32,300 nt of DNA, from positions 1 to 32,300 of the forward strand of contig JAPKGU010000023.1 in assembly GCA_026647565.1 (NCBI GenBank), in the 5' to 3' direction. Numbering within the stretch: position 1 is the first letter of the stretch; the number at the start of each line of letters is the position of its first letter. Below are positions 1-32,300 of the stretch, piece after piece. Position numbers and translations under genes: made by a program. This stretch comes from Phycisphaerales bacterium. GTDB lineage: Bacteria > Planctomycetota > Phycisphaerae > Phycisphaerales > UBA1924. The notes under the pieces are model-generated. The model ran no database searches and was not told the DNA's origin. It was given only the letters and a program-made list of their open reading frames with translations.

Positions 1-215
1 GCGCCGATGAGGCGGCGGCGAAGGTGCACAAAGTTTTCCCCACTTTTTACTTCGCTGTGTCAAGCCGTGAGTCGAGCGGTCTGATGGGCGAGAATGCAAG
101 GCTTCCATTTTGTGTTAAAGACCGTATCAACCGCATGGCTGCCGATGGTCAGATTGATCGCGAAGCGATCCTCACTTTCTCATCTATGAACTCGTATCTT
201 CGATCTATGCTCTGA
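1..215 (+). pseudogene. Unassigned reading frame, open at the window edge; possible 3' remnant of a reverse-transcriptase-like gene
   Basis: The frame is open from the first bases to a TGA at 213-215, about 70 codons. Base composition is clearly less GC-rich than the ribonucleotide reductase gene that follows. The last 35 residues read like the C-terminal tail of group II intron/retron-like reverse transcriptases: a basic stretch, then DREA followed by an MNSYL motif. The catalytic palm domain would lie outside the window, so this resemblance is weak and rests on memory of the family. It may equally be a random open frame. A GTG at 24 is the only early start, and it has no convincing ribosome binding site. 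Confidence 0.22.
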
Positions 216-267
216 AAGTGTTTGACTTTGGTTGTCGCCCAATACGCACGAAGCGAGGCGTCGAACG

Positions 268-3200
268 ATGAAGATCACCCGCAAGTTCACCAAGGACGGA
301 ATGAACCCCTTCGACAGCGTGCGCTGGACGCGCCGGTCGTCGAAGATCTCGAACCCCGACGGCTCGGTCGTCTTCGAGATGAAGGATGCCGAGGTGCCGG
401 AGACCTGGTCGCAGCTGGCGACCGACATCATGGTCTCCAAGTACTTCCGCAAGGCGGGCGTGCCGCAGATGGAGGATCCGTGCGCGATCCCCGGCGCGGG
501 TGCGGGCGGGCGTTTCAAGAAGGACAAGGACGGCAAGGTCGTCACCGGCCCGGAGCGTTCGGCGCGCCAGGTGATCCACCGGCTGGCTGGGTGCTGGCGC
601 TACTGGGGCGAGACGCACGGGTACTTCGATTCGCCGGCGGATGCGCAGGCGTTCTATGACGAGCTCGTCTACATGATGGTGCACCAGATGTGCGCCCCCA
701 ACTCGCCCCAGTGGTTCAACACGGGGCTGAACTGGGCGTACGGGATCTCGGGTCCGGCGCAGGGTCACTGCGTGGTGGATCCGAAGACGGGCGAGGTGTC
801 GCTGGCGAGCGACGCGTACACGCACCCGCAGCCGCACGCGTGCTTCATCCAGAGCGTGGATGACGACCTTGTGAACCCGGGCGGGATCATGGACCTCTGG
901 GTGCGTGAGGCGCGCCTGTTCAAGTACGGGTCGGGCACGGGGACGAACTTCAGCCACCTGCGCGGGGAGGGCGAGCCCCTGTCGGGCGGCGGGAAGTCGA
1001 GCGGGCTGATGTCATGGCTGAAGATCGGCGATCGCGCGGCGAGCGCGATCAAGAGCGGCGGAACGACGCGGCGCGCGGCGAAGATGGTCTGCCTCGACAT
1101 GGATCACCCGGACATCCAGACGTTCATCAACTGGAAGGTGCGCGAGGAGATCAAGGTCGCGGCGATGGTGGAGGGGATGAAGAAGCTCTCGAAGGAGCAG
1201 CAGGAGACGGCCTCGAAGATGGGGCTGAAGCTGGACTACGACTTCAACGGCGAGGCGTACCAGACGGTCAGCGGGCAGAACTCGAACAACTCCGTGCGGA
1301 TTCCGGACTCGTTCTTTGGGGCAGTGGAGGAGGACGGGGAGTGGAAGACGTTCTGGCGGACGACCGGGGATCACGCGCGGACGTTCCGGGCGCGGGAGCT
1401 GTGGGACGACATCGGGTATGCCGCGTGGCGGTGCGCCGATCCGGGCGTGCAGTTCGACACGACGATCAACGCGTGGCACACGTGCCCGAGCGCGGGTCGG
1501 ATCAACGCGAGCAATCCGTGCTCGGAGTACATGTTCCTGGACAACACGGCGTGCAATCTTGCGTCGCTGAACGTGCTGCGGTTCTATGACCCCCAGACGC
1601 GGAGCTTCGACGTGGAGCGCTTCGAGCACGCGATCGATCTGTGGACGATCGTGCTCGAGGTGAGCGTGCTGATGGCGGCGTTCCCGAGCAGGGAGATCGC
1701 GGAGCTGAGCTACCGGTATCGCACGCTGGGGCTTGGGTACGCGAACCTGGGCGCGATGCTGATGCAGGCAGGGATTCCGTACGACAGCGACGAGTCGCGG
1801 GCGATCTGCGGGATGCTCTCGGCGATCCTGACGGGTCGGAGCTACCGGCAGTCGGCGCTGATGGCGCAGCTTCTCGGGGCGTTCCCCGGGTACGAGGCGG
1901 ATCGGGAGAGCATGCTCCGGGTGATGCGGAATCATCGGCTGGCGGCGCACGGCGAACGCCGGACGAGCGACAAGTACGAGGCGCTGTCGATCCGTCCGGT
2001 GCCGGTCGATCACGACCTGGTGCGGGCTGGGCGTGCGGACGGGATCGCGAACGCGAAGGAGCTGCTGGCGAGCGCGACGCGTGCGTGGGACGATGCGGTC
2101 GCGTTCGGCAGCGAGCACGGGTACAGGAACGCGCAGACGACGGTGATCGCGCCGACCGGCACGATCGGCCTGCTGATGGACTGCGACACGACGGGGATCG
2201 AGCCGGACTTTGCGCTCGTGAAGTTCAAGAAGCTCGCCGGGGGCGGCTACTTCAAGATCGCCAACGAGTCGGTGCAGCCGGCGCTCGTGGCCCTCGGGTA
2301 CTCTCAGGCCCAGGTCAAGGAGATCATGACGTACCTGCTGGGCACCCTCTCGCTGGACGTGCCGATGCCGAAGGGATGCGCCGGGCACGCGAACTTCGCG
2401 GCTTTCCTGAAGAGCAAGGGGTTCGGCGCCGAGGAGCTGGCGAAGATCGAGCAGTCGCTGCCGGGCGTCTTTGAGATCGGCTTTGCGTTCGGGGCATGGG
2501 TCGTCTCGGACGCGGTGCTGAAGGCGGCGGGGGTCGACCCGGCCAAGGCGCGGGCGGACCAGTCGTTCAACCTGCTGAAGAAGCTCGGTCTGAATGACAA
2601 GCAGATCGAGGAGCTCAACCGCGTGATCTGCGGCACGCAGACCGTCGAGGGCGCGCCGCACCTGAAGAAGGAGCACCTGCCGGTGTTCGACTGCGCGAAC
2701 ACGTGCGGCAAGACCGGCAAGCGGTACATCCATCCGCACGGGCACATCCGGATGATGGCCTCGGCGCAGCCGTTCATCTCCGGGGCGATCTCGAAGACGA
2801 TCAACCTGCCGAACGAGGCGACGGTGGACGACATCAAGGCGTGCTACCTGCTCTCGTGGGAGCTGGGGCTGAAGGCCAACGCGCTGTATCGAGACGGGTG
2901 CAAGCTGAGCCAGCCCTTGAACTCGACGAGCGACACCAAGGCGGATGTCGACCTTGAGAGCGAGGTTGATGAGCTGGGGGAGTCCGAGGCCAAGGAAGAG
3001 GTCGCCCAGGTCGTGGTCCAGGTTGCGCAGGCGGTTGCGCGGGCTGATGCGCCGGTGGTCGAGGCCAAGCAGGTGGAGGTGCAGCACCGGCCCATGCGTC
3101 GGCGCCTGCCGGACACGCGCCGCTCATTGACGCACAAGTTCAACGTCGGCGGGCACGAGGGGTACCTGACGGTCGGGCTGTACGACGACGGGCAGCCGGG

Positions 3201-3795
3201 CGAGCTGTTCATCACGATGGCGAAGGAGGGCTCAACGATCGGCGGGCTGATGGACTCGCTGGGCACGGCGACGAGCGTGGCGCTCCAGTACGGCGTGCCG
3301 ATCCAGTCGCTCGTGAACAAGTTCACGCACCAGCGGTTCGAGCCGGCGGGGATGACGACGAATCGCGACATCCCGATCGCCAAGTCGCTGGTTGATTACA
3401 TCTTCCGATGGATGGGCATGCAGTTCATCGAGGGGTATCGCGAGCAGCACGCCCCGAAGCGAGAGTCGGACATGAGATCGCCGGCGGAGCCGGCGGCGGG
3501 GAGGATCACGCCCCGCGTGGAGGATCAGGGATGGTCGCCGAGCAGATCGGATTCCCGCGTGGGCGGCCTGCGCATGGTGACGCAGGAGGTCGACGTGGTC
3601 GAGCGGACGCGTGTGACAGGAGTCGGGAGCGGCGGCGCGGTCGAGACCGCGACGCACACGCACTCCTCGACCCTCTCGGTCGCCATGGAGAGTTCGAGCG
3701 ATGCGCCGCCGTGCGACGTGTGCGGGACGATCACCGTGCGGAGCGGGACGTGCCACAAGTGTCTGAACTGCGGGAACAGCATGGGATGCAGCTGA
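268..3795 (+). CDS. nrdJ: Vitamin B12-dependent (class II) ribonucleoside-diphosphate reductase
   Basis: Reduces ribonucleotides to deoxyribonucleotides using adenosylcobalamin, in the cytoplasm. The product has 1175 residues. The barrel carries an NSPQWFN motif near residue 145, a redox Cys near 192 (PHACFIQ), the thiyl-radical motif NPCSE (Asn416, Cys418, Glu420) and the partner Cys429 eleven residues after Cys418, as in Thermotoga-type NrdJ. PTGTIG follows later. After a Val/Ala/Glu-rich linker (about 900-945) comes a TSCPD domain, then a tail with several CxxC-type cysteines that probably re-reduces the active site or binds metal. ATG 268 is preferred because an AAGCGAGG-like ribosome site lies just upstream; an in-frame TTG at 232 would add 12 residues. 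No cobalamin riboswitch was recognised upstream. The gene appears to be monocistronic and is followed by a terminator at 4195-4230. Confidence 0.95.
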   Translation: MKITRKFTKDGMNPFDSVRWTRRSSKISNPDGSVVFEMKDAEVPETWSQLATDIMVSKYFRKAGVPQMEDPCAIPGAGAGGRFKKDKDGKVVTGPERSARQVIHRLAGCWRYWGETHGYFDSPADAQAFYDELVYMMVHQMCAPNSPQWFNTGLNWAYGISGPAQGHCVVDPKTGEVSLASDAYTHPQPHACFIQSVDDDLVNPGGIMDLWVREARLFKYGSGTGTNFSHLRGEGEPLSGGGKSSGLMSWLKIGDRAASAIKSGGTTRRAAKMVCLDMDHPDIQTFINWKVREEIKVAAMVEGMKKLSKEQQETASKMGLKLDYDFNGEAYQTVSGQNSNNSVRIPDSFFGAVEEDGEWKTFWRTTGDHARTFRARELWDDIGYAAWRCADPGVQFDTTINAWHTCPSAGRINASNPCSEYMFLDNTACNLASLNVLRFYDPQTRSFDVERFEHAIDLWTIVLEVSVLMAAFPSREIAELSYRYRTLGLGYANLGAMLMQAGIPYDSDESRAICGMLSAILTGRSYRQSALMAQLLGAFPGYEADRESMLRVMRNHRLAAHGERRTSDKYEALSIRPVPVDHDLVRAGRADGIANAKELLASATRAWDDAVAFGSEHGYRNAQTTVIAPTGTIGLLMDCDTTGIEPDFALVKFKKLAGGGYFKIANESVQPALVALGYSQAQVKEIMTYLLGTLSLDVPMPKGCAGHANFAAFLKSKGFGAEELAKIEQSLPGVFEIGFAFGAWVVSDAVLKAAGVDPAKARADQSFNLLKKLGLNDKQIEELNRVICGTQTVEGAPHLKKEHLPVFDCANTCGKTGKRYIHPHGHIRMMASAQPFISGAISKTINLPNEATVDDIKACYLLSWELGLKANALYRDGCKLSQPLNSTSDTKADVDLESEVDELGESEAKEEVAQVVVQVAQAVARADAPVVEAKQVEVQHRPMRRRLPDTRRSLTHKFNVGGHEGYLTVGLYDDGQPGELFITMAKEGSTIGGLMDSLGTATSVALQYGVPIQSLVNKFTHQRFEPAGMTTNRDIPIAKSLVDYIFRWMGMQFIEGYREQHAPKRESDMRSPAEPAAGRITPRVEDQGWSPSRSDSRVGGLRMVTQEVDVVERTRVTGVGSGGAVETATHTHSSTLSVAMESSSDAPPCDVCGTITVRSGTCHKCLNCGNSMGCS

Positions 3796-4194
3796 GGGGG
3801 GCAGCGTTGAGCGGCGAGGACCGTTCGCGCCGGACGGACAGGATGGATCGATGGTTGCGATGCGCCGGAGGCAGGGCGCGTGACCCGTTCCGGAGACTGG
3901 ATCTGAAGCAGCGAGAGTCGGCCCGGACGGAACCGGGCCGGAGAGCAGGAGAGGGATTGTCCTTGTTCTCGTGAACTCCGAGACCCGGCGGACCAGACGG
4001 CGGTGGCGGCGAGGCGAGAGCGTTGCCGCTTGGCGCCACGGAGCGTCCGACGGGATCGAGCTGCGAAAGAGTCTGGTCGTGCGGGTGCGGTGCCTGTGCT
4101 CGGCGCATCGTGACAAGGGTGGACGGACCCACCACCAGGACGGGTTCGCCGTTCCGGAAACGGAATGCGTGTGAGCCGGTCCTGAGCCTCCCAG
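3796..4194. other. Non-coding stretch between nrdJ and the terminator; possible structured RNA
   Basis: No open frame here has a start, ribosome site and codon pattern that convince. The part from about 4115 to 4185 folds well on the plus strand: GGTGG/CCACC around 4120-4135, and a seven-pair stem capped by a GAAA tetraloop (about 4150-4167) enclosed by an outer AGGAC/GTCCT stem. It could be the long 3' untranslated region of nrdJ or a separate small RNA ending at the terminator. I do not recognise it as RNase P RNA, 6S RNA or tmRNA. Confidence 0.3.
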
Positions 4195-4230
4195 CCCCCG
4201 CGCGTCCTTCACGGATGCGCGGGGGCGTTT
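4195..4230 (+). terminator. Strong intrinsic terminator downstream of nrdJ
   Basis: A 13-pair stem (4195-4207 with 4213-4225, one G-U pair) closes a TTCAC loop and is followed by CGTTTGCG. The stem begins with five C and ends with five G. The T tract is short, as is usual in very GC-rich genomes. Confidence 0.8.
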
Positions 4231-4346
4231 GCGTTGCGGCGCCGCTTTGTGCCGCGCGTCCTCTGCGCCGAGTCGGACGCGAGAGTACACGTTCGATGGG
4301 GATTCGCCGCGCGGCGCCCTTCGGGCGTCGAACCGGCTTCATCTCA

Positions 4347-4375
4347 CCGGGGGTTCGAATCCCCGCCTCAATCAG
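4347..4375 (+). other. Degenerate tRNA T-arm-like sequence; possible island attachment-site remnant
   Basis: The sequence GGGGGTTCGAATCCCC has the T-loop TTCGAAT and most of a T-stem, as at the 3' end of a tRNA or tmRNA gene. The fifth T-stem pair fails (one C is missing), no matching 5' acceptor strand was found upstream and no cloverleaf can be folded. It lies where the composition changes from core to accessory DNA, where integrases often leave such 3' ends. No clear second copy was found at the other edge of the island. Confidence 0.3.
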
Positions 4376-4631
4376 GTCGGGGGCATCGCGTGCGTATGCA
4401 GGAAAGCGGAGAGGGAAGCGGTATGGGGGAGTTCGTATCTGTGCTCAGGGGACGTGATGCCACGAAATGTCTACATTGCGGTGTCGGATTTGTCAGGGTT
4501 GGCCAGTGTCGAAATACGCGTAACACCTTGTGTTCATATGAGTTACGTCGTGTCGTCCCCGGACGGTCCGACATGGCCAAAAAAGCGCCAAACCCAACCT
4601 CCTTACAGAAATCAAACGGGAACGCGCGTAA

Positions 4632-4928
4632 ATGATGTACGCCTCGCCGACGAGGCCGTTGCCGGTGCCGACCCCGCCCGCCGTGTGCAGGAGTTTGTCC
4701 TTCGTCCGCGTGATGCCCCCCTCTCGTAACAGGCGATGTCGACGTCGTAGAACGGCAGGTCGGTCGTCATGACCTTCGTCCACATCGAGGTGAGGGGCCG
4801 GTTGAACCAGTCCAACTCCCCGTATGTTGCCGCCCACGTCCACCGGCGGCGGAACACGTCCGGCTGCGGGAGTTCAGTCCCCACCCCCGAGCCCATGCCC
4901 AGATACGCGTACTCCGAGACCGTCGTCG
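4632..4928 (-). pseudogene. RHS/YD-repeat protein fragment A, frameshifted
   Basis: Read on the minus strand, this segment encodes SEYAYLG, TELPQPDVF, YGELDWFNRP and FYDVDIA in one frame. It continues in a second frame with GGITRTKDKLLHTAGG and GNGLVGEAY. Fragment B (8965-9501) carries the same motifs in a single frame, with high nucleotide similarity, so a one-base deletion near 4712-4735 explains the switch. Similarity to B begins abruptly at 4632 and stops abruptly near 4928. There is no start, no signal peptide and no toxin tip, so it is a dead piece of an RHS wall-associated or secreted polymorphic-toxin-type protein. It lies 180 bases downstream of the capV stop. Confidence 0.8.
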
Positions 4929-5107
4929 TGCAGCACAGATGGCCCAGGCGCCGGGCGTCGCTGAGTCCACGAGTCCACGGTGTCGAAGCTGGTACAGTTG
5001 AATGCAGGCCCATAAGCGCAGCTTCATGCAATGGGCGATCCGAGAGCCGACTGCGCAGGCGAGTGCGACTCACGACTGTTCGTGCGAGCATTTTCTGATC
5101 GGCTGAG

Positions 5108-6076
5108 TCACGGCACCGGAGTCCACTCGGACGCAGGGATCTGGAAGAACCTTGCCGACAGTGCCTGTACATGCGACTTCGCGTCATCCTCCCCGAGCGA
5201 TCGAAGATCGCGCAGTGTGCCGGGGCTCGCATCGTCCATCTCATACCCGCCTCCGTCGACCACTCGATCAATCTCAACGATTGAGTCTCGACCAACGAGC
5301 CGCTGGGCCATGAACATGGATGCGGCCCGATTGGCTTCCATCAACAAGTTGACGGCGACTCGGTTCTTCATGGAGACGTGCTGCCAAGCGCCGCCGCGGC
5401 GTGCGGCTTGGTTCAGGTGGAACGGGGTCCGCGTCGTACCGACGCTCAGGATCTCGACTCCGTCGCGAGGGCGGTTGAAGCGATCTATTGCCTCAATGAC
5501 GCCCACGAGTACGGGACAGTTCGCCCATACTCCTCCATCGATGTAGTCTGAGCCATCGCCCGCTTGGAACGCGCGGTAGAACACTGGCGCCGCCGAGGTG
5601 GCCATCGCCACTTCCCAGGCCTTCTTTGTGTGATCATTCACGAAGTCCGCGTGATGGCGTGTCTTGAAACACACCGGCTTGCCACCCGCGGCATGGAATG
5701 TGTTGATCACCAGCGGACGCTTTGAGTCGCCAAGCCGTGTTTGATCACCGATCCGCTTCTGGATCAGATCTTGGAGGATCGCGTCGTTGTGCTTCGGGAA
5801 AGCCACCTGCTTGCAGAACCCCCACTTTCGACGGACCACACCGGCGGGGAAGATCGTCGGCCCCTGCTCCCTGTAGAAGTCCCGGATGGAGTGAACGTCC
5901 TGGCCCAGTCCTATCGCGAGGGCGATCAGGCCGCCGGTGGATGTGCCCACGATCAGATCAAAGTGGTCGGCGAACCGCTTGCCACTCAGCTCCTCCACCC
6001 GAGCGAGGAAGCTGGCCGTGTACAGTCCGCGAATCCCACCGCCGCTCAGACTCAGCACCCGAAACTTCTGGCTCAT
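5108..6076 (-). CDS. capV: Patatin-like phospholipase, CBASS effector of the CapV type
   Basis: A 322-residue patatin-family lipid hydrolase. The oxyanion-hole motif GGGIRG is at residues 12-17, the nucleophile motif GTSTG at 44-48 (Ser46) and the DGG motif at 180-182 (Asp180), giving a complete Ser/Asp dyad. No signal peptide is seen, so it should act from the cytoplasm on the inner membrane. CapV enzymes are normally idle until a cyclic dinucleotide binds, and then degrade phospholipids and kill the infected cell. ATG 6076 is chosen because it overlaps the TGA of the E2-like gene as ATGA and has a GAGGGGG site 8 bases upstream; a GTG at 6082 is possible. It is the last gene of the cassette. 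Assignment as a CBASS effector rests on the adjacent CD-NTase and E2 genes. Confidence 0.9.
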   Translation of the reverse strand: MSQKFRVLSLSGGGIRGLYTASFLARVEELSGKRFADHFDLIVGTSTGGLIALAIGLGQDVHSIRDFYREQGPTIFPAGVVRRKWGFCKQVAFPKHNDAILQDLIQKRIGDQTRLGDSKRPLVINTFHAAGGKPVCFKTRHHADFVNDHTKKAWEVAMATSAAPVFYRAFQAGDGSDYIDGGVWANCPVLVGVIEAIDRFNRPRDGVEILSVGTTRTPFHLNQAARRGGAWQHVSMKNRVAVNLLMEANRAASMFMAQRLVGRDSIVEIDRVVDGGGYEMDDASPGTLRDLRSLGEDDAKSHVQALSARFFQIPASEWTPVP

Positions 6077-6528
6077 TCGCACACCCCCTCGGCGGCCTCC
6101 CTGTCACCCTTTGGTGCGGGCGGAGCGTCAGTGTAATCACCTCGCCACTCTCCGAAAGCGAGCCAGTGCTCGTAGTGATACAGCCACCGCACGCTCCACG
6201 GCACAATGGTGTGCGCGATCGAGTCGCTCTCCGTCCATTCGTGCTTGGCCGGGTCATAGAGACAGAGGGTGCCGTCCGCGTACAGGTGCGGCGTTCGCAT
6301 GCCGTGGGCCTCTAGCACCAATGGCGGCTCCCGCAGATAAACACCCGGCGGAAATGGCGGAGCATAGATGTACTCGACGGTGTAGACAGCGCTCGTCGGC
6401 GTGGGTCGCAGTCTCAACGTGCAGCCGAGTACCGGCACACCGAGGACCTTGACGTGCCAGATCTTCGCCTTGGCGAAGAGTGTCTTGAGGATGTTGGCCT
6501 GTTGCTGCAGGGTCAAGGGCGGCCGCAC
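6073..6528 (-). CDS. E2-like conjugating protein of short type II CBASS
   Basis: The product has 151 residues. A beta-rich E2-like core contains PP(F)PPGVYL near residue 60, the motif HLYADGTLCLY at 81-91 with candidate catalytic Cys89, and the conserved tail IVPWSVRWLYHYEHWL followed by GEWRG (about 108-130). This pattern matches the stand-alone E2 proteins of short type II CBASS operons, which lack E1 and JAB partners. Family members are reported to act on the C-terminus of the neighbouring CD-NTase and raise its activity. GTG 6528 is the preferred start: it lies one base after the TGA of the CD-NTase gene, with GGACGGGG upstream, so the genes are probably translationally coupled. Longer frames reaching into the CD-NTase gene look like shadow translation. 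The stop overlaps the capV start. Confidence 0.82.
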   Translation of the reverse strand: MRPPLTLQQQANILKTLFAKAKIWHVKVLGVPVLGCTLRLRPTPTSAVYTVEYIYAPPFPPGVYLREPPLVLEAHGMRTPHLYADGTLCLYDPAKHEWTESDSIAHTIVPWSVRWLYHYEHWLAFGEWRGDYTDAPPAPKGDREAAEGVCE

Positions 6529-6529
6529 G

Positions 6530-7762
6530 TCACACCCCGTCCGCGGACCCGTGGAAGTTGTGGGACGGCACGGGCTGAATTCCGGACACAGCCTTCGGCT
6601 CGGGCAAGATGTGCAAGCCGGTTGCCCCTGCCGCTCCCAGAACGCCCGTCTTGCTCGCCATTTTGACCGAGTCCTCAGAGGCGTTGAAGGCACGCTTCAC
6701 GACCTTGTCTCCGAACGACTCCGCCAAGATCGGGTACAGACTGGGGACGCCGCGGGCGGCCTTGGCCTCGGCGAGCATCCTCTGCATCTTGCCGATCATG
6801 GCGCAGAACTTCCCGTATGCCGCATCGTCGAGCGGGGCAGCCAGATCCTCAACGCCGCCGTCGTGCGGCGCGATCTCATCCGCCGGGTTGAGCACGACGA
6901 TCCGTCGTGAGCCCGCCATAGCGATCTGGGACAAGATCCCGTTCAGAACGGTCTCCAGTCCCTCCGCGATCGACTCTTCCCCCCGATAGTGCCGGCCCGC
7001 CAGAGTCGTCAGCAGGATGGATGTGGGACGGCATGTGTCAGCAATGAAGTCGATGTCCCGCTGCCGCTTGAGGAGCTGGGTGATGAGGCGAAGGGGGGCC
7101 TTCACATCGACATCCTCCTGCGGAGGAACGGGGGCCACGCTCGCAGCAATGCGCTTCTCGGAAAGAACGCCCCTAATCTCGCAGCGTGCCTGCAGCCAGG
7201 CCGCGAAGCGGAACGGGTCGGTTCGGCGCCACGTTTCGATGGGCTTCTTGTAGTCATGCCACCGCTTCGGCTCGCACATCAGGAGCCGTACGCCCTCAGA
7301 ATCGCTCGGGTCCTTGCACGTAGGAACGACGTCGAGATAGAAGTCGTCGGAGGTGTAGGCCAACCGGATGCACTTGCCGCTGGTACCGAGCTTGTCCTGA
7401 GCCTCCCGGTTTCGCTCCGCAAAGTCCGCATTGGCGATCAAACGCGACTGCACGCTCCCGTAGAGCGATTGCGACGTGCGGACATAGGGATCGATCGTGC
7501 AACGACACACGGTGTCGATGTCGAACGGCACCACATCCTGTCCCAGCCGCATGGGACGGATGGTGGTCCGCTGCAGCATGGAGCCTTGAGGGAAGATCTC
7601 CGGCCCAAGTCGATCCAGATGAGTCTCGGTCTCAGTAAGCCATTCGCCGACGATACGGTACCGCTTCACCGCGGTCAGGAACTGGGTTTCGGTGAGCTGT
7701 ATCTGCTCGCAGATGCGGCTCAGGTAATCGTCGATAGTGCCAACTTGATACGAGATCGGCAT
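6530..7762 (-). CDS. CD-NTase (cGAS/DncV-like nucleotidyltransferase) of a CBASS operon
   Basis: A 410-residue nucleotidyltransferase expected to make a cyclic di- or trinucleotide when phage infection is sensed. It has the family signature: GS at residues 60-61 within FPQGSML, the metal-binding DID at 81-83 within PFDIDTVC, and a third acidic residue Asp144 in FYLDVVP. The helical C-terminal half is typical of OAS/cGAS-like bacterial enzymes. The start ATG 7762 has a strong GAGGAGGG site 8-9 bases upstream. The protein ends in a flexible tail finishing ...HGSADGV, the kind of exposed C-terminus an E2-like partner could modify. I did not assign the clade or the product nucleotide; both need a family alignment. 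The gene runs directly into the E2-like gene and is preceded by the TIR gene after 168 bases. Confidence 0.9.
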   Translation of the reverse strand: MPISYQVGTIDDYLSRICEQIQLTETQFLTAVKRYRIVGEWLTETETHLDRLGPEIFPQGSMLQRTTIRPMRLGQDVVPFDIDTVCRCTIDPYVRTSQSLYGSVQSRLIANADFAERNREAQDKLGTSGKCIRLAYTSDDFYLDVVPTCKDPSDSEGVRLLMCEPKRWHDYKKPIETWRRTDPFRFAAWLQARCEIRGVLSEKRIAASVAPVPPQEDVDVKAPLRLITQLLKRQRDIDFIADTCRPTSILLTTLAGRHYRGEESIAEGLETVLNGILSQIAMAGSRRIVVLNPADEIAPHDGGVEDLAAPLDDAAYGKFCAMIGKMQRMLAEAKAARGVPSLYPILAESFGDKVVKRAFNASEDSVKMASKTGVLGAAGATGLHILPEPKAVSGIQPVPSHNFHGSADGV

Positions 7763-7930
7763 TCAGCAGCCCTCCTCGAGATGGGGATCTTCGCTGGAGC
7801 GTGCAAACGCCGCGCCAGCGGCAACGGTGTAACGATCGAATCCCGTGAGGCTTTGACCTGCCGACCAGCCTCATGGAGGGGGGGGACCTGCCATTCCGGC
7901 AGCCCCGGATCTCATGCTGCTTGCTTCATT

Positions 7931-8785
7931 TCACGTGAGCGTGGTCATCGGACGGACGACTGCGAAAAGCGATTCAACGATCTCGTCTAGACCCAAGACA
8001 CCGGTATTGAGCGCTACCTTGTCCGCGAGGGTTGGGCTGTAGCTCGCGACCTCATCCTTTGAGACCTTGTGCCAGATCGGGAGAATGACCTTGTCGGTGC
8101 CGGAGGTTTCCTTTGTCACCAGACCATCGAGTTCGTACTGCGTCCAGTTCTTCGCAAAGAACGCAGAGGAGAGCACAACGATTCCGAAGCGGCTGTTGGC
8201 GAGCCCTTTGTCGATCGATCGCCGAAGGCTGTCGCCGACGCGCAGCTTGAACTCGTCGTACCACACGTTCACGCCCCGGCGACGGAGGCCGTCCGCGAGT
8301 GCGCGGACAAAGCTCTCCTTGTCCTCACTCGCGTGGGAGATGAATACGTCGTGTTCCTTGGGAGTTGGGAGCATGGTGGTTGCGGGAACCGGCGAAGAGG
8401 CCGCCGTGAGTGAGCGGCGAAGGTCGGCCTCGAACTGCGCCATGCGGCGTTCTTGATCTTTCTGAACCGACTGCTGCTCTCTGCTTTGTTCCCGCTGCAG
8501 ATCCCGTTCGTAGTCGTGCTTGCGTCTCTCCTTTGCCGCGATCTGACTCGACAGGTCCGCCTGCTTCTTCTTGATCTGCTCGATGTCCCGATGCAGGCGA
8601 TCGATCTCGCGGGCCTTGGTCTGAAGCGTGGCCGAGGAAGTGGCTGCGCTGATGCTGCGATCAACCTGGCCAATGCGGGCGATCTTGTCCGCTTCCCGTC
8701 TCCGCTCATCTGCGAGCTTCTGGTGTAGCTGGGTGAGATCGCGGTTCACGCTCTCAATCTGTCTGCGGCAACTCTCAACGCTCAT
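7931..8785 (-). CDS. Coiled-coil TIR-domain protein, probable NADase effector
   Basis: A 284-residue protein. Residues 1-125 are charged, heptad-like and free of membrane segments, predicting a long coiled coil. After a Pro/Thr linker (about 128-143) comes a TIR domain from 145 to about 280: HDVFISHASEDK, VWYDEF, then NWTQYELDGL with Glu218 in the catalytic position of NAD-cleaving TIR domains. Such proteins deplete NAD+ when oligomerised. ATG 8785 is chosen because AGAGG lies 9 bases upstream and the coiled coil starts at once; the 61 codons further upstream are Cys/Arg-rich and unlike protein. It is the first gene of the minus-strand cassette. It lacks an obvious SAVED, STING or other nucleotide-sensor domain, so its link to the CD-NTase is positional. 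Confidence 0.88.
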   Translation of the reverse strand: MSVESCRRQIESVNRDLTQLHQKLADERRREADKIARIGQVDRSISAATSSATLQTKAREIDRLHRDIEQIKKKQADLSSQIAAKERRKHDYERDLQREQSREQQSVQKDQERRMAQFEADLRRSLTAASSPVPATTMLPTPKEHDVFISHASEDKESFVRALADGLRRRGVNVWYDEFKLRVGDSLRRSIDKGLANSRFGIVVLSSAFFAKNWTQYELDGLVTKETSGTDKVILPIWHKVSKDEVASYSPTLADKVALNTGVLGLDEIVESLFAVVRPMTTLT

Positions 8786-8964
8786 CGGAGTACCTCTTGA
8801 TCCGCACCGACAGCGGACTGACCTGCTCAGAGTGCCGCATATGCACACCCGCCTGAGACATCGGCATCGACCAACCTGATCGCAGTACGCACGACGGATT
8901 TGATCATACGGATACACACGCCAAACCGGCGTTTGGAGGACTCCAAGCCCCGACCGCGCGGATG
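8786..8964 (-). other. Leader region of the TIR-CBASS cassette
   Basis: This 179-base stretch separates fragment B of the RHS remnant from the TIR start codon. It must contain the cassette promoter if the operon is transcribed from its own start, but I could not pick convincing -35 and -10 boxes. No small gene with a ribosome site is visible. Confidence 0.4.
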
Positions 8965-9501
8965 TCACACGTCAAACAAGCCGTTCGAATCCTGCCTGAA
9001 GAACTCCCAGTTGCCGGTGTGCTCCAAGGCCCAGTTCTCGTCACGCTTGGCGACCGTGATCGCGCTCCCGCCCCAGTGCCCCTCGAGCGCCTGAGTTAGC
9101 CGCCCCCGGCCCACCCCGTCCATGGTGTATGCCACGTCGAACAGGCCGTTGCCGCTTCCGGCGGCACCCGCCGTGTGGACATTGTCCTCCGTCCTGGTGA
9201 TGTTCCCGTTCTCGTCATACGCGACATCCACGTCGTAGAACGGCACGTCGGTTGACAGGTCCTTCGTCCACGTCCAGGTCACCGGGCGGTTGAACCGGTC
9301 CAGCTCCCCGTACGTCGACGCCCCCGTCCACCTGCGGCTGAACACGTCCGGCTGCGGCAACTCCGTGCCCACTACTGAGCTAGTGCCGAGGTACGCGTAC
9401 TCCGACACCGTCGTGGCGCCCACCTTCACACGGTGCGTCCGCGTGTTCGTCAACCACGACCACGAAGAGCAGCCGCACCTGGGCGTGGGCAACGAACTCA
9501 T
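8965..9501 (-). pseudogene. RHS/YD-repeat protein fragment B, truncated at both ends
   Basis: One minus-strand frame of up to 178 codons encodes an RHS core segment: TRTHRVKVG, SEYAYLG, LPQPDVFSRRW, YGELDRFNRPVTW, FYDVDVAYDENGNITRTED and AYTMDGVGR, then GNWEFF before a stop. DENGNI is a YD-type repeat motif. There is no N-terminal export region, no complete repeat array and no C-terminal toxin domain, so the original protein of probably more than 1000 residues is missing. The part shared with fragment A (4632-4928) spans about 9125-9420; B extends further at both ends. The ATG at 9501 is unlikely to be a genuine start. Confidence 0.8.
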
Positions 9502-9662
9502 CCTGCGCTCCAGGCCACCCGGCCCATCTCAGCAGGCCGGCCGCGTCGTGTGCCGCCAGCGGCTCGGAGGCTTGCTAGAGCTACCGTCGAAGTGCTGCGT
9601 AAGCCGTTGCGAGGCCGCAAGTTGATGACGGATGGGGCTCTTGAACAGGACAATTACCGATT
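9502..9662. other. Spacer between RHS fragment B and a small membrane-protein gene
   Basis: I see no gene here. The base composition shifts sharply towards AT from about 9640 onward, marking another junction within the island. Confidence 0.4.
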
Positions 9663-9992
9663 TTATGTTCTCGAAAGCGCGCCGTACAAAAAGGCATCAA
9701 AACCTATGTATAGCATGGAGAACACCAATCCAGGCAGACACAATCCGCACAATAACTTCCATAGCCGCCGATGATAATAGCAAGAAATAAAGCAATATAT
9801 ACATATTACGAATATCACAACTGGGCAAGCCATATATGCAATCAGAAAAAGGCTCCCGAGTCCATTGGCATGCAACGCATCGTACCAGTTTTCAGACATT
9901 TGCCGATGCATTGGTCGCGAAACAAATAGCACTGATGCAAGTATGGCTGCACTATTTATTAAGACAGAATATGTAATTGAACGCTTTATCAT
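9663..9992 (-). CDS. Small predicted inner-membrane protein of unknown function
   Basis: The 109-residue product has three hydrophobic segments: about residues 8-25, 46-70 and 80-100. Lys/Arg follows the second and third, suggesting a polytopic inner-membrane protein. I recognise no family. The gene is distinctly AT-rich compared with everything around it, a sign of recent acquisition. Its ATG lies 22 bases after the stop of the cysteine-rich frame at 10015-10431 on the same strand, so the two may be co-transcribed. In RHS loci the small gene after the toxin tip often encodes an immunity protein; that role is possible here but unproved. The ribosome site is weak. Confidence 0.55.
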   Translation of the reverse strand: MIKRSITYSVLINSAAILASVLFVSRPMHRQMSENWYDALHANGLGSLFLIAYMACPVVIFVICIYCFISCYYHRRLWKLLCGLCLPGLVFSMLYIGFDAFLYGALSRT

Positions 9993-10014
9993 ACTTTACA
10001 TAATCTGTGCATAT

Positions 10015-10431
10015 CTACATTAATGCGTCTTTTCTTATACCATCTTCAAACCGACGTTGGTCTAGTTCTTCGCTGGCACAGGGAGCCTGGGAAGGTGGAG
10101 AGCAATACTTGACGCCCTGTCGAACAGATGCTTTGCAGTCATCTAGTATCATCGATGCAACTACGGCATCCATACATCCCTGCTCGCTGCTGCCGCTTGG
10201 AACACCCATTTGTCTTGCGCAACACTGTGCTTCATTATAATCACGTTCGCATCGATTGGCTGGCAATACATCCAGAATTACGTGTCCAAAGACCCACAGT
10301 ATGCGGAATGTGCATTGTCCATTTTCGCGCTGGGCGGGTGGCACCGACCTCCTCCAACCCTCCGCCCTGATCACACGGACCGCCGTGCCACCGAGGTTGG
10401 CCGCTCTGGGCCGAGCTCGGTGTCCGAGCAA
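10015..10431 (-). CDS. Cysteine-rich hypothetical protein, possible RHS C-terminal remnant
   Basis: The frame has up to 138 codons, but only the last 80 or so look like protein. They hold eight cysteines, including NRCERDYNEAQCC, EQGCMDA, LDDCKAS and VKYC, a pattern suggesting an exported disulphide-bonded or metal-binding domain. No convincing start was found: upstream codons in the same frame are Arg/Pro-rich, and the only nearby alternatives are TTG or CTG near 10260. This fits the 3' end of a longer gene whose 5' part has been lost, for instance an RHS-type protein tail, since RHS fragments lie nearby on the same strand. The gene precedes the small membrane-protein gene by 22 bases. Confidence 0.35.
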   Translation of the reverse strand: MLGHRARPRAANLGGTAVRVIRAEGWRRSVPPAQRENGQCTFRILWVFGHVILDVLPANRCERDYNEAQCCARQMGVPSGSSEQGCMDAVVASMILDDCKASVRQGVKYCSPPSQAPCASEELDQRRFEDGIRKDALM

Positions 10432-10770
10432 CAGACTCCGCCCCTCCCATCAACCACGGCTCGCGTGCGCATCTCACCGTCATCTGCGGCACTCCGACCG
10501 ATTCCGTTTACCCGTCCGCCCGTCTTCATCCCCTCGCCGCCCTTGCACGCCACGCACGACACGGCCAACATACCACCCGCCAAGCCCACCCGCCAAGCCC
10601 CTCCACGCCGCCGCTCTGAACGCCCAACCGCCCCACGGCGCGCCAGGCCGGCGGTTGTCTGGCGTTGCCGCTCGCCTCTTCCGCTCCTCTCTCCGTCTCG
10701 TCTTCATCTGCCATTTGCCATCCGGCTCCCACTCCCCTCTACCCTTCGGCTCGCCCGGAGCCGCTCCCCC
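10432..10770. other. Region upstream of the ATP-grasp operon
   Basis: Long open frames cross this stretch, but their translations are Pro/Arg/Ser-rich and lack domain character, so I read them as GC-driven artefacts. It must contain the promoter of the ATP-grasp operon; no clear boxes were seen. It also marks the return to core-like composition after the accessory island. Confidence 0.4.
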
Positions 10771-11805
10771 ATGCCCCCACTCACCCCCTCTCTCACCCTC
10801 GCCCTCACCTACGACCTCAAAGCCGAGTACGTCGCGCAGGGCTACACCGCCGACGAGTGCGCCGAACTCGACAGCGTCGAGACCATCGACGCCCTCGCCT
10901 CCGTCGCCGAGTCCATGGGCCACCGCACCGTCCGCATCGGCCACGTCAAGGAACTCGCCCGCCGTCTCGTCGCCGGCGAACGCTGGGACCTGGTGATCAA
11001 CATCGCCGAGGGCATGCACGGCATCGGGCGCGAGGCCCAGGTCCCCGCGCTCCTCGACGCGTACCGCATCCCCTACACCTTCAGCGATCCGCTCGTCTGC
11101 GCCCTCACGCTCCACAAGGGCATGTGCAAGCGTGTCATCCGCGACATGGGGCTGAACACCGCCCGCTTCGCCCTCGTCTCGCGCGAGAGCGACCTCGACA
11201 CCATCGACCTCACCTACCCCCTCTTCGCCAAGCCCGTCGCCGAGGGCTCGAGCAAGGGCGTCACCGGCGCCTCGAAACTCTCCTCCCCCGCCGAGCTTCG
11301 CGCCCTCTGCCTCTCCCTCCTCTCGCAGTACAACCAGCCCGTCCTCGTCGAGGAGTACCTCCCCGGCCGCGAGTTCACCGTCGGCATCGTCGGCACAGGC
11401 GATCGCGCCCGCGTCCTCGGCTGCATGGAGATCCACATCGGCGCCGCCGCCCCCCACGGCTTCTACTCCGCCACCAACAAGGACGACTGGGTCGGCAAGG
11501 TCTCATACTCCATCGCCACCGACGCCGAGGCCCGTGCCGCCGCCGATCTCGCCCTCGCCGCCTACCGCGGCCTCGGCTGCCGCGACGTCTCGCGCGTCGA
11601 TGTCCGCTCCGACCGCGCCGGCAAGCCCGCCTTCATCGAGATCAACCCCCTCCCCGGCCTCCGCCCCGGCTGGTCCGACCTCGTCTTCCTCTGCAAGTAC
11701 GCCGGCATCGAGTACGACCAGCTCATCCGCTGGATCATCGAGTCCGCCCTCGAGCGGGTCGGTGCCGGCGCGCGCACCGCCGCGCCCCACGGCGCCCACC
11801 CATGA
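10771..11805 (+). CDS. ATP-grasp ligase of the D-Ala-D-Ala ligase-like family (first of pair)
   Basis: A 344-residue cytoplasmic ATP-grasp enzyme that should join a carboxylate to an amine through an acyl-phosphate. The N-terminal part has WDLVINIAEG near residue 75, then ALLDAYRIPYTFSDP. The central part has YPLFAKPVAEGSSKG (ATP-binding lysine) and VEEYLPGREF. The end has FIEINPLPGL, the equivalent of the metal-binding ExNxxPG of Ddl. The ATG at 10771 starts the conserved domain; no strong ribosome site is visible. The stop overlaps the next start as ATGA. Because the second gene belongs to the same family and an acetyltransferase follows, I infer a small peptide or modified amino acid pathway rather than peptidoglycan D-Ala-D-Ala synthesis; the substrate is unknown. 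Confidence 0.85.
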   Translation: MPPLTPSLTLALTYDLKAEYVAQGYTADECAELDSVETIDALASVAESMGHRTVRIGHVKELARRLVAGERWDLVINIAEGMHGIGREAQVPALLDAYRIPYTFSDPLVCALTLHKGMCKRVIRDMGLNTARFALVSRESDLDTIDLTYPLFAKPVAEGSSKGVTGASKLSSPAELRALCLSLLSQYNQPVLVEEYLPGREFTVGIVGTGDRARVLGCMEIHIGAAAPHGFYSATNKDDWVGKVSYSIATDAEARAAADLALAAYRGLGCRDVSRVDVRSDRAGKPAFIEINPLPGLRPGWSDLVFLCKYAGIEYDQLIRWIIESALERVGAGARTAAPHGAHP

Positions 11806-12878
11806 ACATCCTGATACTCCACGACCACGTCCCGCCCGATGCGCCCGCCGATGCGCAGGACCTCCTCCTCCAGGTCAACGCGGTCGATGCCGCCCTCCTC
11901 GCCGCCGGCCATCGCATCGATCGCCTCGCCTGCACGCTCGATCTCGCCTCGCTCGAATCAACCCTCACCCGCGTTCGTCCCGACCTCGTCTTCAACCTCG
12001 TCGAGACCCTCGCCTCCCGCGGCCGCCTCTGCCCCCTCGTTCCCCTCCTCCTCGAATCCCTCGCGATCCCCTTCACCGGCAACGCCTCCGCCCCCACCTT
12101 CATCACCGCCAACAAGCTCACCGCCAAGCGCCTCATGCGCGCCTCGAACCTTCCCACCGCCGACTGGATCGAGCTCGACCCCACCCGCCGCCACCTCCCC
12201 ACCCACACGGTCGGCGGGGCCGTCGGGGGCGCCTCGTTCCCCAGGTCCTCGACCTGGATCGTCAAAAGCGTCTGGGAGCACGCCTCCATCGGCCTTGACG
12301 AAGACTCCGTCGTCACCGCCACCACGCGCGAAGAGCTTGAATCTCACATCACCCGCCGCCTCCCCGCGCTCGGGGGCGAGGGCTTCGCCGAGAAGTTCCT
12401 CGACGGCCGCGAGTTCAATCTCTCCCTCCTCGAAGACCCGCGCGCCCCCGGCGTCCCCGAGATCCTCCCCCCCGCGGAGATCGCCTTCGAGGGATACGGC
12501 GCCGACAAGCCCAAGGTCATCGGCTACCGCGCCAAGTGGGACGAATCCAGCGACGAGTACAAGCGCACCGTCCGACGCTTCGACTTCCCGCGCGAGGACG
12601 CCCCTCTCCTCGACCGCCTCCGCGGCATCGCCCGCCGCGCCTGGGAAGTCTTCGGACTCTCCGGCTACGCACGCATCGACTTCCGCATCGACGCTCGCAA
12701 CGAGCCGTGGATCCTGGAGGTCAACACCAACCCCTGCATCTCACCCGACGCCGGCTTCGCCGCCGCGCTCGATCGCGCGAGCATCCCGTACCCCGCCGCC
12801 ATCGATCGCATCGTCCGCTGCGCCGTCGCCCGCCGCGCCCCCTCGCCCCTCCCCCACCACGCGAGCGCACCACGATGA
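11802..12878 (+). CDS. ATP-grasp ligase of the D-Ala-D-Ala ligase-like family (second of pair)
   Basis: A 358-residue ATP-grasp protein. Features in order: MNILILHDHV at the start, DLVFNLVETL near residue 65, IPFTGNASAP followed by NKLTAKRLM (about 88-110), STWIVKSVWEHAS with the ATP-binding lysine near 150, EKFLDGREFNLSLL near 200, and RIDFRIDARNEPWILEVNTNPCIS near 290-315, which carries the Ddl-like ExNxNP metal site. It is more distant from the first ligase than a simple tandem duplicate would be. It starts within the stop of the first ligase gene (ATGA), and its own stop overlaps the GNAT start in the same way, so the three products are probably made together. Substrates are unknown. Confidence 0.85.
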   Translation: MNILILHDHVPPDAPADAQDLLLQVNAVDAALLAAGHRIDRLACTLDLASLESTLTRVRPDLVFNLVETLASRGRLCPLVPLLLESLAIPFTGNASAPTFITANKLTAKRLMRASNLPTADWIELDPTRRHLPTHTVGGAVGGASFPRSSTWIVKSVWEHASIGLDEDSVVTATTREELESHITRRLPALGGEGFAEKFLDGREFNLSLLEDPRAPGVPEILPPAEIAFEGYGADKPKVIGYRAKWDESSDEYKRTVRRFDFPREDAPLLDRLRGIARRAWEVFGLSGYARIDFRIDARNEPWILEVNTNPCISPDAGFAAALDRASIPYPAAIDRIVRCAVARRAPSPLPHHASAPR

Positions 12879-13414
12879 GCACAACCGACGCGCCCCAGCG
12901 CCAACCCGCCGACCTCCTCCGCACCCTCACCCTGCGCGAGACCGCCACGCGCGACGACATCGCACGCGTGCGTGAGATCGTCTCCAGCACCGGATTCTTC
13001 TACGACCACGAGATCGACGTCGCCTGCGAGCTCGTCGAAGAGACGCTCGCCAAAGGCCCCGTCGAGGGCTACCGCTTCCTCTTCGCCGACGCCCCCGACA
13101 CGCACGGCGTCCCCCGCACCATCGGCTACACCTCCTACGGACAGACGCCCTGCACCGAGGGCACCTTCGACCTTTACTGGATCGCCGTCCACAACGACTT
13201 CCGCGCCCACGGCCTCGGTCGCTTCCTCCAGCGCGAAACCGAATCGCGCATCCGCGCGCTCGGCGGCCGCCGCCTCTTCGCCGAGACCTCCGGCCGCGAC
13301 CTCTACGCCCCGACCCGCAAGTTCTACACCTCCCTCGGCTACGCCGAAGAGGCCCGCCTCGCAGACTTCTACGCCCCCGGCGACGACAAGGTCATCTACG
13401 GCATGCGCCTCTGA
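12875..13414 (+). CDS. GNAT-family N-acetyltransferase
   Basis: A 179-residue acetyl-CoA-dependent transferase. The acetyl-CoA-binding motif A region reads DLYWIAVHNDFRAHGLGRFL, followed by a helix and the C-terminal RKFYTSLGYAEEARLADFY typical of the last GNAT strand and helix. The N-terminal 20 residues look disordered. ATG 12875 overlaps the second ligase stop as ATGA. Its place as third gene of a tightly coupled operon with two amino-acid ligase-like enzymes suggests it acetylates either the amine substrate or the product of the ligases. Alternatives, such as ribosomal-protein or antibiotic acetylation, are less supported by context. Confidence 0.85.
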   Translation: MSTTDAPQRQPADLLRTLTLRETATRDDIARVREIVSSTGFFYDHEIDVACELVEETLAKGPVEGYRFLFADAPDTHGVPRTIGYTSYGQTPCTEGTFDLYWIAVHNDFRAHGLGRFLQRETESRIRALGGRRLFAETSGRDLYAPTRKFYTSLGYAEEARLADFYAPGDDKVIYGMRL

Positions 13415-13534
13415 TCGCCGCGCACGCGGCACTCCTTTCCGATGTGACCCTTTGGCAATTTGGCCCTTCGGCCCTTTCCGCGCCATCTGCCCATCTTGGT
13501 TCCCTCTAGGATTCCCACCTCACAGGAGCCCCCC

Positions 13535-14815
13535 ATGCCCGACCTTGTCCGTGGTAACGCAGCGATCGGCCAGTCCGGCGGCCCCACCGCCGTCATCAAC
13601 CAGTCCCTCGTCGGCGTCGTCGAAGGCCTCCGCTCCGGCCTCCACGCCTCCGGACACGTCACCAAGATCCTCGGCATGAAGCACGCCGTCCGCGGACTCA
13701 CCAAGGGCGACTTCCACGACTTCACCGACACCCACCAGGACGTCCTCGACCGCCTCGCCTTCACCCCCTCCGCCGGCCTCGGCTCCACACGCGACAAACC
13801 CGATCGCGCCTACTGCGAGAAAATCCTCGAGTCCTGCAAGAAGCACGACATCCGTTACTTCTTCTACATCGGCGGCAACGACTCCAGCGACACCTGCCGC
13901 ATCGTCCGCGAGATGGCCGTCGCCTCCAACTTCGACATGCGCTGCTTCCACGTCCCCAAGACCGTCGACAACGACCTCATGGAGAACGACCACACGCCCG
14001 GCTTCCCCTCCGCCGCGCGCTTCGTCGCCATGGCCTGCATGGCAGACTTCATGGACAACATCTCGCTGCCGGGCATCAAGATCAACGTCGTCATGGGACG
14101 CCACGCCGGCTTCCTCACCGCCGCCAGCGCCCTCGCGCGCCGCTACGACCGTCACCTCAACCCGCACGTGCAGGGCGAATCGACCGACGGTCCGCAGCTC
14201 ATCTATCTCCCCGAGGTCCCCTTCGAAACCGACCGCTTCCTCGCCGATGTCGAGGCGATCTACGCCAAGAAGGGCCGCTGCCACATCGCCGTCTCCGAGG
14301 GCATCTCCGACGCCAGCGGCACACCCATCGGCGCAACCCTCATCAAGGGCGGCCAGGTCGACGCACACGGCAACGTCCAGCTCTCCGGCTCCGGCGCCCT
14401 CGGCGATCAGCTCGCCGACCTCATCAAGGCGAAGCTCACGCCCGCCGGAGGCAAGCCCCCCCGCGTCCGCGCCGACACCTTCGGCTACATCCAGCGCTGC
14501 TGGCCCGACACCTCGCCCTGCGACCGGCTCGAAGCCCGCCGCAGCGGCCAGTTCGCCGCCCGCCTCGCCCTTCAGGGCCACCTCGACGGCAGCGTCGCGA
14601 TCAAGCGCCCCGGCTCCGGCTCGGCCCTCTGGCTCGGCCTCGACAACGGCGCGCCCTACGTCAGCGAGTACCAGCGCGTCGAGCTCTCCGCAGTCGCCGC
14701 CAAAACCCGCCACATGCCCAAGGAGTTCATCCAGGGGCACAACAACGTCTCTCGCCAGTTCATCGAGTACGCCCTCCCGCTCGTCGGCTCGCTCCCCACC
14801 TTCGAGCGAATGTGA
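13535..14815 (+). CDS. pfp: 6-phosphofructokinase, predicted PPi-dependent
   Basis: Phosphorylates fructose 6-phosphate, or works in reverse, in glycolysis/gluconeogenesis. The product has 426 residues. The N-terminal IGQSGGPTAVINQS binds phosphate. GGNDS at 113-117 has Asp116 in the position where ATP enzymes carry Gly, and PKTVDND at 141-147 has Lys142 where ATP enzymes carry Gly; both substitutions mark pyrophosphate as phosphoryl donor. MGRHAGF follows near residue 190. The start ATG 13535 has AGGAG at 13523-13527. It follows the GNAT gene by 120 bases without overlap and is followed by coaD 38 bases later. PPi-type enzymes are frequent in this phylum. The donor could be tested only biochemically; the sequence case is good. 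Confidence 0.92.
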   Translation: MPDLVRGNAAIGQSGGPTAVINQSLVGVVEGLRSGLHASGHVTKILGMKHAVRGLTKGDFHDFTDTHQDVLDRLAFTPSAGLGSTRDKPDRAYCEKILESCKKHDIRYFFYIGGNDSSDTCRIVREMAVASNFDMRCFHVPKTVDNDLMENDHTPGFPSAARFVAMACMADFMDNISLPGIKINVVMGRHAGFLTAASALARRYDRHLNPHVQGESTDGPQLIYLPEVPFETDRFLADVEAIYAKKGRCHIAVSEGISDASGTPIGATLIKGGQVDAHGNVQLSGSGALGDQLADLIKAKLTPAGGKPPRVRADTFGYIQRCWPDTSPCDRLEARRSGQFAARLALQGHLDGSVAIKRPGSGSALWLGLDNGAPYVSEYQRVELSAVAAKTRHMPKEFIQGHNNVSRQFIEYALPLVGSLPTFERM

Positions 14816-14853
14816 CCCGGACGCCCCGCACCGCCGCCAACGTACGATCTCCC

Positions 14854-15423
14854 ATGCCCAGGACGCATCTGGCCGTCTTCCCCGGCTCCTTCGACCCCGT
14901 GACCTACGGGCACCTCGACGTTATACGCCGAGGCCGACGCCTCTTCGATGAACTCGTCGTCGCCGTCGGCCGCAACCCCGGCAAGGACTCGCTCTTCACC
15001 GCCGATGAACGCGTTGACATGCTCGAACGCCTCCTCGCCGAGATGGTCGCGACCGAGCCGGACGCCGCGCCCGTCCGTGTCCGCGCCTTCAGCGGCCTGA
15101 CCGTCGATTTCGCCAAGGAAGTCGGCGCCACCGCGCTCCTCCGAGGCGTCCGCAATCTCTCCGATCTCCAGTACGAGGTCCAGCAGGCCGTCACCAACCG
15201 AGAGGTGGCCGGCCTCGAAACCGCCTTCGTCGTCGCCGGCCAGACCTTCGCCTACACCTCATCGAGTCTCATCAAGCAGATCACCGCCATGGGCCGCGAC
15301 CTCACGCCCCTCGCCAGCATGGTCCCCCCACTCGTCGTCGAACTGCTCCGCCAGAAAAAGGTCGCCAGGCACCCCCTCCTCAAACGCCTCGCCACCGCGA
15401 CCGACAGCGCCGTCGAGGGGTGA
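14854..15423 (+). CDS. coaD: Pantetheine-phosphate adenylyltransferase
   Basis: Catalyses the fourth step of coenzyme A synthesis, adenylating 4'-phosphopantetheine. The product has 189 residues, somewhat longer than the usual 160 because of a C-terminal extension after about 165. The nucleotidyltransferase signature PGSFDPVTYGHLDVI (TxGH at 17-20), the AVGRNPGK loop, LLRGVRN and the ATP-binding YTSSSLIKQI are all present. An in-frame GTG at 14812 exists, but ATG 14854 begins exactly at the conserved strand. It probably shares a transcript with the phosphofructokinase gene. A hairpin element follows its stop codon (15443-15490). Confidence 0.93.
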   Translation: MPRTHLAVFPGSFDPVTYGHLDVIRRGRRLFDELVVAVGRNPGKDSLFTADERVDMLERLLAEMVATEPDAAPVRVRAFSGLTVDFAKEVGATALLRGVRNLSDLQYEVQQAVTNREVAGLETAFVVAGQTFAYTSSSLIKQITAMGRDLTPLASMVPPLVVELLRQKKVARHPLLKRLATATDSAVEG

Positions 15424-15442
15424 TGAACACCAGCGCGGGTGC

Positions 15443-15490
15443 CATCAGTTCCCGGCGAGCCCCCGCGAGGGAGGCGAGCCGGAACTGATG
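15443..15490 (+). repeat. Hairpin element, copy 1, after coaD
   Basis: Arms CATCAGTTCCCGG and CCGGAACTGATG pair over 12 bases with one bulged C. The apical part can form a further small stem. It closely resembles the element at 16618-16664 in arms, spacing and position after a stop codon, with one compensatory pair change. It could be a terminator or a REP-like repeat; there is no T tract. Confidence 0.7.
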
Positions 15491-15527
15491 CTCGTATCTT
15501 CGCATACGCTCCCGCCCAAACACCCCC

Positions 15528-16604
15528 ATGCGCATCGCCACCCACGACATCGGCCCTGCCCACGAGCCCTACATCATTGCCGAGATCGGCGTCAACCACG
15601 ACGGCTCCGTCGATCGCGCCCTTGAGCTCACCGATGCCGCCGCAACTGCCGGCGCAAACGCCATCAAGCTCCAGCTCTTCGAAGCCGATCGCCTGATGTC
15701 CTCCGCCGCCAAGCTCGCCGCCTACCAGAAGGCCGCGGGCGAGAGCGATCCCATCGAGATGCTCCGCCGCCTCGAGCTCTCCGCTGCGCAGATGGCCCCC
15801 ATCGTCGATCGCGCCCACGCGCAAGGCATCCACGCGATCGTCACCGTCTTCTCCACCGAACTCATCGCCGACGCCGAGCGGCTCGCGTGGGACGCCTACA
15901 AGACCGCATCCCCCGACATCATCCACCGCCCGCTGCTCGAACGGCTCGTCGACACCGGTCGCCCCCTCATCATCAGCACCGGCGCGAGCACACCCGACGA
16001 AGTCATCCGCGCTGCAAGCTGGCTCACCGCCCGCGACGGCGCCATCGGCTCGCGCACCGCCTTCCTCCAGTGCGTCAGCTCGTACCCCACCGCGATCGAG
16101 CACGCCGAACTCGGCGGCATCCTCGCCCTCCGCTCGCTGCTCCCCCACCCCATCGGCTACAGCGACCACACCGCGAGCATCGAGACCGGCGCGATCGCCG
16201 TCGGCCTCGGCGCCTGCATCCTCGAGAAGCACTTCACGTACGACACATGCGCCGCCGGTCCCGATCACGCCGCATCCCTCACGCTCGACGCATTCGCGCA
16301 GTACGCCACGCTCGCTCGCGATGCCTGGCGCTCACTCCGCACCGACGGCCGCGCCATGGAGACGACCGGTGTCGAGCCGATCAAGCGCGTCATCGCGATC
16401 GAAGAGGATGTCCGCCGCGTCTCGCGCCAGTCCGTCGTCACGACCAGGGCTCTCCCCGCCGGACACGTGCTGACATCCCGCGACCTGACCGTCAAGCGCC
16501 CCGGAAACGGCATCCCCGCCTTTGAACTCCAAACCGTCATCGGCCGCATGCTCGCTCGCGGCGTCCACGCCGACACGCCGCTCAACCGCGACGACCTCAA
16601 GTAA
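15528..16604 (+). CDS. neuB: NeuB-family nonulosonic (sialic) acid synthase
   Basis: Condenses phosphoenolpyruvate with an N-acyl hexosamine to give a nine-carbon sugar acid such as Neu5Ac, legionaminic or pseudaminic acid. The 358-residue product has the TIM-barrel start AEIGVNHDG (18-26), KLQLFEAD, TASPDI, STGAST, the GYSDHT motif, LEKHFT, and GPDHAASL. A C-terminal SAF/antifreeze-like domain (about 290-358, ending in RMLARGVHADTPLNRDDL) closes the active site. ATG 15528 directly precedes the conserved domain. Which of the three sugars it makes cannot be told from these motifs. Partner epimerase, cytidylyltransferase or glycosyltransferase genes are not in the window. The flagellin genes 10 kb away are possible glycosylation targets. 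Confidence 0.9.
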   Translation: MRIATHDIGPAHEPYIIAEIGVNHDGSVDRALELTDAAATAGANAIKLQLFEADRLMSSAAKLAAYQKAAGESDPIEMLRRLELSAAQMAPIVDRAHAQGIHAIVTVFSTELIADAERLAWDAYKTASPDIIHRPLLERLVDTGRPLIISTGASTPDEVIRAASWLTARDGAIGSRTAFLQCVSSYPTAIEHAELGGILALRSLLPHPIGYSDHTASIETGAIAVGLGACILEKHFTYDTCAAGPDHAASLTLDAFAQYATLARDAWRSLRTDGRAMETTGVEPIKRVIAIEEDVRRVSRQSVVTTRALPAGHVLTSRDLTVKRPGNGIPAFELQTVIGRMLARGVHADTPLNRDDLK

Positions 16605-16617
16605 TCGAGATGGGTGC

Positions 16618-16664
16618 CACCAGTTCCCGGATCGAACGCGCAGCGTTCCGAGCCGGAACTGGTG
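16618..16664 (+). repeat. Hairpin element, copy 2, after neuB
   Basis: Arms CACCAGTTCCCGG and CCGGAACTGGTG pair as in copy 1 (15443-15490). The loop holds a nested GAACGC/GCGTTC stem. Relative to copy 1, one T-A pair has become C-G, so base pairing is kept while sequence changes. It lies between the convergent neuB and pilZ-type genes and may end transcription from both sides. Confidence 0.7.
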
Positions 16665-16666
16665 AT

Positions 16667-17044
16667 TCACGCCGCGACGCGCGAGTAATCCACGCGGCAA
16701 CCCACCCGACGCGCCCCCGCGTCCCCGACCGCACGCACGACCGTTCCCCTCTCGCTCGTGCTCCGCGGAAGGTTGTACAGCGTCACCATCGAACCCACCG
16801 CCACGTCCACCGGGCAGTGAAACCCGAGCCCGCCCGCGCTCTCATCGATCAGGTCCACGTACGCGATCGCCACACCGCCCGATGGATCGGTGAACGCCGC
16901 CATCGCACGCCCCTCCAGCCGCGTCCGCGTCGACTCGCGACGATCAAACACCAGCCGATCCGAGTAAGGACTCCGCTCACACCCCGGCTTGCTCTCCACA
17001 TAACCCGAAGCGGACGAGTTCGGACGACTCGGAATAGCGCCCAT
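16667..17044 (-). CDS. PilZ-domain protein
   Basis: A 125-residue protein with the PilZ pattern: RRESTRTRLEG near residues 35-45 (the RxxxR c-di-GMP-binding arginines), DLIDESAGGLGF near 64-75 (D/N-x-S-x-x-G), then VAVGSMVTLY and a closing RRVGCRVDY strand. Such stand-alone domains bind cyclic di-GMP and adjust motility or surface polysaccharide. ATG 17044 has GAGG 8-9 bases upstream. The N-terminal 30 residues look disordered. It converges with neuB and lies near the flagellar cluster, which suggests, but does not show, a role in motility. The stop lies only 2 bases from hairpin copy 2. Confidence 0.75.
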   Translation of the reverse strand: MGAIPSRPNSSASGYVESKPGCERSPYSDRLVFDRRESTRTRLEGRAMAAFTDPSGGVAIAYVDLIDESAGGLGFHCPVDVAVGSMVTLYNLPRSTSERGTVVRAVGDAGARRVGCRVDYSRVAA

Positions 17045-17290
17045 GCGTTGGCCTCACGATGCCCCCGCGAAACCGGCCTCATGGGTCCATGGGCGGTCCG
17101 GCTCGCGCTCGGCGGCAGTGCGTTATCGACCCACACCCACCCCCACTTCAGCCCAAGCCGATCGCACATCCCCGAAAAACAAGCATGAGCCCCGGGGGAA
17201 GCCGGAGCCCATGCCGCACGAAGGGAACAGGGGAAGGACACGTCTGGTTCGCGCCGGCGGACGTGCGTGGCCGACGCGGGAGGATCAAAC
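17045..17290. other. Intergenic region between the PilZ gene and the PEP-CTERM-like gene
   Basis: The region contains the PilZ ribosome site and probably its promoter. I see no further gene, terminator or repeat that I can support. Confidence 0.4.
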
Positions 17291-17929
17291 TCAGCGCCGA
17301 CGCCGGCGCCCCGCGATCAGCCCCGAGAGCCCCAGCATCGAGATCGCGCCCGGCGCGGGGATCGGCGCCGCCGTGATCACACGGATCTCATCAACCTCGA
17401 CCGTCTGCTGCAGGCTGACCCAGATCGAGTGCCCGTCCTCGCCGAGCACGATCCGATCCATGGCGTTCAGCTCAGGTCCCCGGAACGCGCTGAGCGGGTA
17501 CAGCGTCGTCGCAAACCCGAGATCAACATCGCTCGCGTCGAGCCGGGCGCGGGTCACGATGATGCCAAGAATCGGCTGGTCGAAGGTGAACGTCGCCTCC
17601 ACCAGGCCGTGCACGTTGAGGTCCGTGTCCATGTGGATCAGGTGGCTGGAGATCAGCGTGCCCGCCGCGATCACGCCGCCGTTCAAGGACGCCATCGAGG
17701 CGAAGGAGCCGGGGCCCGTGGCGTCGACGGCCAGGTCATAAGGAAGCGAGATGCCCTGACGCTCATTCAGCGCGAAGATCGTCGTCGCGCTCTCGAACAC
17801 ACCGACGTCGAGCGACATCGGGGGAGATACAAGCTGGCCATTGCCGCCGACCCCGATGATATCCGCCTGAGAATGGTGGGCCATGAGGCAGAGCGACATC
17901 CCGGCCACGATCATGTTCGTGCGCTTCAT
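17291..17929 (-). CDS. Exported protein with PEP-CTERM-like sorting tail
   Basis: The 212-residue product has an N-terminal signal peptide (MKRTN, then a hydrophobic stretch ending ...HHSQA near residue 22). The body is probably beta-rich with no recognised domain. The C-terminal anchor starts PIPAPGAISMLGLSGLIAG and ends in five arginines. This short PAPGA...LGL-R tail is the planctomycete version of the PEP-CTERM signal, cut by an exosortase-type enzyme during export. ATG 17929 is selected because AGGAG lies 8-9 bases upstream and the signal peptide begins there; a longer frame reaches 18001. Its function is unknown; many such proteins are surface or matrix proteins. Confidence 0.8.
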   Translation of the reverse strand: MKRTNMIVAGMSLCLMAHHSQADIIGVGGNGQLVSPPMSLDVGVFESATTIFALNERQGISLPYDLAVDATGPGSFASMASLNGGVIAAGTLISSHLIHMDTDLNVHGLVEATFTFDQPILGIIVTRARLDASDVDLGFATTLYPLSAFRGPELNAMDRIVLGEDGHSIWVSLQQTVEVDEIRVITAAPIPAPGAISMLGLSGLIAGRRRRR

Positions 17930-18107
17930 CTCCGGTCTCCTGTTGTGCTTCGGCGTGGCATGCGGCGGTTGAGGCCGCGTGCTCGTCGATGAGGACAACA
18001 TGCCCGATGGCCCGTCAAAGGCCAGCGTTCAACACGGATTCAGCGTTCACGTCGATGGCTGGGGCCGTCGTGATCCGACCCTCTTGCCTCACTTACACAT
18101 TCGCACG

Positions 18108-19328
18108 TCAGCGCCGGGGGTTTCTGGGACTGAAGGGCCGACGCGACTTCTCCGTTCCCGGACCCAAGGGCCCCGCTCCCCGTCCCGACGCGGAATCGCC
18201 CTCTCTCGCCCCCGCCGAAGGCCCCTCTTCCTCCGGATGAGCCGCCCCGTCGGCGATGCCGGCCTGCGCCTCCACCGGCCCATGCTTCTGGCCCTCATCC
18301 TCCACGATCCTCGCGAACACCAGCCGCCCCGCCGCGGTCTGCAGCGTCGACGTCACCGCGACCTGCACGGTCTGACCGATCCGCTCGCGCCCGTCGTCCA
18401 CCACGATCATCGTGCCGTCGTCGAGATACCCGACGCCCTGCCCCGGCTGCTCGCCCTGCTTCGTGAGCCGCACCGAGATCGCATCCCCCAGCCCCACGAT
18501 CGGCTTGAGCGCCGTCGCCAGCTCATGCACGTTGATGACCGAGACGCCGCGGATCGCCGCGACCCGCGCCAGCCCCGAATCCGTCGTGATGATGATGGAC
18601 GACATCCGCCTGGCCAGCTCGATCAGCATCTGGTCGACGCCCTTGCCGGGAACGATGGTCTCGTCGATCGTCACGTCCAGTCGCGCGGACCTCTGCAGCT
18701 TCGCCACAAGGTCCAGCCCGCGCCGCCCCCGCGCCCGCTTCGACTTGTCCGACTGGTCCGCAAGCGTCTGCAGCTCCGCGACCACGAACGCCGGAATCAC
18801 CATCGGCGACTGCACTATCCCCGTCTCCGCAAGATCCGCCACCCGACCGTCGATCAGCGCCGACGAGTCAAGCACCAGCGGCTTCGCGCCCCGGATCTCC
18901 TTCGCAAACTCCACGTAAGGAATCACAAGACGGAAATCGTCCTGCGTCTGCAGAACCGTCGTGATCGCAAGGTACACGAAGCACACGCCCAGCAGCAGCT
19001 TCACCGCCTGCACAATCGTCCGATGCTTGTCCCCCTCAAAGCCGTACAGCACCGCAAGCAGATCGATCAACTGCCCGAACGCCCACGTCGCAAGCATCCC
19101 CGCCGCCAGCCCCACCAGGATCCCCACCAGCGTCGAGATCCGCTTCTTCGGCGTCAGGATGTCGATCGCGATCACCACCCCGCCGATCATGATCACCGTC
19201 GCGATCGTCCACTGCACGTTCTGCAGCCGCGCCTCGCCCGTGATCGGATCGTCCGCCAGCTCGGTGATATAGAGGAACGCAGCGACAATGAACGTCACCA
19301 GGAATCCCAGCCGGGCGAAGTTCACCAT
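18108..19328 (-). CDS. PIN-TRAM domain membrane protein (YacL-like)
   Basis: The 406-residue product has four hydrophobic segments in the first 140 residues: MVNFARLGFLVTFIV, then about 44-60, 69-93 and 110-130. A PIN nuclease domain (about 155-280) follows, with the acidic residues LVLDSSALIDGR, VVAELQ, RGRRGLDLV and IITTDSGLARVA. A TRAM domain (about 300-355) contains GQGVGYLDDGTMIVVDDG, and the tail is disordered. This is the YacL family, inner-membrane proteins with a possible RNase domain. Its cellular role is poorly known. ATG 19328 is favoured because the first membrane helix starts there. In-frame GTG 19394 and TTG 19400 would add about 22-24 residues but have no ribosome site. The promoter probably lies back-to-back with the SRP RNA gene. 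Confidence 0.85.
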   Translation of the reverse strand: MVNFARLGFLVTFIVAAFLYITELADDPITGEARLQNVQWTIATVIMIGGVVIAIDILTPKKRISTLVGILVGLAAGMLATWAFGQLIDLLAVLYGFEGDKHRTIVQAVKLLLGVCFVYLAITTVLQTQDDFRLVIPYVEFAKEIRGAKPLVLDSSALIDGRVADLAETGIVQSPMVIPAFVVAELQTLADQSDKSKRARGRRGLDLVAKLQRSARLDVTIDETIVPGKGVDQMLIELARRMSSIIITTDSGLARVAAIRGVSVINVHELATALKPIVGLGDAISVRLTKQGEQPGQGVGYLDDGTMIVVDDGRERIGQTVQVAVTSTLQTAAGRLVFARIVEDEGQKHGPVEAQAGIADGAAHPEEEGPSAGAREGDSASGRGAGPLGPGTEKSRRPFSPRNPRR

Positions 19329-19438
19329 GGTCGTGCGGTGCCGCTCCTTGGCCTCCGCCGGAAGTGGCTCCACGTTGGGCTCACGCGCTCTCACGTGCAA
19401 TCAGTGTACGCGAACCCGCGCCATGCGTAGCATTGACC

Positions 19439-19568
19439 CACTCCCGCCGGTCGACGGCCGGGCCCGGTGCACGGGTGTCCCGTGAACCTGGTCAGGGCTT
19501 GACCGCAGCAGCCATAAGCGAGCGTCATCCGGTGCCGCCGGTGTCCTGGCCGTCGACCGGCGGGAGTG
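19439..19568 (+). ncRNA. ffs: Signal recognition particle RNA (small bacterial type)
   Basis: A 130-base RNA gene. Its ends, 19439-19459 and 19548-19568, are a perfect 21-base inverted repeat that closes the hairpin. Between them lie the conserved SRP core elements on the plus strand: CCCGTGAACCTGGTCAGG (GGTCAGG at 19490-19496) and AGCAGCCATAAGCG (AGCAGCC at 19507-19513), which form the Ffh-binding internal loops. The RNA scaffolds Ffh and FtsY for co-translational membrane targeting. The apical loop between the two elements is GCTTGACCGC instead of the usual GGAA-type tetraloop arrangement. A TAGCAT at about 19428-19433 could be a -10 box, but it is close to the predicted 5' end. The conserved core makes the call firm; exact ends are estimated. 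Confidence 0.88.
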
Positions 19569-19664
19569 CGCGCACACCCCTCCCTCACGCTTCCTTCTCG
19601 CCGATCGCCCCGCCTGTGGCATCCCGTTCGCGTCTGCACTCGACGACCGGAACGGAGACTCACC

Positions 19665-20774
19665 ATGCGCAGAAACCTGCCGATTCGACGTGTGGCCTTT
19701 GCGCTCGCCGCGGCTCTCATTGCGCTCCTCCCCCGCCCCGCCGCCGGCCAGGGCATCACCGTCAAGGACCTCTCTCGCATCAAGGGCCAGGGCGAGTCCG
19801 TCCTCCGTGGCGTCGGACTCGTCATGGGCCTCCCCGGCACCGGCGACTCCGGCAAGGAACTCGTCGCCGCCCGTCCCCTCGCGCAGGTCCTCCAGAACGC
19901 CGGCGTCCCCGTCCCCGATCTCTCCGAACTCGAAAAGAGCAAGTCCGTCGCCCTCGTCATGGTGACCTGCACCGTCCCCGCCAACGGCGCACGCACCGAC
20001 GACCGGCTCGACGTCCACGTCACGACGCTGAACTCCGCCAAGTCGATCCGTGGCGGCCGCCTCTTCCTCGCCCCCCTCTCCGGACCCAACCCCGGACAGG
20101 CCGTCTTTGCCATCGCCGAAGGCGCCGTCGAGATCGAGGACCTCACGATCCAGACCACCGGGCGCGTCCGCCTCGGCGCCCGCCTCGTCCGCGACATCCC
20201 CACCGGCGCCGTCGACCAGAGCTTCGACCTCGTCCTTGAGCCGACGTTCGCAGGGTGGTCATCCGCCGCCCAGATCGCCAGCGCCATCAACGACGGCTAC
20301 TTCGCCTCCCCCGTCCATCGCGGCCCCGCCGTCGCCACCCAGATCGACGACCGCGTCATCCGCGTGGACATCCCCGACCCCGAACTGGTCAACCCCGGCC
20401 CCTTCGTCGCCGACGTCATGAACACGCAGATCAACCCCGAACTGCTCCGTCTGCCCGCGATGGTCGTCGTCAACTCCCGGTCCGGCGCCATCATCGTCAC
20501 GCGCGACGTCCGCATCGGACCCGTCGCCATCACCCATCGCGACCTGACCATCACGACCACCGTCCCCACACCGATCCCCACGCCCGCCGATCCCATGATC
20601 GAGACCACCCGCTGGGCCGGGCTTGAGACCGACGCCCGACCCACCGAAGAGGCCCGCCTCTCCGATCTCCTTCGAGCCCTCGACCGGCTCGACGTCCCCT
20701 CCGCCGATCAGATCGAGATCCTCCAGACGCTCCACAAGTCCGGACGGCTCCACGCACGCCTCGTCATCGATTGA
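19665..20774 (+). CDS. flgI: Flagellar P-ring protein FlgI
   Basis: Forms the ring around the flagellar rod in the peptidoglycan layer. The 369-residue product has a signal peptide (MRRN, hydrophobic core, cleavage near PAAGQG), then the family start ITVKDLSRIKGQGESVLRGVGLVMGLPGTGDSGKEL. The middle has SAKSIRGGRLFLAPL and the end has MVVVNSRSGAIIVTRDVRIGPVAITH, all matching FlgI. ATG 19665 has GGAG 9 bases upstream. Presence of a P-ring gene indicates a Gram-negative-type envelope. It opens a plus-strand run of flagellar genes and is followed after 4 bases by the rod-binding protein gene. Confidence 0.93.
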   Translation: MRRNLPIRRVAFALAAALIALLPRPAAGQGITVKDLSRIKGQGESVLRGVGLVMGLPGTGDSGKELVAARPLAQVLQNAGVPVPDLSELEKSKSVALVMVTCTVPANGARTDDRLDVHVTTLNSAKSIRGGRLFLAPLSGPNPGQAVFAIAEGAVEIEDLTIQTTGRVRLGARLVRDIPTGAVDQSFDLVLEPTFAGWSSAAQIASAINDGYFASPVHRGPAVATQIDDRVIRVDIPDPELVNPGPFVADVMNTQINPELLRLPAMVVVNSRSGAIIVTRDVRIGPVAITHRDLTITTTVPTPIPTPADPMIETTRWAGLETDARPTEEARLSDLLRALDRLDVPSADQIEILQTLHKSGRLHARLVID

Positions 20775-20778
20775 CACC

Positions 20779-21150
20779 ATGGCCTCGCCCATCACCATCC
20801 CATCCGCCGCCGACACGCTCAGACCCCTGAGCTTCGATCCCGCGACCCCGGCGCCCGTGCGCAACGGCCAGCGCTCCTTCGCCGAGATCCTGTCGATCGC
20901 CGATCGGGGGCCCCTCGCCTCGAAGCCCGAGCCGACCGAGGTCGCCGAGACCTTTGTCGCCGTCGCGCTCGTCCAGCCCCTCCTCGCCGAGGCCCGCAAG
21001 TCCTCCTGGGCCGCGGAGCCCTTCGCCCCCTCGGACGCCGAGAAGCAGTTCGGTGCGCTCATGGACGCACACGTTGCGCGTGAGATCACCCGCGCCGCGC
21101 GGTTCCCGCTCGTTCAGCGCCTGGCACGCGACATGCTCAGAGATCCCTGA
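20779..21150 (+). CDS. flgJ: FlgJ-type rod-binding protein (without muramidase domain)
   Basis: The 123-residue product is a single rod-binding domain. Residues 60-120 carry FVAVALVQPLLAEAR, then DAEKQFGALMDAHVAREITRAARFPLVQRLARDML, which corresponds to the FlgJ N-terminal domain that caps the growing rod. The C-terminal glucosaminidase domain of enterobacterial FlgJ is absent, as in many other bacteria where a separate enzyme does that job. The start ATG 20779 lies 4 bases after flgI, so translation is probably coupled. Function is inferred from family and position. Confidence 0.82.
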   Translation: MASPITIPSAADTLRPLSFDPATPAPVRNGQRSFAEILSIADRGPLASKPEPTEVAETFVAVALVQPLLAEARKSSWAAEPFAPSDAEKQFGALMDAHVAREITRAARFPLVQRLARDMLRDP

Positions 21151-21179
21151 GCGCCCCGCGCTCGCGTCGGAGACGCCCC

Positions 21180-21698
21180 ATGGCCGCAAGCAAGCCCGCA
21201 CCGCGACCGTCCACGCCGAACGCCCCGTCGATGCCCGACGCCCTCGGCGCCATCCTCACCGGCATGCTCGACGCGCACCAGCGCCTCCTCGCGGGCGTCG
21301 ACCAGCATCGCGCCGCCCTCGCCGCCGCCGACGCCGAGGCCATCGCCCGGGCCATCGAGACCCAGACCATCGCCCTCCAGGAAATCGCCGCTCTCGAATC
21401 CCGGCGCGCCGAACTCCTCGGCGCCCGCGGCAGGATCACCATCCGCGACGCCGCCTCCGCACTCGACGAGCCGGACCGCACCCGTCTCCTCGAACTCGCC
21501 GAGAAGCTCCGCGAAGCCATCTCGACCGTCCGCAGACGCCAGGAAGCCGTCCGCGCCGCGACACGTTCGCTCCTCGACCACACCCGAGGCCTGATGTCCC
21601 AGGTCGCCTCCGCCCTCAGCCACGCCGGAACCTACGGCCGCGCCGGCGCCGTCAGGCCCGCAGGCCCCGCCTCCGCGCTCCTGGACATGTCCACATGA
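21180..21698 (+). CDS. flgN: FlgN-like flagellar export chaperone
   Basis: The 172-residue product is almost entirely helical: LTGMLDAHQRLLAGVDQHRAAL, then ETQTIALQEIAALESRRAELL and LLELAEKLREAISTVRRRQEAVRAATRSLLDH, followed by an Ala/Gly-rich tail. This is the shape of FlgN, the chaperone that holds FlgK and FlgL before export. Sequence identity within the family is low, so the call rests mainly on coiled-coil pattern and on its position directly before flgK. Its stop overlaps the flgK start as ATGA. The Pro/Ser-rich N-terminus of 18 residues is probably disordered. Confidence 0.72.
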   Translation: MAASKPAPRPSTPNAPSMPDALGAILTGMLDAHQRLLAGVDQHRAALAAADAEAIARAIETQTIALQEIAALESRRAELLGARGRITIRDAASALDEPDRTRLLELAEKLREAISTVRRRQEAVRAATRSLLDHTRGLMSQVASALSHAGTYGRAGAVRPAGPASALLDMST

Positions 21699-23434
21699 GT
21701 CTCTCCTCCGCCATGCAGATCGGCCGGTCGGCGCTGAACGCGAGCCAGCTCGGCATCGCCGCGACCAGCAACAACATGGCCAACGCCGCCACCGCCGGAT
21801 ACCGGCGCCAGATCGCCACCCTCACGCCCATGCGCGGCGCCGGGGGCGGGCACGCCGGCTCGATCGGCATGGGCGTCGCCGTCTCCGACATCCGGCGCCA
21901 GGTCTCCTTCTCACTCGAGGCACGCACCCGCTCGGCGATCTCCTCCGAGCACGCCTCCTACACCCGCCAGGGCATCATCAGCGCCGTCGAGAACACCCTC
22001 GGCGAACTCGGCGACAACGACCTCTCCTCCCAGCTCTCCGCGTTCTTCAACTCCTGGTCCGAACGCGCCAACCTCGTCCAGTCCAGCGCCGTCGTCGTCC
22101 AACAGGGTCGCTCCCTCAGCTCGTTCGTCCAGCGCCTCCGCACCGACCTCACCGATCAGCGCGCCGCCATCGACGCCGAGGTCGGAGCCCTCGCGTCCCG
22201 CGCCAACGAGCTCCTCGCCCAGGTCGGCGATCTCAACACCTCCATCTCGCAGGCCGAGGTCGGCTCCGTCAACGCCAACACCCTCAGGGATCAACGCGAC
22301 TCCATCCTCGAGGAGCTCGCCACCATCATGGACGTCACCGTCGTCGAACAGGGCGCCGGAGGCGTCGACGTCCTCGTCGGCTCGACCCCGGTCGTCCTCG
22401 GAGGCAGGTCCCGGGGCGTCGCCCTCGAGCTCACCACCAACGCCGACGGCTCCCGCGCCGCCCGCCTCGTCACCCGCGACGACAGCTCCAACGTCCCCGC
22501 CGCCAACGGCTCGCTCGGCGCCCTCCTGGCCGAACGCACCGACACCATCGACCGCTCCATCTCCGCCCTCGACACCCTCGCTTCCCGCGTCATCTTCGAG
22601 GTCAACAAGATCCACTCCACCGGCGTCGGCGCCTCCTGGCTCAGGTCCACCGCCGGCTCCCTCCAGTTCCAGACGGCCGATCGCTCGCTCGCCCTCAACG
22701 ACCCGGCCAACACAGCCATCGCCTCCCTCCCCTTCCAGCCGAACAACGGCGGATTCAGCGTCAACGTCCGCAATACCGTCACAGGCACCGTCTCCACCGT
22801 CCGGATCGACGTCGACCTCGACGGCATCACCGCCGCCGGCACGGCCGGCACCGCCGACGACACCTCCGCACAGGACATCCGCGACGCGCTCGACGCCGTC
22901 GCCGGACTCGCCGCATCCTTCGACCCCTCGGGGAAGCTCGTCGTCGAGGCCGACGCGGGCTTCGAGTTCTCCTTCGCCGACGACTCCTCCGCGGCACTCG
23001 CCACGCTCGGCCTCAACGCCTACTTCACCGGGTCCAACGCCCGCGATATCGCCGTCGCCTCCGATCTCGATCAGAATCCCGACCTCCTCGCCGTCGGATC
23101 ATGGGACGGAACCACCCTCGTCGAGAACGGGTCAGCTCTCCTCATCGCCTCCCTCTCTACCAAGCGGCTCGACAACCTCGGCTCCAGGACCCTCATCGAG
23201 TCCTGGCGCGACCATGTCACCGTCGTCGCATCCGCCTCCAGCACCGCCTCCATCCAGGCCGAATCCGCCACCGTCGTCCGGGAGTCACTCGACAGCCAGC
23301 GCGCCGCCGTCAGCGGCGTCTCCCTCGACGAAGAAGCGATCAATCTCATGAACTTCCAACGCCAGTACCAGGCCGGCGCCCGCGTCATCGAGGTCGCCCG
23401 CCAGCTGATGGACACCCTGATCTCCCTTGTCTGA
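21695..23434 (+). CDS. flgK: Flagellar hook-associated protein 1
   Basis: The 579-residue product joins hook and filament. The N-terminus MSLSSAMQIGRSALNASQLGIAATSNNMANAATAGYRRQ carries the axial-protein signature (NNxANxxTxGYRRQ). The C-terminus SGVSLDEEAINLMNFQRQYQAGARVIEVARQLMDTLISLV matches FlgK exactly in type. The middle (about 350-450) is a variable surface domain. The start ATG 21695 overlaps the flgN stop. Length is normal for the family. Confidence 0.95.
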   Translation: MSLSSAMQIGRSALNASQLGIAATSNNMANAATAGYRRQIATLTPMRGAGGGHAGSIGMGVAVSDIRRQVSFSLEARTRSAISSEHASYTRQGIISAVENTLGELGDNDLSSQLSAFFNSWSERANLVQSSAVVVQQGRSLSSFVQRLRTDLTDQRAAIDAEVGALASRANELLAQVGDLNTSISQAEVGSVNANTLRDQRDSILEELATIMDVTVVEQGAGGVDVLVGSTPVVLGGRSRGVALELTTNADGSRAARLVTRDDSSNVPAANGSLGALLAERTDTIDRSISALDTLASRVIFEVNKIHSTGVGASWLRSTAGSLQFQTADRSLALNDPANTAIASLPFQPNNGGFSVNVRNTVTGTVSTVRIDVDLDGITAAGTAGTADDTSAQDIRDALDAVAGLAASFDPSGKLVVEADAGFEFSFADDSSAALATLGLNAYFTGSNARDIAVASDLDQNPDLLAVGSWDGTTLVENGSALLIASLSTKRLDNLGSRTLIESWRDHVTVVASASSTASIQAESATVVRESLDSQRAAVSGVSLDEEAINLMNFQRQYQAGARVIEVARQLMDTLISLV

Positions 23435-23458
23435 CCACCGCGCACGGAGCCGCACAAG

Positions 23459-25540
23459 ATGAGCTCAATCCCGCCCGGGCTGTCGCGAGTGCCCAACCTC
23501 ATCATGAGCCGCAACGCGCTCGCGTCCATCACGCGCAGCTCCGTCGGCCTCTACGCCGTCCAGCAGCAGCTCTCCACCGGCTCGCGCATCAGCCGGCCCG
23601 GCGAAGACCCCGTCGCCGCCGCGACCCTCTCCATCCTCGACGCCCGCCTCGAACGCTCCGCCCAGATCGTCCGAAACCTCGATCACGCCTCCGCTTCACT
23701 CGCCTCGCTCGACACCGCGCTCGGCGAGGCCTCCGATCTCGTCCTCGAAGCGCGGCAGATCGCCCTCGACCAGGTCAACTCCACCTACTCCGAGTCCGAC
23801 CGTGCCGCCCAGGCCACCGTCGTCGACTCACTCCTCCAGCAGCTCTTCTCCCTCTCCAACCGCACAGGCGTCCAAGGACACCTCTTCGGAGGAACCGCCC
23901 CGGGAACCCCGCCCGTCACCGAGTTCTTCGGCGCCTATCGCTACGCCGCGCCCTCAGGTGGCCTGCTCACCGACCTTCGACATGGCTCCGCCGCACCGCT
24001 CACGCTCGGCAACGGCAACGCGATCGGCGCCACCTCCGCACGCGTCGCCGGCTTCGTCGATCTCGACCCATCCCTCACCGCCGCCACACGCCTCAACGAT
24101 CTCCGCGGCGCGCGCGGCCTCGGCGTTGCCACCGGCTCCATCTCCATGCGATTCGACGGCGGGCCTGCCGCCACCATCGACCTCTCGAACGCCGACTCCG
24201 TCGGCGATGTCACCGACGCCCTCACCGCCGCCATCAGACTCTACGAATCGGACAACGGCGTGACCATTCTCGGCCCCGCTGGCGTCTCCGCCTCCGGCGG
24301 CTCCATCAGCATCGACATCGTTCCAGGCCCGCCCGATCCCCAACTCACCTTCGCAGACATCGGCTCCGGCGTCACCGCCAAGGACCTCGGACTCGCCTCG
24401 GACGCCACCCCCATCTCCTTCGATGCCACCTCCGCGCTCGGCCGGGACACCCAGCCGCGCCTCGCCTGGACCGCACCCCTCGCCTCCCTCCAGACGCTGG
24501 ACCTCGCGGGGGCCGGACCGCTCGGCTCCATCCGCATCTCCAACGCCGGGCGCACCAGGGACCTCGACCTCTCCGGTGCCGTCACCCTCCAGGACATCAA
24601 GAACACCATCGAAAGCGCCGGCCTCGGCGTCCGCGTCGTCATCAACAGCGCCGGCACCGGCATCGACGTCCTCAGCGAGGTCTCCGGACCCTCCTCGATG
24701 GCCATGTCCATCACCGACGCCAGCGGCACCAATCCCACCGCCACGCGCCTGGGCATCCGAACCTTCGCGCCCGAGACCCTCGTCTCCGAACTCAACAGTG
24801 GACGAGGCGTCCGAATCGTCCACAACCAGACCGACCCGATCACCGGACTTCCCGACCCCAATCGAGACGTCGACTTCAGAATCGCCCTGGGCGACACCGC
24901 CGGAACCTTCCTCACCGTGGACCTGCGCCCGCAAGATATGACCTCGATGCAGGCCGTTCTTGCGCGGATCAACTCGCAACTCGACGACGCAGCCGCTGCC
25001 GCCGGTTACCCCGCCGGGACCGTTCGTGCCGCGATCGGCGCCACCACCAACGGCATCATCCTCACACGCACCGGCTCGTTCACCGGCAACATGACGGTCG
25101 AGAGCGCCAACAACTCCGGCGCCGCCCAGGATCTCGGCCTGCTCGCCTCCGACACCTCGACCGACGGCTCGACCGTGACCGGCAGCGATCCCGCCTCCAT
25201 CCGGCCCGACAACCTCTTCACCGCCTTGCTCGATCTCCGCGAGGCCCTCGCGACCAACAGCACCTCTGGCATAGCGATTGCGGGAGAACGACTCGGAAGG
25301 TTCGTCGATCGCGTCGCGCAGGATCGCGGCACCGTCGGCGCCTACGCGCGACGCATCGACCAGGACCTCAGCCAGGAAGAAGGACGAAAGACGGTGGACC
25401 TCGCAACACGCAGCAGACTGATCGACACGGACTTCGCCGAGGCCGCCACGCGCCTCACGCTCCTCCAGACCCAGCTGACCGCGGGCATGCAGGCCGCGTC
25501 CATGGCAACCAGCCGAACGCTTCTGGACTTCCTGGGCTAA
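23459..25540 (+). CDS. flgL: Flagellar hook-associated protein 3, unusually large
   Basis: The second hook-filament junction protein. Flagellin-like ends are present: QQQLSTGSRISRPGEDPVAAATLS near residues 37-60 and DTDFAEAATRLTLLQTQLTAGMQAASMATSRTLLDFLG at the C-terminus. At 693 residues it is about twice the usual FlgL. The extra length is a central region with several flagellin-IN-like repeats, for example GPLGSIRISNAGRTRDLDL near 350 and similar segments around 220 and 480, which should form outward surface domains. ATG 23459 has GGAG 11 bases upstream; Met16 is an alternative start. It follows flgK by 24 bases. Confidence 0.9.
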   Translation: MSSIPPGLSRVPNLIMSRNALASITRSSVGLYAVQQQLSTGSRISRPGEDPVAAATLSILDARLERSAQIVRNLDHASASLASLDTALGEASDLVLEARQIALDQVNSTYSESDRAAQATVVDSLLQQLFSLSNRTGVQGHLFGGTAPGTPPVTEFFGAYRYAAPSGGLLTDLRHGSAAPLTLGNGNAIGATSARVAGFVDLDPSLTAATRLNDLRGARGLGVATGSISMRFDGGPAATIDLSNADSVGDVTDALTAAIRLYESDNGVTILGPAGVSASGGSISIDIVPGPPDPQLTFADIGSGVTAKDLGLASDATPISFDATSALGRDTQPRLAWTAPLASLQTLDLAGAGPLGSIRISNAGRTRDLDLSGAVTLQDIKNTIESAGLGVRVVINSAGTGIDVLSEVSGPSSMAMSITDASGTNPTATRLGIRTFAPETLVSELNSGRGVRIVHNQTDPITGLPDPNRDVDFRIALGDTAGTFLTVDLRPQDMTSMQAVLARINSQLDDAAAAAGYPAGTVRAAIGATTNGIILTRTGSFTGNMTVESANNSGAAQDLGLLASDTSTDGSTVTGSDPASIRPDNLFTALLDLREALATNSTSGIAIAGERLGRFVDRVAQDRGTVGAYARRIDQDLSQEEGRKTVDLATRSRLIDTDFAEAATRLTLLQTQLTAGMQAASMATSRTLLDFLG

Positions 25541-25695
25541 GGCCCACGCCGAACTCTCGGGGCCAACGCCCCGGCCGTTCATTCAAGGAATGTGCCCTCT
25601 CCCGCACCGGCCGCGGGAACCAGGGGTGCGAGCGAGGCCCGCCGATGGAGGGTGGGAGCCGCTCGCGTGGCCAGGCCGCGGAATTGGAGCGCACC

Positions 25696-26145
25696 ATGGA
25701 CGTGCGGACGACTCGGTTCGGTGTCATCCAGATCCAGGATGATCGGGTGATCACCTTCCCCGCCGGCCTCCTCGGGTTCGGAGGCCAGACTCGATTCTGC
25801 CTCTTGGAGCCGGGAGAGGACGCGTGCTTCTTCTGGCTGCAGTCGCTGGACGATCCGGCGCTTGCCTTCGTGGTGACGGACCCATCGATGTTCGTCCCCG
25901 AGTACTCGGTGCCGATCCGGGCCGAGCAGATGGAGTCACTCTCCCTCTCGAAGCTCGAGGACGCCCAGGTCTTCGTCATCGTCAACAAGATCGACGGGCA
26001 GCTCACAGGGAACCTCCAGGGCCCGCTCGTGATCAACACGCTCACACGCACCGGAGAGCAGATGGTCATCGCCGAGAAGCGATGGACCACCCGCCACCCG
26101 CTCATGCGCGTGGGACAGACCACGGCCGCACGCGCCTCGGCGTGA
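25696..26145 (+). CDS. fliW: Flagellar assembly factor FliW
   Basis: The 149-residue product matches Fli[24 protein letters not shown] at the start, then [19 protein letters not shown] near 50 and [21 protein letters not shown] near 95-115. FliW binds CsrA to relieve repression of flagellin translation, and is itself titrated by cytoplasmic flagellin. ATG 25696 has GGAG 8 bases upstream; a longer frame starting near 25645 is less likely. csrA follows 91 bases later and then flagellin, the standard partner-switch order. Confidence 0.92.
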
Positions 26146-26222
26146 CGCGCAGCCACGGAGCAGAGTCGGGACGTCCGGCGTTCCCTCGGGGACGCCGCGG
26201 GCACATCGCACGGAAGCGAAGC

Positions 26223-26240
26223 AAAGGAGCACACGGATGC
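26223..26240 (+). promoter_or_regulatory. Candidate CsrA autoregulatory site at the csrA ribosome binding site
   Basis: AAAGGAGCACACGGATGC contains two GGA triplets, one in the Shine-Dalgarno sequence (26226-26228) and one overlapping the start codon (26235-26237) within ACACGGATG, which fits the CsrA consensus core ACANGGANG. Binding here would block csrA translation. This is an inference from the motif only. Confidence 0.5.
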
Positions 26241-26554
26241 TCGTGCTCTCACGACAGCGGGACGAAACCATCATGATCGGCGACGAGATCGAGATCACGG
26301 TGGTCGACATCAGAGGCGACAAGGTGCGCCTCGGCATCACGGCGCCGACACGGATCGCCGTGCATCGCAAGGAAGTCTACGAGGCGATCAAGCGCGAGAA
26401 CCAGCAGGCCGCACGCCTCGCCGGAGACCAGCTCACCACCCTCGGAAGGACCATCTCACCCGGACCCGCGCGGACGCGGGTCTCGGCACTCAGCGCGGGG
26501 AACGCGTCGAACCAGGGCGGGACGCTCCCGCCGCGCGCAGCCACCGGATCATGA
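26237..26554 (+). CDS. csrA: Carbon storage regulator CsrA with C-terminal extension
   Basis: An RNA-binding translational repressor. Residues 1-58 form the standard domain: [34 protein letters not shown] and the RNA-contacting [15 protein letters not shown]. The product has 105 residues, longer than the usual 60-75; the tail is Ala/Gly/Ser-rich and probably disordered, but in Bacillus the C-terminal part is where FliW contacts CsrA. AAAGGAG lies 8 bases before ATG 26237. Located between fliW and the first flagellin gene, it most likely represses flagellin translation. Its own leader carries GGA motifs. Confidence 0.93.
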
Positions 26555-26570
26555 ACATCGCACTCTCACG

Positions 26571-26585
26571 GGACCATCACGGAGG
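26571..26585 (+). promoter_or_regulatory. Candidate CsrA site in the leader of flagellin gene 1
   Basis: GGA triplets at 26571-26573 and 26581-26583 are ten bases apart, the second being part of the GGAGG ribosome site. The string TCACGGAGGATG is shared exactly with the leader of flagellin gene 2. Occupation by CsrA would block ribosome access. Confidence 0.45.
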
Positions 26586-26591
26586 ATGCCC

Positions 26592-28157
26592 ATGACACGC
26601 ATCAACAGCAACATCCCAAGCGTGATCGCCCAGGCGAACCTCGGCAAGACCAACCGCGAACTCGAGGTCCGGCTGCAGCGACTCTCCACAGGACTCCGCA
26701 TCAACCGCGGTGCCGACGATCCCGCGGGACTCATCATCTCCGAGCGCCTCCGCACGGAGATCCAGGGCAACGAGCAGGGCGTTCGAAACTCCGAACGCGC
26801 CTCCTCCGTCATCGCCACCGCCGAGGCCTCGCTCGCCGAGGTCAACGACCTCCTCAACTCCATCAAGTCCCTCCTCGTCGAGGCCGCCAACACCGGCGCC
26901 TTCTCCGACGCGGAGATCGAGGCCAACCAGCGACAGATCGACTCGGCCATCGAGTCCATCACCAGGATCTCCAACACCGCCTCCTTCGGCGGGCTCAAGC
27001 TCCTCAACGGATCACTCGACTACACCCTCTCCGGACTCGCCACCGACTCCATCACCATGGCAAAGGTCAAGGGCGCGTCCTTCATCGGACGAGACTCGCT
27101 CGAGGTCGAGGTCGACGTCGTCGCCTCCGCCCAGACCGCCGCCCTCTACATGCGCGGAGACCTCCCCACCCCCGGCGCGCCGCAGAACGGCACCATCCTC
27201 TCCAGCATGAACCTCCGAATCGCCGGGCCGCGCGGCGTCGTCGAACTCCAGTTCGCCACCGCCACCTCCCTCAACTCCATCGCCGACGCCGTCAACAAGG
27301 TCACCGGGCTCACGGGCGTCGAGGCCGAGCTCATCAACGGCTCCGTCAACTCCGGACTCACCTTCAGCTCCGAGGAATACGGCTCCGGACAGTTCGTCTC
27401 TGTCGAACGCACCAACCGGCCCACCGACGCCACCGCCGACTCCTTCAGACTCTACTCGTTCGTCGACAACGGCGAGGTCCCGGGTGCGCCCTTCCCATGG
27501 AGCTCCATCGGCTCCGTCCTCACCGAGGACAACCGCGACGAGGGCAAGGACGTCGTCGCCCTCATCAACGGCGCTCTCGCCACCGGAAAGGGACTCCAGG
27601 TCTCCGTCAACTCACCCTCACTCGCCGTCGACCTCCTCCTCACCGAGGCGTTCGCCACCGATCCCACCATCACCACGTCGTCCTTCCACATCACAGGAGG
27701 CGGCGCCCTCTTCCAGCTCGGGCCCCAGGTCACAAGCCAGCAGCAGGCGAACCTCGGCATCCCGACCGTCGCCGCGTCCCTCCTCGGAGGCACACTCGTC
27801 GACGGAAGACTCGAGTTCCTCTCCTCGCTCAAGACCGGAGAACGCAACTCACTCGCCGAGTCAAATGTCAGGAAGGACTTCTCCACCGCCTCCGACATCC
27901 TCGAATCCGCGATCGATCAGGTCTCCATCCTCCGCGGCTCCCTCGGCGCCTTCGAACGAAACGTCATCCAGACCAACGTTCGCTCGCTCCAGGCCGCCTT
28001 CGAGAACCTCTCCTCCAGCCAGTCGCGCATCCGCGACGCGGACTTCGCCCAGGAGACCAGCATGCTCACAAGGTCGCAGATCCTCGTCTCCGCAGGCACC
28101 TCCGTCCTCGCACTCGCAAATCAGCAGTCGCAGCAGGTCCTCCAGCTCCTCGGCTGA
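26592..28157 (+). CDS. fliC: Flagellin (first copy)
   Basis: The 521-residue filament subunit. D0/D1 ends are well kept: RINSNIPSVIAQANLGKTN, LQRLSTGLRINRGADDPAGLI and, at the C-terminus, RIRDADFAQETSMLTRSQILVSAGTSVLALANQQSQQVLQLLG. The central 200 residues are a variable surface domain. ATG 26592 is preferred over ATG 26586 because GGAGG (26581-26585) directly abuts the latter and sits six bases from the former. It lies 37 bases after csrA, probably on the same transcript, and is followed by a strong terminator. It differs from the second flagellin mainly in the central part, so the two are old paralogues. Confidence 0.94.
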   Translation: MTRINSNIPSVIAQANLGKTNRELEVRLQRLSTGLRINRGADDPAGLIISERLRTEIQGNEQGVRNSERASSVIATAEASLAEVNDLLNSIKSLLVEAANTGAFSDAEIEANQRQIDSAIESITRISNTASFGGLKLLNGSLDYTLSGLATDSITMAKVKGASFIGRDSLEVEVDVVASAQTAALYMRGDLPTPGAPQNGTILSSMNLRIAGPRGVVELQFATATSLNSIADAVNKVTGLTGVEAELINGSVNSGLTFSSEEYGSGQFVSVERTNRPTDATADSFRLYSFVDNGEVPGAPFPWSSIGSVLTEDNRDEGKDVVALINGALATGKGLQVSVNSPSLAVDLLLTEAFATDPTITTSSFHITGGGALFQLGPQVTSQQQANLGIPTVAASLLGGTLVDGRLEFLSSLKTGERNSLAESNVRKDFSTASDILESAIDQVSILRGSLGAFERNVIQTNVRSLQAAFENLSSSQSRIRDADFAQETSMLTRSQILVSAGTSVLALANQQSQQVLQLLG

Positions 28158-28197
28158 TCAGGCAAGAACGTCTCATAACCACATCATCGCCCGTTCA

Positions 28198-28231
28198 GGG
28201 GCCTCGCCGAATGGTTCGGCGAGGCCCCTTT
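28198..28231 (+). terminator. Intrinsic terminator after flagellin gene 1
   Basis: A perfect 14-pair stem (28198-28211 with 28215-28228) with a TGG loop is followed by TTT. It separates the two flagellin genes into different transcription units. Confidence 0.9.
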
Positions 28232-28461
28232 CGCATCCCCCCACCGCGATTTCCGCCACAACTCCTCCAGCCGCGCTCAACTGACCCCACCGAGGCGTCG
28301 ATGTCGAACGCCGACCCCCGGCGCGGTGCCGGACCAAGGGTCAGCAAGCCCCGGCTCGGACGCCGGGGAATCAACGGTGGACAGGGCCGTTTGGTTCGGC
28401 CCCACCCCAACGCGGGAAGGTCGGCAACGACACACGGGCCGAACCTGTCACGGAGGATGTC
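28232..28461 (+). promoter_or_regulatory. Structured leader/promoter region of flagellin gene 2
   Basis: Holds two clear hairpins, 28349-28368 (seven pairs, loop TCGGAC with a GGA) and 28384-28402 (six pairs). The ribosome site lies within TCACGGAGGATG at 28448-28459. A GGA in a hairpin loop plus a GGA in the ribosome site is the usual layout of a two-site CsrA target. No convincing sigma-28 or sigma-54 promoter was identified. Confidence 0.5.
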
Positions 28462-29970
28462 ATGAGTCGCATCAATACGAACGTCGGTTCTCTGGTCGGT
28501 CAGCGGGTCCTTGGCGCGAACAACTTCTCACTCACGAACTCGCTCCAGCGCCTGAGCACGGGTCTGCGCATCAACCGCGGCAAGGACGACCCTGCCGGCC
28601 TGATCGCTTCCGAGAACCTCCGCTCCGACATCCGCGGCCTCAACGCCGCCATCGGCAACGCCGAGCGCGCCGATCAGGTCGTCAACATCGCTGAGGGCGG
28701 CCTCCAGGAGATCTCCGGTCTTCTGACCGAACTCCAGGGCCTGCTCACCACGACCGCCTCGACCGCCGGCCTCTCCGGCGAGGAGAAGAAGGCGAACCAG
28801 CTGCAGATCGACTCGATCATGCAGACCATCGACCGCATCTCCTCCTCCACCTCCTTCCAGGGCTTCAAGCTCCTCAACGGCAACTTCGATTACCAGGTCT
28901 CCAGCGTCGACAGCGGGGTCCAGGGCTACTCCGTCAACGCCGCCAAGCTGTCCGGCGGCGACTCGCTCGACGTCGAGGTCCTCGTCACCCAGTCCGCCCA
29001 GCAGGGGCAGCTCTACCTCTCCTTCGCCGCAGGCAACCTGAACCTCGGCGGTTCCGGCGAACAGTTCACCATCGAGATCGCCGGCTCGCTCGGCTCTCGC
29101 GAGCTCCAGTTCTCCTCCGGCACCTCGGTCGCCGACATCGCCGCCGCGATCAACACCTACTCCGACGTCACCGGCGTGACCGCCTCGGCCTCCTCGACCG
29201 GCCTCTCCATCCTGTCTAACGAGTTCGGCTCCTCGCAGTTCGTCTCCGTCAAGGTCGTTGACGACGCGGGCGCCACCGGCACCGACATCGGCGTCTACAA
29301 CTTCGAGTCCGACGACGCCACCACCATCAACACCACCGCCGCCAGCACCTTCGCGAACGCCAACAACGGCGTCCGCGACGCAGGCCAGAACATCGGCGGC
29401 ACCATCAACGGTCTCGTCGCGACCTCCACCGGCAAGACCCTCCGCGTCAACTCCGACTTCCTCGATGTCGAGCTCACCGTCGACACCGACACCGCCCAGT
29501 CCCTGGCCTCCGTCTCCGCCTTCTCCATCACCGGCGGCGGCGCCGACTTCCAGCTCGCCGGCTCGGTCGACATCGCCGGCAAGGTCTCGCTCGGCATCAA
29601 GGACGTGACCACCCGCAAGCTGGGCATCTCCGGCACCGGCTACCTGTCCGACCTCGGCTCCGGCAAGGCCTTCAACGTCGTCGACGGCGACATGACCGAG
29701 GCCCAGAAGATCGTCAACTCGGCGATCGAGCAGATCTCCGGCATGCGTGGCCGACTCGGCGCGTTCCAGAAGAACGTCGTCGGTGCGACCATCCGCTCGC
29801 TCAACATCGCGGTCGAGAACACCTCCGCCGCCGAGAGCGTGATCCGCGACACGGACTTCGCCACCGAGACCGCGGCCCTCACCCGCAACCAGATCCTGGT
29901 CTCGGCCTCGACGAACATCCTCGCGATCGCCAACAGCCAGCCGCAGGCCGTCCTCCAGCTCCTCGGCTAA
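28462..29970 (+). CDS. fliC: Flagellin (second copy)
   Basis: The 502-residue filament subunit. The N-terminus has SRINTNVGSLVGQRVLGANNF and LQRLSTGLRINRGKDDPAGLIASENLRSDIRGL. The C-terminus has VIRDTDFATETAALTRNQILVSASTNILAIANSQPQAVLQLLG. The middle contains a flagellin-IN-type segment (IEIAGSLGSRELQFSSGTSVADIAAAIN). ATG 28462 has GGAGG five bases upstream. The gene has its own long structured leader and its own terminator, so it is probably regulated separately from the first copy and may be the major filament protein. Serine and threonine content is high in the surface domain, giving possible glycosylation sites. Confidence 0.95.
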   Translation: MSRINTNVGSLVGQRVLGANNFSLTNSLQRLSTGLRINRGKDDPAGLIASENLRSDIRGLNAAIGNAERADQVVNIAEGGLQEISGLLTELQGLLTTTASTAGLSGEEKKANQLQIDSIMQTIDRISSSTSFQGFKLLNGNFDYQVSSVDSGVQGYSVNAAKLSGGDSLDVEVLVTQSAQQGQLYLSFAAGNLNLGGSGEQFTIEIAGSLGSRELQFSSGTSVADIAAAINTYSDVTGVTASASSTGLSILSNEFGSSQFVSVKVVDDAGATGTDIGVYNFESDDATTINTTAASTFANANNGVRDAGQNIGGTINGLVATSTGKTLRVNSDFLDVELTVDTDTAQSLASVSAFSITGGGADFQLAGSVDIAGKVSLGIKDVTTRKLGISGTGYLSDLGSGKAFNVVDGDMTEAQKIVNSAIEQISGMRGRLGAFQKNVVGATIRSLNIAVENTSAAESVIRDTDFATETAALTRNQILVSASTNILAIANSQPQAVLQLLG

Positions 29971-30004
29971 TCCGAGACGGCTGAACGAATCGACCTGACC
30001 TCAC

Positions 30005-30033
30005 GGCCCCGGGGCACTCCCCCGGGGCCTTTC
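30005..30033 (+). terminator. Intrinsic terminator after flagellin gene 2
   Basis: GGCCCCGGGG (30005-30014) pairs perfectly with CCCCGGGGCC (30020-30029) across a CACTC loop, followed by TTTCTC. It closes the flagellar gene run. Confidence 0.88.
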
Positions 30034-30075
30034 TCGTTCTCCGCCCAGGTCGCCCGGCGCGCCGATGATTGACGC

Positions 30076-31125
30076 ATGGCCCAGACGGCGGGACATCCCG
30101 TGCGCAGCAGACGCTCCGCCCGCGCACGACCCGAGCGCCCCACCGAAGGGCTGCCCGCCGGGCTCGCGCCGGACCTCGACCGGTTCTTCGCCTACCTCCG
30201 CGTTGAATGCGGCTTCCGCCCCAACACCCTCCAGGCCTATCAGCGGGACGCCATCGACATGGCCCAGGACCTCGCCCAGCAGGGCACCACGGCCTGGAAG
30301 CAGGTCAGCGGGCGCGACCTGGCCTCGCATCTCGCGCGGCTCCACAGCCAGCGGGGCATGGAGCCATCCAGCGTCGCCCGCCACCTGGCCACCGTCCGCG
30401 TCTTCTTCCGATTCCTGCGCTCGTGTGCCGTGATCTCCGAGGACCCGACCGAGATCCTCGAACGCCCCACACGCTGGAAAAAGCTCCCGGACGTCCTCTC
30501 GCCGAAGCAGATGCGCTCGCTTCTCGAAGCGCCGCGCCCGACGACGCGCACCAGGCCCCACGGCGACATCGAGGCCAAAGCGGGAGGCCGCGCCGGACCG
30601 CCGCGCGCCCCGGACGAACTCTGGATGCGTGACCGGGCGATGCTCGAGCTCATGTACGCCTGCGGGCTTCGCGCGAGCGAGACGGCGGACATGCTGCTCA
30701 CCGACTGGACGCCGACGATCGGCGTCGTGCGCGTGCGGGGAAAGGGCGACAAGGAGCGGATCGTGCCCGTCGGCACGCCCGCGATCAGCGCGGTCGAGGC
30801 GTACCTGAAGGACTGTCGCCCGAGGCTCGCGCGCCCGGACGGGCGCGACCGGGGCCGCCTGCTGCTGTCGGTGCGCGGCCTGCCGCTCGAGCGCGTGGCC
30901 GTATGGCAACTGGTGCGGAAGCACGCGAACGCCGCGGGGCTGCGCAACGTGCACCCGCACGTGCTCCGCCACTCCTTCGCCACCCACCTGCTGATGGGCG
31001 GCGCGGACCTCCGTGTGGTGCAGGAACTCCTGGGGCACGCCGACATCGGCACCACGCAGGTCTACACGCACGTGGACGGCTCGCGTCTGCGGAGCGTCCA
31101 CAAGAAGTACCACCCGCGCGGGTAG
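30076..31125 (+). CDS. xerD: Tyrosine recombinase of the XerC/XerD type
   Basis: A 349-residue site-specific recombinase that resolves chromosome dimers with a partner Xer protein at dif. The N-terminal SAM-like DNA-binding domain spans about 30-125. The catalytic domain carries Arg199 (CGLRASE), Lys223 (GKGDKER), His295-x-x-Arg298 (HPHVLRHSF), His321 (LLGHADI) and the nucleophile Tyr330 (TQVYTHV), a complete set. The product is longer than the usual 300 residues because of a basic N-terminal tail of about 28 residues and a roughly 30-residue insertion (about 153-182) before the catalytic domain. Whether it is XerC or XerD cannot be decided here. A housekeeping role is more likely than a phage integrase, as no mobile-element genes flank it. 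Confidence 0.9.
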   Translation: MAQTAGHPVRSRRSARARPERPTEGLPAGLAPDLDRFFAYLRVECGFRPNTLQAYQRDAIDMAQDLAQQGTTAWKQVSGRDLASHLARLHSQRGMEPSSVARHLATVRVFFRFLRSCAVISEDPTEILERPTRWKKLPDVLSPKQMRSLLEAPRPTTRTRPHGDIEAKAGGRAGPPRAPDELWMRDRAMLELMYACGLRASETADMLLTDWTPTIGVVRVRGKGDKERIVPVGTPAISAVEAYLKDCRPRLARPDGRDRGRLLLSVRGLPLERVAVWQLVRKHANAAGLRNVHPHVLRHSFATHLLMGGADLRVVQELLGHADIGTTQVYTHVDGSRLRSVHKKYHPRG

Positions 31126-31132
31126 GCCGACC

Positions 31133-31672
31133 TCACTGGCCGATCGCGGTGCGCAGCCCCACGAGCGCCTCGGCCTGCGTCAACCCGTCGACCTCCACCA
31201 CCTCGTCGGCCAGCGCGAGATAGATCGGGTCCCGGCGCTCGAGCACGCCCTCGATCTCCTCGAGCGTGCCCGCGCCCGTCAGTGTGGGACGATCCGCGTT
31301 GGAGGCGAGCGAGAGCCGCTCGCGCAGCGTCGAAGCGGACGCTCGGAGGTACACGATCAGCCCGCGTGCCGTGCGCTGCTGGTCGATGAGCATGTCGCGC
31401 GCACCCGGCGCGGTGGGGGTGCCGCCCCCGAGTGCGAGAACGATCCCCTGGTGGCGCAGCTTGTCGTGCAGTGCCGCGGCCTCGGCGCGCCTGAAGGCCT
31501 CCTCGCCGTCCAGTCGCCACGCCTCGGCGACGGAGGCCCTCCCGAGGTGGCGGGGCGTGACATCGTCCAGGTCGATAAAGTCGCGTGCGGACTCCAGGGC
31601 GAGTTCACGCCCGAGCGTGCTCTTGCCGCACCCGCGGAGTCCGATCAGGATGGTGGTGGGCTGCCCGGCCAT
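31133..31672 (-). CDS. aroK: Shikimate kinase
   Basis: Phosphorylates shikimate in aromatic amino acid synthesis. The 179-residue product has the Walker A loop GLRGCGKST at 11-19, the shikimate/Mg-binding DLDD at 34-37, GEEAFRRAEAAAL near 57-70, LALGGGTP (Walker B region) near 79-86, and a RPTL lid segment near 128. All key residues are present. ATG 31672 starts just before the first strand; an upstream in-frame start at 31732 is unlikely. The ribosome site is weak. It converges with the recombinase gene with only 7 bases between stops. Confidence 0.9.
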   Translation of the reverse strand: MAGQPTTILIGLRGCGKSTLGRELALESARDFIDLDDVTPRHLGRASVAEAWRLDGEEAFRRAEAAALHDKLRHQGIVLALGGGTPTAPGARDMLIDQQRTARGLIVYLRASASTLRERLSLASNADRPTLTGAGTLEEIEGVLERRDPIYLALADEVVEVDGLTQAEALVGLRTAIGQ

Positions 31673-31762
31673 CGCCCGGCAGTGTACCGGACACCGCCCC
31701 GGCGCGAGACGCCACCCCGATCCGGACCGCACACGGCTCTGGAGCGTGGTGCCGCCCCGGAA

Positions 31763-32300
31763 TCAGGCGCGCGAGAGGTAGGACCCGTCCGCGGTGGAGA
31801 CCTTGATCTTCTCACCGGTCTCGATGAACGGGGGGACCCTGGTCTTCAGCCCGGTCTCGCACGTCGCTTCCTTCAACTGGTTGGTCGCGGTCGCGTTCTT
31901 GATGCCCGGCGGCGTGTCGGTGACCGTGAGTTCGACCGAGGCGGGAAGCTCGACGCGGATGGGGTTCCCGTCGTTGCAGAGGACGATGACCTCGGTGTTC
32001 GGACGGAGGTAGTAGATCGCATCGCCGACAAGGGTCTTGTTGAGGATGTGCTGGTCGTAGTTCTCAAGGTCCATGAAGGTCGAGCCGGTGTTGTCGGTGA
32101 AGAGGAACTCCATCGGACGCCGGTCGAGCTCGACGACCTGGAGGTCCTCGGTCGGCTGCATGCGCTTGTCGAGCTGCTTGCCGCTCATGACCTCGCGATA
32201 GGTGAGCTGCACCAACGGATCGATGAAGAGTTCAAGAGGAGGCCACTTCTTCATGAGGCGCTGAACCTCGCGGAGTTTGGCAATGCGGCTGGCGATCTGC
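31763..32300 (-). CDS. efp: Elongation factor P-like protein, 5' end outside the window
   Basis: EF-P binds stalled ribosomes at proline runs. The visible C-terminal two thirds match EF-P: SGKQLDKRMQ, then ELDRRPMEFLFTDNTGSTFMDLENYDQ, the OB domain IVLCNDGNPIRVELPASVELTVTDTPPGIKN, and the end PPFIETGEKIKVSTADGSYLSRA. An in-frame ATG at 32254 would give 163 residues, short for the family (about 187), and the frame stays open to the window edge, so the true start may lie beyond. The N-terminal part that is visible (REVQRLMKKWPPLELFIDP) does not show the KPGKG-type loop with the modified lysine that EF-P domain I normally carries. It could be a divergent paralogue or contain a frameshift. Confidence 0.72.
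   Translation of the reverse strand, partial: QIASRIAKLREVQRLMKKWPPLELFIDPLVQLTYREVMSGKQLDKRMQPTEDLQVVELDRRPMEFLFTDNTGSTFMDLENYDQHILNKTLVGDAIYYLRPNTEVIVLCNDGNPIRVELPASVELTVTDTPPGIKNATATNQLKEATCETGLKTRVPPFIETGEKIKVSTADGSYLSRA

Follow-up and report, generated by a model that had tools for sequence, protein, structure and literature searches.

Gene organisation of the locus

The window, by which we mean the whole stretch of 32,300 nucleotides analysed, carries on its forward strand three genes that an earlier sequence-only reading had described as an operon of two ATP-grasp ligases and a GNAT acetyltransferase joined by ATGA overlaps. This description was confirmed, all the ORFs and both overlaps being present as follows.

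10771..11805, + strand: lig1, 344 aa, Ddl-like ATP-grasp ligase, core partner of KamA
11802..11805, + strand: ATGA overlap of lig1 and lig2, read in the sequence
11802..12878, + strand: lig2, 358 aa, second Ddl-like ATP-grasp ligase, more divergent
12875..12878, + strand: ATGA overlap of lig2 and GNAT, read in the sequence
12875..13414, + strand: GNAT, 179 aa, GNAT-fold N-acetyltransferase, relative of PDB 2R7H

At both junctions the downstream ATG shares bases with the preceding TGA. The frame of lig1 is open upstream as far as a TTG at 10210; the ATG at 10771 is nevertheless the best start, because relatives start within about 8 residues of it. No clear Shine-Dalgarno sequence was seen in the window before the starts of lig1, lig2 or GNAT. 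Pfam recognised Dala_Dala_lig_C (PF07478) in lig1 with 103.5 bits and in lig2 with 61.3 bits (cut-off 24); for the third ORF it gave GNAT domains. The arrangement of the trio is found again in the genus, the family and the order as well as in other phyla, which argues against chance. A phosphofructokinase-like gene lies downstream and is common to the genus only.

Elsewhere in the window, a likely CBASS anti-phage system was identified at 5108-7762 on the reverse strand by PADLOC matches:

6530-7762, - strand: CD-NTase-like cyclase (PADLOC)
6073-6693, - strand: E2-like protein (PADLOC)
5108-6082, - strand: patatin-like phospholipase effector (PADLOC)

Beside CBASS, a TIR-domain protein (7931-8968, reverse strand) is a PADLOC PDC-S66 candidate (E 9e-104) and also has a ThsB-type TIR match. 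Similar RHS-like fragments, recognised by ORF reading, flank the defence genes (4612-5295 and 8965-9501, both on the reverse strand) and perhaps mark an insertion hotspot. A bacterial small SRP RNA was found at 19456-19554 on the forward strand (58.9 bits).

The two ligases and their relation to Ddl

The AlphaFold (AF2) models of lig1 (pLDDT 88.5) and lig2 (pLDDT 89.3) both have the Ddl fold, and the PDB fold nearest to lig1 is a Ddl. The best NCBIfam Ddl model gave 152 bits for lig1 and 81 bits for lig2 against a cut-off of 243, and all the other NCBIfam Ddl/Van models were also under cut-off for both ligases. In a tree of 58 sequences made by a quick method, lig1, lig2 and Ddl each form one side of a branch (SH-aLRT 100, 99 and 99), the branches that join these groups being weak, and neither ligase groups with genuine Ddl.

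In an alignment with E. coli DdlB, the members of both ligase families keep K97, K144, E180, K215, R255, D257, E270 and N272, which we take to be the ATP/Mg and catalytic residues, with the one exception of E270, which is D in one lig2. Three presumed D-Ala-binding residues are changed: H63 is replaced by E in both families, the Y216 position has D/E in lig1 and W in lig2, and the L282 position has D in lig1 and G in lig2. The acidic residues gained by lig1 at these last two positions would suit a diamino acid.

The genome of the window contains another ligase (L001:1453-2403, reverse strand) with 34% identity to E. coli DdlB, whose neighbours read as MurB and FtsQ (from ORF reading, not from a profile test), and a separate Ddl is present in every operon genome checked. 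In view of the scores below the cut-offs, the separate clades, the changed D-Ala site and the genome's own Ddl, neither lig1 nor lig2 is, as judged from sequence, a Ddl, and the earlier view that a housekeeping Ddl function is unlikely was borne out.

A further clade of Ddl-like ligases, with 27-29% identity to lig2, was observed in the same order (L028, L029 and L034), where these ligases adjoin a protein with a HEAGH metallopeptidase-like motif. In a related family, Ddl-like ligases that occur singly form a separate clade with other gene neighbours and were not counted as the trio; ATP-grasp matches on Rhizobial plasmids were also set aside, as lone ligases in other contexts.

Linkage to kamA and distribution

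When bacterial and archaeal genomes were scanned with an alignment of lig1, at least 573 relatives were obtained, of which the best 80 were analysed. These have 50-60% identity, with the exception of two from the window's genus, and belong to at least eleven named phyla, seven of the 80 being unassigned and some NCBI MAG labels being loose. A KamA-family radical SAM gene is placed upstream on the same strand in 75 of these best 80 of at least 573 loci; the five without it are two from the window's genus, two that are cut by contig ends, and L059. The order kamA-lig1-lig2-gnat is the most frequent one (38 of the same 80 loci). Four or five long loci among the matches listed have kamA and lig1 without lig2 or GNAT, so that this pair appears to be the core, to which lig2 and GNAT look like add-ons, and acetylation and a second ligation would not be universal. 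Fusions of lig1 with lig2 (L086, L113), of lig2 with GNAT (L065, L128) and of an HDAC-like enzyme with GNAT (L104) were found, and these fusions together with the HDAC-like partner add support for a functional coupling of the module.

Phosphate transporter genes (F15, F21) are found downstream in only 7-9 of the best 80 of at least 573 loci and were therefore left out of the pathway. Lysine 5,6-aminomutase is not a recurrent neighbour in the same 80, and lysine fermentation was rejected on this ground.

Taking an E below 1e-50 as a strong lig1 match and kamA within 4.5 kb as linked, lig1 was found in 57 of 294 Planctomycetota genomes (kamA linked in 42, elsewhere in 14, not found in 1) and in 55 of 243 genomes of Desulfopila's class (Desulfobulbia-type), where 50 have kamA linked, 4 have it elsewhere and the last one, with lig1 at the start of a contig, gave no kamA match. 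Carriage of lig1 is about 20% in each sample and, when both are pooled, kamA is linked in 92 of the 112 lig1 genomes and elsewhere in 18 more (110 in total). KamA is present in 56 of the 57 lig1 genomes of the Planctomycetota sample vs 74 of the 237 others (Fisher 1e-22, uncorrected for relatedness), while in Desulfopila's class only the linkage is informative because nearly all genomes hold some KamA-family member. Within the window's order the ligase pair occurs in 5 of 201 genomes, with a KamA above 270 bits in 5/5 of these vs 0/196 of the others, and in two genomes of this order (G073 and G179) kamA adjoins the trio. The trio is thus conserved well outside the strain, its recurrence extending over more than ten phyla, and it is well supported that it represents a real, widely conserved pathway module.

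Among the best 80 of at least 573 relatives, the sequence nearest to lig1 of the window's genus comes from Desulfovibrionaceae (L079, 60% identity), a hint that lig1 was transferred horizontally. On a Thioflavicoccus mobilis plasmid (L157, 4771-8948) a lone Ddl-like ligase was observed next to genes for a KamA-family protein, for SbnA and for a homologue of ornithine cyclodeaminase, the last two belonging to 2,3-diaminopropionate synthesis; this cluster is perhaps a related diamino-acid peptide pathway.

Identity of KamA

In the window's genus kamA is not beside the trio, and in two genomes with megabase-scale contigs it is located about 1.6-2 Mb away. The KamA of the window's genome is found beyond the window, split over two contig pieces with 126 identical bases in common and with 85% and 94% identity to the single gene of a congener (G001). 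The KamA of another congener (G003) matches the C. subterminale lysine 2,3-aminomutase 2A5H over 366 residues (E 2e-137). Among the KamA-family equivalog models it scores highest with the lysine model TIGR03820, narrowly short of the cut-off (498.7 vs 525.4), followed by the glutamate (449, cut-off 650), arginine (399, cut-off 600) and EpmB (245, cut-off 369) models, and lysine is on this ranking the best-supported substrate. When this KamA is aligned with 2A5H, the CxxxCxxC radical SAM motif is matched, as are the residues that we take to be the PLP lysine and the two aspartates binding the lysine side chain; the same motifs can be read in the two pieces of the window's genome.

The acetyltransferase and its HDAC-like partner

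The closest solved relative of the window GNAT is PDB 2R7H (E 1e-40), whose label of "putative D-alanine N-acetyltransferase" is the depositors' annotation. The AblB model TIGR03827 gave no match to the window GNAT, and two members of its family reached 23-26 bits on this model vs a cut-off of 205. Distant GNAT matches on plasmids were rejected, being isolated genes with no ligases in their annotated neighbourhoods.

In another 18 of the best 80 of at least 573 loci the cluster includes a GNAT-HDAC fusion protein, the HDAC part of which is closest to acetylpolyamine amidohydrolases (E 4e-72). Among the congeners, G002 has this fusion, a full-length copy of which is missing from G000, G001 and G003. 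The presence of an HDAC-like enzyme beside the GNAT suggests that an amine side chain is N-acetylated reversibly.

Predicted pathway and alternative explanations

We consider it probable that kamA-lig1-lig2-gnat encodes a pathway in which lysine is turned into beta-lysine, this is ligated into a di- or tripeptide, and an N-acetylation follows, the product being perhaps a compatible solute. The trio would be the ligase and acetyltransferase half of this four-gene pathway, from which kamA would have become unlinked in the window's genus. KamA would convert L-lysine to beta-lysine, and Lig1, activating a carboxylate with ATP as Ddl does, would couple beta-lysine to an amino acid. Lig2 may couple a further residue, or act on the same dipeptide, and GNAT would acetylate a free amine, most probably one in the beta-lysine moiety, from which the GNAT-HDAC fusion (acetylpolyamine-amidohydrolase-like) of some genomes may take the acetyl off again. 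We infer these substrates, the order of the steps and the product. This would be an acetylated peptide of beta-lysine, small and soluble, and most plausibly a compatible solute or stress metabolite. That role is a guess suggested by analogy with acetyl-beta-lysine and NAGGN. It is weakened by the origin of many hosts in freshwater or groundwater samples, according to the record titles; moreover, Rfam revealed neither an osmotic riboswitch nor any other element near kamA in 16 loci, and no riboswitch or other regulatory element in the window.

The sequence-only reading had proposed a dedicated pathway making an acylated dipeptide or modified amino acid. The dedicated pathway stands, since the trio is conserved and non-Ddl; the trio as the whole of it does not, as KamA, its most constant partner, is encoded outside the window and had been missed. 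The acylated product survives in a narrower form, as a predicted beta-lysine-containing acetylated peptide.

The known pathway to N-epsilon-acetyl-beta-lysine, a salt-induced osmolyte, consists of KamA and GNAT enzymes (PMC9337991, PMC3543383). As both are found here and AblB was not found in 10 of 11 operon genomes, that of the window included, the operon might be a variant of acetyl-beta-lysine (ablA-ablB) synthesis. This is unlikely, given that the constant partner of kamA is lig1 and not GNAT, that the GNATs of the family are far under the AblB cut-off and that lig2-GNAT fusions tie the GNAT to a ligase. In addition, one genome (G213, locus L093) holds both a kamA-ablB pair (C59:30186-32298) and a kamA-lig1-lig2-gnat operon (C45:57467-60536), so the operon should not be merely such a variant. 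Beta-lysine also occurs in streptothricin and viomycin, and relatives of Ddl act in cell-wall synthesis; together with the patchy distribution of the operon this would agree with a cell-wall or secreted antibiotic-like beta-lysine peptide. Such a product is improbable, because no peptidoglycan, dedicated exporter or other biosynthetic genes recur beside the operon in the best 80 of at least 573 loci, every genome checked has its own Ddl, and the presence of lig1 in about 20% of the genomes of two large groups is more like general metabolism.

The KamA family includes EpmB, and protein modification is known among ATP-grasp ligases, which would favour an attachment of beta-lysine to protein, like that by EpmA/EpmB on EF-P or by RimK-type ligases on protein tails. 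We regard this as quite improbable, since KamA is far under the EpmB cut-off, the ligases resemble Ddl, not RimK, in both sequence and fold, and the neighbourhoods of the best 80 of at least 573 loci show no recurring conserved protein that could be the target. A redundant D-Ala-D-Ala or D-Ala-D-Lac activity of either ligase or of both, as the best-matching folds and families would suggest, is very improbable: the scores under every Ddl or Van cut-off, the clades apart from Ddl and the altered D-Ala site are joined by the linkage to kamA, and on these grounds a housekeeping Ddl role was rejected for the trio. The preferred reading thus remains that of an acetylated beta-lysine peptide made by the four-gene pathway.

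On a broader scale, we see roughly even chances that these clusters reveal a widespread, unrecognised class of beta-lysine peptides in more than ten phyla, made independently of ribosomes and NRPS by KamA with one or two Ddl-like ligases and a dedicated GNAT, with HDAC-like deacetylation in some lineages.

Novelty and comparison with known systems

No description of KamA or beta-lysine combined with ATP-grasp or Ddl was found in the open-licence literature, which also described no product for the trio, in agreement with the earlier statement that none is assigned. The enzyme families are all known; the combination, its breadth and the assignment to beta-lysine are new relative to that literature. 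Such trios might be mentioned in the 2009 survey of ATP-grasp amidoligases from Iyer and co-workers. The operon is present in about one fifth of the sampled genomes of two large bacterial groups without an assigned product, and the link with lysine 2,3-aminomutase gives a concrete candidate substrate. If true, the proposed pathway would extend both beta-amino-acid metabolism and the chemistry of Ddl-type ligases, and annotations such as "D-alanine-D-alanine ligase" and the "D-alanine N-acetyltransferase" label of 2R7H can mislead for such genes.

The likeness of lig1 and lig2 to the Ddl/Van family lies in the fold, the ATP-grasp domain and the catalytic residues; they differ in their separate clades, their changed D-Ala-binding residues and their scores under all curated cut-offs. 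Similarly, 2R7H is the closest solved relative of the window GNAT and carries the depositors' putative D-alanine label, whereas the linkage of the operon points to beta-lysine instead. The osmolyte N-acetylglutaminylglutamine amide (NAGGN) comes from a pathway in which an acetylated dipeptide is assembled by a GNAT and an ATP-grasp ligase, with neither ribosome nor NRPS, and here the operon differs by having KamA and two separate Ddl-type ligases; an asparagine-synthase-like amidotransferase is not recurrent among the operon neighbours in the best 80 of at least 573 loci. Like ablA-ablB of methanogens and some bacteria, the operon combines a GNAT acetyltransferase with a lysine 2,3-aminomutase in a single pathway, and it differs from that system by the addition of two Ddl-like ligases and by a GNAT that is not AblB.
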